NCBI GenBank assembly: GCA_015062535.1
Contig: SUUK01000001.1
Span: 195,917 to 259,916 of the forward strand
Direction: 5' to 3'
Length of the DNA: 64,000 nucleotides
Source of the DNA: Alphaproteobacteria bacterium
GTDB taxonomy: Bacteria > Pseudomonadota > Alphaproteobacteria > RF32 > CAG-239
Below are positions 1 through 64,000 of the stretch, in pieces. Within the stretch, counting starts at the first letter, position 1. The number at the start of each line of letters is the position of its first letter. A program made the translations under genes and the position numbers. Below the pieces are notes generated by a model that ran no database searches, was not told the origin of the DNA, and saw only the letters and a program-made list of their open reading frames with translations.

Positions 1-6
1 AAAATT

Positions 7-1638
7 ATGAAAACGAAAAACTTTATTTTGCTCATTGTTCTAGGAATGATGAGTATGTTGTTCTTTAACAGCTGTTCAGGAGAAGATCCGATAATTACCA
101 CCTTAAACTCTTCGGTGGTAAAAAGTACGTATCAGTGGAGTAAGGCGACCAAAGGCGACACACTTATTTACGAGTGCGCTCAAATTGTGAGCCTAAATTA
201 TTTAGACAAGGTAACAACCTTTAAACCCAAGGCTAAAATTGTCTTTTATAAAAGCAATGATGTGATTACCATTGATCCAAGTGATAATCCAAAGGCAATT
301 TATAAAACAAGCAATGAGACAAAGGATGAAACATCTTCATCACCAACAATTTACTCTTATGATAAAGAGTTTATTTTTGAGGATGGACAGAAAATCACCG
401 CCAAGGCATTTTATGAGGTCTATACCTTTGATGAGGATAAGAGCATTAATTTGCCGTTTGTGTCAATAAATTCCATTGATTTTGTTGATGCAAATACAGC
501 TCTTTCTCCAGATAAAACAGATGAGTACAAAGTAGATTTGTTATTTTCATTTGATTGGAAAGTAAACTATGGCTCAGAAGAAGGAAAAAAAGATGTTGAG
601 ATTGATTACCTAAAGGTAGCATTAAGCTCAGAAAAACCTGATGAACTCCTTGATATCACATATAATCAAAGTTATGAATGGACGAGTGATAATTCGTTAG
701 TTTTAATTTTTGAAAAAAATGAAATCTGGAGCATATCTGGAAAGAAATCCCAAAAGTATCAATCACCAGCACTTGAATTTAATCTTTCATCTGCCAAAAA
801 CAAAACGTTGGAATGCTCTTCTTTTGACTTAAAAAGTGAGCAAAAAACAACTACTGTCAAATCAGAAACCATAAGCAATGATGATTGGAATATCATCAAA
901 AACGAGGTAACCGAAATTATAACAATTTCAAACTCAAGCTTAACTTTTGAAGACAGTTTTGTTTATCAAACCTACAAGGCATCTTTTAGAATAGATGGTA
1001 AAGAGTTCGAGTATGATTTAAGTTCTGTGTTTAGTTATGATACAAGCATTTCAAAAAACAATGAACAAACATCAACTCATACAACACTTGGAAGTTTAAT
1101 CGTATGCAATAAGACATTTAACTCTGCTGTTGTTACCACCTTAAACCTAAAAGAAAAAAATGAGCCAACTCCTGATGACGACACCATTCCTGCTCATGGA
1201 CGAATTTTATCTCATTTTGTAAGTGCGGTATTTGATGTATCAAGTAAAGTAACTAAAAAGTGTGTAATCGTTCGCTATGAAAAAGGTTATGATTGGGGAA
1301 TATGTGAATATGATGAGTATTATCCCACATCTTTCACATACACTCAAAGTGGCTATTCAGGATTTAATTCCGCTGCAATAGAAAAGAAAGGACAATACCG
1401 TTTAGCAAGAGCGGTTGATACCTCAAGCGCAATATATTGGTACAAAGAAAACAATGAACTTGTTTCTGGTATAGATGTTGCAACTTGTAAAGCTATTGGC
1501 TGGAAAAACATGGTAAATGGCAAATATTGTTCCAAGATGAATGGATATGAAGAAAAATTCTCATCAGATTCATATACATTAACTCTTACAGCACCAAATG
1601 GCTCAACAAAAACTTTCAAATCAAAGAAAGCTAACTAA
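7..1638 (+). CDS. Orphan secreted lipoprotein, function unknown
   Basis: The 543-residue product starts with a lipoprotein signal: charged MKTK, a hydrophobic stretch, then LFFNSC, with the lipid-bearing Cys at about residue 23. The residues after the Cys (SGEDP) are acidic and resemble the surface-export signals of Bacteroidota lipoproteins; that comparison is inference. The rest is Ser/Thr/Lys-rich, predicted mostly beta, with a Pro-Asp linker (PTPDDDTIP) near residue 390 separating a larger N-terminal part from a C-terminal domain that contains several Tyr, Trp and Cys residues. I recognise no family. The six visible bases before the ATG (aaaatt) show no Shine-Dalgarno sequence, and a terminator follows at once. 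It therefore looks like the other orphan monocistronic genes in this window. The start is secure because the signal peptide begins there. Confidence 0.8.
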   Translation: MKTKNFILLIVLGMMSMLFFNSCSGEDPIITTLNSSVVKSTYQWSKATKGDTLIYECAQIVSLNYLDKVTTFKPKAKIVFYKSNDVITIDPSDNPKAIYKTSNETKDETSSSPTIYSYDKEFIFEDGQKITAKAFYEVYTFDEDKSINLPFVSINSIDFVDANTALSPDKTDEYKVDLLFSFDWKVNYGSEEGKKDVEIDYLKVALSSEKPDELLDITYNQSYEWTSDNSLVLIFEKNEIWSISGKKSQKYQSPALEFNLSSAKNKTLECSSFDLKSEQKTTTVKSETISNDDWNIIKNEVTEIITISNSSLTFEDSFVYQTYKASFRIDGKEFEYDLSSVFSYDTSISKNNEQTSTHTTLGSLIVCNKTFNSAVVTTLNLKEKNEPTPDDDTIPAHGRILSHFVSAVFDVSSKVTKKCVIVRYEKGYDWGICEYDEYYPTSFTYTQSGYSGFNSAAIEKKGQYRLARAVDTSSAIYWYKENNELVSGIDVATCKAIGWKNMVNGKYCSKMNGYEEKFSSDSYTLTLTAPNGSTKTFKSKKAN

Positions 1639-1659
1639 ATTGTAAAAACTAAAAAAAAG

Positions 1660-1693
1660 ACTCCGAAAGCAATAAAGCTTCGGAGTTTTTTTA
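1660..1693 (+). terminator. Intrinsic terminator after the orphan lipoprotein
   Basis: A stem ACTCCGAAAGC/GCTTCGGAGT with one bulged A and an AATAAA loop is followed by a run of seven Ts. It separates the lipoprotein from the psd promoter just downstream. Confidence 0.85.
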
Positions 1694-1704
1694 TTTCAAT
1701 TTTA

Positions 1705-1733
1705 TTGACAAAGAAAACTGAAATTGTTATCTT
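1705..1733 (+). promoter_or_regulatory. Sigma70-type promoter of psd
   Basis: TTGACA, a 17-base spacer and TATCTT lie about 30 bases upstream of the psd start. This is a useful reference for the housekeeping promoter of this genome. The psd start also has an ordinary AAGGAG ribosome site. Confidence 0.6.
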
Positions 1734-1763
1734 CTAAAGCGGATATTTTTTAAGGAGTTTAAA

Positions 1764-2633
1764 ATGACATCTTTAGTAGATAAAGTTAAAGTAACATCTC
1801 AATATTTTTTACCAAAGAAATTTTTATCAAGAAGTATCGGGGTATTAGCATCAAGCAAAATGGGGAAGGCTACAACATTCCTAATTGACAGTTTTGTAAA
1901 ATATTATCACGTTGATATGACAGAAGCTAAAATAAAATCAACAGCTAAATATAAAACTTTTAATGACTTTTTTACTCGTGAATTAAAATCAGGTGCTCGC
2001 CCAATCATAGAAGACCAAAACGCTCTTGCAATGCCGGCAGATGGACGAATAAGCGAGCTTGGTGATATCTATAAAGATGCTATCTTGCAAGCTAAAAATC
2101 ATTATTATAGCCTTGAGGCACTATTAGGTGGAAATCCAAAAGATAGCCAAAGCTTTGAAAATGGAACATTTGCAACAATATATCTATCACCTAAGGATTA
2201 TCATCGTGTGCATATGCCATATACTGGAAAGCTAGAAAAAATGATTTTTGTTCCTGGTGATTTATTTTCAGTAAATCCTTTAACAGCCCAAAATGTAGAT
2301 AACCTCTTTGCAAGAAATGAACGAGTAATCTGCTTTTTTAATAACGAAAAGCTAGGCCGTTTTGCCGTGGTGATGGTAGGTGCAACTATTGTTGCAAGCA
2401 TAGAAACAGTTTTTGCTGGAACCGTTGCTCCAAAATGTGGCAAAGAAATAACTATATACGATTATTCAAAAGACAATATCGTTATTGAAAAAGGTAAAGA
2501 ATTAGGTCGTTTCAAACTAGGAAGTACCGCAATTTGTGTTTTTGAACCTAAAAAAGTAAATCTTGCAAAAGAGCTCAAAAATAGTGTTCCTGTTAAAATG
2601 GGTACAAAACTAGGAGAACTAACTTCTAAATAA
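1764..2633 (+). CDS. psd: Phosphatidylserine decarboxylase proenzyme
   Basis: This enzyme decarboxylates phosphatidylserine to phosphatidylethanolamine at the inner membrane. The 289-residue length fits the bacterial proenzyme. The self-cleavage motif LGST near residue 252, where the Ser becomes the pyruvoyl group, is intact. The conserved segments FNDFFTREL near residue 60, PADGR near 91 and SPKDYHRVH near 143 are all present. AAGGAG stands 8 bases before the ATG and a clear promoter lies upstream. No pssA gene is adjacent, so the partner synthase must be elsewhere. The gene is followed by a bidirectional terminator. Confidence 0.95.
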   Translation: MTSLVDKVKVTSQYFLPKKFLSRSIGVLASSKMGKATTFLIDSFVKYYHVDMTEAKIKSTAKYKTFNDFFTRELKSGARPIIEDQNALAMPADGRISELGDIYKDAILQAKNHYYSLEALLGGNPKDSQSFENGTFATIYLSPKDYHRVHMPYTGKLEKMIFVPGDLFSVNPLTAQNVDNLFARNERVICFFNNEKLGRFAVVMVGATIVASIETVFAGTVAPKCGKEITIYDYSKDNIVIEKGKELGRFKLGSTAICVFEPKKVNLAKELKNSVPVKMGTKLGELTSK

Positions 2634-2641
2634 CTTAAAAA

Positions 2642-2668
2642 AAGCCCCGAAATAGGGGCTTAATTTTT
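2642..2668. terminator. Bidirectional terminator between psd and the glycosyltransferase operon
   Basis: AAGCCCC and GGGGCTT pair around a six-base GAAATA loop. T-rich and A-rich flanks on the two sides let it act for both convergent genes. Confidence 0.85.
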
Positions 2669-2670
2669 AT

Positions 2671-3801
2671 TTATTTTTTTACCACTTCATTTAGCAGTTT
2701 TTCCCATTTATCAATTATTACGTTTGGAGCATAATTTTTCATGTCATTTCTTGCATTTTGTCCCATCTTGATACGTAGTTCTTTATCGCTCATTAAGGTT
2801 TTTAGTTTATCGGCAAAATCATCTATATCGCTTGCTAAAAATCCATTATGCCCATCAATGATTACTTCATTAATAGAATGAGCATGCTTAAACCCAATGT
2901 GAGGAAGCCCATAAGCCATTCCATCTGCAATAGCTAGACTAAATCCTTCACAATTGCTAGGAAATGCATGAATATCAGCACTACCATATGTCAAAGGTAA
3001 GTCTTTTGTATATCCCATCATAAACACTTGCAAAGACAAACCATTATTAGCAATATAATCATTTATTTCTTTATCGTATTCAGGATACTTTCTAAGACCA
3101 TAAATCTCAACTTTCCAATCAGGAAAATCTTTTGCAATTTTATTGAATGCTTCAATCAAAACATGAGGCTGTTTGACATTACGCTCAATTCTTGCAATAT
3201 ATATAATCTTTTTCTTTTCGATACTTAAATTAGCAACATCTTTATCTTTGATTTGCTCAACAGGATTTGCGATAACTTCAATGTTCTTAGGCTTAAACCA
3301 AGAATCAATATCCTCTTTAAAAGAGGGCAACAACACATGAAAAGTATTTATTTTATGAAAACTTTTTTGATATAATTTTTTTATAAAATTAGGTTTATTT
3401 AAGTATTTATCCAATACAAGATGAGGCCATCCATGTATCATTTGAATAATTGGAATATCATGATTTTGAAATCTTGTAATATTAAATAAATCATTAGGAA
3501 AATAGGATATTATAACATCTGGATTTTCTTTTTTTATAAATTTGTTAAAACGAAAATAAGGTGGTACAAACTTTGCTCTAAACTTATGATATAAATCAAT
3601 AACTTTATTTTCATCTTTTCCACTCAAATTACAAACTCTGACATTTTGATTAAGAGTAAATTGAGGTGATAGAGCTCCAAGTTTAGAATAAGTATCACAA
3701 GCAATCAATACTTCATGACCACGCTCAGCCAAAAGATTAGCAAAATAAATAAGCCAATTTGTATTTAAGACATTTCTATCTCTAGCAAGCATTATTTTCA
3801 T
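2671..3801 (-). CDS. Glycosyltransferase, GT4/group 1 fold
   Basis: The 376-residue protein has the two-domain GT-B layout of group 1 (GT4-like) enzymes. An N-terminal acceptor half (MKIMLARDRNVLNTNW) is followed by a C-terminal donor-binding half with IYIARIERN near residue 205 and ADIHAFPSNCEGFSLAIADG near residue 280, where the EGFSLAIAD segment is the family's E-x7-E-like nucleotide-sugar motif. It probably adds a sugar to a surface glycan on the cytoplasmic face; donor and acceptor cannot be read. The start overlaps the end of the upstream gene by four bases, which implies translational coupling. Confidence 0.88.
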   Translation of the reverse strand: MKIMLARDRNVLNTNWLIYFANLLAERGHEVLIACDTYSKLGALSPQFTLNQNVRVCNLSGKDENKVIDLYHKFRAKFVPPYFRFNKFIKKENPDVIISYFPNDLFNITRFQNHDIPIIQMIHGWPHLVLDKYLNKPNFIKKLYQKSFHKINTFHVLLPSFKEDIDSWFKPKNIEVIANPVEQIKDKDVANLSIEKKKIIYIARIERNVKQPHVLIEAFNKIAKDFPDWKVEIYGLRKYPEYDKEINDYIANNGLSLQVFMMGYTKDLPLTYGSADIHAFPSNCEGFSLAIADGMAYGLPHIGFKHAHSINEVIIDGHNGFLASDIDDFADKLKTLMSDKELRIKMGQNARNDMKNYAPNVIIDKWEKLLNEVVKK

Positions 3802-4442
3802 TTCTTAAGTTCCTTTTTAACAAATAAATTAAATATCTTAAACGAAATAGGGGCGGTCCAAAAGCAAATATTAACCTCTTTAATTCCTACTTCTTTACAT
3901 ATTCCAATTCTGTGATGTCCCTGCAAAATTTGGTCTTTTACCCCAAATTTTCGATTAATCATCACAATCATTGGACTTTTTTCACTATATCCATGTGTTT
4001 TAAGCGAATTATACAAATCATTATATCTTTTATTAGCTTCTTCTTTGCTTATTTGCCACTTTTTATTGGTCCATTGATAAGCATTTTCTCTATTTCTTTC
4101 ACCTCTTGTTAGGTTTGCTTCTAATAATTTATCAAATCTAACTCTAAAACTTTGATTATTCTTAACATAAAGCTTTCTTTTAATTGGTTTTATAAGAGTA
4201 ATAAAAAATCCAATAAAAGCAGGATACGAATAATAAGCAACTTTGGTTTTTACAAAGTCATCACTATTTTTTGCTAACAATAAATCATAGCCCATACATA
4301 TCTTACAACTATTTTCATCAACTAAAATTACCGCTTCACAATCTTTAACATCTTTACATTTATCTATTTTTACAGATTCTAGCTTTAATAGATCACAAAC
4401 CTTGATAAAGTAATAATTTGAAGAAAAACATAAAACTTTCAT
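3798..4442 (-). CDS. ParB-like (GHHRI motif) protein coupled to a glycosyltransferase
   Basis: I do not recognise a named family for the whole 214-residue protein. Its C-terminal third reads PMIVMINRKFGVKDQILQGH followed by HRIGICKEVGI, which matches the ParB/sulfiredoxin-type nuclease core (ILDG-Q/H-HR, then a small helix). The N-terminal half contains a Cys-rich stretch (KDCEAVILVDENSCKICMGY). It overlaps the following glycosyltransferase by four bases. ParB-like small proteins do occur inside polysaccharide loci, so a role in glycan assembly rather than DNA partitioning is my inference. Confidence 0.65.
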   Translation of the reverse strand: MKVLCFSSNYYFIKVCDLLKLESVKIDKCKDVKDCEAVILVDENSCKICMGYDLLLAKNSDDFVKTKVAYYSYPAFIGFFITLIKPIKRKLYVKNNQSFRVRFDKLLEANLTRGERNRENAYQWTNKKWQISKEEANKRYNDLYNSLKTHGYSEKSPMIVMINRKFGVKDQILQGHHRIGICKEVGIKEVNICFWTAPISFKIFNLFVKKELKK

Positions 4443-4625
4443 ACTTAAAGTCCTATAAAATTACTATAAACTTAAAGTAAATCTAGAACTTTAAGAGTTT
4501 TACTTCAATTGATATCTTAAACTATCAACATTTTTATAAAAAATATGAATTAAATATAAAAACTACTTGTAAAACAAAAAAAGCGATATTATGTTACTAG
4601 GCATAATAATAAAAAGGGTAGATAC

Positions 4626-5000
4626 ATGGATATAATTTCTAAAAATTTAGCTGAAACTACAATAAAAATGTTAGGTGACCGCTGGAAAATTAAGATAATA
4701 GAATGCTTAATGGACGGTACTAAGCGTTTTGGTGAATTAAGAAAAGAATTAGGTGATATTACCCAAAAGGTTCTAACATCAAATCTTAGAATGTTAGAAG
4801 AAAATGGTATTTTAGTCCGTAAAGTTTATGCAGAAATTCCTCCTCGTGTAGATTATACCTTAACAACAATAGGTTATAACCTAAAACCTGTAATAGATTC
4901 AATGGTTGCATGGGCAGAAGAATATCGTGAAATGCTTATTAACGAATTTAAAGATATTGATTTAAAACAAAAAATCAATAGCCTAAACCCAATAGCTTAA
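4626..5000 (+). CDS. HxlR-family winged-helix transcriptional regulator
   Basis: The 124-residue protein has the full HxlR pattern: LGDRWKIKIIECLMDGTKRF, then LRKELGDITQKVLTSNLRML as the recognition-helix region, then RVDYTLTTIGYNL as the wing. These regulators bind palindromic operators as dimers and often sense redox or electrophile stress. The conserved N-terminal Cys used by some members is absent here. It is monocistronic, with a GGGTAGATAC ribosome site. The 180 bases upstream contain a CTTAAAG/CTTTAAG inverted repeat (4469-4494) that could be an operator for this gene or for the divergent pair. Confidence 0.88.
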   Translation: MDIISKNLAETTIKMLGDRWKIKIIECLMDGTKRFGELRKELGDITQKVLTSNLRMLEENGILVRKVYAEIPPRVDYTLTTIGYNLKPVIDSMVAWAEEYREMLINEFKDIDLKQKINSLNPIA

Positions 5001-5040
5001 GTAAAACTTTAATTTTTCAAACAATCAAATTGATTTTAAT

Positions 5041-5985
5041 CTATTTTTTTGAGCGAAGTACGTTATCTAGCTTAAGAAAACGCTCAGCTATTGCTTCAAG
5101 ATATGCAAAATCAGGAGCAAGATTACATACCTTTGCATGCAAATATCTATAAAAATCTTTTGTAAAATAAGGAGTTTTTAGATTCTTTTTAACATATTTC
5201 CAGTTTGCAGATAATGCTTTTTCATAAATCTTTGCAATCTCATTTTTTGATAATTCATCTATATAGTCTTTTAACATATAATAATGTGCAAAAAATCTAT
5301 CATTATCTAATTGATTGGTATTTTTGCTAAGGTTATTTGTTTCTCTTGGAACTAAAACAACATTAGCATCCATCTTTATAGCCCCTTTAGCAAGCCTTGC
5401 AACTCTTAAAGGAATACTTTCATCTTGAATAAATACTCTCTCATCAGCGCCACCAGCTTTTTGTAAAACATCTCTTTTAATGAGTTGCCCCATGCGAGTA
5501 AAGCGACCATGAAGCACTACATCCAAAGCATTTTCTTTATAGTTGTAAGAAAAATCATTTTTCATTATTTCTGAAGAAATCTCATGAGGTTCTTTTCCGG
5601 TTTTAATAAATGTACCATAAACCATGTCGGCATTATGCTTTTGAGCAAGTTCAATCATCTTTTCTGTAGAGTTAAGAGGTAAAATATCATCACTATCAAG
5701 CATTCTAACCCATTTACCTTTTGCTCTCATAATTCCTTGGTTAACAGTAATGCTAATTCCTTCATTTTTTTCTTTAGCAACAAGGGTAACATTTTTGATG
5801 TTTTTCATCTTTTCTCTAATGATTTCAACAGATTTATCTTTAGAAACATCATCAATGAAAATATATTCAGGATTTTTTACCCCTGTTTGGTTTATCAACG
5901 CATCAAGTACTGCAGGCAGATAAAACTCTTTATTATAAACAGACATAACAAAAGAAACATCAATATCATCATTTAATTTATTCAT
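5041..5985 (-). CDS. Family 2 glycosyltransferase
   Basis: This 314-residue GT-A enzyme opens with DVSFVMSVYNKEFYLPAVLD, continues to YIFIDDVSKDKS and reaches the metal-binding DxD equivalent in RMLDSDDILP near residue 97. The C-terminal half lacks obvious membrane segments. Such enzymes transfer an activated sugar to O-antigen, capsule or lipid acceptors. With the GT4 gene and the ParB-like gene nearby it suggests a dispersed surface-glycan locus. It converges on the HxlR regulator with no clear terminator between them. Confidence 0.92.
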   Translation of the reverse strand: MNKLNDDIDVSFVMSVYNKEFYLPAVLDALINQTGVKNPEYIFIDDVSKDKSVEIIREKMKNIKNVTLVAKEKNEGISITVNQGIMRAKGKWVRMLDSDDILPLNSTEKMIELAQKHNADMVYGTFIKTGKEPHEISSEIMKNDFSYNYKENALDVVLHGRFTRMGQLIKRDVLQKAGGADERVFIQDESIPLRVARLAKGAIKMDANVVLVPRETNNLSKNTNQLDNDRFFAHYYMLKDYIDELSKNEIAKIYEKALSANWKYVKKNLKTPYFTKDFYRYLHAKVCNLAPDFAYLEAIAERFLKLDNVLRSKK

Positions 5986-6052
5986 TTTCTACCTACAATA
6001 AATATTGTTAAAAACTTCTACGAGTATACAAAATCTCAAAAAAACCGCAAGC

Positions 6053-6787
6053 TTAAAATTTTACATTGTTAATTTCTTGTCCTGTATCGTATGTGATAAT
6101 ATTAACAAGGTTACCTTTTTTATCAAAATATTTTGCTTTACCATGCAATTTACCATTTTTACAATTAGCCAAAACTTTAGGTTTCCCATTTTTGTAAAAG
6201 CTTTGAGTTACTCCATTACATTTTCCTTTAACAAATTCCGAATAGCTAATAAGATTGTTACCTTTAGTATAATATCTTTGTGGTCCGTTTTGTTTTCCTT
6301 TATTATAAGTAATAGAGTGTTTAACTGCACCATTATGGTAATATTCTTCAATTAAACCATGTTTTTTACCATTTTTATAGCTTTCTTTTCGAAGTAAATC
6401 TCCGTTTTTATAATAAAAAATTCTCCCCCCATGTAGTTTTCCTTTTTTATAGTAGCTCACTTCTTGTTCTGTGCCATCATCATAATATAAGATAACTTTG
6501 CCATGAGGAAGCCCATCATAATATTGAGCATTAAGGATTATCTTCCCTTTGTTGTTATAAGCCAGATATAAACCACTTATTAAGCCATCTACATAGTGGA
6601 TTTCTTCTTTTAATCTCATAGTCTTGGAATATTTATGATATAACCCAGTAATAGGGTGGTTATTTGCATCAAACCTAACACCATCTACATCATAAGATGT
6701 TTTGTCAGTATAAAGAGTCGTAAGTTGCCCTACATGGCAAGCAGATAGTAATAAAATACTCAAAATTCCAACAAATTTCTTCATCAT
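6053..6787 (-). CDS. YwqK/MORN-variant repeat lipoprotein
   Basis: I start the gene at the first of two ATGs at 6787 because AGGAG lies seven bases before it and a lipoprotein signal (FVGILSILLLSAC) follows; the open frame upstream has no ribosome site. The remainder, about 245 residues, is a ladder of at least eight repeats of roughly 22 residues of the form Y-x-D/N-G-x-x-H-G-x-x-x-Y-Y. This is the YwqK (PF07661) type, related to MORN repeats. The protein should sit lipid-anchored in the envelope. Related proteins are sometimes antitoxins or surface scaffolds, but nothing here fixes a role. Confidence 0.82.
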   Translation of the reverse strand: MMKKFVGILSILLLSACHVGQLTTLYTDKTSYDVDGVRFDANNHPITGLYHKYSKTMRLKEEIHYVDGLISGLYLAYNNKGKIILNAQYYDGLPHGKVILYYDDGTEQEVSYYKKGKLHGGRIFYYKNGDLLRKESYKNGKKHGLIEEYYHNGAVKHSITYNKGKQNGPQRYYTKGNNLISYSEFVKGKCNGVTQSFYKNGKPKVLANCKNGKLHGKAKYFDKKGNLVNIITYDTGQEINNVKF

Positions 6788-6860
6788 AGCTATACTCCTT
6801 CTAATAATTACATTTTCTATAAAACAAAACTTAACAAGAAGTAAAAAAAATATTAAATAC

Positions 6861-6965
6861 TCACAATAGTCTTTCACCAATGTGTTGCTTAATAAAACGA
6901 TAAAGAGTAGTCCTTCCAACACCAAATATTTTTGCAATCTGAGATTTTGAAACTTTTTTATTCAT
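6861..6965 (-). pseudogene. Remnant of a serine recombinase C-terminal helix-turn-helix
   Basis: A 34-residue frame contains KSQIAKIFGVGRTTLYRFIK, the classical DNA-binding helix-turn-helix found at the C-terminus of Hin/Gin-type invertases and Tn3-type resolvases. A stop codon two codons before the ATG and the absence of any catalytic Ser domain upstream show that the rest of the gene is gone. There is no ribosome site. It is best read as the scar of a lost invertase or transposon. Confidence 0.7.
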
Positions 6966-7037
6966 TCGTCATGAATAATATTAATATAACCTCTTGAAAC
7001 TAAGCAAAATCCCCTTATATCTACGACAGAAAGGATA

Positions 7038-7045
7038 GGGGGGGG
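7038..7045 (+). promoter_or_regulatory. G8 tract forming the ribosome-binding site of the flavin reductase gene
   Basis: Eight consecutive Gs sit eight bases before the ATG, inside AAGGATA-G8-ATTTTTT. In so AT-rich a sequence a G8 run is exceptional, and it occupies the Shine-Dalgarno position. Slippage would change spacing and initiation strength. Confidence 0.6.
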
Positions 7046-7052
7046 ATTTTTT

Positions 7053-7721
7053 ATGCAAGAAGCTCTTTTTACACTAACGCATGGACTATATGTTGTTGGT
7101 TCATGTAATAAACCACATTTTTCAGGTGCAATTGTAGATTCTGTGGCGCAAGTTTCAGCAAATCCGCCATTAATTATGCTCTCAATGATGAATCATTCAC
7201 ATACTAAATCTTGCATAGATAAAAATTTAGAATTTTCATTAAGTGTATTGCCTGAGGATATAGATCCCTTTGTTGTGGCAAATTTTGGCTTCCAGTCTGG
7301 CCATAATATCAAAAAATGGGAACAAGTTGATTATGTTACAATAAATGGTTTGCCTTACATACCAAATGCTTTAGCAAAATTAAAAGCAAAAGTAATCGAT
7401 ACCTTAAAATATCACCACAATACAATATATATTGCTGAAATAAAAAACACTTATGACCTAAAAGAGGGCGCGCCTCTAACTTATAAACATTATAGAGAAC
7501 ACCTAAAGCCAATTTGTCACATGTCCTCAAAATCTAAAGCATCTTGTGAACTAAAAACAGCCCCACATGAAAAAGGTGTAAAAATTCTAGATATTCATAG
7601 AACCTGGACTTGTTCTTTGTGCTATTATGAATATAAAGGGGATATCCCTTTTGAAGAATTAGATGATAACTGGCGCTGTCCACTTTGTGGTGTTGGGAAA
7701 GATATGTTTGAATTACGTTAA
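7053..7721 (+). CDS. Flavin reductase-like domain fused to rubredoxin
   Basis: Residues 1 to about 150 form an FMN-binding split-barrel flavin reductase domain (HGLYVVGSC near the start, then [20 protein letters not shown]). Residues 185-222 form a rubredoxin with [10 protein letters not shown] and [14 protein letters not shown], which gives the four Cys iron ligands as two CxxC knuckles. Such high-molecular-weight rubredoxins shuttle electrons from NAD(P)H to oxygen- or NO-reducing flavodiiron proteins in anaerobes. No flavodiiron gene is next door. A TTGAAA-N16-TATATC promoter precedes it. Its ribosome site is an unusual G8 run. Confidence 0.92.
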
Positions 7722-7803
7722 AATATGCTTTGAAACATCAAAAACCAATTGACAAACTTCAATTTTAGTTTCACCATATAAGAATATAAATAAGAGGTGA
7801 ACA

Positions 7804-8517
7804 ATGAAAAAACAAAAAGTATGTTTAGTAACCGGAGCAGGTGGCAAGATCGGGCAAAAGGTGTTGGCAAGTCTTGTTTCAAAAGGAAAAAAAGTCTTAG
7901 CACTCGCTGAGCCTGATGATGCATTCTCACCAACAGTATTAAATACTCATCACATTCGTATAAATACAGCTCTTCCCGTAACTAATAAGTCTTTTACCAA
8001 ACATGATGTGCAATTCTGCTTTGGTGATTTAAGCGATATTTCTTATCTTGCTTCAATATTTTCTTCTGCCGATTCTAATAATATCGAAATCGAGTATGTT
8101 ATTCACTTATCTGCAAATAAAGAAATACAAAAGACATCACCTCATGCATACCATCCAGATTTTGGTGACACTGTAAACCTATTGGAGGTTGCAAGAGCAT
8201 ATTGGCAAGCAAATAAATCTGTATTTAAAGGTTTCTTCTTTGCATCAGATAATTCAAATAATGGAAATGATAAAATAGTTCAAATGCTTCAAAAACTGGC
8301 AGATAAAAACGAGTTTCCAGTAGAAATCTATAAACCAGAAAGCCTTGTTATTGGTGAAAACTACACCGGTCAAACCTCTCTTTCTCGTTTATATCGCTTT
8401 ATATCTCCTCTAAAAAGCATAAAAACCCCAAAAATAGAGACAAAATCTAAAAAAGATATTGAGAAAAAGTATGTAATATCACTACTTGGTGCAATTTCTA
8501 ATATCATTGAAGATTAA
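7804..8517 (+). CDS. NAD-dependent epimerase/short-chain dehydrogenase-like protein
   Basis: The 237-residue protein opens with a Rossmann dinucleotide motif (VCLVTGAGGKIGQKVLASL, giving GxGGxxG) followed by an acidic residue after the second strand. YVIHLSANKE near residue 100 corresponds to the family's fourth strand. The usual catalytic Tyr-x-x-x-Lys is not evident and the C-terminal substrate domain is short, so it may be non-catalytic or a distant relative. A GAGGTGA ribosome site precedes the ATG. It converges on the membrane protein downstream with a 14-base tail-to-tail overlap. Confidence 0.72.
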   Translation: MKKQKVCLVTGAGGKIGQKVLASLVSKGKKVLALAEPDDAFSPTVLNTHHIRINTALPVTNKSFTKHDVQFCFGDLSDISYLASIFSSADSNNIEIEYVIHLSANKEIQKTSPHAYHPDFGDTVNLLEVARAYWQANKSVFKGFFFASDNSNNGNDKIVQMLQKLADKNEFPVEIYKPESLVIGENYTGQTSLSRLYRFISPLKSIKTPKIETKSKKDIEKKYVISLLGAISNIIED

Positions 8518-9406
8518 AACTAAACATAATCAAAAGTATAACAAAAAATAAAAAGCAGAGCATCTCTATTGATGCTTTTAGCTTTCCTTTTTTTAATATT
8601 TCAGAAATAAGAGGCGACAACAAAAGCATTGCCACAACAAAGACGGGGTTAGTAGCAATTCTTAATGCTATTGTTTTAGCACATATTAATATAAAGCTAA
8701 ACAAAACAAGCCACCCCATAGAACGAACAGAAGGTCTTTCGAGCATTTGCTTCTTATTAGAAGTATTAAAAAAAATAAACATAACAAGATTATAAAACCC
8801 GCTAACAAAACAAGATATACTAAGGTAGCAAATAAGTCCTTCATACATTTTAGGGCTATTTAAGGCAATATATCTTGTCGCAATACTCATAAGCGCAAGA
8901 GAAAATACCGCAGGGTATAAATATTTTTCAGCATCACTATTTATATGAACTCGCATCATCTCCCAATAAGAGATAGTTACTCCCATTAAAATAAAAATAA
9001 GCGAAAGAAGACTTGATTTTTTTTCTAATAAATTTGCTAAATCCTTAAACTCAATCCCCCACCATAAAACAAGTGTAACAAATACAGATGTAGCCATAAA
9101 CCCAAAGGTTGATCTACTGCCAAATTTAGAAGAAGCAAAAAATATATGACTATCATAAATACCAATCATAATCCCTTGTAATATCAAAATAGCAAAATAT
9201 AAAAAAGAAAGCTTGATATTTAGAAAAAAATAAAAAGGCAACACCATAAAACTAATACCAAAGCCTCTAATAATTCCCAATAAATAACCATTATAGTGGT
9301 GCTTTTCGTTATATTGCATATAAATAGCATTAAATATAGCATAGATAAAACTATAAAAAATCCAGCCCAATAAATTTCTCCTAAAATAAATCTGTAATAT
9401 TTTCAA
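8504..9406 (-). CDS. EamA/DMT-like ten-helix membrane protein
   Basis: The 300-residue protein alternates hydrophobic helices and short basic loops consistent with about ten membrane spans. It is the usual size for the drug/metabolite transporter superfamily. The two-repeat EamA layout is plausible (helices 1-5 and 6-10), but conserved motifs are weak, so the substrate is unknown. It is monocistronic and overlaps the convergent epimerase-like gene at its 3' end. Confidence 0.6.
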   Translation of the reverse strand: MKILQIYFRRNLLGWIFYSFIYAIFNAIYMQYNEKHHYNGYLLGIIRGFGISFMVLPFYFFLNIKLSFLYFAILILQGIMIGIYDSHIFFASSKFGSRSTFGFMATSVFVTLVLWWGIEFKDLANLLEKKSSLLSLIFILMGVTISYWEMMRVHINSDAEKYLYPAVFSLALMSIATRYIALNSPKMYEGLICYLSISCFVSGFYNLVMFIFFNTSNKKQMLERPSVRSMGWLVLFSFILICAKTIALRIATNPVFVVAMLLLSPLISEILKKGKLKASIEMLCFLFFVILLIMFSFNLQ

Positions 9407-9513
9407 TAACTTCTAAGAAAAATCAAAAAAATATCCAAAATAAAATGTTCTTATACTAAATATTAACCATAGTATGTATTTAATATCGATATTAAGATAA
9501 GCAACCTCTAATT

Positions 9514-9855
9514 ATGGAAAAAAGATTAATGAATACACTAAACAATATTTTTGATAAATGTAAGAAATCTGGTTTATTTATTGTTTTAGGTGTATTTTCT
9601 TTTTACTTTACAATAAATGCTATAAAAGGTGATAGAGGTATCTTCAAATATATGTATTTGAAAAACAAAGTAGAGCTTGCTATGTTAGAAAAAGCTAAAT
9701 ACCAAACTATAAAAAAAGATTTAGAATATAAAGTTTCGATGCTATCAGAAAGCTCTCTTGATTTAGATTATTTAGAAGAAAGAGCTCGTATAGTTCTTAA
9801 TATGGTAGGAACAAACGAATACGTTATTCTCGATAAAGATATTGATAATCACTAA
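9514..9855 (+). CDS. FtsB/DivIC-like septum formation initiator
   Basis: The 113-residue protein has a short cytoplasmic N-terminus, one membrane span (about residues 18-35), then a coiled coil and the family's C-terminal segment LDLDYLEERARIVLNMVGTN, which matches the conserved 'LD...EE.AR..L.mv...E' of the DivIC/FtsB family. It is expected to link FtsL and FtsQ and to help activate septal peptidoglycan synthesis. In Alphaproteobacteria it usually follows eno; here it heads a cell-wall cluster with an M23 peptidase and a bactofilin. No Shine-Dalgarno sequence precedes the first ATG, and an internal ATG six codons in is possible. Confidence 0.82.
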   Translation: MEKRLMNTLNNIFDKCKKSGLFIVLGVFSFYFTINAIKGDRGIFKYMYLKNKVELAMLEKAKYQTIKKDLEYKVSMLSESSLDLDYLEERARIVLNMVGTNEYVILDKDIDNH

Positions 9856-9947
9856 ATTTTAATTGTTTTTTTAGAATTTATCTGCTAAACAAAGTAAGCG
9901 TTTTATGAAAATAAAGCGTTTATTTAATTAATATATGGAAACTATAA

Positions 9948-11186
9948 TTGATAAAAAGATATAAAAAACGCCCTAAAAGGCGTCCAATAACGAACTATTA
10001 CCAACCTACGGAAAGCAGTAATAAGCTATTTTCCGAAAAGGAATTTATTATCCGCTCAAATGGGCGGATGAAGGTTTTTAAAATCTCATCCAAAATACAA
10101 TGGCTTGTTTTTATAGGTATGGTTATAGCCGGTTTATGGAGTGCTTATTCTTATCAAATGTATAGTGTTTCCGGTAAAATTATTTCATATCAAGAAAAAA
10201 AATTAGATGAAACAAGAGATGCATATGTTGATTTGATGAGCGATTTTGTAACCGTTCACAATAATATCTCAGGTCTTGTAGAAAATATGGGCAATAAAGA
10301 AGACAAAACAAGCTCAAATATTGAAGAATACCTAAAAAAAGCCCAAATAATTGAAGAAAAGATTAAAAAAATATCAGCTCAAGAAGAATGGATAGATGAA
10401 CAAGAAGTAGGGCACAAAAGTGCTCTTCGTGATGCGCTTCTTCATCGAGATGTTGCAATAGAAGAAAAAAAGCTACTTGAAGAAAAAGTAAAATATCTAG
10501 AAGATGTAATAGTTTCATTGCAAGCATTTGAGTTAGATATATTAAAAAAAGTCGAAGAATTATCAGGAAAAGAGATTGATAAAATAAAAACTTCAATTAC
10601 CTCTGTAAATAAAGAGCTCAAAAAAAGAGGTAAATATTTTAATCCTCTCGCAAACTCTAAAAAAGATAACAAAGGTGGAGTATATATTCCAGATAGTCTT
10701 GCTATAAACAACAATCAATTACTATCAAATCAGGTATCAAAAACTTTCGAAAGTGTTGATAATAATGTGTATTATAATGAGGCTATGAAAAAAGTTCCTC
10801 TTGGAAAGCCTGTTTGGTCATATTGGTTATCATCACCATTTGGTAAAAGAAAAGATCCTTTTAATTCCAAAAGTGCCAGACATAAAGGTGTAGACCTTGC
10901 TTCAAACAAGGGAAATAAGGTAAAAACAATGGCTGATGGTGTTGTAACCAAATCTGGTTGGGCAACTGGCTATGGTAAAGTAATAGAAATAGATCATGGC
11001 AATGGGTTTAAGACCAAATATGCTCATTTAAATGCAAATTATGTAAAAAAAGGAGATAATGTATCTCAAGGACAAGCAATTGGTGAAGTAGGTTCAACTG
11101 GTCGCTCAACAGGACCACACTTACATTATGAAATTTTGTATGAAGGTGTTCCAATGGACCCAATGGTATTTATCAAAGCAAAATAA
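9948..11186 (+). CDS. Membrane-anchored M23 (LytM-type) metallopeptidase
   Basis: This envelope peptidase cleaves peptidoglycan cross-links or regulates amidases. A basic cytoplasmic tail is followed by one membrane span (about residues 52-70), a long coiled coil (about 75-215), and a C-terminal M23 domain with SPFGKRKDPF, HKGVDLA, HGNGFKTKYAHL and GRSTGPHLHYE. The zinc ligands are therefore present (HxxxD and HxH). The start is TTG with GGAA about 9 bases upstream; an upstream ATG at 9935 runs into a stop in another frame. Thirteen bases separate it from the bactofilin gene. This pairing recurs in bacteria where bactofilin localises the hydrolase for cell shape or stalk growth. Confidence 0.92.
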   Translation: MIKRYKKRPKRRPITNYYQPTESSNKLFSEKEFIIRSNGRMKVFKISSKIQWLVFIGMVIAGLWSAYSYQMYSVSGKIISYQEKKLDETRDAYVDLMSDFVTVHNNISGLVENMGNKEDKTSSNIEEYLKKAQIIEEKIKKISAQEEWIDEQEVGHKSALRDALLHRDVAIEEKKLLEEKVKYLEDVIVSLQAFELDILKKVEELSGKEIDKIKTSITSVNKELKKRGKYFNPLANSKKDNKGGVYIPDSLAINNNQLLSNQVSKTFESVDNNVYYNEAMKKVPLGKPVWSYWLSSPFGKRKDPFNSKSARHKGVDLASNKGNKVKTMADGVVTKSGWATGYGKVIEIDHGNGFKTKYAHLNANYVKKGDNVSQGQAIGEVGSTGRSTGPHLHYEILYEGVPMDPMVFIKAK

Positions 11187-11198
11187 AAGGAGATAAAA

Positions 11199-11591
11199 AT
11201 GAGAAAGTTTAGAAGAATATTATTTCTAAAATTAGCAAGATTAATGCGAGGAGAAAAAAATATCGTTCCTTGTATAATTAGCGCAGGTACAAAAATCATT
11301 GGCAATATCATTGATGGTGATATCGTTCACGTAGATGGTAAATTAGAAGGTGATATTTGCTGTAAAGAATTGATAATTGGTCCAACCGGTTCAGTAAATG
11401 GTAAAATCACAGCCAAAAGCTTAGAATTATATGGTGAATTAAACGGATCACTTGTAGTTGAAAACTTGTCAATTGCTTCAAGTGCTAAATTTATTGGCGA
11501 TTCTGTATATAAAACAATTGCCATAGAGCCAGGTGCAATTTTAATTGGTAGTTGCAATAAAAAAGAAAATAACGAACAACCTTCAGCATAA
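11199..11591 (+). CDS. Bactofilin (polymer-forming cytoskeletal protein)
   Basis: The 130-residue protein is a right-handed beta-helix: repeating short hydrophobic-glycine turns such as IISAGTKIIGNI, DGDIVHVDGKLEGDI and GKITAKSLELYGELNGSLVV. The length and flexible tails fit the BacA/CcmA family. Bactofilins polymerise without nucleotide and recruit wall hydrolases or synthases to local sites. AGGAG precedes the ATG and it sits just after the M23 peptidase, so the two probably act together on cell morphology. Confidence 0.93.
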   Translation: MRKFRRILFLKLARLMRGEKNIVPCIISAGTKIIGNIIDGDIVHVDGKLEGDICCKELIIGPTGSVNGKITAKSLELYGELNGSLVVENLSIASSAKFIGDSVYKTIAIEPGAILIGSCNKKENNEQPSA

Positions 11592-11612
11592 CATATTTTT
11601 AGTGGATGAAAA

Positions 11613-12464
11613 ATGAAAAATACTGTAGTAGCTCTTGTTTATGACTTTGATGAAACATTATCAACAACCTATATGCAAGATTATGTTTTAATTCCAGAAT
11701 TAGGCATGACACCAAAAAACTTTTGGAAACAAGCTAACCAATGGTCTGTTGATAATTGTGCAGACCAAATTACAGGCAGTATGTACTACTTTATGAAAAC
11801 AGCCAAAGAAAAGGGTATTAAATTAACTAGAGAAAACTTTAGATATTGTGGAACTCTTGTTAAATACTACAAAGGTGTAGAAACTTGGTTTGAACGTATT
11901 AATGAATATGGTAAAAAACTAGGTCTTCAAATAGAGCACTACATTATATCATCAGGATATGAAGAAATCCTAAAAGGTGCATCAATTTGTAAATACTGTA
12001 AAGATGTGTATGGTTGTAGCTACGCGTTTGGCGAAGATGGAACTCCAGTTTGGCCAGCAAGAGTTGTTAACTATTCAACCAAAGTTCAATATTTATCAAA
12101 AATAAATAAAGGCTTAGGCAAATTAGATGATAAGCTTGTAAATGAATATATGGAAGATGAAAAAAGAAGAGTTCCGTTTCCAAGAATTATATACTTTGGA
12201 GATGGAATGACCGATATTCCATCAATGAAATTAGTAAAAACCAGAGGCGGAAATGCAATAGCTGTATACAAACCTAAAAGCAACCAAAAAGAAAAAGCCA
12301 TAAAATTACTAAAAGATAAAAGAGTAAATTTTGCTTTGCCTGCAGATTATTCTGAAAATACAGCAATAGACGTCGTAGTAAAAACAATTTTAGAAAAAAT
12401 CTCTAAAGAGCGCAATCTTGAAATTCTAAAAAGAAATGAAGAAAAGAAAAAGCTTCATGGATAA
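11613..12464 (+). CDS. HAD-superfamily phosphatase
   Basis: The 283-residue enzyme has motif I VYDFDETLST near residue 9 (catalytic Asp nucleophile and general acid) and motif IV FGDGMTDIPSMKL near residue 195. The middle insert of about 110 residues forms the cap and includes a Cys-rich patch (ASICKYCKDVYGC). This is the phosphoserine-phosphatase-like class; the substrate is not evident. It follows the bactofilin gene by 21 bases and overlaps tadA, so it is in the same operon. Confidence 0.85.
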   Translation: MKNTVVALVYDFDETLSTTYMQDYVLIPELGMTPKNFWKQANQWSVDNCADQITGSMYYFMKTAKEKGIKLTRENFRYCGTLVKYYKGVETWFERINEYGKKLGLQIEHYIISSGYEEILKGASICKYCKDVYGCSYAFGEDGTPVWPARVVNYSTKVQYLSKINKGLGKLDDKLVNEYMEDEKRRVPFPRIIYFGDGMTDIPSMKLVKTRGGNAIAVYKPKSNQKEKAIKLLKDKRVNFALPADYSENTAIDVVVKTILEKISKERNLEILKRNEEKKKLHG

Positions 12465-12930
12465 TATAGAAAAAGATGATATTTATTATATGAAAGAAGC
12501 CTTAAAAGAGGCAAAAAAAGCATATAAAAAAGATGAAGTTCCAATAGGAGCAGTACTAGTATCAAACAGTGGTGATATTATAGCCAAATCACATAATACT
12601 TCAGAATATGGAAAAAGTGCGCTAGAGCATGCAGAAATAAAAGTCATGACAAAAGCAGCTCAAAAACTTGAACAACCACGCTTATGGGATACAACATTGT
12701 ATGTAACAATAGAACCTTGTACAATGTGTGCAACAGCTATATCAATGATGAGAATAAAACGTTTAGTATTTGGCGCAGAAAATAAAAAAGGAGGCGCTGT
12801 TCTAAATGGTGTTAAGTTCTTTAATCAAAAAACCTGTTTTCATGCACCAACAATAACAAATGGAATATTACAAGAAGAAACATCATCTTTATTAACTTCA
12901 TTTTTTGAAAATAAAAGAAAAGCAAAATAA
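12457..12930 (+). CDS. tadA: tRNA-specific adenosine deaminase
   Basis: TadA converts A34 to inosine in tRNA-Arg(ACG), and that very tRNA lies at 40876 in this window. The 157-residue protein carries the zinc and catalytic motifs HAEI (near residue 59) and PCTMC (near 88), plus the N-terminal MKEALKEAKKAYKKDEVPIG. I prefer the ATG at 12457, which overlaps the end of the HAD gene; an in-frame ATG at 12436 would add seven residues. It is the last gene of the operon. Confidence 0.93.
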   Translation: MDNIEKDDIYYMKEALKEAKKAYKKDEVPIGAVLVSNSGDIIAKSHNTSEYGKSALEHAEIKVMTKAAQKLEQPRLWDTTLYVTIEPCTMCATAISMMRIKRLVFGAENKKGGAVLNGVKFFNQKTCFHAPTITNGILQEETSSLLTSFFENKRKAK

Positions 12931-12946
12931 TTTTTTAATAAATATA

Positions 12947-12975
12947 TTGACTTTTAATGATTTTTTATAAATATT
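12947..12975 (+). promoter_or_regulatory. Promoter of the orphan gene at 13018
   Basis: TTGACT, 17 bases and AATATT, followed by AGCACTCTA. The 42-base A/T-rich leader to the ATG has no Shine-Dalgarno sequence. The CTCTA just after the -10 element recurs at the 57353, 61808 and 62118 genes. Confidence 0.5.
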
Positions 12976-13017
12976 AGCACTCTAAAAAATATTTTTATTA
13001 ATTTAATTTTTCTGTTT

Positions 13018-14070
13018 ATGTATTTTGATGTAATGCCGTCTGTTTCTTATAACAAAGATTACAGACTAGAACGAATTCAATGCTACCCCAATGGTGCATT
13101 TACCCTAGAGTTAAAAGACAAAAGTGGTAAAAGAAAACTAAAGCTTTTTGATGTCTTTGGAAAAGAAAAGCAAGGAGAGTTTGAAGCAAAAAAAGCTGTT
13201 TTGTTGTTTAATAGAAACTACATCCTCCAAGAAGAGCCCGCAAAAAATAATTTTGCAAACAATGAGATTGTTTTCAGAGGAACAAATCCAACTGGTACTC
13301 TTTATGCCTATGATGGTACAATATTGGCTGAAGGTTTCGAGGATTTTGAGGTTACACCTTATTGGTTAATTCTCACATACAAAGAAAATAAGCAACTCAT
13401 TAGAATAAAGGACAATGTAGTTGTTGCTGAAAAGTTTACAAAATGCAAAACTTTTCACAATGGTTATGCATTAACCCAAGATAGTCCTTTATACCAAACA
13501 TCAAATTGGGATATTTTTGATGATAGAGGGCAATATCTTGCAACAATTCCAAATATCCATGATTTTATTGGAGACAGGTTGTTTTTAATACATTCCAAAA
13601 CAGAGCCGAATTGCTATACATTGATAGATGTAGAGCAAAATGAACTAGCGACAAATATTGTTGGTTTCAAAAAGTTTAACTTTTCTCTCCAACATTTCTC
13701 ACTGACTTTTTTTAGTGGAGGGACTGCTTTTTACTCTCCAGAAGGAAAACGTTTAAGCACCATTGCTGGCAAAAATGTCGATTTCTTACCTGATGGTACA
13801 TTTATATTTAATGATGGATTACATCCAATTATGAGATATTCTTCATCAGGTCTAATGATTAAAGAAGATGTTTATCGTTATGAGCAGATTTCAAGCTATT
13901 ATTTACTAATCAAGGGTATGGTTTCTGAACTATACAATAGACATGGTAAAAAAATAGAAGAAAACTGCTTAATAGCAGACAAAAGAGGTGATTTTGTGCT
14001 ATTCCAAAAAGAATACAAATATCACCTGTACAATGCTATAGAGAAAGTCTTTGAATTTGACATTATCTAA
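13018..14070 (+). CDS. Orphan beta-repeat protein, no Shine-Dalgarno site
   Basis: The 350-residue protein is not recognised. It has no signal peptide or membrane segment and consists of recurring strands with turn motifs such as YAYDGT, WDIFDDRGQ, FYSPEGKR and LYNRHGKKI. These resemble KWG/WG-type or propeller-like repeats in which an x-D-x-x-G-x turn recurs every 20-40 residues. This suggests a beta-propeller-like cytoplasmic protein. It has its own promoter, no ribosome site and an immediate terminator. The lipoprotein at 60992 has the same turn grammar (FDNKGRVKVYNHQG), so the two may be related in fold. Confidence 0.75.
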   Translation: MYFDVMPSVSYNKDYRLERIQCYPNGAFTLELKDKSGKRKLKLFDVFGKEKQGEFEAKKAVLLFNRNYILQEEPAKNNFANNEIVFRGTNPTGTLYAYDGTILAEGFEDFEVTPYWLILTYKENKQLIRIKDNVVVAEKFTKCKTFHNGYALTQDSPLYQTSNWDIFDDRGQYLATIPNIHDFIGDRLFLIHSKTEPNCYTLIDVEQNELATNIVGFKKFNFSLQHFSLTFFSGGTAFYSPEGKRLSTIAGKNVDFLPDGTFIFNDGLHPIMRYSSSGLMIKEDVYRYEQISSYYLLIKGMVSELYNRHGKKIEENCLIADKRGDFVLFQKEYKYHLYNAIEKVFEFDII

Positions 14071-14082
14071 ACTTAAATTAAA

Positions 14083-14114
14083 AACGGTTTTTCTTATGAA
14101 AGACCGTTTTTTTG
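14083..14114. terminator. Bidirectional terminator between 13018 and 14516 genes
   Basis: AACGGTTTTTC pairs with GAAAGACCGTT (one G-T wobble) around TTAT, followed by a T-run on the plus strand and preceded by an A-run that serves the minus-strand gene. Confidence 0.8.
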
Positions 14115-14516
14115 TTAATTGCAGTAAGTTCTACCTAAACTGTTAGTTCTGCATCTTGTTGTTTTTCCATAACTATCAGTGTATGTCGTAACGCCTAAAC
14201 TATTTGTTCTAGAGCGTATTTGATTACCATTATCATCAGTATAGGTTGTAACACCTAAACTATTTGTCCTTGCTCTAGTTTGGTTTCCCTCATTATCAGT
14301 ATAAGTTGTAGTTCCAAGCAAATTTGTCCTCTTTGTCACAACTCTTCCTTGATTATCGCTAAAAATAGTTGCTCCAGTTGCTGTCTTTCTTCCTGTAATG
14401 TGTCTATTATCAGAAGTATTACAATGTAAAATTCCCAAGCTATTTGTATAACAACTAGTTTGAGAAAATGCATTAAAAGAAAATAAGCTAAAAACCAAAA
14501 TCAATTTAAACAACAT
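14115..14516 (-). CDS. Secreted 20-residue tandem-repeat protein (TNSLG repeats)
   Basis: A signal peptide (about residues 1-19, ending AFSQ) is followed by a mature part built almost entirely of a 20-residue unit, T-N-S-L-G-x-T-x-Y-T-D-x-x-G-x-x-x-R-x-R. Three full copies and one partial copy are clear from residue 64 on, and degenerate copies precede them. Cys pairs near both ends (SCYTNSLGILHC and CRTNSLGRTYC) could staple the array. It is probably a small extracytoplasmic beta-structured protein. TAGGAG precedes the ATG. Function is unknown. Confidence 0.8.
   Translation of the reverse strand: MLFKLILVFSLFSFNAFSQTSCYTNSLGILHCNTSDNRHITGRKTATGATIFSDNQGRVVTKRTNLLGTTTYTDNEGNQTRARTNSLGVTTYTDDNGNQIRSRTNSLGVTTYTDSYGKTTRCRTNSLGRTYCN
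14118..14327 (-). repeat. 60-bp tandem coding repeat
   Basis: Three and a half copies of a 60-base unit encode the TNSLG repeat. The DNA copies are close enough (for example CTAAACTATTTGT recurring every 60 bases on the plus strand) for unequal recombination to change copy number. Confidence 0.8.
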
Positions 14517-14677
14517 TTGTTACTCCTAAAAAATATATAATTAATTATATAAAAAGATTATTTTAGGTCAATAGAATAATTTTACATTGATATTTTTTAT
14601 TTGAGTATAAGTTTTTTTAGGCTTTACATAAGAATGAAAAATATATTAATCATATAATATATGATAAGGAAACTTAA

Positions 14678-16297
14678 ATGATAGATGAAAATATATTATA
14701 TAAATTAAGACTTTATTTGATTATAATATTAGCGTTATTTATACAGCTATTTAATTTTAATTTGAAAGAGGTTTACCATATAGACGAACTCTTTTCATAT
14801 GGTATGGCAAATAATCAAACAGGAGTTTATATTCATAAGGAAATCGCTGATATCGATAATAAACTGGTAAAAAGTGAAGTTTTTCACGATTATTTGACAC
14901 AAACACCAAATTCTTCATATAAAAAAATGTGGAATCAGTTGTCATATGATTGTCATATGCCTTTATATTTTTTAATATTGCGATTTGTAAATTCTTTTTT
15001 CCCACCACAATTTACAAATGCTCCTGGAATAATAGTTAACTGTATAGTTTTGTTCTTTTTACTAATAAGTTTTTATTATTTAAGCCAAAAGATATTCAAA
15101 GATAAAGAAATAGCACTTGCATCACTAGCTTTATTTGCATTTTCTTCCCATATTTTATCTTTAGAAGTTTATGTTAGAATGTATTTGTTGCAAACTTGCT
15201 TATCAGTATTTTTAATATTAAAGACAATTGAACTATTAGATACAACCAAAGCAAAAAATTCCCTTTTAGTATCAATTATGTTTTTGTCTTTAATAAATAT
15301 ATTAACCCATTTTTATAGCATAATATTTTGTTTTACTATAACTTTGTCTGGTTTTGTTGTTTTGTTAAAACAAAAACGCCACAATGATTTAATAAAATTT
15401 TTGTTTGTAATGTTATTGTCAGCAATATTTGCTTATGTCATTTTTCCAGAAATGATAAAAATGGGAACAGAAGGTGAAAGAGGTGGACAATTTGTATCAA
15501 TATTAAAAGAGTATACAAAAGTTCCATTAATGCTACTTAAAAGACAGCTTCCTTTATTTATGGAAAGCTTCTTTGTTTATCAACCACTATGTGTTATTGC
15601 AATAATTTTATCTGTTATAATTTTTCATAAATCTTTCAAAAAAGATATTGTCACTTCAAGAGAAAAACAAATACTTAGCTTTTTTAGTGTTTTATTTTTT
15701 GTATATGGAATATTAGTAACACTAGTAATGCCCAATATGACATCATATAAAATACGCTATTTTGCGCCAATAATTCCTGTGTTTTTTATTCTACTATTTC
15801 AAATTTTAATAAGCTTAAAAAGATTACTAAACTTAAAAAATATGACTTTTTATTGCTTTATATGGTTAATTGTTGGAATTATTGGTTTTTATGAAGCACT
15901 ACACCAAGATAGTCCATTTTATTTAAGAGAAACAGATAAATCTCGTAGAACCGAAAGACTTGTTCAAAATGCCGATATATGGTGGGGACTAGGTGGTGGA
16001 AAACGTCATTCTTGGATAATATATGGCTTTGTTGATAAATTAGCTAAAGCAAAAAATGTATGGACTTTAGTCGATTTAGAAAGTAAAGAGTTTTTAAAAT
16101 TTGCAAATGAAGGTAAGAAAAACGGACGCTATGCATATTTGTTTATGCCCAAAACTCAAGAGCAAAATCCGACAGGTGGTGAAATTTGGGTAGAAGAAAC
16201 AACAAACCGCAAAGCATATTATCTATACACATTAAAACATGAAAAAACCGCTTCAATGGCCATAGAAGCTTCAATCTATTTGGTTGCTCCGTACTAG
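14678..16297 (+). CDS. GT39/ArnT-like polytopic membrane glycosyltransferase
   Basis: The 539-residue protein has about 11 membrane spans. The first periplasmic loop contains the acidic motif YHIDELFSYG near residue 34, matching the D-E catalytic region of PMT/ArnT enzymes. DCHMPLYFLILRF near residue 90 corresponds to the family's 'HPPLY' segment. Such enzymes use polyprenyl-phosphate sugars to modify lipid A or proteins on the periplasmic side. It is monocistronic with AAGGAAA as ribosome site and ends in a soluble C-terminal domain. Confidence 0.82.
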   Translation: MIDENILYKLRLYLIIILALFIQLFNFNLKEVYHIDELFSYGMANNQTGVYIHKEIADIDNKLVKSEVFHDYLTQTPNSSYKKMWNQLSYDCHMPLYFLILRFVNSFFPPQFTNAPGIIVNCIVLFFLLISFYYLSQKIFKDKEIALASLALFAFSSHILSLEVYVRMYLLQTCLSVFLILKTIELLDTTKAKNSLLVSIMFLSLINILTHFYSIIFCFTITLSGFVVLLKQKRHNDLIKFLFVMLLSAIFAYVIFPEMIKMGTEGERGGQFVSILKEYTKVPLMLLKRQLPLFMESFFVYQPLCVIAIILSVIIFHKSFKKDIVTSREKQILSFFSVLFFVYGILVTLVMPNMTSYKIRYFAPIIPVFFILLFQILISLKRLLNLKNMTFYCFIWLIVGIIGFYEALHQDSPFYLRETDKSRRTERLVQNADIWWGLGGGKRHSWIIYGFVDKLAKAKNVWTLVDLESKEFLKFANEGKKNGRYAYLFMPKTQEQNPTGGEIWVEETTNRKAYYLYTLKHEKTASMAIEASIYLVAPY

Positions 16298-16308
16298 ATA
16301 AATAAAAA

Positions 16309-16337
16309 AAGAGGTGCTAAATAACACCTCTTAAATT
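16309..16337. terminator. Terminator shared by the GT39-like gene and tRNA-fMet
   Basis: A perfect 8-bp stem AAGAGGTG/CACCTCTT with an 8-base loop lies between the converging transcripts, with an A7 run on one side and T-rich sequence on the other. Confidence 0.8.
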
Positions 16338-16338
16338 T

Positions 16339-16415
<77 letters not shown>

Positions 16416-16545
16416 ATAAAACTAAACAACAAACAACCATATATGCCATAAAAAAATAATTGTCAATAATATTTTTTAATATTTTGCTTTTTTTTTGAAT
16501 TATGCTACAAAAAAATAACTAATTTAATTGCGAAAGAGTAGTAAT

Positions 16546-17403
16546 ATGGAAGATATAAACATAAACAAAGACAGAAAATTAGGTATAATTTGCGGAGGTG
16601 GAGATTTACCCGAAAAAATTATTTCGTGGTGTAAAAAAATCAATCGTCCATATTTTGCACTTGCAATAAAAGATAATGCTGATGAGAAATATTTTGATGA
16701 GAATGTTAACCATACTTGGATAAGAATAGGGCAAGCAGGTACAGGTTTTAAGCGTTTAAAAGATGAAGGTGTTAAAGAGATTGTTTTAATTGGAACTATA
16801 AAGCGTCCAACTTTATCAGATCTTGTTCCAGATTTAAGAACCGCTGCATTCTTTGCAAAATTAGGCGCAAAGGCTTTAGGTGATGATGGTATTTTAAGAG
16901 CCGTAGTTAAAGAAATCGAAGAAGAAAAAATGAAAGTTGTTGGTATACAAGAAGTTGTTCCAGACTTGCTTGCTCCTTTAGGGGTATTAACCAAAGAAAA
17001 ACCAAATAAAGAAGATAACGAAGATATAAAAAGAGGAATAGAAGTAGGAACCGTTTTAGGTAGATTAGACGTAGGGCAATCTGTTGTTATACAACAAGGG
17101 CTCGTTTTAGGAGTTGAAGGTATTGAAGGTACAGATAAGTTAATAATAAGATGTAATGACTATAAAAGAAAAGGAAAATCCCCAATACTTGTAAAATTAA
17201 GAAAACCAGAACAAGATATGCGCATAGATCTCCCAACAATTGGGGTAAAAACAGTAGAAAATGCACATAATTCAGGCTTCAAAGGAATTGCTGTTCATGC
17301 AGGAAATACTCTTGTTGTAAATCAAGAAGAAGTAATAAAATTAGCCAATAAATATAAAATGTTTATTGTTGGTATAACCCCATCGGAGTATGGCATATGT
17401 TAA
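16546..17403 (+). CDS. lpxI: UDP-2,3-diacylglucosamine pyrophosphatase LpxI
   Basis: LpxI hydrolyses UDP-2,3-diacyl-GlcN to lipid X in the lipid A pathway, doing the job of LpxH in organisms that lack it. The 285-residue protein opens with KLGIICGGGDLPEKII and contains LGDDGILRAVVKEIEEE and the C-terminal DLPTIGVKTVENAHNSGF, all typical of the DUF1009 family. I start at the ATG at 16546 because AAAGAG is placed correctly; six upstream codons are open but less likely. The stop overlaps the start of lpxB. Confidence 0.95.
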   Translation: MEDININKDRKLGIICGGGDLPEKIISWCKKINRPYFALAIKDNADEKYFDENVNHTWIRIGQAGTGFKRLKDEGVKEIVLIGTIKRPTLSDLVPDLRTAAFFAKLGAKALGDDGILRAVVKEIEEEKMKVVGIQEVVPDLLAPLGVLTKEKPNKEDNEDIKRGIEVGTVLGRLDVGQSVVIQQGLVLGVEGIEGTDKLIIRCNDYKRKGKSPILVKLRKPEQDMRIDLPTIGVKTVENAHNSGFKGIAVHAGNTLVVNQEEVIKLANKYKMFIVGITPSEYGIC

Positions 17404-18551
17404 TATATATGATTGCAGGAGAACCATCTGGTGATATGCTAGGCGCACGCTTAATGCGAGCACTAAAAGACAAAAATAAAGATATAGAATTTATTGGAGT
17501 TGGTGGGGATAATATGCAAAAAGAAGGATTAAATTCTCTTTTTGATATAACTGATTTAGCCATTATGGGATTAGTAGAAGTTATTCCAAGCATTCCCAAA
17601 GTACTAAGCCATATAAAAAGCACCATAAATGATATAATAGCAAAAAAGCCAGACTTAGTAATAACTATTGATAGTTGGAGTTTTTCTGCAAGAATTCATA
17701 AAGCATTGCGTAAAAAAAGCATAAAAGTATTGCAAATGCACTATGTAGCTCCTCAAGTTTGGGCATGGAAAAAACGTCGTGCCAAAACCATGTATAAATA
17801 TATAGATCATCTATTAACATTATTTCCACATGAGCCTAAATATTTTACTCCGCATAATTTGCCAACAGATTTTGTAGGGCATCCCGCAATAGAAAGCTCA
17901 ATGCTAACAACAGATGCTAAAGACTTTAAAAAAGAACATAACATTCCAGAAAACAAAAAAATAGCCTTAGTATTACCTGGTTCACGTCATAATGAAGTAG
18001 CCAATTTATTACCAACATTTATCGAAGTAATAAAAGAACTAGAAGCAAAAGAAAAAGACCTATTTTTTGTATTACCAACAGTTCCAACAGTAGAAAATAG
18101 AGTAAAAGATGTATTAAAAGCACATAATTGCAATGTTTTGGTTATAAATACTCAAAATGAGCGCTATAAAGCAGCCAAACTTGCAAAGCTTGCAATTGCA
18201 GCTTCAGGAACAGTTGCATTAGAGCTTGCAATTATAAATGTTCCTCATGTAGTATGCTATAAAGTACCATTTTTAACAGCATGGATTGCGCGCCATTTCA
18301 CAAATATCAAGTATGTAAATTTAACAAATATATTACTAGATAAACCAATCGTGCCTGAACTAATTCAAGAAAAATGTACAAAAGAAGTTATTTTAGAACA
18401 TGCCCAAATGCTACTTGATGAAAATTCTAACTTATATCAAAAAGAAATCAAAGGATTTAGTGAACTAAGAGAAAATTTAGGTGTTGGAAAATTAAATCCT
18501 AGTCAAAAAGCAGCAGAGATTATCTTAAAACTTATAGAGGATAAAAGATAA
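17397..18551 (+). CDS. lpxB: Lipid-A-disaccharide synthase
   Basis: LpxB joins lipid X to UDP-diacyl-GlcN to form the lipid A disaccharide, so it uses the product of the adjacent lpxI. The 384-residue GT19 enzyme shows MIAGEPSGDMLGARLMRAL at the N-terminus, MHYVAPQVWAWKKRRAK near residue 117 and LPGSRHNEVANLLP near 197. The start codon lies inside the end of lpxI (7-base overlap), giving tight coupling. Confidence 0.97.
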   Translation: MLIYMIAGEPSGDMLGARLMRALKDKNKDIEFIGVGGDNMQKEGLNSLFDITDLAIMGLVEVIPSIPKVLSHIKSTINDIIAKKPDLVITIDSWSFSARIHKALRKKSIKVLQMHYVAPQVWAWKKRRAKTMYKYIDHLLTLFPHEPKYFTPHNLPTDFVGHPAIESSMLTTDAKDFKKEHNIPENKKIALVLPGSRHNEVANLLPTFIEVIKELEAKEKDLFFVLPTVPTVENRVKDVLKAHNCNVLVINTQNERYKAAKLAKLAIAASGTVALELAIINVPHVVCYKVPFLTAWIARHFTNIKYVNLTNILLDKPIVPELIQEKCTKEVILEHAQMLLDENSNLYQKEIKGFSELRENLGVGKLNPSQKAAEIILKLIEDKR

Positions 18552-18555
18552 ATTG

Positions 18556-20514
18556 ATGTGGTGGTTAAGAAAACAACTTTTACGCATAAAATTATATATT
18601 ACCGAAAACTATATCTTAGAAAAAGAAAGCTTAATAATTTGGTATGCAATAATGTTTGCTCTAGGAGCAGCTTTTTATCTTTCAATTCCTTATGAATTAT
18701 CAACAGCGCTTATTGTAATTTTTTTGGAAAGCATCTTAGCAATACTATATATATTTAGAAAAAAAGCCAAAATTTTTAAATTACTGACATATGTTTTGGT
18801 TTTTGCTTTAGGTTTGACAATAGCTAAAGCTGATGCACTTTTTAAATTAAAACAAATAGATAAAAATTTAAGCGAAACCATATATATAAACGGACAAGTT
18901 AAAGTAATAGATTATAATTCAAATAATAGACCAAGATTATTAATCACCAACGCAAATAATTTTGATAGAAACCTAAAAGGTGATTATAAAATTAGTATAT
19001 CAAAACTTGAGCCATGGATGAAAGAAGGCTCTTGTGTTGAACTAGTAGCCCAATTGCCAAGATCATTTACACCAAACCCGTTAAGCAATTATAATATGAA
19101 TAGAAATAATTTCTATAAAGAAATATCAGCCATTGGCTATAGTATCGGTCCAGTATTTGAAAAAGATTGTAAAAATAAAGACAAAAACGATACAACAATA
19201 ATATCAAATATTAGAAATAAAATAAAAACCATTGTTGAAAGTAATACAGCACCCAATGAAGGTTCTATAATTAAAGCCTTAACCATAGGCGATAGATCTC
19301 TAATATCAAACAAATTAAATGAAAGCTATCGAACATCAGGCTTGGCTCACGTGTTATCAATATCAGGAATGCATATGAGCATTATAGCTTTACTAGTGTT
19401 TTTGCTTGTAAGATTATTACTGCTACCAATCGGATATGGACAACATGATTTTAGAAAGCTTGCAGCAATCATTTCAATCTTTGTCACATTTTTATATTTT
19501 CTAATATCAGGACAAACCGTATCATGTATTAGAGCATTTGTAATGACAACATTAGTCTTACTCGGTATACTATTTAACAGACGAGCAATAACATTAAGGC
19601 TTTGGGCTTTCGCTTTAATTGTTGTAGTGCTATTAACCCCAAGCGCTGTAATAAATCCAGGGTTCTTAATGTCTTTTTCTGCAACTTTGGGATTAATTTC
19701 ATATTATGAGAAAAAATCACATGAAATACATAATTGGCTAAATAAATCAAATATCATTTCCAAAATATTTGCCTATATTATTGGTATAATTATAACTGAC
19801 TTAGTTGCAAGCATAATGACACTTCCATATACCATGTACTACTTTAACCAAATTTCAGTATATACCACATTGGGTAATATGTTAGCCGGACCAATAATCG
19901 CTTTTTGGGTAATGCCAATGTTGTTATTATTCTTAATAACATTACCACTAAACATATATCACTACCCATTATTACTCTTAGAAAAAGGCGTTTATCAAGT
20001 AAATCAAATTGCCCATTTTGTTGCAAATCTTCCAGGATCAACATTTGGTAAAGGAATATCTCCGATAACTGATTTTACAATATTTATAATAACATTTGGT
20101 TTATTATGGCTATGTATCTGGCAAGCAAAATGGCGAAGAATAGGGTTAATATTTATCTTAATTGGTATTATAAATATATATACAACACCAAACGCAGATA
20201 TTGTATTTGACAACAATGGGACAACTATTGCGTATAGAAACAAAAACAATAAACTCTCAATAACCCAATGGCGCAAAAATAGATTTTTAGAAAGAATATG
20301 GACCGGTTCTAATACAAAAGGAAAATTCAACTATCCTCAAAATGATGTTATAAATTGCTCTAAAGATAAATGTATATATAAAGATATAATAGAACTAAAA
20401 GAAGGTCAAATCAAATACAAAGATAAAATCGTAAACCTAAATCAAGGTGGTTTTATTAATATTAAAAAGGGAATATATACACCAATAAAATTACAAAACA
20501 GAATATGGGATTAA
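18556..20514 (+). CDS. comEC: ComEC/Rec2 competence-type channel, short form
   Basis: ComEC forms the inner-membrane channel for single-stranded DNA uptake. The 652-residue protein has the N-terminal DUF4131 region (two to three spans, then an OB-like soluble part to about residue 200), then the Competence core with SGLAHVLSISGMHMSIIALL near residue 270 and SCIRAFVMTTLVLLG. The C-terminal metallo-beta-lactamase-like domain of full-length ComEC is missing: only about 120 residues follow the last span and no HxHxDH motif is visible. It follows lpxB by four bases. Confidence 0.9.
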   Translation: MWWLRKQLLRIKLYITENYILEKESLIIWYAIMFALGAAFYLSIPYELSTALIVIFLESILAILYIFRKKAKIFKLLTYVLVFALGLTIAKADALFKLKQIDKNLSETIYINGQVKVIDYNSNNRPRLLITNANNFDRNLKGDYKISISKLEPWMKEGSCVELVAQLPRSFTPNPLSNYNMNRNNFYKEISAIGYSIGPVFEKDCKNKDKNDTTIISNIRNKIKTIVESNTAPNEGSIIKALTIGDRSLISNKLNESYRTSGLAHVLSISGMHMSIIALLVFLLVRLLLLPIGYGQHDFRKLAAIISIFVTFLYFLISGQTVSCIRAFVMTTLVLLGILFNRRAITLRLWAFALIVVVLLTPSAVINPGFLMSFSATLGLISYYEKKSHEIHNWLNKSNIISKIFAYIIGIIITDLVASIMTLPYTMYYFNQISVYTTLGNMLAGPIIAFWVMPMLLLFLITLPLNIYHYPLLLLEKGVYQVNQIAHFVANLPGSTFGKGISPITDFTIFIITFGLLWLCIWQAKWRRIGLIFILIGIINIYTTPNADIVFDNNGTTIAYRNKNNKLSITQWRKNRFLERIWTGSNTKGKFNYPQNDVINCSKDKCIYKDIIELKEGQIKYKDKIVNLNQGGFINIKKGIYTPIKLQNRIWD

Positions 20515-20568
20515 TTATAATTTGTTTTTCTAAATATTTTATAAAATAGAATAGGTGAAATATTTGTA

Positions 20569-22407
20569 TTATTTAGTATCCGATTCTTCTATAATTTTTT
20601 GTATTTTATGACTAATTATATCTGATGTAAAATTTTTTAATGTAATTTTTTGAGCCTTCTTAATTTTTTCTTTTCTTTCATTTTCATTTTTAGGATCAAG
20701 ATAATATCTAACAAGTTTTATCAATTCTTCTTTTGTTTTCCACATTGGCACACTATCACCATAAATATCCTCAATCTCTTTCATATAGTCTGATATAACC
20801 AAACTACCACACGCACTAGCATCAAAAATTCTGTTACTGATAAATCCTAAATTTTTCATGCCTTCACGAGTATCATTCAATACAATTTTAGCAGAACTAT
20901 AGTACTTTCTAAGTATTCTATTATCTAGATATTCTTTTAACGCAACCCCTTCATCAAACTTTGGGCCATAAATATTAACATTAATCCCCGCATCTCGTAA
21001 ATAGTGTACCGCCTTACGATAAAAAGCATTAACACCAACAAAAACAACATCAGTCTCTAATTCTTTATTAAAATCAGGATAAAACCTTTCAGTATTTGTA
21101 AATTGTGGGATATAAAAAGAGTTTACACCTTTCTTTTGTAGCTCATTATTTAGCTTTATAGATGATACAAAAACAGCCTTAAATTTATCGCTTTCATCAA
21201 TTATATTTTGAACATATTCCTCAAAAGATATAACCATTTCTTTTTTATCAATTTCAGCAAATTGAGGATATGCAATAAATAGAAAATTATTATTTCCAGT
21301 CAAGTCTTTATTTTTTACTGGTAGAAAACCTCTAATTAAAACATTATTTTGTGCAGAATATTTTTTTATTGAATCAAAAAAACTCATATATTGTTCATAT
21401 TCTTGATCAGTAAAATGTGAGGCGATATCCTGTGCAAGCCAAAAGTCACCACTGCCAATATGCCCAACAGAAACTCCCAAATCAAAATTAATACTATGTT
21501 TATTAATAATATTATCGTTTGAATGATTTCCTTCAATAGTTGTTTTAATAGTATTAATTATCGCATCTTTACTAAAAATATTTTTAGTAATTAAATACGC
21601 CATGTGCTTTCTTACAATGATTTTTTTATCATTATTTAATATTTCATCAATGAGTATTTCAGCATCATCTTGTGTCATATAAAAATTGATAGCATCATTA
21701 AATATATTAATAGTATCAATGTGAAGAGGCCATCCCCAATATGTCGCAATAGGAATTTTATGAGATGCAATCCTAAAGAAAATAGGATGTAAATCTATAG
21801 ACTTATTTTCAAATGATGTGTGATTTACAAAACAAGCCTTAAGTTTAGGAATATCCTTTACTATTTCATCAATGTTCTCAATGTTATATTCTTTGTAAGG
21901 TATTTTTTTATATTCAAGAATATCTTTTATAAGCGGTTGCGCACCAATTATACCAAAAAGTTTATTATCATCATAAACCTCAAAATTGTCATAATTCTTA
22001 AACCATCCCAAAGGTGCATAATTTAGTTTTAAGTTATATATTTTTAAGAAATCAATTAATAAATCAGAAGTAACAAAAATATATGGATAATTTAATAAAT
22101 CATCAGGATAAAAACTTAAACCTTCATATCCTCCAAGCCATAAAACCGGTATTTCATTCTTATTTTTTTTAGGTTTAACGATTTGATGATCTTTGTAAAA
22201 ATTAGCAAAATAAAATCTATATTTTTTATTATCAGAAAAGTCTTGATTATTTAATTCATCAATCAAGGGGCTTACAAATAATCTTAATTTCTGAGGAGTA
22301 TTATCATCCAGCAAAAATTGAGTTTTATCTTTTTTGACATAATAAAAACAAAAAGCACAAACAACAAATAAAAGAATTAGAGCTAAATAATACTTTATTT
22401 TTTTCAT
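20569..22407 (-). CDS. CgeB/Glyco_trans_1_2-like glycosyltransferase with N-terminal anchor
   Basis: The 612-residue protein begins with one membrane anchor (residues 5-23). Its C-terminal 200 residues match the 'glycosyl transferases group 1' PF13524/CgeB type: TDVVFVGVNAFYRKAVHYLR, INVNIYGPKFDEG and NDTREGMKNLGFISNRIFDA, then ACGSLVISDYMKEIEDIYGD. The N-terminal 350 residues are an unassigned Rossmann-like domain. It lies 12 bases after the DUF805 gene and is probably the last gene of the accB operon. The substrate is unknown. Confidence 0.8.
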   Translation of the reverse strand: MKKIKYYLALILLFVVCAFCFYYVKKDKTQFLLDDNTPQKLRLFVSPLIDELNNQDFSDNKKYRFYFANFYKDHQIVKPKKNKNEIPVLWLGGYEGLSFYPDDLLNYPYIFVTSDLLIDFLKIYNLKLNYAPLGWFKNYDNFEVYDDNKLFGIIGAQPLIKDILEYKKIPYKEYNIENIDEIVKDIPKLKACFVNHTSFENKSIDLHPIFFRIASHKIPIATYWGWPLHIDTINIFNDAINFYMTQDDAEILIDEILNNDKKIIVRKHMAYLITKNIFSKDAIINTIKTTIEGNHSNDNIINKHSINFDLGVSVGHIGSGDFWLAQDIASHFTDQEYEQYMSFFDSIKKYSAQNNVLIRGFLPVKNKDLTGNNNFLFIAYPQFAEIDKKEMVISFEEYVQNIIDESDKFKAVFVSSIKLNNELQKKGVNSFYIPQFTNTERFYPDFNKELETDVVFVGVNAFYRKAVHYLRDAGINVNIYGPKFDEGVALKEYLDNRILRKYYSSAKIVLNDTREGMKNLGFISNRIFDASACGSLVISDYMKEIEDIYGDSVPMWKTKEELIKLVRYYLDPKNENERKEKIKKAQKITLKNFTSDIISHKIQKIIEESDTK

Positions 22408-22418
22408 AATAAGCTCTT

Positions 22419-23255
22419 TTATTTAGCTACAATATTACTTATTATTTTTTCAATATTAGAATGAATTTTAGCTTCTGAAACCGTTTGTCCATCTAATGCT
22501 TTCAACATATTAATAACTTCTTTTTGGACAACTTTAATTTGTTCATCTGAAAGAGACTTATCGACACTCATCATTTCAGCTGTTGTTAAAATACTGTCAA
22601 TTGTTGATTTTTGAGTGCTTTGACGCTTCCAGTTATCAAAATTAACATAAGTCAAAATAGAAATAACCAGTAAGCATATTAAAGATATCATAATAAATTT
22701 CTTCAAAATAGGTCCATTATCCTGTTCATAAACCTCATCATCAACCTGAGGTTCACCAAAAAGACCAATTCCAGCATAAGAAGGGCGATAAGCCAATACA
22801 TAAACAAAAGAAACCCAAAGTAAAATTAAAATCAAAGAAAAATAACTAATGAAAAATGCACTTAAAATTGATAACAAGCCCAAAAATAGGTATAAAAATG
22901 CTTTTTTGTTAATATCGTGAAAACGTCTAACTAAAACAGCAACTGTTGGTATAAAAGTTGCAAAATAAAAAAAGTATACAAGCATAGGCATTTCTACATA
23001 TTCTGAAAAAATATATAAAGGAAAGAATAAAATACCTTGAGCAACCATAAAACCAAAAAACTCTAATCGAGTAGCTCTTCCGTGAAAATTAAGATACTTT
23101 TCTGTAATACCTCTAATATAATAATCAAAAGCATCTCCCCATGCTTGTTTCATATTTTTTTTATTTATTACATAGCGCTTTGCTTTATTTTGAGCTTTAT
23201 CATCTGCAGTTTGATTTTTATTACTAGATAAAATATCCTTATCCTTAATCAACAT
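22419..23255 (-). CDS. DUF805 inner-membrane protein
   Basis: I start at the ATG at 23255, which has AAGGAG ten bases upstream, rather than at the open frame 10 codons earlier. The DUF805 hallmarks are visible: YLNFHGRATRLEFFGF (the 'F.GR..R.EFW' motif) and VRRFHDINKKAFLY (the 'RR.HD.g' motif). Four spans follow this, then a fifth span and a helical extracytoplasmic tail of about 80 residues. The start overlaps the end of the preceding membrane gene by 11 bases. Confidence 0.85.
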   Translation of the reverse strand: MLIKDKDILSSNKNQTADDKAQNKAKRYVINKKNMKQAWGDAFDYYIRGITEKYLNFHGRATRLEFFGFMVAQGILFFPLYIFSEYVEMPMLVYFFYFATFIPTVAVLVRRFHDINKKAFLYLFLGLLSILSAFFISYFSLILILLWVSFVYVLAYRPSYAGIGLFGEPQVDDEVYEQDNGPILKKFIMISLICLLVISILTYVNFDNWKRQSTQKSTIDSILTTAEMMSVDKSLSDEQIKVVQKEVINMLKALDGQTVSEAKIHSNIEKIISNIVAK

Positions 23256-24030
23256 TGCTATTGTTCTCCTTATTATCAATATCATGCTTTGATTTATGCT
23301 TTAAGTTAATTTCTTTATTGTTTTTCAAGTTTTTAACAGGAAACAAATAAAAGAAATCATACATCTTAAAATAAAGTATTGAAACAAAAACAAGTATTGC
23401 TGCTCTTGCAAAAGATGCAATCCAAATATTAATTCTAGCAAGCAATAACATTAAACATACAAGCAATACAAACGAAATAAACGTTACAAAAGATATTCTA
23501 AGTACATTTCCCTTAGTTTTGATATATGTAAAAAGTAAAGATTTGTTTTTTCCTGTAATTTCAGACACAAAAGAAAAAGAAGGAATTAAAAAGAAAATAA
23601 CAAAAATCAAAAAGATACATATATACTTACCAACTTGCCAAACAATACTCTGTAATAAATCATTAAAAAACACATTAAAACTTTCTCCAAAAGACATTTT
23701 TAGAAAGTTTATTACAACATTAAGAACAAAAGACGTAACAAGTAGAGCTACAATAAATAGTGCAATGGCCGAAATAAAGCGAAGTGTCGCAGATATAAAT
23801 ATATTTTTATCCCACAAAATTTGTTGTTTATAATAACAACCAGCAGCAAAATAAAAAAACAAATATATGTATATACCAGACACTGCAAAAAAAGATGAAT
23901 TTCCTAAAAACATAGGAAACAAACTACCGATAAAATAAAAAATTGTCAGAAAGGCAAAAGCAAACAGATGACTAAACACATAACGATAAGCATTTCTGTA
24001 TATTTTCCAAACTGACAATTTTTCTTTCAT
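23245..24030 (-). CDS. Polytopic membrane protein, unknown
   Basis: The 261-residue protein has about six hydrophobic spans and a basic C-terminal tail (KNLKNNKEINLKHKSKHD). I do not recognise the family; the layout is like DUF4013 or YciC-type membrane proteins but no diagnostic motif is visible. It begins eight bases after accC and overlaps the DUF805 gene, so it belongs to the accB-accC operon. Confidence 0.7.
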   Translation of the reverse strand: MKEKLSVWKIYRNAYRYVFSHLFAFAFLTIFYFIGSLFPMFLGNSSFFAVSGIYIYLFFYFAAGCYYKQQILWDKNIFISATLRFISAIALFIVALLVTSFVLNVVINFLKMSFGESFNVFFNDLLQSIVWQVGKYICIFLIFVIFFLIPSFSFVSEITGKNKSLLFTYIKTKGNVLRISFVTFISFVLLVCLMLLLARINIWIASFARAAILVFVSILYFKMYDFFYLFPVKNLKNNKEINLKHKSKHDIDNKENNSNVD

Positions 24031-24038
24031 ACGATAAC

Positions 24039-25382
24039 CTATTTACTATTTTTATTCATATGCTCTGTTAACCAATGAATATTGTATTGACCATCAATGA
24101 ATTCATTTTGAGAAATAATATCTTCATGTAAAGGTATAGTAGTTTTAACCCCCATAATGATAAATTCTTCTAAAGCTCGACGAAGACGCATTAAACAAGC
24201 ATTTCTTGTTTTTGCATGAACAATAAGCTTAGCAATCATACTATCATAATAAGGAGGAATGCTATAACCAGAATAAATTTCAGAATCAACACGAATACCA
24301 AGTCCACCAGGCGCATGCCATTCAGCAATTTTACCAGGGCATGGTGCAAATGTTTGTGGGTCTTCAGCATTAATACGACACTCAATAGCATGACCTCTAA
24401 ATTGAATATCATCTTGAGTATATCCGAGTTGAGCACCACTTGCGATTCTAATTTGTTCACGAACCAAATCAATGCCAGATATAGCTTCAGTAATAGGATG
24501 TTCAACTTGTAAACGAGTATTCATCTCCAAGAAATAGAACTTACCATCTTCATACATGAACTCTAGAGTACCAGCATTTTGGTATCCAATCTTTTTAATA
24601 GCATTACAAACAATATCACCAATTTCTTTGCGTTGTTCTTGATTAAGAGCAGGTGAAGGACATTCTTCAATAACCTTTTGATGGTTTCTTTGAATAGAAC
24701 AATCACGCTCACCAAGATGAACAACATTACCATATTTATCTGCCAAAATTTGCATTTCAATATGACGAGGACGTTGTAAATATTTTTCCATATAAACAAC
24801 ATCAGAAGGAAACGCAGCCTTTGCTTCAGCTTTTGCCATAGTGTAAGCTTCTGCAATTTCATCATCACTATAAGCAACCTTCATACCTTTACCGCCACCA
24901 CCATCTTTGGCTTTAATAATTACAGGATAACCAATTTTATTTGCCCATTCTTTTGCATCTTCTACACTCTCAAGCGCACTAGAACCTGGAGTGATAGGAA
25001 GTCCAGCATCAATAGCTGCCTTTCTTGCTGTAATTTTATCGCCAAGCAAACGCATTTGTTCTGCAGTAGGGCCAATAAAGGTAATACCATGCTTTTCAAC
25101 CATTTCTGCAAAATCAGCATTTTCAGATAAAAAACCAAAACCAGGGTGAATAGCATCAGCTCCTGTGATTAAAGCAGCAGAAATAATAGCAGGTTTATTC
25201 AAATAAGATTCAGATGATCTAGCAGGTCCAATACAAACTGCTTCATCAGCAAGTCTTACATGCATAGCATTAGCATCTGCTTCTGAGTGAACTGCAACGG
25301 TACGAATACCCATTTCTCTACAAGCTCTGTGAATTCTAAGAGCAACTTCGCCTCGGTTAGCAATTAAAACTTTTTCAAACAT
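24039..25382 (-). CDS. accC: Biotin carboxylase subunit of acetyl-CoA carboxylase
   Basis: AccC carboxylates the biotin on AccB using ATP and bicarbonate, the first step of fatty acid synthesis. The 447-residue enzyme has the standard order: FEKVLIANRGEVALRIHRAC, the ATP-grasp loop KAKDGGGGKGMKVA near residue 159, MEKYLQRPRHIEMQ, and the catalytic EMNTRLQVEHPITE near 288. It lies 33 bases after accB in the usual accBC order. Confidence 0.98.
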   Translation of the reverse strand: MFEKVLIANRGEVALRIHRACREMGIRTVAVHSEADANAMHVRLADEAVCIGPARSSESYLNKPAIISAALITGADAIHPGFGFLSENADFAEMVEKHGITFIGPTAEQMRLLGDKITARKAAIDAGLPITPGSSALESVEDAKEWANKIGYPVIIKAKDGGGGKGMKVAYSDDEIAEAYTMAKAEAKAAFPSDVVYMEKYLQRPRHIEMQILADKYGNVVHLGERDCSIQRNHQKVIEECPSPALNQEQRKEIGDIVCNAIKKIGYQNAGTLEFMYEDGKFYFLEMNTRLQVEHPITEAISGIDLVREQIRIASGAQLGYTQDDIQFRGHAIECRINAEDPQTFAPCPGKIAEWHAPGGLGIRVDSEIYSGYSIPPYYDSMIAKLIVHAKTRNACLMRLRRALEEFIIMGVKTTIPLHEDIISQNEFIDGQYNIHWLTEHMNKNSK

Positions 25383-25415
25383 AGATTTTTTCCTAATTTA
25401 TTATATCTAAAATGT

Positions 25416-25898
25416 TTATTCAATAACCACCAAAGGCTCACCATATTCAACAGGATCTCCTGCTTCAACTAAGATTTTTACAACCTTACCACCTTTATGA
25501 GCTTTAACAGGGTTAAATGTTTTCATTGCTTCAACCAAGCAAACGGTATCACCTTCTGCAACACTATCACCAACTTTTACATAGTTTGGAGATTTAGGGT
25601 CTGCAGATAAATAAACAACACCAACCATTGGAGATTTAACAGCATTAGGACTGTTTGTGTAATCTTCCTCAGTATTTGTAGCTACCTCAGTAGTATTACT
25701 AGCAACATTAGGTGCACTAACTGGAGCAGCAACAGGTTGCAAACTTGGCGTATATTGAGCTGTAGAAACAACACCACCATTATTTCTAACTAAAGAAATT
25801 CTACAACTTTCATCTTCATATTCTAGTTCTGTTAAATTAGTTTTATCTAAGATTTCAGCCAGTCTGCTTATTATTTTTGTATCCAATGGATTAGACAT
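25416..25898 (-). CDS. accB: Biotin carboxyl carrier protein
   Basis: I start at the ATG at 25898, preceded by GAGAGGAT, which gives a 160-residue protein; 18 upstream codons are open but have no ribosome site. The N-terminal helix (IISRLAEILDKTNLTELEYE) is the AccC contact. A Pro/Ala/Thr-rich linker spans about residues 40-85 and the biotinyl domain covers the last 75 residues. The biotin Lys sits in EAMKTFNPVKA; the canonical E. coli motif is EAMKMMN, so the two residues after the Lys are altered. Confidence 0.96.
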   Translation of the reverse strand: MSNPLDTKIISRLAEILDKTNLTELEYEDESCRISLVRNNGGVVSTAQYTPSLQPVAAPVSAPNVASNTTEVATNTEEDYTNSPNAVKSPMVGVVYLSADPKSPNYVKVGDSVAEGDTVCLVEAMKTFNPVKAHKGGKVVKILVEAGDPVEYGEPLVVIE

Positions 25899-26078
25899 AG
25901 TTATCCTCTCATTAAAAATTAAATTCAGAACAATCTTTAAAATATTTCTCAAAATTTTACAAGCTTTTTCTTATTTATCTCCCCAAAAAATGCACAAATT
26001 TTATAAAATTGATGACTTTTTATTAACTTATTTGTTATAAAATAACCAAAGTTTTAGTTAACAGGAAAGATATGAAAA

Positions 26079-27323
26079 ATGAGAGATTTATTAGAAGTTT
26101 TACACAATTACAACATCTTGGGTGAGGTTCTATCAACAACTTATGGACCATTGCTTGAAATTATAGAATTTAAGCCTGCTTCTGGCACAAAATTAAAAAC
26201 CATTACCACAATCAAAGAAGATATACGAAGAGAATTAGGGGTATCAAGTTTACATATTGAACCAAGTACAGATAGCAATTCTTTATTATTTGAATATCCT
26301 AAAGACACTTTTGATACCATAGATTTTAATGAAGTTCTATTATCAAACAAAGCAAAGTCGGCAAAAGAAAAATATACGCTTCCTATTTGTGTCGGTGCAA
26401 CAATTAAAGGAGAACCTTTATTTCAAGATTTAGCTAAAATGCCTCATTTACTTGTAGGTGGAACTACAGGTTCCGGTAAGTCAGTTGGGCTAAATACATT
26501 TATTTTGTCTTTAATCGCATCAAAAAAGCCAAGTGAACTAAAATTAGTCTTAATAGACCCTAAAAAAATAGAATTCACAATATATAATGATCAAAAATAC
26601 CTATATTGTCCTGTTATAACCGAAACAAATGAGGCTGTTGATATATTAGCTCACCTAGCAGAACAAATGGATAAACGTTATGAGATATTTAGCGAAAATC
26701 TCTGCAAAAATCTAAAAGATTATAATGAGCAAGCCTCAAAACCTTTACCTTATATAATGTGTGTGATTGATGAATTTGCAGATTTAATCGCAAGCGACCC
26801 CAAGGTTGAAAAAGATGTTATGCGCTTAGCTCAAAAAGCAAGAGCAGCAGGAATTCATTTAATTTTAGCAACTCAGCGTCCATCTGTTGATGTCGTAACC
26901 GGTGTTCTTAAAGCAAACTTCCCAACAAGACTTGCATACAAAGTAGCATCAAATGCCGATTCTAGAACAATATTAGATGAACCTGGAGCAGAAAATTTAA
27001 TAGGAAGAGGGGATTGCCTGTTTTTATCATCATCAGGAGAGCTATTAAGATTACATGGAGCATACATTGATGATAATAATATAAAAGAAATGCTCATCCC
27101 ATATAAATGCCAAATAAAACCATTAAAACTAGAAAAAAAAGAAGAAACTCCTCAAAAATCATCACCTAAGGCAGAAGTAAAAAAAGAGGGTATCTTAACT
27201 AGGTTTGCTAAGTTTTGGTCAAAATTAAAGCAAAAAGACAAAGATTTAATAATTAAAGGTATAAAATATATATTTACCTTTATTGTTTCTTTTGTTCAAA
27301 ATTCTTCTAAAAAGAGAAAATAA
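26079..27323 (+). CDS. Short FtsK/SpoIIIE-type DNA translocase lacking membrane and gamma domains
   Basis: The 414-residue protein contains only the alpha-beta motor of FtsK: LEVLHNYNILGEVLSTTYGP (alpha domain), VGGTTGSGKSVGLNTFI (Walker A, near residue 127), YIMCVIDEFADLI (Walker B, near 228) and LATQRPSVDVVTGVLKANFP. No N-terminal membrane region is present, and the C-terminus is a short basic stretch with one possible hydrophobic helix instead of the winged-helix gamma domain that reads KOPS sites. It is probably an accessory paralogue rather than the divisome FtsK. The start uses AGGAAAG at a slightly long spacing. Confidence 0.85.
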   Translation: MRDLLEVLHNYNILGEVLSTTYGPLLEIIEFKPASGTKLKTITTIKEDIRRELGVSSLHIEPSTDSNSLLFEYPKDTFDTIDFNEVLLSNKAKSAKEKYTLPICVGATIKGEPLFQDLAKMPHLLVGGTTGSGKSVGLNTFILSLIASKKPSELKLVLIDPKKIEFTIYNDQKYLYCPVITETNEAVDILAHLAEQMDKRYEIFSENLCKNLKDYNEQASKPLPYIMCVIDEFADLIASDPKVEKDVMRLAQKARAAGIHLILATQRPSVDVVTGVLKANFPTRLAYKVASNADSRTILDEPGAENLIGRGDCLFLSSSGELLRLHGAYIDDNNIKEMLIPYKCQIKPLKLEKKEETPQKSSPKAEVKKEGILTRFAKFWSKLKQKDKDLIIKGIKYIFTFIVSFVQNSSKKRK

Positions 27324-27330
27324 TAAGCTA

Positions 27331-27379
27331 TTGATATCTCCTAAAAAATATGATATAATCCTATCTTATAGGAGATATC
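27331..27379 (+). promoter_or_regulatory. Promoter embedded in an 11-bp inverted repeat covering the ribosome site
   Basis: TTGATA (27331-27336), 17 bases and a perfect TATAAT (27354-27359) form a strong promoter. GATATCTCCTA (27333-27343) and TAGGAGATATC (27369-27379) are perfect inverted repeats. The left arm overlaps the -35 element and lies upstream of the expected start of transcription; the right arm contains the AGGAG ribosome site. Only transcripts reading in from upstream can form the stem that hides AGGAG. Confidence 0.75.
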
Positions 27380-27380
27380 T

Positions 27381-28055
27381 ATGGAAGAAAATATGACCAA
27401 ATTTAACAATCTAGAAGATCTACCATCTCTAAGAGAAGGGTGGATTCGTCTAGTTCATAGATGTAAAAGTAAATCTATTGGCAAAGATACCATACAAAGC
27501 ATAAAAGAAAATGGTCTTGTTTTTAATAGAAGTGTGACAGATATTTTACCTTCTCAAAGAGGTGGCTCTTATCCTTCACCAGGCTATATGGCATCTATAT
27601 ACACCGAAGATTTGTTCTGGGAAAAACTAATAAAAGATGATTTTCTAATATTTGATGATGCAAAATATGCTGACACACAAATAGTTTTTGATATGCCATT
27701 AGATGAGCTTTGCTTCTTAGAAAAGTTCGGAAGGGTTGCTATTGGAAAAATTGATAAAAAATACATAGTAGGAGTTATTCCAAACTACAATGGCCATAAT
27801 AAAAAGCTAATAAAACCTAAAGATGAAATATTAAAAGCAAAAGAAATATCTAAAAACAATCCCCCATCAGAAGTAACGCCAAATAGCCTAGATACTTTAG
27901 TTTCAGCTCTTAAACAAAGATTTAAAACCATAACCAAAGAAACAGTAATTAACTCTATAAAAAGAAAAAAAGAATACATCTTAGACGCATTAAATGAATG
28001 TTTGAAAGAAAAAACACAGCCTCATATAATTCAAAATAAATCAGCCGAAAGATAA
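27381..28055 (+). CDS. Unknown protein with possible ADP-ribosyltransferase-like N-terminus
   Basis: The 224-residue protein is not assigned. Its start, WIRLVHRCKSKSIGKDTIQS followed by IKENGLVFNR, resembles the 'L-H-x-T ... I..I...GL' opening of ART/DarT-type ADP-ribosyltransferases. A later acidic segment (FDMPLDELCFLEKFG) could supply a catalytic Glu, but the match is weak. The C-terminal 80 residues are helical and Lys-rich. The ATG is preceded by AGGAG inside an inverted repeat that should repress read-through expression, as expected of a gene whose product is harmful if made at the wrong time. Confidence 0.6.
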   Translation: MEENMTKFNNLEDLPSLREGWIRLVHRCKSKSIGKDTIQSIKENGLVFNRSVTDILPSQRGGSYPSPGYMASIYTEDLFWEKLIKDDFLIFDDAKYADTQIVFDMPLDELCFLEKFGRVAIGKIDKKYIVGVIPNYNGHNKKLIKPKDEILKAKEISKNNPPSEVTPNSLDTLVSALKQRFKTITKETVINSIKRKKEYILDALNECLKEKTQPHIIQNKSAER

Positions 28056-28059
28056 TATC

Positions 28060-30465
28060 TTAATATTCACTTCCTAATTCAAAACCTGAATCGTCATTTG
28101 TATTTAGCATAGGTGTACCATCATCACCAATAACTCTTTGATTATTATCAAAATCAAAATCAGGTTTAAGAGCTTCAAGAATAACCACTTTATCATCCAA
28201 AGTTGCAGGTTTTCCTGTTTTAGGATTAACTCTAACAAACTTAATTCCCTTAGGAACTCTAAATTCTAAATTAGGTTTGTTTTTCAAAGCTTCTTTCATA
28301 AAGTCGTAAAAGATAGGAAGAGCAGCTTGCGCACCTGTTTCAACTTTTCCTAAAGTTCTAGGTTCATCAAAACCGACATACACACCAACCACCATATCTG
28401 GAGAAAATCCCATAAACCAAGCATCTTTATTTTCATTAGTTGTTCCAGTTTTTCCTGCTAAATTCTTCTTAAGACTAGCTAATCTTGCGCCAGTACCTCT
28501 TTGAACAACACCTTGCATAATAGATACCATTTGATATGAAGTTAATTCATCTAGCACTCTTTCTCTATCATCTGTAATAACCGGAACTTCCGCTTTTTCA
28601 TCAAAATGAGCAACATTACACCCCAAACAATGACTATCATTATTTTTATATAAACTTTTACCATATCTGTCTTGAATTTGCTCAATCAAATAAGGAGAAA
28701 TCTTCATACCACCATTAACAAATACAGAATAAGCGCTAACCATATCTATTAATCTAGTATCAGCTGCCCCCAAAGACATAGAAAGCAAACAAGGAAGATT
28801 ATCCATAACACCCAAACGTTTAGCCATTTGTGATACCTTGTCCATACCAATATCTTGAGCAAGACGAACTGTCATTAAATTTTTAGACTTTTCAATTCCC
28901 TGTCTAAGAGTTGTAAGTCCGGAAAATTCTTTAGAATAGTTAGAAGGTTTCCATAAAGGAAGTCCTATACCTTGATCATGAACAAATGGCGCATCTAAAA
29001 TTAAGTCTGTTGGAGAATAACCAAGTTCTAAAGCTGTTGCATAAACAAAAGGCTTAAAGGTTGAACCTGTCTGACGATAAGCTTGAGTAGCTCTATTAAA
29101 TTGAGATTTATTAAAAGAAAAACCTCCAACCATAGCTAAAATCTTTCCATTATGAGGGCTCATAACAATCATAGCACCTTCAACATCAGGAACTTGTCTA
29201 AGTTCAAATACTCCATCTTTAATCTCTTCAGTATAAATAACATCACCTTTAGATAAAACCTCCGTTACTTTTTGAGGAGCATCACTAATGCGTTGGTCTT
29301 TTAGGTTCTTTCTTGCCCAAAGTAGAGATTTTAAGGATATTTTACCTTGTTTTCCATCAATATTTTCAACCATTGCTTCGTTATTGTTAACAGTCAAAAC
29401 AACGCTCTTTTTCCAATTTTCTAAAGCACCTTTGGGAAGTTCTATCTTTTTTAACTCTTCTTTATAATCTCCATCTAATGATATTTTTAAGCCATAATTT
29501 CTGTAACCATGACGTCTATCATAGTTAATCAAACCATCTCTGAAAACTTTTGTCGCAAGTTGTTGAAGTTCTGGATCAACTGTTGTTCTAACCATTAAAC
29601 CACCTTCAAAAACAGCATCTTCGCCTAAGCTTTTAGCCAAAAGTCTTCTAACTTCATCACTAAAATATTCGCTATCTTTTAAATAACCAAATTTTTTATC
29701 AACAACAACTAAAGGTTTTTCCTTAGCAATTTTAGCTTCTTCTTCGCTAACATAACCATCTTCTCTCATGCGCTCAATAACCCAATTACGACGTGCAACA
29801 GCCGCATCATAACGTTTCTTTGGATTATAGTTATTAGGTCCTTTAGGAAGAGCAGCTAAATAAGCCATTTCTTCAAGGGTTAACTCATCTAAAGACTTAT
29901 CAAAATAATTTAATGCTGCTGCAGCAACACCATAAGCACGATTGCCTAAATATATTTCATTTAAATAAAGCTCTAAAACGTGTTCTTTTGTATAAGCTTT
30001 ACTCATACGATAAGCAAGAATTGCTTCTTTAATCTTACGAGTTAACGATCTCTCTGATGACAATAAAAAGTTTTTAGCAACTTGTTGAGTAATTGTTGAT
30101 GCTCCAACAAAACGTCTTCCTTGTGCATAATTCTTAACATTTGTGATAACAGCTCTTGCAATTCCCAAAAAATCAATACCAGGGTGGGAATAAAAATGTT
30201 TGTCTTCTGCCGCAATAAAAGCTTGCTTTACTCTTGGTGGAATTTTGCTTTCTGGTACAAAGATACGTTTTTCAACAGCATATTCCATCATAACTTGACC
30301 ATCACCTGCATAAAGTCTTGTTGTAACAGGTGGTTCATATGTTGCAAGTTTTGAATAATCAGGGATATCAAATCCATGAACTTTAAACCACATAAAAATA
30401 CCTGCTAATAACAAAACAAAAGCAAGCAATCCAATACTAATCAAATTCAAAAACAGTTTATGCAT
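28060..30465 (-). CDS. mrcA: Penicillin-binding protein 1A, bifunctional
   Basis: This class A PBP polymerises and cross-links peptidoglycan. The roughly 801-residue protein has an N-terminal anchor (residues 5-25), a GT51 transglycosylase domain with catalytic Glu in AAEDKHFYSHPGID near residue 88, an OB-like insert, and a transpeptidase domain with GIEKSKNLMT (SxxK) and AGKTGTTNENKDAWFMG (KTGT). I start at the ATG at 30465 with AGGAA upstream. It converges on the 27381 gene with four bases between the stops. Confidence 0.96.
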   Translation of the reverse strand: MHKLFLNLISIGLLAFVLLLAGIFMWFKVHGFDIPDYSKLATYEPPVTTRLYAGDGQVMMEYAVEKRIFVPESKIPPRVKQAFIAAEDKHFYSHPGIDFLGIARAVITNVKNYAQGRRFVGASTITQQVAKNFLLSSERSLTRKIKEAILAYRMSKAYTKEHVLELYLNEIYLGNRAYGVAAAALNYFDKSLDELTLEEMAYLAALPKGPNNYNPKKRYDAAVARRNWVIERMREDGYVSEEEAKIAKEKPLVVVDKKFGYLKDSEYFSDEVRRLLAKSLGEDAVFEGGLMVRTTVDPELQQLATKVFRDGLINYDRRHGYRNYGLKISLDGDYKEELKKIELPKGALENWKKSVVLTVNNNEAMVENIDGKQGKISLKSLLWARKNLKDQRISDAPQKVTEVLSKGDVIYTEEIKDGVFELRQVPDVEGAMIVMSPHNGKILAMVGGFSFNKSQFNRATQAYRQTGSTFKPFVYATALELGYSPTDLILDAPFVHDQGIGLPLWKPSNYSKEFSGLTTLRQGIEKSKNLMTVRLAQDIGMDKVSQMAKRLGVMDNLPCLLSMSLGAADTRLIDMVSAYSVFVNGGMKISPYLIEQIQDRYGKSLYKNNDSHCLGCNVAHFDEKAEVPVITDDRERVLDELTSYQMVSIMQGVVQRGTGARLASLKKNLAGKTGTTNENKDAWFMGFSPDMVVGVYVGFDEPRTLGKVETGAQAALPIFYDFMKEALKNKPNLEFRVPKGIKFVRVNPKTGKPATLDDKVVILEALKPDFDFDNNQRVIGDDGTPMLNTNDDSGFELGSEY

Positions 30466-30573
30466 CAACAATTCCTATAAAATATAATCGTCGCCATTAT
30501 AACTTTTAAGCTTTGTAAAGCAACTTCATTTTTTTTATTATACCCAAAAATTAAATACTTAAAACATACAAAA

Positions 30574-30604
30574 AAGGCTTATCATTTTGATAAGCCTTAA
30601 TCGA
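30574..30604 (-). terminator. Terminator after the Ala/Lys-rich coiled-coil gene
   Basis: AAGGCTTATCA and TGATAAGCCTT form a perfect 11-bp stem with a three-base loop, followed by six Ts on the minus strand. Confidence 0.85.
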
Positions 30605-30618
30605 AATGATTAAATAAA

Positions 30619-31008
30619 TTATTTTGTCTTAAAACTATTTTTTAAGTTATTAATATCTGTTTTTGCTTTTTCTTTTTCAGCTTTTAATGCGTCTGCTTTT
30701 GCTTTAAGAGCCTTCTTGCTATCTTCAGCTTCTTTCTTTAACGCTTCTTTTTTAGCTTTTAGTTCAGCTTTTTTAGCTTCAGCTTTTGCTTTTCTAGCCT
30801 CTGCATTTGCCTTCATCTCTGCTTTTTTGGCTTCTGCTTTTGCAATTCTTTCAGCCTTTTTAGCCTCAGCTTTTGCCTTTAGGTCTGCTTTTTTATTTTC
30901 AATATTTTGGGTTGTAGTATTAACATCCATTGCTACTTTGTTCAAATCAAAAGCATTAACATTAAAAGAAAACAAAACAACAGCCAAAACTAAATATATT
31001 TTTTTCAT
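30619..31008 (-). CDS. Secreted Ala/Lys/Glu-rich coiled-coil protein
   Basis: I start at the ATG at 31008 (GGGAG eight bases upstream), where a signal peptide begins and ends near NVNA (residue 18). The mature part of about 110 residues is a low-complexity helix of A-K-A-E-A-K-K-A-E units, which predicts a long charged single helix or coiled coil in the periplasm. It may be a structural spacer or Lpp/TolA-like linker. The function is not recognisable and such composition converges easily. Confidence 0.75.
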   Translation of the reverse strand: MKKIYLVLAVVLFSFNVNAFDLNKVAMDVNTTTQNIENKKADLKAKAEAKKAERIAKAEAKKAEMKANAEARKAKAEAKKAELKAKKEALKKEAEDSKKALKAKADALKAEKEKAKTDINNLKNSFKTK

Positions 31009-31142
31009 CTTAAATCTCCCAAATAAATTACAACACCAAATAAATATCAAAACAATCAAATTAATTCAAGCTTTTTTTGATTTAACTGAATATTAAACAA
31101 AAAATATTATACTAAAACAAATATTTTGAAAGGAATAAAACT

Positions 31143-31727
31143 ATGGTAAAAGCATCACCCCCTAAAACCACAAAGAAAACCACAAATAAAACAAAACAAA
31201 CAGCCCCAAAAAAAGAAACCAAGTTAAATCAAACTTTTTATTATGATAGAAAAAAACTAGTATATCTTGTTATTTTTAATGTGCTTTTAGTATCATTTAT
31301 TTACATGATAATATCATGTTTATCAAATCATGGTTATCTAACATCTAAAATTATGCTAACTTTTCATTTATTAGTGCTAACATTGTCTGTACTAGCCTTA
31401 ATAGGCTCAACTTTTGTTGCTATTTTCCCTCAAAGATTAGCTCTATTAACTAATGATAGCATAACAATAGACCATAATGAAACTCTAAAATGGACAGATA
31501 TAGATTATGCCAAAGAGTTTAAGGCACATTACATATATCCTCAACATGCCATTGCATTACACACAAAAGAGGGCGTAACCCATCAATTAACATTTATGCA
31601 AAAAATGTGCCAAAACAATGTATTTACACCTTTTTCAATTCCGCTATATGCGATGACCCCAAAGGATGCAGAAAAAATAAGAAAAATTATAAAACAAAAA
31701 TGTAAATACAAAGATTTAATTAAATAA
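31143..31727 (+). CDS. Two-span membrane protein with PH-like cytoplasmic part
   Basis: The 194-residue protein starts with a Lys/Thr/Pro-rich tail (residues 1-35), then has two spans (about 40-60 and 70-95), then a soluble part beginning LTNDSITIDHNETLKWTDID, which resembles a bacterial PH-type sandwich (strands with a conserved 'I.W.DI' turn). I do not recognise a named family. It is monocistronic, with AAAGGA before the ATG and a terminator after the stop. Confidence 0.7.
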   Translation: MVKASPPKTTKKTTNKTKQTAPKKETKLNQTFYYDRKKLVYLVIFNVLLVSFIYMIISCLSNHGYLTSKIMLTFHLLVLTLSVLALIGSTFVAIFPQRLALLTNDSITIDHNETLKWTDIDYAKEFKAHYIYPQHAIALHTKEGVTHQLTFMQKMCQNNVFTPFSIPLYAMTPKDAEKIRKIIKQKCKYKDLIK

Positions 31728-31731
31728 AACC

Positions 31732-31756
31732 AAAGGGGCATTAAAGCCCCTTTATT
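31732..31756. terminator. Bidirectional terminator between the 31143 gene and hydF
   Basis: AAAGGGGC and GCCCCTTT pair around ATTAAA, and the T-run on the plus strand ends next to the hydF stop codon. Confidence 0.85.
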
Positions 31757-32928
31757 TATATCAAATCCTTAATCACTCTATCAAAAACTCCTTGAGTTTT
31801 ACTAATTAGCATTCCGTAATTTGTAATGCTAACTCCATTTCTAGAACACTCATTCATCCTTCTTATAATTTCCATTCTATTTAACATACAGCCCCCACAA
31901 TGCACAACCAAAGCATAATCTTCTAAATTTTCCTTAAAATCAGCCCCCGAAACTACATCAAATAAAACATCTTTTTTTGTATATTGTTTTATTAAATTGG
32001 GGATTTTTACTCTACCGATATCATTACATGTAACCCTGTGCGCACAGCCTTCTGCTATAAGTATTTTATCTCCATCTTTTAAGGTATCTAATTTATTTGC
32101 CCCATCAATCATTAGCTTAAAATCACCTTTATATCTCGCAAACAATGTCGAAAAAGTTGTAAGCCTTATATCTTCATCAACAATTTTAGCAACATTTTTA
32201 ATAATAGATGAATCCGAAATAACAAACTTTGGCTTCTTATTTAAGTTACTTATTGCATCTTTTAGTTCATTTTCCTTAACAACAATACCAATTGCATTAT
32301 AATCTAACAATTCACGCAAAACTTGAACTTGTGGCATAATTAATCGTCCTTTAGGTGCAGCTTCATCAATAGGGCATACAAGTATAACCACATCCTTTTC
32401 TTTTATTTTATCACTAATTAAAGGAATATCCTTACATTCTTTTTTCAATTTTTCTGCAATTATAGCTCTTAATTCATCAATATTTTCCCCAGTCTTGGCA
32501 GAAACATGAACACCATCACTATTTCCACAACAATTATTTTCATCTAAAAAGTTATAAACTACTATATATGGAATATTTTTTTCTTTAAGTTCATTTATTT
32601 CATCCAACAAAGCTTTACTTGGCGCTTCTTTTCCAATCACAACTAAAACTAAATTAGACTTGTATATAGTTTTCTTTGTTGCTTTAATTCTCTTTACACC
32701 TAAAGAAGTTTCATCATTAAGTCCTGCTGTATCACAAAAGCTAACCGCCCCAAAAGGAATTAGCTCATAAGCCTTTGTCACAACATCTGTTGTAGTGCCC
32801 AAAATATCAGAAACAATAGATACATCTTGCTCAACAATCTTATTTAATAATAAAGATTTTCCAGCATTGGTATCGCCAATCAAGCTAATAATAGGTCTTA
32901 AACCCTGATGAGGCAATTTTTTTTCCAT
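31756..32928 (-). CDS. hydF: [FeFe]-hydrogenase H-cluster maturation GTPase HydF
   Basis: HydF is the scaffold on which the 2Fe subcluster of [FeFe] hydrogenase is assembled before transfer. The 390-residue protein has a GTPase domain (GDTNAGKSLLLNKI at residues 18-31, DTAGLND near 67) and the C-terminal cluster-binding signature: C-x-H at residues 295-297 (EGCAH), then HCGGC at 343-347, with 45 residues between the two His, within the known 44-53 range. AGGAG precedes the ATG. HydE, HydG and the hydrogenase itself are not in this window, so the maturation genes are dispersed. Confidence 0.95.
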   Translation of the reverse strand: MEKKLPHQGLRPIISLIGDTNAGKSLLLNKIVEQDVSIVSDILGTTTDVVTKAYELIPFGAVSFCDTAGLNDETSLGVKRIKATKKTIYKSNLVLVVIGKEAPSKALLDEINELKEKNIPYIVVYNFLDENNCCGNSDGVHVSAKTGENIDELRAIIAEKLKKECKDIPLISDKIKEKDVVILVCPIDEAAPKGRLIMPQVQVLRELLDYNAIGIVVKENELKDAISNLNKKPKFVISDSSIIKNVAKIVDEDIRLTTFSTLFARYKGDFKLMIDGANKLDTLKDGDKILIAEGCAHRVTCNDIGRVKIPNLIKQYTKKDVLFDVVSGADFKENLEDYALVVHCGGCMLNRMEIIRRMNECSRNGVSITNYGMLISKTQGVFDRVIKDLI

Positions 32929-32941
32929 TTTTTGATTACTC

Positions 32942-35542
32942 CTAATTAAAATCTTTTACAGTATCATTAAAGTTAATCCCTTTTAGTTTATTAGGCAAAA
33001 CTATGCCTTGTTTGTGCCTATTACTAAATAAAATATATAAATTAGAGTAAGGCTTTTTATATTTTTCTACCCAATATGATCCCTCATAAGAAGGAATATA
33101 ATTGTCAATATAAGCTACTGTTAATCCTTTCTTTTCAGCTTTTTTAAGTATTATTTTATTAATCAATCCAGTTAAATTCCAGTCAGTGTTTACAGCAACC
33201 AAAACAGGTTTATTCTCTTTTATTTGACGACTAATAACATTTAAGGTTTCCTCAACAGAAGGATTGATAACTTTTTTACGATCAAGCATATTTATTGCAA
33301 TAAAAGAACTTAAAAAAATCATAAAAATAATTAAGCTCGTTAAATTTTGTATTTTATTAAATTTTATAACATTTTGTTTGCTAAGAGTTTTTCCTGTTAT
33401 AAACTTTGATATAAGAATAGGGTAATAGTACCAAATAATTAGTAATAATATTGTACCAAAAACAGTCATAATAAAGAGTTCTTTTCCCCCAATATTCCAA
33501 ATAAAATATAAACAAATAAATAGATAAAAAATACCATACAAAGCATTCAATGCTTTAAATTCAATTTTCATATGTATTTTTCTTGAAATTAAACTAAAGC
33601 AAAGTACTGGCAATAAAAGTGTTCCTAATATAAAAGAAAATAAATATAGAATCCTATAGTTTAAGCTACCTAAAGATGATAAATGTAATACAAATTCCTT
33701 ACCACAAAACGGAAAACCTATAAACAATAAAGAAGTAAATACTCCCAATACATACCCATGTTTTAAGATTTTTCTAAAAGGTCTAAATAAAGAAAAATCC
33801 ATATATCCTAAAATAGAAAATAGTAAAGACACTTCAACAAAAATAGCACTAATTACAAAATAAAAATATCTACTTTCAATATTATGATTTAAAATTTTTA
33901 TACCAAGTACCAAACTTATTATAAAGCTAAAAATATATCGAATAAATATTTTTATTTTTTCTTTTTTATACAATAAAAGAGAATTAAGTTTAAGAATAAT
34001 AAAAAATATACCAGGTAAAATACTAGTCACTAATCCCCATAAAAAGAAATCTAACCAAGATAAAGCATAAATATCGTCAAAAACGATATCATCTGAAATG
34101 TTTTTTATGCTTCTAAAAAAATATTTATCATCTAATGATACACTAATTCCTAAATCAGATAATTCTTTATTTTTACTAATAAATGATACATCAAATATTG
34201 CAACACTTTCATTTTTATTGATTTCATATCTAGGATTTAAAAAGTTTGTAGACTTTTCATCTTCAACCATAACAGCAATATTGTTAATACTTTTGTCATG
34301 TTTCACAAAAACTCTTAATTCTTTTTTATTGGCATCATAAATAACATTATTTATTTTAGCGAATTTTAGTTCTTCTTGTGGTAGTCTAATATGAGCTTGA
34401 GTAACATAATTATAATAGATAGAATCTTCATCAACGAGAGTATCTTTTAATGTTATACCATGCTCTGTTTTAACTCTTTCACATTCTCCATCTATTTTAC
34501 ATAATTCAAAAAATAAATCACCATTAATTATCATCTTTTTATTGGTATCTTTTCTATTTATAACAAATGGCAGTAAAACTCTATCAAATAAAGCCCTAGT
34601 TGCTATACCATTTTTTTCAAAACCATATGCTAACGGCTTAAAAAATTGATAATCTTTAATATTTAAATCTTCATCTTCAATTTCTTTCAAATTAAAGATT
34701 ATTTTGGCATTTTTATTTAAGGTATCTCCATTTATATAATACCCATCAGGAACTTTTATATCAATCACACCCAAAATAGTTTCTTTATCTCCGGGTTTGG
34801 AAGTATCTAATAAAATTCTAGCTCGAAGACCTTTATCCCCAATATAAGGCTTTTCTGCCGAACCATCATTATATTTTGGCATTTTTTCTATAGATTCTTT
34901 AATTTTTTTGATATCAAAATTAAGTATAGCCAAGGCAAGTTCGTCAACATCAGGTGTTGGATCATAATTTTTATCTCGCATTCTAACCGGCTCACCTAAT
35001 TCACCTTGGTCATATTCTAGATATTTATGTAAGTTATTGGTAATTTTATATTCATCTTTTGAAGATGTTTGAGTTAATACCTCATCTTCTTTTACATATT
35101 CGCCTTTTTTAGCAATAATAGGAGCATCTTTAGGTAAAATCTTTTTTGCTTTTATAGCATATTCTAGTTTATTTAAGACTTTTTTATATTCCCTCTTTAT
35201 AATAACAAATGCTTTTAATAACTCACCAGTATAGCTCAATGTTTTTTCATCAGTTGTAGGATACATAAGTCTAAGCAACGGAGTAACGTCATTATGAATA
35301 TCCTCGCCTTCATATATTCTATCAATAAGAAAAGGTAGCATTAAAAATCCACCTATAGAACTACTACTTTTAATTACTGCTTTTTTTGGTTTTGAAGTGT
35401 TTATTTTTTGAGTAAAATCATTAATAGTATACTCGTATTCAACAACATTTTTTGTTTCACTAACTTTATTATTAGCAAAACAATTCAAAGAGTTGAAACA
35501 CAAACAAACAAAAACTATATATAAAATAAACTTTTTCATCAT
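32942..35542 (-). CDS. DsbD/ScsB-like membrane protein lacking the redox cysteines
   Basis: I start at the ATG at 35542, where a signal peptide (KKFILYIVFVCLCFNS) begins; the frame is open for 43 more codons but without signal or ribosome site. The 866-residue protein has the three-part plan of ScsB/DsbD: a large periplasmic N-terminal part, about eight membrane spans beginning SWLDFFLWGLVTSILPGIFF, and a C-terminal thioredoxin-like domain. At the place of the usual ADWCLTCK the sequence is NTDWNLTGL, and the span that normally reads LMPCVLP reads ILPGIFF. The electron-carrying Cys are therefore gone. No clear ribosome site precedes the ATG, though TTTACA-N17-TATTAT lies upstream. Confidence 0.72.
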   Translation of the reverse strand: MMKKFILYIVFVCLCFNSLNCFANNKVSETKNVVEYEYTINDFTQKINTSKPKKAVIKSSSSIGGFLMLPFLIDRIYEGEDIHNDVTPLLRLMYPTTDEKTLSYTGELLKAFVIIKREYKKVLNKLEYAIKAKKILPKDAPIIAKKGEYVKEDEVLTQTSSKDEYKITNNLHKYLEYDQGELGEPVRMRDKNYDPTPDVDELALAILNFDIKKIKESIEKMPKYNDGSAEKPYIGDKGLRARILLDTSKPGDKETILGVIDIKVPDGYYINGDTLNKNAKIIFNLKEIEDEDLNIKDYQFFKPLAYGFEKNGIATRALFDRVLLPFVINRKDTNKKMIINGDLFFELCKIDGECERVKTEHGITLKDTLVDEDSIYYNYVTQAHIRLPQEELKFAKINNVIYDANKKELRVFVKHDKSINNIAVMVEDEKSTNFLNPRYEINKNESVAIFDVSFISKNKELSDLGISVSLDDKYFFRSIKNISDDIVFDDIYALSWLDFFLWGLVTSILPGIFFIILKLNSLLLYKKEKIKIFIRYIFSFIISLVLGIKILNHNIESRYFYFVISAIFVEVSLLFSILGYMDFSLFRPFRKILKHGYVLGVFTSLLFIGFPFCGKEFVLHLSSLGSLNYRILYLFSFILGTLLLPVLCFSLISRKIHMKIEFKALNALYGIFYLFICLYFIWNIGGKELFIMTVFGTILLLIIWYYYPILISKFITGKTLSKQNVIKFNKIQNLTSLIIFMIFLSSFIAINMLDRKKVINPSVEETLNVISRQIKENKPVLVAVNTDWNLTGLINKIILKKAEKKGLTVAYIDNYIPSYEGSYWVEKYKKPYSNLYILFSNRHKQGIVLPNKLKGINFNDTVKDFN

Positions 35543-35642
35543 ATTTTGGTGTTGATTTAAAAACAATATTAATATATGAGGAAATAATATAATTTTAATT
35601 AGTATTTGTAAATAAACTTTTATATGAAAGCCACAACTAAAA

Positions 35643-36257
35643 ATGAATGATACAACATCTAATCTAGACACAAACTTATCAAATAAAAATAAAACCCAAA
35701 GTCTTGTTGGGAAATGTTTAGTATATATAGGTGAAAAAAATGACGATCTATATGATAAATCTGTAATTTACATTACAGAAAGCTCTCCTTCAGGTACAAA
35801 AGGTATTATAATAAACAAATTATTGTTTGAAACGGCAAGCATTGAATGTAAAAGATCTAGAAATAGCGATCAAAAGGAATACCAAAATATATATGAAGAT
35901 TTGTATCAAGGTGGCCCTGAAAATCCTGCACATGGATTCGTATTGTTTCCGAAAGATGATTGTCTTTCAAGCGATCCATATGCAAAAGTTAATGGCGATA
36001 TAGCAGTATCTACTTCTTTTGGAGTGCTTCAAGAAATATTAGATGGAGTTGGACCTAATAAAAAAATTATAGCAATGGGGCATTGCAAATGGGAACAAGG
36101 CGAGTTAGAATGGGAAATATTTAACAATAATTGGTTAATTATTAATCCTAACATAGAACTAATGTTTGATACAAAATTTGAAGATAGATGGGAAAAAGCA
36201 AAGCTTTCAAGCTCAATAGATATGAAAGCTTATATCAGACAAAGTGGAACAGCTTAA
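35643..36257 (+). CDS. YqgE/AlgH family protein (UPF0301)
   Basis: The 204-residue protein shows the family's N-terminal motif GKCLVYIGEKNDDLYDKSVI, then GTKGIIINK near residue 52 and YQGGPENPAHGFVLF near 85. AlgH/YqgE proteins are compact cytoplasmic proteins of unclear biochemical role. An insert between GIIINK and QGGP is slightly charged. The gene is divergent from the DsbD-like gene with about 100 bases between starts and has no good Shine-Dalgarno sequence. Confidence 0.9.
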   Translation: MNDTTSNLDTNLSNKNKTQSLVGKCLVYIGEKNDDLYDKSVIYITESSPSGTKGIIINKLLFETASIECKRSRNSDQKEYQNIYEDLYQGGPENPAHGFVLFPKDDCLSSDPYAKVNGDIAVSTSFGVLQEILDGVGPNKKIIAMGHCKWEQGELEWEIFNNNWLIINPNIELMFDTKFEDRWEKAKLSSSIDMKAYIRQSGTA

Positions 36258-36853
36258 AGTTCATTTACTAAAAGACTAGCCACTATACTATCATATTCTT
36301 TAATAAACTCAAATTCATCGTTAGGAAGTTTGCTTTTTACTAATTCATTTATTTCAGTTTTCAGCATCTTAATTTGAGTATTCATTTCATACGAATAAGA
36401 TTTTTTAGGCATTCCAGCTGATATATATTTTATTGCTTCATTTTTTCTTGAAATTTGTTCGAAAACTTGATGCATCTCAAACATTTTTTTTACCCTAATT
36501 AAAAAGGCTTGAGAATCCCAATTCATAACATACAACTCTTTTCTTAAATCTTTAGGGCAATATGCAGGAAAAGGGCCATTTACAAAATATATCATTTTTT
36601 CTGTAAGCTCTTTATTTTTACGAATTTCTTGAATAGTCAGCAATAAATGCATATATTCAACTCTATCAAAATCTTTAGATATTCTAGAAATAACAAAGTG
36701 AGGTTTGTCAAAATCAGATAATTTTTTTTGACTAACAATATTTCCAATCAATAGATAAATAAATAAACTAGCCAAACAGGCATAAAATAAAGGTTTTGTG
36801 TACTTACGTTTGAATACTTTTAATACTTTTTTTCTTCTATTAATTTTCGCCAT
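36254..36853 (-). CDS. Single-span membrane-anchored protein, unknown
   Basis: The 199-residue protein has a very basic N-terminus (KINRRKKVLKVFKRKYTK), one span (about residues 22-40) and a helical, charged extracytoplasmic domain with a PAYCPKDLRKEL segment near residue 92. I recognise no family. AGGTAGGT precedes the ATG. It overlaps the AlgH gene tail-to-tail by four bases. Confidence 0.7.
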   Translation of the reverse strand: MAKINRRKKVLKVFKRKYTKPLFYACLASLFIYLLIGNIVSQKKLSDFDKPHFVISRISKDFDRVEYMHLLLTIQEIRKNKELTEKMIYFVNGPFPAYCPKDLRKELYVMNWDSQAFLIRVKKMFEMHQVFEQISRKNEAIKYISAGMPKKSYSYEMNTQIKMLKTEINELVKSKLPNDEFEFIKEYDSIVASLLVNEL

Positions 36854-36931
36854 TATAACCTACCTTGTTAAATTTCGACACAAAGATAATATGTTTTTTG
36901 TATAAAATCAATAGAAATTTCACAAAAAAGA

Positions 36932-37663
36932 TTATTTTTGACGAAATTTGTCAAAAGATAAGCTTGTCGCTCTTAATATTTTTAAGTATCTATCATAATT
37001 TTTAGGCATAAATTTTGCAATAAAAGGATAATCAACCAATTTAGAAACTTCAACATATTTTCCAGCATCATCAGGAATAAAATGTCTACAAAAGGCCTGT
37101 CTTGATGCATAAATATTATTAGTATTATAGCCAATATTCTCTAACAACTCTTTTTCGTCTATAGTTTTACTAAGTGACCTTAAATCATACCATATTCCAT
37201 AGCCTTCTTTTGCAAGCCTTTTCCAAGGAAAGCCCTTACCAGGGTCTGGTTTAAGCTCTGGAGATATATCATTATGTCCCAAAATATTTTCAGGTTTAAT
37301 ATTATATTTATTTTTTAAAATTTTAAGTAAATCACATAAGCTTTCTATCTGTATAGATGTGTAATCTTTTTTGTTCTGTCCTAAAGTAGGAGCCTCAAGC
37401 TCTATCCCAATAGAATATTCATTTAACGATTTTTCTTTACTACCAAGCCAAGAACTAACACCTGCATGATATGCAACCTTAGATGGTAAAAGATTTTCAA
37501 CAATCTTTCCATCTCTACCAATAATATAGTGAACACTCAAACCATAGTAGTCAAGTAACTCAATCTGTTTTTGAGGTGCAAAAGCTGAGCAGTGAAGTAT
37601 TATATATTTAATTTCACCTTTTCTTTCTCTGTAATTTTTGCTATGTTTTATAATAAATTCCAT
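36932..37663 (-). CDS. N-acetylmuramoyl-L-alanine amidase, Amidase_2/AmpD type
   Basis: The enzyme cleaves the lactyl-amide bond between MurNAc and the stem peptide. The 243-residue protein (start at ATG 37663) has IILHCSAF near residue 19 (first zinc His), SVHYIIGRDGKIV, AYHAGVSSW near 66, SIGIELEAP near 84, and GHNDISPELKPDPGKGFPW (His and Asp/Lys of the active site). The absence of a signal peptide points to a cytoplasmic recycling role like AmpD. About 90 C-terminal residues go beyond the minimal domain. Confidence 0.88.
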   Translation of the reverse strand: MEFIIKHSKNYRERKGEIKYIILHCSAFAPQKQIELLDYYGLSVHYIIGRDGKIVENLLPSKVAYHAGVSSWLGSKEKSLNEYSIGIELEAPTLGQNKKDYTSIQIESLCDLLKILKNKYNIKPENILGHNDISPELKPDPGKGFPWKRLAKEGYGIWYDLRSLSKTIDEKELLENIGYNTNNIYASRQAFCRHFIPDDAGKYVEVSKLVDYPFIAKFMPKNYDRYLKILRATSLSFDKFRQK

Positions 37664-37775
37664 GTTTTTGCCATAAATAAACCTTATTAAAAATAATTTA
37701 ATCGCCAAAAATTAAAAAAAACTTTACAAATCAATCATTATAGTACAAATTATCAAAAAAATAATGGAGACAAAA

Positions 37776-38871
37776 ATGCGCGCTGAATTTTATACATTAA
37801 TAAACGAAATAAAAGAAAGTATAGAAATTTTACGGAGGTTTCTTTGACTATGATAAAGCAAAACTTCGCCAAGAAGAGTTATCACATCTAACCTCAGATC
37901 CCACACTATGGGACAATCAAGAAAAAGCTTTATCCTTAACATCAGAAAAAAATACTCTAGATGAGAATATCTCATTTTTTGAAGACTTAGTTTCTACAAT
38001 AGAAAATACAATAGAATTAATCGAGCTTGCAGAACTTGAAAATGATGAAAAAATGCTTGAAGAAATCTATAAGCATCTAGAAGAAACTAAAGTTTCAGCA
38101 AAACAAAAAGAATTACTATCATTACTATCTGGCGAGTTTGATAAAAATGACACCTATCTTGAGGTACATTCTGGTTCTGGTGGAACAGAAGCTCAAGATT
38201 GGGCAGAAATGTTGCTTAGAATGTACTCACGCTGGGCTGAAAAACATAAATATAAAGTTTCATACATAGAAGAAACCGAAGGTGACGTAGCAGGCTTAAA
38301 ATCAGCAACCATAAAAATATCAGGTCTAAATGCCTATGGCTGGCTACAAGGAGAAAGCGGAGTTCATAGACTTGTTAGAATTTCTCCTTTTGATAGCAAT
38401 GCTAGGCGTCATACAAGTTTTGCTTCCGTAAATGTATATCCTGTAATTGATGATAAAATAAACATAGACATAAATCCAAATGATATAAAAATGGATACAT
38501 ATCGTTCATCAGGAGCAGGAGGACAACACGTTAATAAAACCGAGTCGGCTGTCCGTTTAACTCATATTCCTTCTGGAGTTGTAGTATCTTGCCAAACAGA
38601 ACGTTCTCAATTTGCAAACCGTGAACATGCTATGAATATGTTAAGAGCAAAACTCTATGAAATAGAAAAACGAAAAAAGGAAGCTATCGCCGAACAACGT
38701 TGGGAAGAGCAGGGCGATAATGGTTGGGGGTACCAAATAAGAAGCTACGTTCTTCAACCATATAAAATGATTAAAGATTTAAGAACCAATGCCGAAACAT
38801 CTGATGATAAATCAGTTCTAGATGGCGATATTGATTTGTTTTTATCAGCCTTTCTTGCTTCAAAAAGCTAG
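37776..38871 (+). CDS. prfB: Peptide chain release factor 2, programmed +1 frameshift
   Basis: RF2 terminates at UGA and UAA. The gene must be read as 37776-37844 then 37846-38871. The first frame gives 23 codons ending TTT CTT and stops at TGA (37845-37847), preceded by an internal Shine-Dalgarno GGAGG three bases before TTTCTT. A +1 slip on CTT continues as GAC TAT GAT (DYDKA), the conserved RF2 sequence. The product is 364 residues with SGAGGQHVNKTES (GGQ near residue 247). GGAG precedes ATG 37776. The frameshift is the classical autoregulation: slow UGA reading when RF2 is scarce favours the slip. Confidence 0.96.
37832..37848 (+). promoter_or_regulatory. prfB recoding site
   Basis: The elements are GGAGG, three bases, then CTTTGAC. 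The rRNA-like stimulator, slippery CTT and in-frame TGA followed by C match the RF2 recoding signal known in most bacteria. Confidence 0.93.
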
Positions 38872-39516
38872 TTATAGCTTAGATTTAAGCACTTTAATTT
38901 CTTTTTCTAATTCTAAGATCCTTTCTTCATAAGGATCTTTTACTTTATTAGAAATACCATAAGGCATAAATGTTTGGTCTTTTGACATAGATGTTTTATG
39001 AGCAGCAACACCAACAACTGTGGTATTTGGTTTCACATCTTTCACAACTGTCGCATTAGCTCCAATTTTGGCATTTTTTCCAACAACAATTGGCCCCAAA
39101 ACAAGAGCACCAGCCCCAATTACAACATCATCTTCAATTGTTGGATGGCGTTTAACCCCTTTTTTGCTATTATAAGAAGTCGTACCACCAAGGGTTACAC
39201 CATGATACATGGTAACATTATCACCAATAACAGATGTTTCTCCAATAACAACACCCATACCATGATCGATAAAAAAGTTTTTACCAATTTTTGCCCCTGG
39301 ATGAATTTCAACACCTGTTAAAAAACGGCTAATAAGAGATATAACTTTAGCAGATAATCTCCAATTTTTTATCCAAAGCTTGTGAGAAAGCCTATAAAAC
39401 AATATACTATGTAGTCCGGGAGTACATAAAAAAGCATCGATTCTACTAGAGGTTGCAGGGTCTTTAGCTATGATAGTATCGAGCTCAGATAAAAATTGCT
39501 TGAAATTTGATTTCAT
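38872..39516 (-). CDS. cysE: Serine O-acetyltransferase
   Basis: CysE makes O-acetylserine for cysteine synthesis. The protein of about 214 residues (start at ATG 39516, GGGAG upstream at long spacing) has a helical N-terminal part and a left-handed beta-helix with [20 protein letters not shown] and [20 protein letters not shown], containing the catalytic His residues. [16 protein letters not shown] follows. The C-terminal tail is charged. It converges on prfB with no space between the genes. Confidence 0.95.
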
Positions 39517-39613
39517 TTTTGTTATAACTCCCATAAATTTTAAATCCAAATTAATAATTATTAATTAAAATAAGCTTTAATTAATTGTAATCAAGGTAAA
39601 AAAGAGTTATACA

Positions 39614-40417
39614 ATGGTAGAAGTAATTATAAATGGACATGCAGGACGCCTAGAGGGACGTTATCACAAAGCAAAGCGTGATGATGCTCCTGTCGCATTA
39701 ATTTTACACCCACACCCACAATACGGTGGCACAATGAATAACAAGGTTGCTTATGCACTATTTACTTGTTTTAAGGATCTTGGCTTTTCAGTACTTCGTT
39801 TTAATTTTAGAGGTGTAGGCCGTTCACAAGGTGAATTTGAAGATGGACCAGGAGAATTATCTGATGCAACAATGGCATTAGATTGGCTACAAGCAAATCA
39901 CCCTGATGCACGTCAATGCTGGATAGCAGGATATTCATTTGGTGCATGGATTGGTTTACAATTATTAATGCGCCGTCCAGATATTAATAATTTTATTGCA
40001 GTAGCTCCTCCAGCAAATGAAAAAGACTTTAGTTTCTTAGCACCATGCCCAACATCTGGTCTTATGATACAAGGCGGTTTAGATGATATTGTAAATGCTA
40101 AAATGGTAGAACAATTAGCATCAAGACTAAATACACAACGTCATGTAGATGTAGATTTCGCTCTTATAGAAGAGGGCGATCATATGTTAAACGGACACTT
40201 AGTTGATTTATACAAGATTGTTGGAAACTATGTAATAGGTGCATTATCTAAAAAAGCACCAGCTAAAAAACGTCGTGGTCGTCGTAAAAAATCAGAAATT
40301 CAAGAAGCTCTTATGTTAGAAGGACAAAACTCTGAAGAATTAGATGAAGAAACAGAAGATTTTGAAGATGATTTTGAAGACGATTTTGATGATAATCTAG
40401 AAGATGATGAAGATTAA
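39614..40417 (+). CDS. Alpha/beta hydrolase with acidic C-terminal tail
   Basis: The 267-residue protein matches the COG2945-type hydrolases common in Alphaproteobacteria: LILHPHPQYGGTMNNKV near residue 28, RFNFRGVGRSQGEFEDG near 62, the nucleophile elbow GYSFGAW near 108, GGLDDI near 154 (Asp) and EGDHMLNG near 193 (His). After the fold ends at about residue 215 comes a basic patch (KKRRGRRKK) and then a run dominated by Asp and Glu to the end, which could bind a partner or metal. The substrate is unknown. Confidence 0.88.
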   Translation: MVEVIINGHAGRLEGRYHKAKRDDAPVALILHPHPQYGGTMNNKVAYALFTCFKDLGFSVLRFNFRGVGRSQGEFEDGPGELSDATMALDWLQANHPDARQCWIAGYSFGAWIGLQLLMRRPDINNFIAVAPPANEKDFSFLAPCPTSGLMIQGGLDDIVNAKMVEQLASRLNTQRHVDVDFALIEEGDHMLNGHLVDLYKIVGNYVIGALSKKAPAKKRRGRRKKSEIQEALMLEGQNSEELDEETEDFEDDFEDDFDDNLEDDED

Positions 40418-40420
40418 AAA

Positions 40421-40444
40421 AAGGCCCCTAAAAAGGGGCTTTTC
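40421..40444. terminator. Terminator after the hydrolase gene
   Basis: GCCCC and GGGGC pair around TAAAAA with T-rich sequence following. It also serves the convergent minus-strand gene. Confidence 0.75.
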
Positions 40445-40445
40445 T

Positions 40446-40703
40446 TTACCGTTTAATTTTATCTATAAACCTTAAAACAAAATCTTCTAAATAAGCTTTA
40501 TACAAAATATAAATGCTTAAAAAAATAATTGAATATCCAAGAACAATTAAAATAATTGGAAGCATTGTTAAAAATAAAAACAAACCACCAAGAAAAATAA
40601 GCCCCAAAACTAAACAACCAATAGTATTTTCTTTTTGCATTTGTTTAATCTGTTTATTAAAATCCTTATCATCTGGATCAGGATAAATATATTCAATTTC
40701 CAT
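40446..40703 (-). CDS. Small two-span membrane protein
   Basis: The 85-residue protein has a charged N-terminus (DPDDKDFNKQIKQMQKEN) and two adjacent spans (about residues 28-72). A good AGGAG site supports it as a real gene. No family is recognisable. Confidence 0.65.
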   Translation of the reverse strand: MEIEYIYPDPDDKDFNKQIKQMQKENTIGCLVLGLIFLGGLFLFLTMLPIILIVLGYSIIFLSIYILYKAYLEDFVLRFIDKIKR

Positions 40704-40875
40704 AATTACTCCTATACATCATTACAATTATTATTTAGGGATAAAAATAACGAAAATCAAGAAATCAAGCAAAAAAATACTTCTAATAAAAACAAAGATT
40801 TATCATAAAAGAATAAAAAAGATAAAAAAAACACTTTACAAATAAAAAAAGAATGTCTATAAATACCACCAGTCA

Positions 40876-40952
40876 AGCACTCGTAGCTCAACTGGATAGA
40901 GCATCTGACTACGGATCAGAAGGTTGTGAGTTCGAACCCCGCCGAGTGCGCC
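40876..40952 (+). tRNA. tRNA-Arg (ACG)
   Basis: The 77-base cloverleaf starts GCACTCG and ends CGAGTGC-G-CCA, with anticodon loop CTACGGA. A34 would be deaminated by the TadA encoded at 12457 so that it can read CGU, CGC and CGA. Its 3' end is partly repeated 180 bases downstream. Confidence 0.97.
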
Positions 40953-41224
40953 ATTTTTCTTAAGCTCCAGATATGGAGTTTTTTTTATGCCTAAAATCTG
41001 AAAAAATAAGGGGTGAGAACTCACAAGAGTGAGTTCGTCTACAAAAAAGAGGCGAACGAAAGTGCGCCGGTAAGCTAAGCTTACGAGCGCCAGTGCGAAT
41101 GAGCTTTAGCGAAATTCAACCCCGCAAAGTAGCGCCATTTTTTTTAGCTCCAGATATGGAGTTTTTTTTATGCCCAAAATCTGAAAAATATGGAGAGAGA
41201 ACTCAACTAAGAAAGTTTGTCATC
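40930..41224 (+). repeat. Duplicated tRNA-Arg 3' end and terminator with palindromes between
   Basis: Copy 1 (from 40930) reads TTCGAACCCCGC, GCGCCATTTTT, the CTCCA-GATA-TGGAG hairpin, T8, ATGCC and AAAATCTGAAAAA. Copy 2 (from 41115) has the same order: TTCAACCCCGC, GCGCCATTTTT, the same hairpin, T8, ATGCC and AAAATCTGAAAAA, then a degenerate GAGAACTCA. Between them lie a perfect hairpin GAACTCAC-AAGA-GTGAGTTC (41017-41036) and the palindrome GTAAGCT-A-AGCTTAC (41070-41084). This looks like an attachment-site-style direct repeat or a palindromic element inserted at the tRNA end. I see no gene in it. Confidence 0.65.
40962..40986 (+). terminator. Terminator of tRNA-Arg, first copy
   Basis: CTCCA-GATA-TGGAG followed by eight Ts. 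An identical hairpin lies at 41146-41170 in the duplicated flank. Confidence 0.75.
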
Positions 41225-41288
41225 TGAACAACAATTAATAACATTTTCCAATTATAACAATATTGATATTTTTTCTAAAAACAAAAAA
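41171..41288. other. Gene-free stretch between the duplicated tRNA-Arg flank and tRNA-Phe
   Basis: Apart from the degenerate GAGAACTCA end of the second repeat copy I see nothing here. The two tRNAs converge across it. Confidence 0.5.
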
Positions 41289-41309
41289 ACTCCCAAAATA
41301 GGGAGCTTT
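41289..41309 (-). terminator. Terminator of tRNA-Phe
   Basis: CTCCC and GGGAG pair around AAAATA. On the minus strand the stem is followed by seven Ts. Confidence 0.75.
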
Positions 41310-41313
41310 TAAG

Positions 41314-41389
<76 letters not shown>

Positions 41390-41536
41390 AGTCACGAATA
41401 TGGTTTATATATAAGATTTTCATTAAACGCAAGCATTTTTTTTATTTTTTTTACATTTTTTGTGAATATATAAATAACCATTTGTTTTAATATGATAAAT
41501 ATTAAGCCCAAATAAAAATAAAATTAAAGCTTTCTA

Positions 41537-41565
41537 TTGACAATACTATCAATTGCATATATCTA
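41537..41565 (+). promoter_or_regulatory. Promoter of the orphan gene at 41617
   Basis: TTGACA, 17 bases and TATCTA form a near-consensus promoter followed by a 51-base A/T-rich leader without a Shine-Dalgarno sequence. Confidence 0.6.
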
Positions 41566-41616
41566 TAGGTAACGTGTTTTTATATTTATGTTTTACAATT
41601 AAATTTCTTATTACTT

Positions 41617-42330
41617 ATGTTGATTGAAAAGAAACGTTTTGAAAGCTTGTTAAAAAACAACAATGCTACTTCTTCAAGACCTTTCAAAGGTGAGTGCTTT
41701 AACGTCTACAGAAACCTCATAGATGAGGATTCTAAAGAAGTAGACGTAATTGAGTTCAAAAATGGTAAATATCACAAAATAGGTGCCAGAAAAAATCACT
41801 ATCTTGAACTTGGTAAATACTTAGTAACATTATGTTCTCATCATGATGAGGAGAACATAATCGATTTTAAGTATGCTCATGTCTTTAGATTGAGTGATGC
41901 TGAAGAATTTCCTGTTTACCTATCAGGCAAAACCCACATTGGATGCTTGGTTGTTTTAGATAGGAAATTAATTGCTGCCTGCGATTCAAAGTCTTGTCCT
42001 CAATTCTTGATAATTATAAATGGAGATTTAAGACTGATCTCTAATTTGGTTGCAGAGCAGATTATTAGAAACTTTGCTCTAGATGAGAAGCAAACAAAAT
42101 CTATTATCAAGATGTTTCCAGAGTTTGGGTGGAAAAATATAAACAATATCCCCATCAATCCAGAAACACTTGATGTCCCATCATCTTTCCATGTTCAAGA
42201 GTGGAAAAAAAGAACAAGAACCCCAAAGCTATCACATGATAGTAAGATGAGCGCCTACTATTCGACATTGTTGCGAGATGAACGAAAAGAAATTCCCAAA
42301 ATAAAATTCATTCACTCAAGCAATTTCTAG
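41617..42330 (+). CDS. Orphan cytoplasmic protein, no Shine-Dalgarno site
   Basis: The 237-residue protein has no signal peptide or membrane span and matches no family I recognise. It is a mixed alpha/beta protein with a His/Asp cluster (LCSHHDEENIIDFKYAHVF) near residue 70 and a basic C-terminus. It has its own strong promoter, a leader without any purine-rich site, and a perfect terminator 12 bases after the stop. Its base composition looks slightly richer in GAG, CTC and AAC codons than its neighbours (by eye), which would fit foreign origin. It converges on a similar orphan on the other strand. Confidence 0.72.
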   Translation: MLIEKKRFESLLKNNNATSSRPFKGECFNVYRNLIDEDSKEVDVIEFKNGKYHKIGARKNHYLELGKYLVTLCSHHDEENIIDFKYAHVFRLSDAEEFPVYLSGKTHIGCLVVLDRKLIAACDSKSCPQFLIIINGDLRLISNLVAEQIIRNFALDEKQTKSIIKMFPEFGWKNINNIPINPETLDVPSSFHVQEWKKRTRTPKLSHDSKMSAYYSTLLRDERKEIPKIKFIHSSNF

Positions 42331-42341
42331 TTACACAAAAA

Positions 42342-42368
42342 GCCTCACAATTGTGAGGCCTTTTTTTT
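42342..42368 (+). terminator. Strong terminator after the 41617 gene
   Basis: GCCTCACAATTGTGAGGC is a perfect palindrome followed by eight Ts. It probably also serves the convergent gene. Confidence 0.9.
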
Positions 42369-42379
42369 CAAGTAGAATA

Positions 42380-43303
42380 CTAAAATTCAGATTTAATCTG
42401 CTGCAAAAGAAAATCCTTGATATGCGCAGGAATAATTGCGCAAACATCTTCTTTTCTAAACCCATTTTGAGGTGAAACAAAACAAGAAAGCTGATTTCCT
42501 AAAGAAGAAGGCGTGATTTTTGCTATATTTTCATATGCAAAAAAATCATCTTTTCCAAGCAAACTTAGATTTATCCAGTTTATCGGCTCTGGAAGATCTT
42601 CGAACATCGGGCAGAAAAATGCATCAATTTCAGATGTATCAACAACTGTTACATTATCAAGAGATGTGACATCAATGTAGGTCTTGGTGTTTTTCTGGTG
42701 TATATTCATATCTTCAGCATAACATACAGCAGACTCACCAGTCTCAATAAGAAAGCGATATTTTCCTTCATTTAAGAAAGAAATTTCGCACCCACCATTG
42801 AACAGACACAGATGTCGACCATATAAAGAGTTATACTCTTTATCACCCATAAGGACAAACTTTCTCTCAATCAGATCATATACAACCATAGGATTTCCTT
42901 TGGAGTGCATCTCCGGCAACCCGTACTTAGCACATTCTTCTTTCGAAAAAACATCTTCAGGCTTAAGATTGCTACAAACCAAAACAGGCTTGCTTTCTTT
43001 TACAACTTTAAGACCATTCTTAAGAAGAAAATCTTTCCAATCATAAAGAGGAGAAAGAACATAGTACTCTGTACCGCTAGATATTTCCGAAATATATTCC
43101 GGAATAAGAGCTTCTTTGCCACCAATAAGAACTTTTAACTCCTCACTATCTTCATTACTATCAAAGTCGTGCTCTGAAGATATAAAAAGATAGTTCTGTT
43201 CTCTAATTGGCGTCTTTCCTGGAAATTCATGTGTCCGTTTATAGCCTACAAAAGGCAAAACATAGACTTTCCCATCAATAACTACTTCAAATTTAGGTTC
43301 CAT
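42380..43303 (-). CDS. Orphan cytoplasmic protein, no Shine-Dalgarno site
   Basis: The 307-residue protein is unrecognised: no signal, no span, mixed beta-rich composition with acidic patches (EHDFDSNEDSEE) and scattered Cys. Upstream on the minus strand TTGACT (43372-43367), 17 bases and TATCTA (43349-43344) form a promoter almost identical to that of the convergent 41617 gene. A 40-base leader ends TTTTTTTGTT-ATG with no ribosome site. The two orphan genes and their matching promoters look like one imported pair placed next to tRNA-Phe. Confidence 0.72.
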   Translation of the reverse strand: MEPKFEVVIDGKVYVLPFVGYKRTHEFPGKTPIREQNYLFISSEHDFDSNEDSEELKVLIGGKEALIPEYISEISSGTEYYVLSPLYDWKDFLLKNGLKVVKESKPVLVCSNLKPEDVFSKEECAKYGLPEMHSKGNPMVVYDLIERKFVLMGDKEYNSLYGRHLCLFNGGCEISFLNEGKYRFLIETGESAVCYAEDMNIHQKNTKTYIDVTSLDNVTVVDTSEIDAFFCPMFEDLPEPINWINLSLLGKDDFFAYENIAKITPSSLGNQLSCFVSPQNGFRKEDVCAIIPAHIKDFLLQQIKSEF

Positions 43304-43343
43304 AACAAAAAAATTAAAATTAATAATATCATTTAGACTTATC

Positions 43344-43372
43344 TAGATAAAGTATTTTGTCTAAAAAGTCAA
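43344..43372 (-). promoter_or_regulatory. Promoter of the orphan gene at 43303
   Basis: TTGACT, 17 bases and TATCTA on the minus strand, directly downstream of the htpG terminator. Confidence 0.55.
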
Positions 43373-43373
43373 G

Positions 43374-43412
43374 AAAATAAAAGCGCTAAATTTCACTTAA
43401 CAAATCTAGCGC
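43374..43412 (-). terminator. Terminator of htpG
   Basis: GCGCTA-G-ATTT and AAAT-T-TAGCGC pair with one mismatch around an eight-base loop. A T-rich run follows on the minus strand. Confidence 0.75.
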
Positions 43413-43430
43413 CTTTAACAACAAAAAATA

Positions 43431-45269
43431 TTAAATAGCTTTTAGAATAAACTCACTTAGCTTTTCATTAAATAATTGAGGATTAGATACAGCTTCTCCT
43501 TCAGCAATCTTCGCTTGTTCTAAAATAAGCATTGACGCATCTCTAACTATAAATTCATTTTCTTTATTTTCTATCATCTCAGAAAGCTTTATAATAAGAG
43601 GGTGATAAGGATTTATAAGCAATATTCTAGAACTATCAAAAGCAGTCTTTTGCTGATGATTGCGCATTAACCTTTCTAAATGAATGCTCATTTGTCCTTC
43701 CTCAACAGTAAGACCGGCAGGGCTTGTTGTTAGTGTTTCTGTAGATTTTACCTTTGCTACCTCACCAACAAACCATTTTTCCATAGCCTCTACCAGATTA
43801 TTTAACTTCTTTTCATTTGCTTTTGATGTTGTTCTTTCTATATTAAAGTCTATTTTTGCTTGATTGATATGTTTTAGATCATAGCCTTTATATTTAACCA
43901 AAGTTTGGGTCCAAAACTCATCTATTGGATCTGTTAAAAGCAATACTTCGATTCCTTGTTGTTTGAAAGCATCAAGTTGAGGATTACAACTTAATGTTTT
44001 TGCATCATCACCTGTTATATAGTATATTTCCTTATGATTTTCCGGCATGTTTTCAATATATTTATCAAGAGAAGTTAACTTATCTTGAGATTTTGTAGTG
44101 TAAAAACGAGATAATTCTGCAACTTCTTCACGATTTGAAAAATCTTCATAAATACCTTCTTTAAAAGCAATTCCAAATGCATTCCAAAACTTTTCATATT
44201 CTTCTTCGTTTTTCGCTTTATTTTTAAGCTCTTTGAAAATTCTAGCAACAATTCCTTGACGAATTTTAGCAATTAAAGAACTCTGTTGGAGCATTTCTCT
44301 AGAGATATTAAGAGGTAAATCTTGGCTATCTATAACCCCTTTAACAAATCTTAGATACATAGGCATTAAACCTTCAATTTTATCCGAAATAAATACCTTA
44401 TTAACATAAAGCTTAAGCCCTGTTAATCTGTCAGGTTGGAATAGGTCATAAGGAGGCTTTGTTGGAATAAACAAAAGCCCAGTATACTCCATGCTTCCTT
44501 CAGCCTTAAAGTGAAGTGTCATAAAAGGATCATCATAGTTTTTAGTAACGTGCTGATAAAAATCTTTATATTGTTTTTCTGTAATATCAGCCTTATTTCT
44601 TGTCCATAAAGCAACAGCTCTATTTACGGTTTCCTCACCAGCCTCACCAAGATTAAGCACAATAGGATAGTCAATATGTTCAGAATAAGTATGTATAATA
44701 TTTCTCAAATAAATTGTATCAGTAAAATCTTTTGCATCATCTTTTAAGAATAATTTAATGTCCGTACCATTATCACTTCTTTCAGCCTTTTCTATTTCAA
44801 ATCCATCAATGCCATTTGAAACCCAAGAATACGCTTGATTACTATTAGCTTTTTTAGTAATAATTTCAACTTTATTTGCAACCATAAATGCAGAATAAAA
44901 TCCAACACCAAATTTCCCAATCAAATCAACAACAGAAGCATTGTCTTTTGTGTTTTTTAAGAAATCAGCAGTACCTGATTTTGCAATAGTACCAATATGA
45001 TTAATTAAATCATCTTTATTCATACCAATACCATTATCAGAAATTATCAACGTTCCTTCTTCTTTATTTGGCGTGATTGTGATTTTATAAGAAGAACTAC
45101 TTGATGCTAAATCATGGTTAGTAAGTTTCCAATACTTTAGCTTATCCAAAGCATCAGATGCATTCGAAATAAGTTCTCTTAAAAAAATATATTTTTCAGA
45201 ATAAAGAGAATTAATTACAATATCTAATAGCTTATTTACTTCTGTTTTAAATTCAATTTTTTCTGCCAT
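43431..45269 (-). CDS. htpG: Molecular chaperone HtpG (Hsp90)
   Basis: HtpG is the bacterial Hsp90, an ATP-dependent dimeric chaperone. The 612-residue protein (start at ATG 45269 with GGAG upstream) has the GHKL ATPase N-domain with ELISNASDALDKLKYW near residue 25, ISDNGIGMNKDDL near 74 and GKFGVGFYSAFMVA near 113. The middle domain contains NISREMLQQSS, and a C-terminal dimerisation region follows. It is a little shorter than the E. coli protein but complete. Confidence 0.97.
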   Translation of the reverse strand: MAEKIEFKTEVNKLLDIVINSLYSEKYIFLRELISNASDALDKLKYWKLTNHDLASSSSSYKITITPNKEEGTLIISDNGIGMNKDDLINHIGTIAKSGTADFLKNTKDNASVVDLIGKFGVGFYSAFMVANKVEIITKKANSNQAYSWVSNGIDGFEIEKAERSDNGTDIKLFLKDDAKDFTDTIYLRNIIHTYSEHIDYPIVLNLGEAGEETVNRAVALWTRNKADITEKQYKDFYQHVTKNYDDPFMTLHFKAEGSMEYTGLLFIPTKPPYDLFQPDRLTGLKLYVNKVFISDKIEGLMPMYLRFVKGVIDSQDLPLNISREMLQQSSLIAKIRQGIVARIFKELKNKAKNEEEYEKFWNAFGIAFKEGIYEDFSNREEVAELSRFYTTKSQDKLTSLDKYIENMPENHKEIYYITGDDAKTLSCNPQLDAFKQQGIEVLLLTDPIDEFWTQTLVKYKGYDLKHINQAKIDFNIERTTSKANEKKLNNLVEAMEKWFVGEVAKVKSTETLTTSPAGLTVEEGQMSIHLERLMRNHQQKTAFDSSRILLINPYHPLIIKLSEMIENKENEFIVRDASMLILEQAKIAEGEAVSNPQLFNEKLSEFILKAI

Positions 45270-45349
45270 ATCAAACAATCTCCTATATAAAATAAACATT
45301 AATATTTATATAGGATGCATGAAACCAAAGCGCAATAGCAAAAAATAAA

Positions 45350-45925
45350 TTAATCTATATCCCAACTGTAATTAGGCTTTTTTTCTTCTTTTTTTATTTT
45401 TTTAACTTCTTTTTCTAAGAATGCAAGTATCTTTGCATAACGTTTCTTTCTAGCAATATCAAGAGCACTTAAACCTTTACTATTTTTAAAAGAAATTAAA
45501 GCCCCTCTATGAACCAATAATTCAACAGTAAATCGTTTTTCCGTACTTGTTGCAAGCATTAAAGGTGTAAAACCATCCAAGTCAGGTAAATTAATTTCAG
45601 CACCATTATCCATTAATATATCAATTACTTCGTTATTACCAGCAAGAGCTGCTTTATGTAAAGCTGTTGCTCCAGAATAATTTCTTAAATCAACTTTAGC
45701 TCCCATATCTAACAGATATGCCACAAATTTAGGCTTATTTAGAGCAGCTGCTGTCATTAAAGGCGTATTTCCTTCTAAATCTTGATCATCAATATCAAAA
45801 CCGGCCGCAAGTCTTTCTGTAAATACACTAGTATTTTCAGCATTAATCAACTCATAAATGTCATCAAATGCTTTCGCATTATAAGAATAAATGAAAACTA
45901 AAAAACAAACCAAAAACTTAAACAT
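45350..45925 (-). CDS. Secreted ankyrin-repeat protein
   Basis: The protein of about 191 residues has a signal peptide (ending NAKA near residue 19) and four to five ankyrin repeats of about 33 residues, seen in DLEGNTPLMTAAALNKPKFV, YSGATALHKAALAGNNEVI, LDGFTPLMLATSTEKRFTV and SKGLSALDIARKKRYAKIL. A Lys/Glu-rich tail follows. It should be periplasmic and mediate protein contacts. The start at 45925 has AAGGTG upstream. It is separate from htpG. Confidence 0.88.
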   Translation of the reverse strand: MFKFLVCFLVFIYSYNAKAFDDIYELINAENTSVFTERLAAGFDIDDQDLEGNTPLMTAAALNKPKFVAYLLDMGAKVDLRNYSGATALHKAALAGNNEVIDILMDNGAEINLPDLDGFTPLMLATSTEKRFTVELLVHRGALISFKNSKGLSALDIARKKRYAKILAFLEKEVKKIKKEEKKPNYSWDID

Positions 45926-46040
45926 ATTAATCACACCTTAAGTTAAAACTAATAGTATGCTATCATAATAGATATAAAACGTAAAGATTTTTTTAATTTT
46001 TCATCAACTTGTTTATATAAATTTTATTTAAACAAAATTA

Positions 46041-46069
46041 TTGACAAAACAAGCGCTATGAAATATTAT
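46041..46069 (+). promoter_or_regulatory. Promoter of the 747-residue protein gene
   Basis: TTGACA, 17 bases and TATTAT, followed by a normal AAGGAAG ribosome site. It is a good reference for the native promoter and leader type. Confidence 0.7.
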
Positions 46070-46094
46070 AAAAAGCTACAAAAAAGGAAGTAAT

Positions 46095-48338
46095 ATGAAT
46101 AAAAACACAAACATTACATCAATTTATGCCTCAACATTAAACGCAAAACAAAAAGCTCAATTGTTTGCTATATACCGTGATTATGTATATTTATCACGAA
46201 ATTTTGAGCAAATAATCCAAATAAACCCCTCAAGGTACTTAGCAAGTAAACAAATAGAAATGATAAAAGACCCAAATGATGATAATATGCCTTGGGAATT
46301 AGGTGTTGCAAATGCTGATGAAATAAATAACTTTAAAAAATTCATATTAACCGAAGAATTAGACGATAATGCTCAAAATCTATCATTTGTAAGCTTAACT
46401 AAAACATTTCCAGAAGAAGATGAATTACCACCAATGCAATCAACTCCTTCAAACTATGGTGTTTATGCTCAAGTAAATGCTCTTCCACACAATATCGAAC
46501 GTTATGTTGTAGCATATAATAAAGAAAAAAGATTAAAAGACATAATTTTTATTATAGATGGTAAATATTCACTAAAATATACGGGTACTGCTTTCAGAAA
46601 CGCTTTAATTAACGAAGCTTTTGATAATGAAAATTTTACCAAAAATTTTTCATGTATATTAAATATATCTACACAATTTAAAGAAGATATAAGATATATA
46701 GAAAAGTCAAAATTTGAACAAGCAAATGTTGAAGGTTTAACATTAGAATTAATGTCACCATATGAAAATGTTTTACTATCAACACTATCTAATCTTGCAG
46801 AAGAAACAGATAATATATTAAAATCGCTACTATTAAAAAGAGATCCAGTCAATTACTTAAGCAAGGCAGAAAGCCAATCCCTAATTCCGAGTGCTCATCA
46901 ATTACAAGACTTACTTAATGTAAGACACTTGCTTCATCACCAGTTCGAAACATTAGATGGCTATGGAAGATTTATAAACGGTCAAGACAATCAAAATAAA
47001 TCAATTAGAACAAGATATCTAGATTCATATCAACGTCTTTGCAGTGGTACTTTTGTTGAACGTATTTCAAGATATGTAGCAACAGCTGATAATTTTAAAA
47101 ATTTAGTATCAGGATTTACTCCTAATTTACTAATAAGAGAACCAAGTGAAAGTAATAATAAATTTATTCAACGTATTAAAGAATATAGAAAAGAACATGT
47201 AGATACTCCAATTTTTATAGAAACCTCATATTCTTATAAAGAAAAAAAGAAACAAGCCTTATTAAATAGCATAAATAAATTATTTGATAATGTAGAAATT
47301 ATTGACAATATTCAAAGTCAAAACGTTGATGATTTTGTTAAACGTATATTGCTGTATATGGAACGCAAAAAATATATCGAAACATTCCAAATATTAGAAC
47401 ATAAAATGGGCGAACATCATCTATTTTTAGGAGAAAAATGTCCTCCAGCTATTGGATGGAATAAGCTTGCCAAACAACAAATAATAACTAGTAAAGAAAA
47501 TGAACAATGGGATAAATATAAAGAATTAAGAAACGAGTTAAGCCACAATTATTTAAGCCCAGAATTAGCAACCCAAATGCTTGATTTGTTACCTCAAATG
47601 CTAAAAGATGCTATAGAATTAAATGATAAAATAGATAGCCTCAAGCCAACAGTTGTAAGAACTGATAAAGGAACTTTTTTAGCAAAGCACTCCAATGGTA
47701 AAATTGTTGAAATTGATTTTGAAGAAAAGAAAATAATTAATATCATAGAACCAAATGGAAAAGTAAAAACCGAAAGAAAAACATACTCACCAATAGGTAA
47801 ATATACAGAAGAATACCCAAACAACATGAGTATAAGCCTAGAAGGTACTAAAATAAATTCAATTAAACTTCCTCATGGATTTATTATCAATTTTAGAAAA
47901 TCTAAATTAGTATTTCCAGATGCTGCAAAACTATTTATGGAAGGAAAAGACAAAAACTATTTTGTGACTCCAAACTCTAAAATAATCTTAGATAAAGAGT
48001 TTAATATTATTTCTTATATAGAAGATGGAAAAAGAATAAATGTTTCCCAATACGAAAAAATCAAAACATCCAATGCTCATTTAATAACAACTAATAGCAC
48101 GGGTAAATTAAAAACAGATGATATCAATATTGCAGGAGATAAGACAATAGTAATAAATTTTGAAATAAAAGATAATAAGACTATAATATCTTTTTCAGAT
48201 AACACCATATGGGAAATAAGCGATAAAGAAAACAAATTAAGCCACAATGGAATTGTATTATCATATAAAAATCGCAAATCCTTTGTTGATAGCTACAATT
48301 TGGGACCTCATAAATTTAGAAAAGACAACACAAGATAA
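46095..48338 (+). CDS. Large unknown protein with HEPN-like RxxxxH motif
   Basis: The 747-residue protein is not assigned. Residues 1-430 are mainly helical. Around residues 455-510 a helical bundle contains YKELRNELSHNYLSPE, where RNELSH is the R-x4-H signature of HEPN RNases and nucleotidyl-transferase partners; the surrounding helices (NKLAKQQIITSKENEQWDKY and LLPQMLKDAIELNDKIDSL) fit that fold. The last 220 residues are beta-rich with repeated strand-turn units (VRTDKGTFLAKHSNGKIVEI). The protein is soluble, with no signal peptide. It has a strong promoter and ordinary ribosome site. A toxin or defence role is possible but unproven. Confidence 0.75.
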   Translation: MNKNTNITSIYASTLNAKQKAQLFAIYRDYVYLSRNFEQIIQINPSRYLASKQIEMIKDPNDDNMPWELGVANADEINNFKKFILTEELDDNAQNLSFVSLTKTFPEEDELPPMQSTPSNYGVYAQVNALPHNIERYVVAYNKEKRLKDIIFIIDGKYSLKYTGTAFRNALINEAFDNENFTKNFSCILNISTQFKEDIRYIEKSKFEQANVEGLTLELMSPYENVLLSTLSNLAEETDNILKSLLLKRDPVNYLSKAESQSLIPSAHQLQDLLNVRHLLHHQFETLDGYGRFINGQDNQNKSIRTRYLDSYQRLCSGTFVERISRYVATADNFKNLVSGFTPNLLIREPSESNNKFIQRIKEYRKEHVDTPIFIETSYSYKEKKKQALLNSINKLFDNVEIIDNIQSQNVDDFVKRILLYMERKKYIETFQILEHKMGEHHLFLGEKCPPAIGWNKLAKQQIITSKENEQWDKYKELRNELSHNYLSPELATQMLDLLPQMLKDAIELNDKIDSLKPTVVRTDKGTFLAKHSNGKIVEIDFEEKKIINIIEPNGKVKTERKTYSPIGKYTEEYPNNMSISLEGTKINSIKLPHGFIINFRKSKLVFPDAAKLFMEGKDKNYFVTPNSKIILDKEFNIISYIEDGKRINVSQYEKIKTSNAHLITTNSTGKLKTDDINIAGDKTIVINFEIKDNKTIISFSDNTIWEISDKENKLSHNGIVLSYKNRKSFVDSYNLGPHKFRKDNTR

Positions 48339-48362
48339 AATAAATAGAAAGCTCCAAAAGTA

Positions 48363-48391
48363 TTGACTTTTGTGACACTATTTTATATAAA
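48363..48391 (+). promoter_or_regulatory. Promoter upstream of two terminators and the phage-type cassette
   Basis: TTGACT, 17 bases and TATAAA. Transcription should begin near 48398 and meets the first terminator within about 25 bases. The next gene begins at 48521. Confidence 0.55.
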
Positions 48392-48422
48392 AAATAATAG
48401 AATAGCATTATTGCATATTCTT

Positions 48423-48450
48423 AAGACTGGTTTTCCAGTCTTTTTTTTTA
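48423..48450 (+). terminator. First terminator before the tail-fibre gene
   Basis: AAGACTGG-TTTT-CCAGTCTT is a perfect 8-bp hairpin followed by seven or more Ts. It could end the 46095 transcript as well as the short transcript from the promoter at 48363. Confidence 0.85.
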
Positions 48451-48473
48451 TATTAATTTTTTAACATTTAACA

Positions 48474-48499
48474 AACCGCATTTTTGCGGTTTTTTTTGT
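48474..48499 (+). terminator. Second terminator before the tail-fibre gene
   Basis: AACCGCA-TTTT-TGCGGTT is a perfect 7-bp hairpin followed by eight Ts and ends only about 20 bases before the ribosome site of the tail-fibre gene. Confidence 0.85.
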
Positions 48500-48520
48500 A
48501 TTTAATTTAAGGAGAGAACA

Positions 48521-49393
48521 ATGACCATACAAAAAGAAACTTCAAAAGTAGTATATATTGCAGATGGAATAGCTTCATCATATGTTATTCCTTTTTACTT
48601 TTTTAATGAAGATATTGCTGTATACTTAAATAATAGCGATACACCATTAACAGAAAATATAGATTATACAATATCAAACAAATCAGAAACTCAAGCGAAA
48701 GAGGTTGTGTTTAATCAAGCACCAAAAGTAAATACAGTTATCACAATTGTAAGAAATGTACCATTAAACCAATTAACAACATTTATTGAGGGTGAAAAAT
48801 TTCCAGCAAGTGATTATGAAAATTCTTTAGATAAAATCACAATGGCATTACAAATGCTACAAGAAATTTCAGAACGAGCAATCAAAATCACTCACAGCTC
48901 AAACAAAACTCCCGAACAAATCCGAGAACTTATTTTAGATTTAGAAAAAGATTATTATATAATCAAAAAAGTTCCAACACTTGCTAAAACCATAACATCT
49001 ATTTATGAGGAATTATTAAATCTAACAACAGATACTGTTTCTTTTGAAAATAACCAATTAATAACATCAAAAGGAGTAGCAACTCATCTTGATAATAATT
49101 ATTATACTAAAGATAAAATAAATGATATGACCTGTCAAAAATTTGGACCAATCTTGCTAGAAACATCTTTAGTAAAAGACAATAATAGTTATTCTGATTA
49201 TCCATACTCATTAGATATTCCAATAACTGAGGCAAAATCAACACACTCACCATCTGTTGTACTAAATTTAAGTGATGCAACTTCAGGAAATATTGCGCCA
49301 ATTTCTGAAAGTTATGATGGTTTTGTTCGTATATATTTAAAAACAATACCATCTGCATCAACAATAGAAATTCCAATAGTTATATTGTGTTAG
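48521..49393 (+). CDS. Phage tail fibre/tailspike-like protein
   Basis: The 290-residue protein has the N-terminal pattern of T7-type tail fibre or tailspike proteins: a first strand TSKVVYIADGIASSYVIPFY, then LTENIDYTIS, NTVITIVRNVPLNQLTTFIE and FPASDYENSLDKITMALQML ('fpa..hE.alDkltmi.Qel'). This region attaches the fibre to a phage tail. The C-terminal half is a short beta-rich head with no enzyme motif. AAGGAGAG precedes the ATG. Holin and spanin genes follow, but no tail or capsid genes are nearby. Confidence 0.8.
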   Translation: MTIQKETSKVVYIADGIASSYVIPFYFFNEDIAVYLNNSDTPLTENIDYTISNKSETQAKEVVFNQAPKVNTVITIVRNVPLNQLTTFIEGEKFPASDYENSLDKITMALQMLQEISERAIKITHSSNKTPEQIRELILDLEKDYYIIKKVPTLAKTITSIYEELLNLTTDTVSFENNQLITSKGVATHLDNNYYTKDKINDMTCQKFGPILLETSLVKDNNSYSDYPYSLDIPITEAKSTHSPSVVLNLSDATSGNIAPISESYDGFVRIYLKTIPSASTIEIPIVILC

Positions 49394-49401
49394 GGGGGAA
49401 A

Positions 49402-49716
49402 ATGGATAAAATAAAAAGCATAATATCAGATTACAGCCTCTGGGGAATATTTATAGGTTTGATAACCTTTGCAATCAAACCTTTCATATCTATAAAACAA
49501 AGCATAAGAGATATACTAATAACTTTTATTGTGAGTATGCTAACAGGGTTATTGGCTGAATATATAGATATACCACAACCAGTTAAATATGGCATATCTG
49601 GAGTTTGTGGGTTATTTGCTGTTAGACTATATATGATATTTGATGAAATATTAAAAACAGCGCAAAAAGATCCACTAAAATTTATTTTTAATCTCAAAAA
49701 CAAAGAGCCCGAGTAG
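49402..49716 (+). CDS. Phage holin-like protein, three spans
   Basis: The 104-residue protein (start at ATG 49402 with AGGGGGG upstream) has three hydrophobic segments (about residues 10-28, 36-54 and 62-84), a short charged N-terminus and a Lys/Glu-rich C-terminus. Its size and topology fit a class I holin, which makes the inner-membrane lesion at lysis. It follows the tail-fibre gene with an eight-base gap and precedes the spanin genes. Confidence 0.75.
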   Translation: MDKIKSIISDYSLWGIFIGLITFAIKPFISIKQSIRDILITFIVSMLTGLLAEYIDIPQPVKYGISGVCGLFAVRLYMIFDEILKTAQKDPLKFIFNLKNKEPE

Positions 49717-49726
49717 GGCTCTTCTT
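49703..49726 (+). terminator. Hairpin at the end of the holin gene
   Basis: AAGAGCCC and GGGCTCTT pair around GAGTA; the stem overlaps the stop codon. The T-run is weak, so it may be an RNA-stability or partial termination signal between holin and spanins. Confidence 0.55.
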
Positions 49727-49745
49727 AACATTAAAGGAACAAACA

Positions 49746-50018
49746 ATGAAATTAAATGCAATTTTATTAATGTTGCTATTGGTTGTAATCTTTATTTGTT
49801 ATATTCAAAAAAACAAAATTAACGCCCTAGATCATAAAACCAAAACTCAGCAACAAAACTTACTTTTTTTATCACAAAAAATAAAGGATATATACAATGA
49901 AAAAATTATTCTTGAAAAGCAAAAAAAAGAACTCAGCATTGAGGCAAAAAAAGATACTTTTGATTGGAATATTGATATCAGTAATACCAATGTTATTAAA
50001 CGCCTGCAAGCATACTGA
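49746..50018 (+). CDS. Inner-membrane spanin (Rz-like)
   Basis: The 90-residue protein has an N-terminal span (about residues 4-20, AILLMLLLVVIFICYIQ) followed by a periplasmic coiled coil with KTQQQNLLFLSQKIKDIYNE and ILEKQKKELSIEAKK, the i-spanin layout. AAAGGAAC precedes the ATG. A second gene for an outer-membrane lipoprotein begins inside it in another frame, the hallmark of Rz/Rz1 pairs. Together they fuse inner and outer membranes in the last step of phage lysis. Confidence 0.85.
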   Translation: MKLNAILLMLLLVVIFICYIQKNKINALDHKTKTQQQNLLFLSQKIKDIYNEKIILEKQKKELSIEAKKDTFDWNIDISNTNVIKRLQAY

Positions 50019-50124
50019 ATACATTTACCAAGAACCCATAAAACCACCTATAACATGTATCGATACTATAAAAACACCACTTGACATGGCGTTATGCCTT
50101 AAAGAATATAAATTAAAATACTAA
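49897..50124 (+). CDS. Outer-membrane spanin lipoprotein (Rz1-like), nested in Rz
   Basis: The 75-residue product starts 151 bases into the Rz gene in a different frame and runs 106 bases beyond its end. AAGGA lies about 9 bases before its ATG. It has a basic N-terminus, a hydrophobic stretch and the lipobox PMLLNAC with Cys at residue 37. The mature part is short (39 residues) and contains EPIKPPIT, the proline-containing stretch common in Rz1 proteins. The unusually long signal region (36 residues) reflects the overlap with Rz coding. Confidence 0.85.
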   Translation: MKKLFLKSKKKNSALRQKKILLIGILISVIPMLLNACKHTEYIYQEPIKPPITCIDTIKTPLDMALCLKEYKLKY

Positions 50125-50128
50125 ACAA

Positions 50129-50171
50129 CCCCCAATTTATAGTTTTAGCTATAAGTTGGGGGCTATTTTTT
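50129..50171. terminator. Strong terminator after the spanin genes
   Basis: A 14-bp stem from CCCCCAATTTATAG to CTATAAGTTGGGGG with one G-T pair and a six-base loop, followed by seven Ts. It also faces the convergent gene. Confidence 0.9.
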
Positions 50172-50728
50172 TAAAAGAGATAAACAAGCCTTATTCGAAT
50201 TTTACCACCAACAAGAGTGTAAGAACTATTTAAAAAGCGAGGCGAATTCATATGAACAGCCCAAACTTTCAAATTTGTCAAATCCCTCTTGTTTACCAAA
50301 TGACCAGTTGTTCTTGAATAATCATTATATTCATTACAAGAAGCATACCAATCACCAACAAACTCATCACCTCCCAATTGTAAAATTAATCTATTAATAT
50401 CTTTGATATTTTTTTGAATATATTTTAATACATCAATTGGTGGTAAGTACGCTTTATATCCGGCAAAAACTTGATTTTTAATCAATAAAGAAGCTTCTTC
50501 AAGCGAAAGTGGCTCATCTGGAGCATCAATCCTTAAAATAATTCCTTTAACAATTATTCCAAAAGGAGTGCGGTTTACACCATCTTTTCTATTTTGACTA
50601 ATAAATCCATCAGTATAAACAACACTATAAGGATAGCTATGCCCCATAAAAATAGCTCTTATATTATCAAAAAAGCTATTTTTTGTAAGCAACACATTTG
50701 AACATTTCTCATACTCTTTTAACGCCAT
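50171..50728 (-). CDS. DUF1566/Lcl-like protein
   Basis: The 185-residue protein ends in a pattern typical of DUF1566 and 'fibrobacter-major-domain' lectin-like folds: GGDEFVGDWYASCNEYNDYS near residue 118, followed by VWAVHMNS and the terminal GGKIRIRLVYLF. No signal peptide is visible. The 40 bases before the ATG have no Shine-Dalgarno sequence. Such domains occur in phage tail and surface proteins, so it may belong with the neighbouring phage-type cassette on the opposite strand. Confidence 0.62.
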   Translation of the reverse strand: MALKEYEKCSNVLLTKNSFFDNIRAIFMGHSYPYSVVYTDGFISQNRKDGVNRTPFGIIVKGIILRIDAPDEPLSLEEASLLIKNQVFAGYKAYLPPIDVLKYIQKNIKDINRLILQLGGDEFVGDWYASCNEYNDYSRTTGHLVNKRDLTNLKVWAVHMNSPRFLNSSYTLVGGKIRIRLVYLF

Positions 50729-50808
50729 AATTATATTTATTTAATTAAACAATAATTTTTTATCAAAATGGACAATAAACCAACACAATCAAAAAAGCAA
50801 TAAAAAAA
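50729..50808. other. Gene-free stretch upstream of the DUF1566-like gene
   Basis: I see only A/T-rich sequence here and a weak TTGATA-N17-TAAATA that could drive the minus-strand gene. No repeat or RNA gene is visible. Confidence 0.4.
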
Positions 50809-50835
50809 AGCCTTGCAAATCTACAAGGCTATTAT
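50809..50835 (-). terminator. Terminator of tRNA-Met (elongator)
   Basis: AGCCTTG and CAAGGCT pair around CAAATCTA. On the minus strand eight Ts follow. Confidence 0.8.
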
Positions 50836-50912
50836 TGGTAGCGAAGGAGGGATTCGAACCCCCGACACAAGGATTATGATTCCTCTGCTCTAACCAACTG
50901 AGCTACTCCGCC
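50836..50912 (-). tRNA. tRNA-Met (CAT), elongator
   Basis: The 77-base cloverleaf starts GGCGGAG and ends TTCGCT-A-CCA, with anticodon loop ATCATAA. Its body resembles alphaproteobacterial elongator tRNA-Met. I cannot fully exclude a lysidine-modified tRNA-Ile (also CAT), but the anticodon stem GAGGA/TCCTT favours Met. Confidence 0.9.
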
Positions 50913-51019
50913 ATCGGGCAACGAAAATGTTTTTACATATATTTTTTTAGATTGTCAATAATAAAAATAAAAAAAATCAAAAAAGATGTGAATAATAAAT
51001 TTCAATAAAGATTTATCGC

Positions 51020-51048
51020 TTGAAATGTAACTTTTTTAATGATACAAA
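51020..51048 (+). promoter_or_regulatory. Promoter of the InsA-like gene, covered by the left inverted repeat
   Basis: TTGAAA (51020-51025), 17 bases and TACAAA (51043-51048). The left 21-bp repeat (51022-51042) fills the space from the -35 to the -10 element, the position of a repressor site. Confidence 0.65.
51022..51042 (+). repeat. Left copy of a 21-bp inverted repeat
   Basis: GAAATGTAACTTTTTTAATGA. The partner at 51481-51502 is its reverse complement apart from one inserted base and one substitution. They flank the InsA-like gene. Confidence 0.8.
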
Positions 51049-51069
51049 ACACCTCAAAGGAGTAATAAT

Positions 51070-51489
51070 ATGAAAATAAAATGCACTAAATGCTCATCAG
51101 AAAATTATGTAAAAAACGGCCATGTATTTGGTGGACAACGCTACATTTGCAAAGATTGTGGTTACCAATTTACTAAAATAGGTGAACGAGGCAAACCAAT
51201 GAATATCATTCTAACAAGTCATGCTTTATATATGTTTGGCTTATCAATTCGCCAAATTGCACGAGTTGTAGGTGTTTCTGCCCAATCTGTATCACGTTGG
51301 ATAAAAAAATACCATCAAACCTATATGTCAGACATTGGAAATAATGAAACAAAATATAAAGCAACCGCTGAAAATCTTGTTGATTGCCTAAACTTAAAAT
51401 CTCAAGAAAAACTCCTGGTAAGCTCACAAGAATTACCATCAGGTGCTAAAATTCACATAATAATCAGCCTCGATAATCCGTCATTATAA
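51070..51489 (+). CDS. InsA-like zinc-ribbon plus helix-turn-helix DNA-binding protein
   Basis: The 139-residue protein has an N-terminal zinc ribbon with two CxxC pairs (CTKCSSENYVKNG and QRYICKDCGYQFTK) as in IS1 InsA, then a helix-turn-helix (SIRQIARVVGVSAQSVSRWI, residues 60-79). The last 50 residues are extra and not catalytic. InsA binds IS1 ends and represses its own promoter. Here the gene stands alone between two inverted 21-bp sites and directly upstream of an RND efflux operon. AAAGGAG precedes the ATG. I infer a DNA-binding regulator descended from a transposase. Confidence 0.82.
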   Translation: MKIKCTKCSSENYVKNGHVFGGQRYICKDCGYQFTKIGERGKPMNIILTSHALYMFGLSIRQIARVVGVSAQSVSRWIKKYHQTYMSDIGNNETKYKATAENLVDCLNLKSQEKLLVSSQELPSGAKIHIIISLDNPSL

Positions 51490-51502
51490 AAGTTACATTT
51501 TC
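51481..51502 (-). repeat. Right copy of the 21-bp inverted repeat
   Basis: On the minus strand it reads GAAAATGTAACTTTTATAATG followed by A. It contains the stop codon of the InsA-like gene and ends about 75 bases before the RND adaptor start. Confidence 0.8.
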
Positions 51503-51577
51503 TTTTTTTTGCTTGCAAATAAAAACAAAATAACTAAAAACACTGCCGAACGATTTAAATTACGAAAGGCAAGTGTT

Positions 51578-52690
51578 ATGAAAGTTAAGAAAATCAAGAA
51601 CAAAAGCATACTAAAAAAATCATTATCTGCGATTCTTTTAATGCTAATTGGTGCATATTTACATGCAGTAAGTACTCCAAATATGAATGCTAACTGGGGT
51701 TCAAATGAACCACCATATGTATTAACACGTCCACTTTCCAAAACAGATATTTCTGCAAAAAAGAAATATATAGCCGAAATAGAAGCAATTAATAGTGTCG
51801 ATATTATTCCCCAAGTATCCGGTTACTTAGAAGAGATTCTTTTTGAAAATGGCTCAGAAGTAAAAGTAGGAGATGAAATCTTTATCATTGAGCAAACTCA
51901 ATATAAAGCAGATTTAGAAAGAGCCCAAGCTCAAGTAAAACAACTTTCAAAACAATATGAAAGAATATCATCTCTAAATGAACAAAAATATGCTTCAGAT
52001 AAAGAAATTGATTTAGCTGAAAGTAATCTTCGCCAAGCTAAAGCATCTCTAGAAATTGCCAAATTAAATCTTGAACATTCAATAATCAAATCTCCAATTA
52101 ATGGTCGTATTGGTAAAGCACTTGTAACCAAAGGTAACCTCGTTAGCCCAAATGGATCAAAACTTGCTCGTATTGTTCAAACAAATCCTATTAGAATAAC
52201 ATTTTCCGTAAGCGATAAAGAACGTTCTCAATTTATAAGTAAAATATCTTCATCTGAAAATATTTATTTTGATATAAAATTACCTAATGGAAAAATAAAC
52301 ACCATAGATGCAAAAAATCTATTTTTTGATAATGAAGTAAACAAAGGAACTGCAACAATTCCTGTTTATATAGACGCTCCAAATGATGATAACCTCCTAG
52401 TTCCAGGAAACTATGTTGATATATATGTACGTTTCCAAGATAAAAATGAAACAATTCTAGTTCCTCAAATGGCTTTAATGGCAGATATCGAAGGAACATA
52501 TGTTATGTGTGTAAACGATAACAATAAAGTAGAGCAAAAATATATCACTTTAGGTGATGTAGTAGGGGACAAACAAATCGTTCTAAATGGTCTTGATGGA
52601 ACAGAAAAAGTAATAGTACAAGGTTTGCAAAAAGTAGCCCATGGAATAACTGTAAATCCAAATCATTTGACAAACAAAGGAGATTTATAA
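51578..52690 (+). CDS. RND efflux periplasmic adaptor (membrane fusion protein)
   Basis: The 370-residue protein (start at ATG 51578 with AAAGGC upstream; an earlier frame is open but lacks a site) begins with a hydrophobic signal/anchor ([20 protein letters not shown]). It then has the AcrA/HlyD order: [20 protein letters not shown] (lipoyl half), a helical hairpin of about 70 residues ([20 protein letters not shown]), [20 protein letters not shown] (second lipoyl half), then beta-barrel and membrane-proximal domains ending [15 protein letters not shown]. It links the inner-membrane pump to an outer-membrane channel. The stop overlaps the pump start (TAATG). Confidence 0.94.
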
Positions 52691-55600
52691 TGTTTTCTGC
52701 GACCTTCATCAAGCGCCCTAGATTTTCTTTTGTAATATCTATAGTTATATCGTTAATTGGTATCATAGCTTTATTTAAGCTTCCAATTGCCTTATATCCA
52801 GAGGTAACACCTCCACAAATAACGGTTTCTGCCCTATATCCAGGAGCATCAGCCGAAGTTATTGCCAAAACTGTAGGTATACCTTTAGAAGAAGAAATTA
52901 ACGGTGTAGAAGATATGCTATATATGAACTCAAGTTCAGAAGACTCAGCATATACATTAAATGTTACCTTCAAAACCGGTACTAATCCAGACATGGCACA
53001 AGTAAAAGTGCAAAACCGCATTCAACAAGCTTCATCAAAACTACCCGAAGAAGTAACACGTCAAGGTGTAACAGTCAAACGTCAATCTGCTAATATCTTG
53101 GGCTATGTAGACTTTTCATCTCCCAATAATACATTATCAGAGCAAGAAATTGCAAACTACGTTTTTAATAATGTTGAAAAAACTTTAGCCAAAATCTCAG
53201 GTGTTGGTGCTGTTGATGTATATAGTTCAAAACTTGCCATGCGCATATGGTTAAATGCAGATAAAATGGCTTCCTTAAAAATAACTGCAAATGATGTAAG
53301 AAATGCTGTTTCTTCTCAAAACTACCAGCCATCATTAGGTAAAGTTGGCGCATCCCCAACGTCAAAAACAACTCCTTTAGTATATGCACTTCAAACAACA
53401 GGTCGCTTAAACACTCCAGAAGAGTTTGGAGAAATAATCATAAGAACAGACAAAAATGGTAGTGTTGTTCACCTAAAAGATATTGCAACAGTTGAAATAG
53501 GGCAAGAAGAATATGCATTTGCAGGCCTATATAATGGAAAAACATCTGTTCCAATGGCAATATCCCTATCATCAGGGGCTAATGCTGTAGAAACTATGGA
53601 AACAGTTAAGAAAACTTTAGAAGAACTATCAAAAGATTTTCCAGAAGATATGACTTATTTAATAAGCTATGATTCTACAAAATATATTGATGCTTCAATA
53701 GAAGAGGTTGTATTAACTTTAATTATGACATTAATTTTAGTGGTTGCTGTTTGTTATTTCTTTTTGCAAGATTTTAATTCTACCTTAATTCCATCCCTAA
53801 CAATTCCTGTATCCATACTTGGCACGTTTGCAGTAATGCTCGCCTTAGGGTATAGTATTAATATGTTCACACTTTTTGCTCTATTACTTGCCATTGGTGT
53901 CGTAGTAGATGATGCAATTGTAGTTGTAGAACGTGTAATGTATTTAATGCAAAATGAAAATATGTCAGCCAAAAAAGCAACATATACAGCAATGGAAGAA
54001 ATATCCGGCGCTTTGGTTGCAATGTCACTTGTGTTACTTGCTATTTTTGTACCAGTTGGATTTTTAGATGGTATTACAGGCCTAATATATAAGCAATTTT
54101 CCGTAACAATCTCAACAGCAATTTTATTTTCATTACTAAATGCATTAACTCTATCACCAGCACTATGCTCTTTACTCTTAAAAAAACAAACCCCAATCAC
54201 AACAGGATTTTGGTTTAAGGTAAATAATAGCATAAACAAATTAATTCACATCTATTCAATAGCTGTATCATTTGTTGCCAAAAAAATACCTTTAATTTTA
54301 ATAATTTTTACCTTTATATGCCTTGCCTTATATGGTTTATTCAAAACCGCTCAAACCTCTTTTATTCCAGAAGAAGACCAAGGCGTTATGGTTATGAGTT
54401 TGCAACTTCCAGAAGGTGCAACAAAACTAAGAACTCTTTCTCTGATAAACAAAGCCTCCGAAATAATAAAAACCGAAAAAAGTATCGAAGGTATTTCAGA
54501 AGTTATTGGCTTTAGTTTAATGGGCGGACGTGGTGAAAACGTTGGTATGTCTTTTATTATCCTAAAACCATGGAATGAAAGAAAATCAAAAACCGAACAT
54601 TCAACTGCCATCTTAAATCGCTTAAGAGCAAAGCTTCAAGCTCTACCAGAAGCAGAAATTAACTTATTTGAAATGCCTGCAATTCCAGGACTAGGAACAG
54701 CAGGAGGATTAGATATAAGACTGCAATCTCGTCTTGAAATCAATTACCAAAAGCTAGATGCAGCCTTACAAGGATTTTTAGGCAATATAAATCAGTTGCC
54801 AGAAATAGCATATGCTTATACTACCTTTACATCCAAAACTCCAAATATATTTGTAGATATTGATAGAACCAAAGCAGAAAGCATGAAAGTTCCATTGTCA
54901 AATATATTTACAACCTTAGAAAGTTATCTCGGTTCTGCATATATCAACGATATAAACCTAGGAACTCAAGTAAACAAAGTAACTATGATGTCAGATTGGA
55001 TGTATAGAGAAACCATAGATAACATAAATCAAATATATGTACCAAACATAAATGGCGATATGGTTCCTCTAAGAGGTCTTGTAGAACTAAATAAAATCTT
55101 AGCACCAAGAATGGTAGAAAGATATAACCAATATCCAGCAGCCTCAATTACAGCCGTTCAAATACCAGGAGTTTCAACAGGATTTGCTATGAAAAAAATC
55201 GAAGAACTTGTATCAAAACTTCCTCATGGATTTAACATAGAATGGTCAACAATGAGCTTCCAAGAAAAACAAAGCTCCGGACAAATAGGATATTTAATTA
55301 TACTTGCAATCACATTTGCGTATTTATTCTTAGTTGCTCAATACGAAAGCTTTATTGTTCCTTTGCCAGTGCTTTTATCTCTGGTAGTAGCAATGCTTGG
55401 GGCAATGCTTGGACTATTTTTCTCCAAATTATCATTAAGTATTTATGCCCAACTAGGTTTAATATTACTTATTGGACTTGCCGCCAAAAATGCTATCCTT
55501 ATCGTTGAATTCGCCAAAACAGAACGAGAAAAAAGAAAAACTATTGTAAACTCAGCTATTCTTGGTTTAAGAGAGCGCTTTCGTGCAGTTTTAATGACCG

Positions 55601-55788
55601 CTTTTTCATTTATCTTAGGTGTATGGCCAATGGTAATAGCATCAGGAGCAGCCGCCGAAAGCAGAAGAGCTTTAGGAGTACCTGTATTTTGGGGAATGAT
55701 AGCAACCACAACAATTGGTATGTTCATAATTCCGCTAATGTATGTCTTGGTACAAACAATATTTGAAAATTACAAAAAGCGAAAATAA
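52690..55788 (+). CDS. RND multidrug efflux transporter (AcrB/HAE1 type)
   Basis: The 1032-residue pump has the two-fold RND plan: span 1 with [20 protein letters not shown], large periplasmic porter loops ([20 protein letters not shown]), and the proton-relay helix 4 with [14 protein letters not shown] (two adjacent Asp). It then repeats with [19 protein letters not shown] in helix 10 (Lys) and a C-terminal span. It should export hydrophobic compounds by proton antiport. No TolC-type gene is in the operon, so an outer-membrane partner must be supplied from elsewhere. Confidence 0.96.
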
Positions 55789-55789
55789 A

Positions 55790-55818
55790 AAAGGGGCTCA
55801 AAGCTCCTTTTTTTTAAC
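55790..55818 (+). terminator. Terminator of the RND operon
   Basis: AAGGGGCT and AGCTCCTT pair (one G-T) around CAA, followed by eight Ts. Confidence 0.8.
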
Positions 55819-55890
55819 AAAAACTAAAAAATTTAGTAGAAAATTAAAAAAAATAAGTTAGATTACCTAAAGTTTTTAAAAGGATATGCT

Positions 55891-57273
55891 ATGATACAAG
55901 ATATGACCAAGGGTAATCCCTTAAAATTAATTATACTATTTTCTTTACCAATCTTAATTGGAAATATATTCCAACAACTATACCAATTAGCTGATATCTT
56001 TATCGTAGGAAGATTGCTAGGAGAAAATGCTTTAGCCGCTGTTGGTGCATCTGCTCCAATATTTTTCACATTTCTTATTGTTGCTTTTAGCTTTACAGGT
56101 GGATTAACAGCTATCACAGCCCAACGTTTCGGAGCAGGGGACTTTGATGGTGTTAGAAGTTCTGTAACTCACTCAATAAGAGCAAGCTTCGTCTTAAGCA
56201 CTCTCTTAACTATTTTATTATTAGCAATCCTAAAACCTTTATTAAGAGTACTAAATACCCCAGAATCTATCTTTAATGACTCTTATAATTTTATATTAAT
56301 ACTTGGCTTAGGGTTAATACTTATCATTTTCTCCAATCTTTTATTTGGATTTATAAGAGCACTCGGAGATAGTAGAACTCCTCTATATTTCTTTGTTTTT
56401 ACCACAACCCTAAACATTATATTTAACTACCTATTTATAAAATACCTAAAATTTGGGGTTATTGGTTCTGCATTAGGAACAGTTCTTGCAATAGCAATAT
56501 CTGTAGTAGTTTGCATAATTTATATCATAAAAAACTATCCAATTTTGCGTATATCAAAATATGATTGGAAATATAATCCAACCTTTATGAAAGAGCACTT
56601 AAACATTGCAATTCCAATGTCATTACAATTTTCTATATTGTCATTTAGTATAATGATAATCCAAGCCGTATGTAATTCATTTGGTGAAAAAATCATTGTA
56701 GGATTTACAATAGCTCTTCGCATTGAACAACTTGCAACTCAGCCACTTCTTGCTATCGGAATAGCAGTTGCCACATATGTTGCTCAAAACTATGGAGCAG
56801 GGCGAATTTCTAGAATAAGAGAAGGTGTAAAAAAATCTATCATAACCTCATTTATAATAAGCCTTGTAATGAGTGCAAGCGTGTTTATTTTTGGCAAAAA
56901 TTTAATAGGAACTTTTCTTGAAAATCCAGATCCTTTTATCATCAACGTTGGTACATCATATTTATCAATCAGCATCATGTTCTATTTCTTTTTAGGTTCA
57001 ATTTTTATTTTCCGCAATGCTCTTCAAAGTATGGGAAAAGCTATATATCCTCTAATATCTGGTATTGTCGAATTAATAATAAGATCATTTGCCGCTATAA
57101 TCTTAGCATCTCACATTGGTTACACAGGTATCTACTATGCAGGACCACTTGCATGGTTAGGCGGAGCAATGGTCGTTATATTTGGTTACTATAAATACGT
57201 ATACAAAAGAAGCGAAAAAGATATAAAACAAGAATATCGAATGATTTATCAAAAAATGAAAACCGAACGTTAA
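55891..57273 (+). CDS. MATE-family efflux transporter
   Basis: The 460-residue protein has 12 spans in two similar halves. The N-terminal half begins PLKLIILFSLPILIGNIFQQ then LYQLADIFIVGRLLGENALA, and the second half repeats it (IPMSLQFSILSFSIMIIQAV). It matches the MepA/NorM type of multidrug/Na+ or H+ antiporters. AAGGAT precedes the ATG. With the RND operon next door this is an efflux cluster, but the MATE gene has its own start after a terminator. Confidence 0.95.
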   Translation: MIQDMTKGNPLKLIILFSLPILIGNIFQQLYQLADIFIVGRLLGENALAAVGASAPIFFTFLIVAFSFTGGLTAITAQRFGAGDFDGVRSSVTHSIRASFVLSTLLTILLLAILKPLLRVLNTPESIFNDSYNFILILGLGLILIIFSNLLFGFIRALGDSRTPLYFFVFTTTLNIIFNYLFIKYLKFGVIGSALGTVLAIAISVVVCIIYIIKNYPILRISKYDWKYNPTFMKEHLNIAIPMSLQFSILSFSIMIIQAVCNSFGEKIIVGFTIALRIEQLATQPLLAIGIAVATYVAQNYGAGRISRIREGVKKSIITSFIISLVMSASVFIFGKNLIGTFLENPDPFIINVGTSYLSISIMFYFFLGSIFIFRNALQSMGKAIYPLISGIVELIIRSFAAIILASHIGYTGIYYAGPLAWLGGAMVVIFGYYKYVYKRSEKDIKQEYRMIYQKMKTER

Positions 57274-57285
57274 CTTAAACAAAAC

Positions 57286-57314
57286 TTGACAAATAAAAAA
57301 CTTTTTGTTAATTT
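57286..57314 (+). promoter_or_regulatory. Promoter of the orphan gene at 57353
   Basis: TTGACA, 17 bases and TAATTT, then TGCCCTCTA and an A/T leader with no Shine-Dalgarno sequence. TAATTTTG also fits the Bacteroidota TAnnTTTG consensus. Confidence 0.55.
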
Positions 57315-57352
57315 TGCCCTCTAAAATAAATTATTAATTATATCTATTACAT

Positions 57353-57685
57353 ATGGCAACAAAATTATTGTTTAAATTAAGACAAGTGTACTTGCGATTT
57401 AAATCGTACTATCCCAAACACTGGTCAGAAGAAGTTATGTACAACAAAGGAAAAGAGATATGGAAAGCTTTTGACGATGCTCCCATTGATAAGAAAACGC
57501 TTAACGATTTCCAAAAACTAGCTCTATCCTTAGATGGAAAACTTCTGTATTCTCTTCAGCTCTATCTAGAAACAAAAATTGAAGAACTAACTAACGATTT
57601 TTGCGAACATGAAACACTGCGAGAAGAACAAACAAGACTTGCATTAAAGAACTACTATCAGTCGTATTTTAATGCAATCAGCTAA
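57353..57685 (+). CDS. Small orphan helical protein, no Shine-Dalgarno site
   Basis: The 110-residue protein is basic at the N-terminus (LLFKLRQVYLRFKSYYPKHW) and otherwise helical (IDKKTLNDFQKLALSLDGKL). It has no signal or span and no family that I recognise. It has its own promoter, a 38-base leader ending TTACAT-ATG and a perfect terminator straight after the stop. Codon use (CTC, CTG, CTT for Leu) differs by eye from the TTA/CTA-rich neighbours. Confidence 0.7.
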   Translation: MATKLLFKLRQVYLRFKSYYPKHWSEEVMYNKGKEIWKAFDDAPIDKKTLNDFQKLALSLDGKLLYSLQLYLETKIEELTNDFCEHETLREEQTRLALKNYYQSYFNAIS

Positions 57686-57690
57686 AAAAA

Positions 57691-57713
57691 GCCTCCGTTT
57701 GGAGGCTCTTTTT
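57691..57713. terminator. Bidirectional terminator between the 57353 gene and rnhA
   Basis: GCCTCC-GTTT-GGAGGC is a perfect stem with an A-run before and a T-run after. Confidence 0.88.
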
Positions 57714-58153
57714 TAATTCTTAAACTTACTGGCTTCCGTTCTTGCTAGTTCATCACAACGTTCGTTCTCTTTATGACCAGCATGTCCTTTAACCCACACC
57801 CATCTAATCTCATGCTTTGCTTTTAGTTCATCTAATCTTTGCCAAAGTTCAACATTCTTAACCGGAGTTTTCTTATTAGATGTTTTCCAACCACTTTTTT
57901 TCCAATTAAAAATCCATTTCTCAATTCCATCCATAACATATCGACTATCTGTATAAAGTGTGATGTTACAAGCTTCTTTTAATGCCTCTAATGCACTAAT
58001 AACAGCCGTTAATTCCATTCGGTTATTTGTGGTTTCAGCCTCACCTCCAGAAAGCTCTTTTTCTACATCTCCATATCTCAAAATAGCAGCCCAACCACCA
58101 GCTCCAGGGTTACCCAAACATGCTCCATCAGTAAAAATCTCAATTCTTTTCAT
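57713..58153 (-). CDS. rnhA: Ribonuclease HI
   Basis: RNase HI cuts RNA in RNA-DNA hybrids. The 146-residue enzyme (start at ATG 58153) has the four acidic catalytic residues: Asp in [12 protein letters not shown], Glu in [12 protein letters not shown], Asp in [12 protein letters not shown] and Asp in [22 protein letters not shown] is the conserved His loop. The ATG lies inside the end of the DUF3137 gene (14-base overlap), so the genes are translationally coupled. Confidence 0.97.
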
Positions 58154-59087
58154 TTCTGCCACCATTTTTTAATTCAAGTAAATCAATTATCGAAAAAATA
58201 CTATAAAATTGATAAATAACATTTTGCACCCTATGATACCCTAAAGTTGAACTAAATAAACTAGTCGTTTCAAACAAATTTTTATATGTAGGAATTGCAA
58301 TAAATAACTTATTATCAAAGAAACTAAACTCGATACCACTACCTTTAAAAAGTTTTTTAATTTTTAACATCTGCTCCATTAACATAGGTGTTAAAACATA
58401 TCTGGCTTCAATTTGGTCTGTTGCTTTAACTTTCCACTCTTTTGAAAATACAACATCTTCCAAATTAACATCTACTTTTTTACCTTTAACACAAGAAAAA
58501 GTATTATTAATAATATTATTAGAATAAACTACAGTTTTTCCCTTAAATTTTTTATTAAAATCAAATAAAATAAATATACCATTAAAAATAGTTTTTGCTC
58601 TCTTTCCTGTTCCTCTAATTAATTTATGTTCTGATACATTAATATTTACTCCGTCATAACTCCCCTTAAAACAATCATCAATCTCTTCAAAATCAAAATT
58701 TGGGAATAATTCACTGTTATTAATACAGCTGTAATGTATATCACTTCTACCATATTTCATATCACCAAAAAATGATAATATTTTATCCATAACAGCCTGT
58801 TTTGTTACTTTTAAAAAACTTTTATATATTCCAAGCAAAATAATCACAAAAAGTCCAAAAACAAAAAATAGAGCATCTTCTTCACCATCAGTATATATAC
58901 CATCTCTACTAAAAAAACTATTTAATAAACCATACACAAACATACCAACAATTGCCAAAGTTATAAAAATCAACAATTGTTTTTTTCTAGTTTTTTCTAA
59001 TTCTTTATAATCATCTATTAGATTTTGATTATAAAAATCACGAAACTTCTCTCTAATCTCTAATAATTGCTTATCAACTATTTGCAT
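58140..59087 (-). CDS. DUF3137-like membrane protein
   Basis: The 315-residue protein starts at ATG 59087 (AAGGGA upstream). It has a cytoplasmic coiled-coil N-terminus ([20 protein letters not shown]), two spans (about residues 45-65 and 75-95), and a large soluble domain with [20 protein letters not shown] and a KDxxF-like [10 protein letters not shown] preceding it, in the manner of DUF3137. Its function is unknown. The start overlaps the stop of the AlbA-type gene (TAATG) and the end overlaps rnhA. Confidence 0.72.
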
Positions 59088-60154
59088 TAAAATTCCCTTT
59101 TTAGATAACAAGAAAAGAACTCGTTTGTAAGCACTTCTAAATCAGCATTTTTACGCAAAGCTTGTGCTACAAATGACCTTAAGTCATTTTTTGTAACATA
59201 TATTCTAAAGCTTTTAGGAACACTTCCTTCCGCTCCAATCACACCTTCCATCAAAAAGTCTTCTGTAATATCATCATAAAATCTAATTTCGGCCTTTGCA
59301 CAACTAAACAATGCACGAGGCGGAACTCTCATCTCTAAAGGTGTAATAAGATTAATTGAATTATGTTCTGATGCTAAATTATCAAGTTGCGAATCATAAT
59401 AGAAATTAACTTTATTCTTATCACCACCAACACTCAAAGTATTGCACGATAAAAATACTTCTTTAGCAATTGCATTTGAGTTGTTTTCTGCAAGAAGTGA
59501 AAATCTAACTTTAACTACATTTTCTTTCTTTTTTGTTTTTTTAACAGGCCTAAAAATATCTTCCTCATTTTCTTTAGCAACCTCAATCATTTTATTATTA
59601 ATAACCATGTCAATATTTGGTTGAGGACGTTTACCAAACATCCCCGCAATAACAGAATAGGGCGCTGGTACATTGTTAGAACCAGACCTAATATAAATCT
59701 GACTTCCTGCCGTTGTCATAAGTGGCGCAATATCAGATTTAGGAATATAAGTTGCTAAAATTCCATCACCATTCTTATCACTACATATGATATGGTTCCT
59801 AACTTTATTATGCGAAGGAATAGTGCAACCTGATATTGCTCCCTCAAGCCAACTTAAAAATCTATGAACATTTTTAACTTTAACCTTAGCTTGAGCAACA
59901 TCTCCAAGTTCAACATCTCTTGCACACTCTACACCCCAAACTAAAACTCCACCTTCGCTATTACCAAATGCAGAGATAGCTTTTGCTAAATTTCTTCTAT
60001 CATTTTGATGAAGTGCTCTCATTGATTTACCATCAGAAACCGCTTGCTTAAAATCCATAAACAACTCTTCAGTTTGTCTGTTTAATATAAACTCATCAAT
60101 TGCATCTTCGCCAAAATAAATAAGTTTTTCAAAAATATCTTCTGCACGTGACAT
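59087..60154 (-). CDS. AlbA_2/Schlafen-like ATP-binding domain protein
   Basis: The 355-residue protein (start at ATG 60154 with GAGG upstream) carries an AlbA_2 (PF04326) domain: FMDFKQAVSDGKSMRALHQN then AKAISAFGNSEGGVLVWGVE, the E/D-x-K and 'A.aNs.GG.l..GV' motifs. The domain is found in transcriptional regulators and Schlafen-type proteins. Residues 205-355 form a beta-rich C-terminal domain. The stop overlaps the DUF3137 start, so this is the first gene of a tight three-gene operon ending in rnhA. Confidence 0.82.
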   Translation of the reverse strand: MSRAEDIFEKLIYFGEDAIDEFILNRQTEELFMDFKQAVSDGKSMRALHQNDRRNLAKAISAFGNSEGGVLVWGVECARDVELGDVAQAKVKVKNVHRFLSWLEGAISGCTIPSHNKVRNHIICSDKNGDGILATYIPKSDIAPLMTTAGSQIYIRSGSNNVPAPYSVIAGMFGKRPQPNIDMVINNKMIEVAKENEEDIFRPVKKTKKKENVVKVRFSLLAENNSNAIAKEVFLSCNTLSVGGDKNKVNFYYDSQLDNLASEHNSINLITPLEMRVPPRALFSCAKAEIRFYDDITEDFLMEGVIGAEGSVPKSFRIYVTKNDLRSFVAQALRKNADLEVLTNEFFSCYLKREF

Positions 60155-60235
60155 ATTAGGCCTCAAACATTGTTATAATTATATACTTAAGTATAAACAA
60201 AATATTCTTAACATTTCTCTAACACCAAATAAAAA

Positions 60236-60260
60236 AGGAGAGGAAAACCTCTCCTAAAAT
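60236..60260 (-). terminator. Terminator of lemA
   Basis: AGGAGAGG-AAAA-CCTCTCCT is a perfect 8-bp stem; on the minus strand it is followed by TTTTTT. Confidence 0.82.
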
Positions 60261-60278
60261 TTCTCATAAAATTATTTT

Positions 60279-60827
60279 TTATTTTAAATATTCATCAACA
60301 TTAATTGCTTCTTTTGCTTTTTCTTCTGCTTCAAAAAAAGGATATTCATCTTTTAATCCAATCATCATGGCAATCAAAGAAGAGGGGAATATTTCAAGGG
60401 CATTCTTATACTCTTTTACTGCAGAATTATAAAATCTACGAGCAGCCGCAATATGCTCCTCAACATCAATCATACCTTCTTGAGCTGTAACAACTGCTTT
60501 ATCAGATTTAAGTTCTGGATAAGCCTCGGCTCTAGCATAAAAAGTATGCATCAAATCACTTAACTTATTTTCCGCCATAAACTTTTCATTATAGTTAGAT
60601 GCTTTTAATGCATTTTCTCTAACTTTAGCAACTTCATCAAAAATATTTTTTTCATGCTCCATATATTTAGCTGCAGCTTTTAATAAATTAGGAATTAAAT
60701 CCAATCTTTTCTTTAATTGTACTTCAATACCAGCAAGAGACTCTTTTAAGTTGTTCTTCTTTTTTATTAAAGAAACATACATAAAATAAATAACAACAGC
60801 AAGTCCAAGTAAAACATACAATACCAT
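60279..60827 (-). CDS. lemA: LemA family protein
   Basis: The 182-residue protein has one N-terminal span (residues 2-18) and then the LemA helical bundle: LIKKKNNLKESLAGIEVQLK, RLDLIPNLLKAAAKYMEHEK and HIAAARRFYNSAVKEYKNAL, followed by PSSLIA. All segments are characteristic and the length is normal. LemA proteins are membrane-bound with an unclear role, sometimes with the TPM/YgcG proteins. AGGAG precedes the ATG. It is separate from the AlbA operon. Confidence 0.95.
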   Translation of the reverse strand: MVLYVLLGLAVVIYFMYVSLIKKKNNLKESLAGIEVQLKKRLDLIPNLLKAAAKYMEHEKNIFDEVAKVRENALKASNYNEKFMAENKLSDLMHTFYARAEAYPELKSDKAVVTAQEGMIDVEEHIAAARRFYNSAVKEYKNALEIFPSSLIAMMIGLKDEYPFFEAEEKAKEAINVDEYLK

Positions 60828-60919
60828 AACAAATCTCCTAACAAATAATTTTTTATTACTCTATCCAATAAAACTTAAATTTAAGTAAACAAAAAATTTG
60901 TCTTTTTTGTACATTTTAC

Positions 60920-60949
60920 TTGCAATTCAAATTTTATTATTTATACTTC
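60920..60949 (+). promoter_or_regulatory. Promoter of the orphan lipoprotein at 60992
   Basis: TTGCAA, 18 bases and TACTTC (or 17 bases and ATACTT), then CCACTGATAAATG and an A/T leader without a Shine-Dalgarno sequence. Confidence 0.4.
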
Positions 60950-60991
60950 CCACTGATAAATGAATTATTATAAATAAAAAAAATATCTGTT

Positions 60992-61693
60992 ATGAAAAAA
61001 ATTATTTTGGCAATACTTGTGGTTTTTCTAGCCATAAGTTGCAATAACACTCCCAAAGAAGAGGTGTTATACGAAAATCTTTCATCTTTCTACCAAAAAG
61101 AAGATTCTAAAGTTCTCATTGGTGTAAAAGATGTAACGACTAACGAAGTTATACTTCCCGCAAAAGAGCTTTCCAAAATTGATGCTGATGACTATATAAT
61201 CCGAACTTTTGACAACAAAGGACGAGTAAAAGTCTACAATCACCAGGGAACAAGTATCGGCGGTATGTCTTTTGATAGTTTTGTAAAAATTAAAATGAGC
61301 GAAGAAGGTTTTTACTATATCGGTGTAAATTATGATAAAAAGCATTTTTACTACCCTCAAACTAAGACTTTCATTACCCCAATTCACTTTTACCAAAACT
61401 CCAACACAAAGTGTCTTATCACTTTAGATGATGTATATTTCTACGATCACTCTGGAAATCGTTTAGGCAAAATTACATCATCAAAAGTCCTTTATTTGCT
61501 TGAAACAAAAGACAAAACAACAGGAAACTTCTACATTGTAACAAATGATGCAAATAATGTTAAAAAGATTTTAGACTCCACTCTTAAAGAAATAAAAACT
61601 CTAAATAAAAAAGAGTGGATCAAATTCGAAAAAACATTACTAAACTCTCAAGGCTTAACTAATTTCAATTATGCAATAGTTGATGAAATTTAA
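60992..61693 (+). CDS. Orphan lipoprotein with beta-repeat body, no Shine-Dalgarno site
   Basis: The 233-residue protein has a lipoprotein signal (MKKIILAILVVFLAISC, Cys at residue 17). The mature part, beginning NNTPKEEV, is a series of beta strands with x-D-x-x-G turns (FDNKGRVKVYNHQG, FYDHSGNRLGKI) like those of the 13018 protein. No family is recognised. The leader lacks a ribosome site and ends TCTGTT-ATG, as at 13018 (TCTGTTT-ATG). A terminator follows at once. Confidence 0.75.
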   Translation: MKKIILAILVVFLAISCNNTPKEEVLYENLSSFYQKEDSKVLIGVKDVTTNEVILPAKELSKIDADDYIIRTFDNKGRVKVYNHQGTSIGGMSFDSFVKIKMSEEGFYYIGVNYDKKHFYYPQTKTFITPIHFYQNSNTKCLITLDDVYFYDHSGNRLGKITSSKVLYLLETKDKTTGNFYIVTNDANNVKKILDSTLKEIKTLNKKEWIKFEKTLLNSQGLTNFNYAIVDEI

Positions 61694-61704
61694 GCTTTCA
61701 AATT

Positions 61705-61736
61705 AAAGACCGGTAATTTATCGGTCTTTTTTTTTA
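61705..61736 (+). terminator. Terminator of the 60992 lipoprotein
   Basis: AAAGACCG and CGGTCTTT pair around GTAATTTAT, followed by a long T-run. Confidence 0.85.
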
Positions 61737-61765
61737 TTGATTTTTTTTAAAAATTATATTACATT
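61737..61765 (+). promoter_or_regulatory. Promoter of the orphan gene at 61808
   Basis: TTGATT, 17 bases and TACATT, followed by ACCTCTG. The leader of 42 bases is A/T-rich with no ribosome site. Confidence 0.45.
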
Positions 61766-61807
61766 ACCTCTGTTTTTGTATTATTAATCGTTAAATATGT
61801 TATTATT

Positions 61808-62023
61808 ATGAGCAAAAAAGTATCTTTCACTGTTGGAGCCACACTTGATGGTCCTGTAACTGTAGAGCATATCGTTGAAACAGATGAAAAGCTCGTCAAC
61901 AAAAAAAAGGAAGTGACTGTAAAAACAAGAAGCCGGAGCCTCATTTCCAAAGAAAAAAACACTGGTAAAAGAACTTGTGGTCATTCTCAAAAAGATGCAA
62001 GATTAAGAAAGAAAAATTCTTAA
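61808..62023 (+). CDS. Small basic orphan protein, no Shine-Dalgarno site
   Basis: The 71-residue protein is strongly basic (KKSKK-, KKKEVTVKTRSRS and RLRKKNS stretches) with one Cys (TCGHSQ). It has an N-terminal pair of strands (SKKVSFTVGATLDGPVTVEH). It could bind nucleic acid or be a small ribosome-associated protein, but I recognise no family. A frame in the reverse direction is also open, but the promoter, leader and ATG context favour this strand. Confidence 0.55.
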   Translation: MSKKVSFTVGATLDGPVTVEHIVETDEKLVNKKKEVTVKTRSRSLISKEKNTGKRTCGHSQKDARLRKKNS

Positions 62024-62068
62024 ATCATGCATATTTCTTAAAAGGCAGAATAATTTACCTTTTTTTTA

Positions 62069-62096
62069 TTAACTAAAGCAACCAAACCATTATGTA
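62069..62096 (+). promoter_or_regulatory. Promoter of the acyl-carrier-like gene
   Basis: TTAACT, 16 bases and TATGTA, followed by ACCTCTAAC; the ACCTCT after the -10 element matches that of the 61808 gene. Confidence 0.4.
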
Positions 62097-62117
62097 ACCT
62101 CTAACAATCTAATTACT

Positions 62118-62522
62118 ATGTCGAGCAAAAAAGACATTCTCAAGGACATAAAAAAGATACTTGAGAATAATTACGGAGTAGAAGACACATCGAAAATAAC
62201 AAATGACACCTCTCTTAGAGATGATCTTGATTTCGATAGTCTTGAAATCTTAGATTTCATACTCACGCTGGAACATCAGTATCAGCTTGATATTGATAGT
62301 TGTGACGTTGCAGAAATTCGCAAAATTTCTGACATTGTGGACTTACTGTTTGAATATATCAATAAAACAGGAAAAGCTACAATTAGCAAAGAAACAACCA
62401 GCAAAGTAGTCAAGGCGCTAGAAAAAGAGTTAAAAGAATTCTCAAAAACAAGCAACAAAACAATGGTTATTGAAATAACCAAAGAAGATGCTGATTTGAC
62501 GTATTCTGTAAAAACTTATTAA
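62118..62522 (+). CDS. Acyl-carrier-protein-like protein with C-terminal extension
   Basis: Residues 1-80 form an ACP four-helix fold: ILKDIKKILENNYGVEDTSK, then DDLDFDSLEILDFILTLEHQ with the DSL phosphopantetheine Ser near residue 39, then LDIDSCDVAEIRKISDIVDL. This closely follows real carrier proteins. Residues 82-134 are an extra domain (KVVKALEKELKEFSKTSNKT) with no ACP counterpart. It is alone, with no synthase or transferase gene nearby, has no Shine-Dalgarno sequence and a strong terminator. It is not the housekeeping acpP, whose motif is usually GADSLD. Confidence 0.78.
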   Translation: MSSKKDILKDIKKILENNYGVEDTSKITNDTSLRDDLDFDSLEILDFILTLEHQYQLDIDSCDVAEIRKISDIVDLLFEYINKTGKATISKETTSKVVKALEKELKEFSKTSNKTMVIEITKEDADLTYSVKTY

Positions 62523-62531
62523 GCATCAAAA

Positions 62532-62567
62532 AAAGACTGAAAGTAACAACTTCAGTCTTTTTTTATT
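62532..62567 (+). terminator. Terminator of the ACP-like gene
   Basis: AAAGACTGAA and TTCAGTCTTT form a perfect 10-bp stem around AGTAACAAC, followed by a T-run. Confidence 0.88.
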
Positions 62568-62574
62568 TATAAAT

Positions 62575-62664
62575 TGGCGGAGAGAGAGGGATTTGAACCC
62601 CCGGTACGCTCACACGCACAATTGATTTCGAGTCAACCGCATTCGACCACTCTGCCATCTCTCC
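62575..62664 (-). tRNA. tRNA-Ser (CGA)
   Basis: The 90-base gene has a long variable arm, starts GGAGAGA and ends TCTCTCC-G-CCA. The anticodon loop is CTCGAAA, giving CGA. Confidence 0.96.
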
Positions 62665-62732
62665 AATAAGACAAAATCTACAACCACTTACATAAAAAAA
62701 GCAAGATTTATTTTTACCTTTCTAAAACTAAT

Positions 62733-62766
62733 CCCCCATAAATTGCAACAAACAATATTATGGGGG
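62733..62766 (-). terminator. Hairpin after the small membrane gene
   Basis: CCCCCATAA and TTATGGGGG form a perfect 9-bp stem with a 16-base loop directly after the gene ending at 62774. The T-run is weak (GATTAGTTTT). Confidence 0.6.
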
Positions 62767-62773
62767 AATTAAT

Positions 62774-62959
62774 TTATACATCCATATTATCAGGAATTTT
62801 CAATGCGTTATTGCAAGAATGTAATATAATCCAAACTATTCCTGCAATAAAAGAGATTAAAAACGCATACATTTTCTCACTACTTTCAACATTCACACCT
62901 ATTGCAAATGCTGATACTGCAATAAAAAATACTGCAAGTTCAAAAATAATTTTCTTCAT
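62774..62959 (-). CDS. Small two-span membrane protein, no Shine-Dalgarno site
   Basis: The 61-residue protein has two hydrophobic segments (residues 4-22 and 32-48) joined by a short charged loop. A near-consensus promoter (TTGACA 63012-63007, 17 bases, TAATGT 62989-62984) points to this strand, with a 24-base leader ending TATTCTT-ATG and no ribosome site. A hairpin follows the stop. The complementary strand has a longer open frame that I reject. Confidence 0.6.
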   Translation of the reverse strand: MKKIIFELAVFFIAVSAFAIGVNVESSEKMYAFLISFIAGIVWIILHSCNNALKIPDNMDV

Positions 62960-62983
62960 AAGAATAATAAAAAAACTAAACTC

Positions 62984-63012
62984 ACATTATCTTATAATAT
63001 AAACTTTGTCAA
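62984..63012 (-). promoter_or_regulatory. Promoter of the small membrane gene at 62959
   Basis: TTGACA, 17 bases and TAATGT on the minus strand. Confidence 0.55.
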
Positions 63013-63021
63013 GACTTTTGT

Positions 63022-63999
63022 CTATCTTGAGTTACCTACATTCAAATAGTTAGTATTATCATATGGAAAATGACCATCTGCTATCATAAGTAACTCATTA
63101 AAATTACCTGGTTCAGATAACATTTTATCAACATTTAACATAGTATTATTTTTTTCATAACTTTTTACTTTATTTCTAAACCACATAGCAAGCTCACCAA
63201 CATTTATTTGCTTACCATCAAAATCAACACATCCATAATCAACAATGCAATTTTGATTTATTTTTCTCATATCTTTATAAAGATAGTCTTCAATAGCAAT
63301 ACTCATTAATGTTGGTCCAATTTCATCTGCATAAGATCTATACTCATAAAAAACATCACCTTTAAGCTCATTTTTAGTTTTATGATTATCTGAAGGGGGT
63401 TCTGCAGAAGAGGGACGTCGTTGCATAACATGCATCAATTCATGAATAATCACATCACCAACAGGTGCATAATATCCTTCCCCCATATCCCCCTTAGAAT
63501 CAACATATAAAGATACATCAAGTTTTGAACCTCTTCTATAGTAAAAAGCAATAGCATTACAATACATATCATCATTAACAGAAGTTAACTTATATAAATC
63601 TATATCTTTTATATTTTGTCTCTCAAGCCATTTATCTAAAATTTTGAAACTTTTTTCATTACAATAAAGACTGTCATCATAAGACAATATCATGTCTTTA
63701 GCATCACTTTTATATAATGCTTCAGCAAACCTTTCAAGTTTAGGTTTTTCTTTTACTTTTTCATAAAAATTAAAGTAATCCTTATAATATCTACCCAAAA
63801 CTTCTTTCTTTTCATCAATCCAACCCTTATGAGATACTATAACTTCTTCAAAATCATCTCTATGTTCAATAACGTTTTCAAAATACAAAAAAGCCTTAAG
63901 ATTATTATAATCTGTTAAATCGATATCATCTTTTGATCCTTTATATCTTGATATCTGAGATAACATCTTAAATGCCAATATTTTATATTCTAACTTTTG
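63022..63999 (-). CDS. HExxH metallopeptidase-like protein, 5' end beyond the window
   Basis: The visible 325 residues have a zinc-peptidase helix GDVIIHELMHVMQRRPSS near the middle (HELMH, followed by a Gln) and downstream acidic residues (YEYRSYADEIGP) that could give the third ligand. The same HExxH-plus-Glu plan occurs in several DUF4157/SprT-like or toxin-type metallopeptidases. I cannot name the family. The reading frame stays open to the window edge through TTG 63978 and ATG 63966, and neither has a ribosome site, so the true start probably lies outside. Confidence 0.6.
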   Translation of the reverse strand, partial: QKLEYKILAFKMLSQISRYKGSKDDIDLTDYNNLKAFLYFENVIEHRDDFEEVIVSHKGWIDEKKEVLGRYYKDYFNFYEKVKEKPKLERFAEALYKSDAKDMILSYDDSLYCNEKSFKILDKWLERQNIKDIDLYKLTSVNDDMYCNAIAFYYRRGSKLDVSLYVDSKGDMGEGYYAPVGDVIIHELMHVMQRRPSSAEPPSDNHKTKNELKGDVFYEYRSYADEIGPTLMSIAIEDYLYKDMRKINQNCIVDYGCVDFDGKQINVGELAMWFRNKVKSYEKNNTMLNVDKMLSEPGNFNELLMIADGHFPYDNTNYLNVGNSR

Positions 64000-64000
64000 T

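Follow-up and report, generated by a model that had tools for sequence, protein, structure and literature searches.

The 48,363-50,171 stretch of the analysed window (64,000 nucleotides of contig SUUK01000001.1, assembly GCA_015062535.1, positions 195,917 to 259,916 of the forward strand) carries an attachment-fibre and lysis cassette that a genus of gut Alphaproteobacteria has retained at the same site in 16 of 18 genomes. Structural genes of a podovirus-type particle are encoded about 92-126 kb away in the same genome and share the unusual promoter of the cassette. In the absence of expression, particle or transfer data, we consider it probable that the cassette is the remote adhesion and lysis operon of a vertically inherited, short-tailed, GTA-like particle whose dispersed operons may be gated by anti-termination.

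The adhesion and lysis cassette

Inspection of the sequence and of its open reading frames confirmed the following features:

48363..48391 (+), promoter with -35 TTGACT (48363-48368), a 17-nt spacer and -10 TATAAA (48386-48391)
48372..48378 (+), palindromic element GTG-A-CAC between -35 and -10, candidate binding or loading site of the late regulator
48399..48406 (+), initial transcribed sequence AGAATAGC, a -10-like element just after the expected start of transcription
48423..48450 (+), leader terminator 1 (stem 48423-48442, 8 pairs, plus T run)
48473..48500 (+), leader terminator 2 (stem 48473-48492, 8 pairs, plus T run)
48521..49393 (+), short tail fibre (290 aa) with a predicted T7 gp17-like N-terminal tail-binding domain
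49402..49716 (+), holin (104 aa), LydA-like / holin superfamily III; the ORF also has an upstream GTG
49746..50018 (+), Rz-like inner-membrane spanin subunit (90 aa) with an N-terminal TM
49897..50124 (+), Rz1-like outer-membrane spanin lipoprotein (75 aa), starting inside Rz in another frame and running beyond it
50129..50171 (+), strong intrinsic terminator ending the cassette (50129-50162, 15 pairs, T run)

Terminator-like sites were clearly more frequent than in shuffled sequences (7 found, 1.4 expected), whereas promoter-like hits in the region were no more frequent than chance (29 found, 29.8 expected) and the automatic sigma70 scan listed an overlapping variant, so that the promoter alone would be weak evidence. 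However, promoter, terminators and genes recur at the orthologous site across the genus. The N-terminus of the fibre matched podovirus tail-fibre PHROGs (phrog_1640, 5e-17), and its predicted structure (mean pLDDT 73) matched only T7-type fibre N-termini at low E-values. The holin was assigned to the LydA-type superfamily III (Pfam 7e-6, just under the gathering score; PHROG holin 4.5e-5), Rz matched Rz-like spanins only weakly (0.014), and the assignment of Rz1 rests on anatomy only, namely a signal anchor with an LLNAC lipobox. No endolysin is present in the cassette. The sequence-only reading had compared this arrangement with the late region of lambda, but the gene order without an endolysin resembles that of a T7-type late region at least as much.

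The genome under study (G000; 1.73 Mb in 15 contigs, 100% complete) contains the full fibre once, and a family-wide search found the fibre in 17 of the 18 genomes of the genus. In 16 genomes, htpG, an ankyrin-repeat gene, usually a gene for a 747-aa protein, and then the fibre and lysis genes were found at the same site. Rz and Rz1 are present in 12 of these 16 cassettes; two cassettes lack Rz/Rz1 and two more are reduced to the fibre alone. The 747-aa protein (46095-48338) is conserved next to the cassette in 15 genomes (32-45% identity to the others), but is lost in genome G006, lies upstream of the regulon promoter, and gave only a faint HepT-like hit and no useful fold match, and it was therefore not taken as a particle gene. 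Downstream of the cassette, a tRNA-Met(CAT) (50836-50912) is found here and in several relatives, at varying distance and orientation, and is possibly an old attachment site. An InsA-like zinc-ribbon/HTH protein (51070-51489) upstream of an RND efflux operon, conserved in relatives (61-91%), is a transposase-derived possible regulator. Named records of the genus are uncultured Alphaproteobacteria, one of them labelled Rhodospirillales, and many derive from deer, yak and buffalo gut samples.

Structural genes and the shared promoter

No capsid, terminase, tail tube or integrase gene had been noticed within the window by the sequence-only reading, but packaging and structural genes do exist elsewhere in the genome. 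The podovirus portal PF12236 is present in 17 of 18 genomes of the genus and in 13 of 13 near-complete ones; in G000 it lies on contig C14 (360871-362316), about 115 kb from the cassette (C14, about 244.3-246.1 kb). Around it (C14, 338-370 kb) are encoded TerS, TerL, portal, scaffold, major capsid protein (MCP), tail tube and nozzle proteins (phrog_376 for the tail nozzle), internal virion proteins and two muralytic proteins, interrupted by host genes such as malQ. In several relatives the same genes form a contiguous cluster of about 20 kb, with TerS, TerL, portal, scaffold, MCP and tail genes in the same order next to the same host gene (h531). The MCP is present as one intact copy in 15 of 18 genomes, plus a prophage-type copy in one more. 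For TerL, portal, capsid and holin, dN was far below dS (for the holin, dN 0-0.03 with dS 0.4-1.1 between close species) and distances tracked those of HtpG (r 0.80-0.98). The closest free-virus MCPs were only 41-51% identical, against 76-85% within the genus. No integrase or replication family was recognised among the ORFs around the cluster, although the whole genome was not scanned for integrases.

Genome G013 holds a genuine, complete, related podovirus-type prophage on its contig C3, with repressor and replication-type genes, a similar fibre N-terminus and holin, and a similar promoter before its fibre, but without terminators there, and it is useful as a pre-domestication comparison. The portal and MCP of G013 are from this prophage and its own cluster was not seen; however, alignment of the clusters showed that the prophage does not explain all portals.

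The cassette promoter was conserved in all 16 genus loci aligned, with a palindromic element in the spacer whose flanks change in step in relatives (CTG-T-CAG, ATG-T-CAT, GTG-T-CAC), an AATGG-type start and terminators before the fibre. The initial transcribed sequence mostly has the form AGAATGGC or TATAATGG in the genus, from which the window deviates (AGC for GGC). In G000 the exact motif occurs only three times in 1.73 Mb, before the cassette, before the scaffold-capsid operon and before the tail nozzle operon, while the reversed control gave 0. Across the 18 genomes the relaxed motif gave 73 hits against about 16 in the control, many of them in front of TerS, scaffold, tail, fibre or lysozyme genes. 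Further intergenic sites precede a family of proteins with a near-identical N-terminal part and C-termini of GH108, VgrG3-like/GH46, pesticin-like or unknown type. Three such proteins in G000 (C10:111001-112150, C14:350536-351699 and C14:359326-360702) have 93-97% identical N-terminal parts and different C-termini (GH108, VgrG3-like, unknown), indicating domain swapping within the regulon.

Of 44 promoter sites with enough sequence, 42 were followed by at least one terminator within 300 nt and 29 by two or more, compared to 115 and 13 of 427 control regions. In 12 of 40 sites the upstream gene is on the opposite strand, so that the terminators are not simply those of an upstream gene. As the sites are related by descent and were partly selected by the motif, these counts describe the regulon and are not independent trials. 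Terminators inside the main clusters were not enriched over the control, and an Rfam search of the leader gave nothing near a gathering score. A match to GTGACACTAT looked like an SP6/T7-type phage RNA-polymerase promoter, but relatives show a sigma70 promoter with a variable palindrome. A leader peptide at the AATGG element was not supported, as the start codon is not conserved.

A candidate anti-termination regulator

GafZ of Caulobacter is an anti-terminator whose putative element lies between -10 and -35 and which lets the polymerase pass a terminator in the GTA cluster (PMC11150451). Its operon is repressed by RogA, an S24-type repressor (PMC9632790), and GafA homologues are annotated as DUF6456 (PMC9638019). 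In profile searches PF20057 (DUF6456) was detected in Caulobacter and, mostly weakly, in four genomes of the genus. An alignment of those sequences with the prophage homologue found one gene in G000 (C2:84300-84722, E=3e-50), although its sequence alone gave no Pfam hit and the link therefore rests on this intermediate alignment. The gene is the last of a three-gene operon divergent from an S24-type repressor (contig C2, positions 4041-4736 of locus L257), and the same arrangement was seen in several relatives and in the prophage; this regulatory locus keeps early-operon genes homologous to those of a prophage. The main gap is that the GafZ-like gene was not found in 8 of 18 genomes (5 of 13 near-complete ones), and that the hit in G013 is its prophage copy.

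From these data we infer that in ordinary cells the S24-type repressor keeps the regulatory operon off, while basal transcripts from the dispersed promoters stop at the leader terminators. On induction, probably by stress or DNA damage, the DUF6456/GafZ-like protein would load at the promoter element and let RNA polymerase read through the terminators, so that heads, tails, fibre, holin and spanins are made together. Muralytic enzymes of the same regulon would supply the endolysin step, and particles carrying pieces of host DNA would be released by lysis. Anti-termination, induction, packaging of host DNA and transfer remain inferences, but overall this explanation is held with fairly high confidence. 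Of the three possibilities offered by the sequence-only reading, the remote lysis/adhesion locus of a gene transfer agent is strongly favoured over a remnant prophage or a satellite, and its analogy with lambda late control also holds up.

Alternative explanations and related systems

The same particle and regulon might operate without anti-termination, the palindrome binding an ordinary repressor or activator and the leader terminators acting as attenuators or insulators. The position near -35 would also suit a repressor and the GafZ-like gene was not found in every genome, but one or two terminators directly between promoter and gene at nearly every site make little sense without read-through control, and we regard this alternative as unlikely. 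Less likely still, the domesticated particle does not transfer DNA but acts as a PBSX-like bacteriocin or effector carrier, with the paralogous proteins of changing peptidoglycan-hydrolase C-termini as cargo. However, TerS, TerL and portal are intact and under purifying selection, which suggests DNA packaging, and the hydrolases can equally be the endolysins that the cassette lacks. A decaying prophage remnant is very unlikely given the intact ORFs, single copies, conserved sites and low dN/dS across species, although no integrase or replication genes were recognised near the cluster and the structural genes of G000 are split by host genes. A satellite or moron cassette borrowing the late activator of a helper such as the G013 prophage is also very unlikely, as the cassette is fixed at one site in nearly all species, its promoter matches the structural operons of its own genome, and no integrase was found nearby.

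Only one podovirus-like GTA-like element was found in the literature searched, FpGTA of Faecalibacterium prausnitzii (PMC12946183), while a literature phrase search for domesticated short-tailed prophages gave nothing. FpGTA is likewise from a gut bacterium and combines a main TerS/TerL/portal/scaffold/MCP operon with a second operon about 125 kb away that carries fibre, receptor-binding protein, holin and endolysin. Its host is Gram-positive and no shared promoter-terminator module is reported in the passages considered, whereas in the present case the second locus carries spanins and no endolysin, and further loci belong to the regulon. CcGTA of Caulobacter crescentus (PMC11150451, PMC9632790) shares an alphaproteobacterial host, an S24-type repressor over an activator operon with a GafZ-type regulator, an element between -35 and -10, control by terminator read-through (only inferred for the present element), and scattered accessory loci. 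However, CcGTA is of the long-tailed RcGTA type, and GafZ was seen only at the main CcGTA cluster, while here portal, fibre and tail nozzle are podovirus-type and terminators lie in the leader of nearly every regulon promoter. RcGTA and its relatives share vertical inheritance, dispersed loci and a DUF6456-type regulator (GafA), but their hallmark tail gene GTA_TIM (PF13547), detected in the Caulobacter control, was absent from all 152 family genomes, so that the present element is not of the RcGTA type.

The lambda late region pR'-tR'-Q (discussed in PMC11150451) also has a promoter, a terminator before lysis genes and a regulator element between -35 and -10, but for the present cassette no Q homologue has been shown, there are two terminators, the fibre comes first, the operon has no endolysin, and several scattered promoters are used instead of one. 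With a T7-type late region, as generally understood, it shares the order fibre, holin, Rz, Rz1 and the fibre N-terminus, as well as portal and nozzle families, but it uses sigma70-type promoters with leader terminators, and no phage-type RNA polymerase gene was seen in the regions read.

Other genera of the family carry two further cluster types at their own fixed sites, which suggests repeated domestication. Type B is a different compact podovirus-type cluster (portal, MCP, tail, fibre, holin-like, endolysin, spanin) at one orthologous site in two genera (genomes G002 and G029), where the MCP is 77-83% identical; the MCP also occurs in genomes G001, G003, G030 and G079, with an internal stop in the frame of G079. 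Type C is a third compact short-tailed cluster at one site (near a carboxylesterase, a periplasmic protein, gltX and cysS) in several genera, with lone fibre genes elsewhere in the same genomes. In type C genera the lone fibre and the first cluster gene share a weak dyad like ATCACTTNNNNNNAGTGT, slightly above shuffled background in each genome, which is perhaps a second shared operator. It is about as likely as not that the cluster of the present genus (type A) represents a short-tailed GTA scattered over many small loci, each locked by its own promoter plus leader terminators and all opened at once by one DUF6456-type processive anti-terminator, and that the family has domesticated short-tailed phages of this sort at least three separate times.

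The known alphaproteobacterial GTAs discussed in the literature searched are of the long-tailed type. In contrast, the present element is an apparently independent, dispersed, vertically kept short-tailed system in herbivore-gut Alphaproteobacteria, with a sequence signature (promoter, spacer palindrome, leader terminators) by which its parts can be found genome-wide. It makes testable how scattered GTA genes are switched on together, and how often phages are turned into host-run gene-exchange devices.
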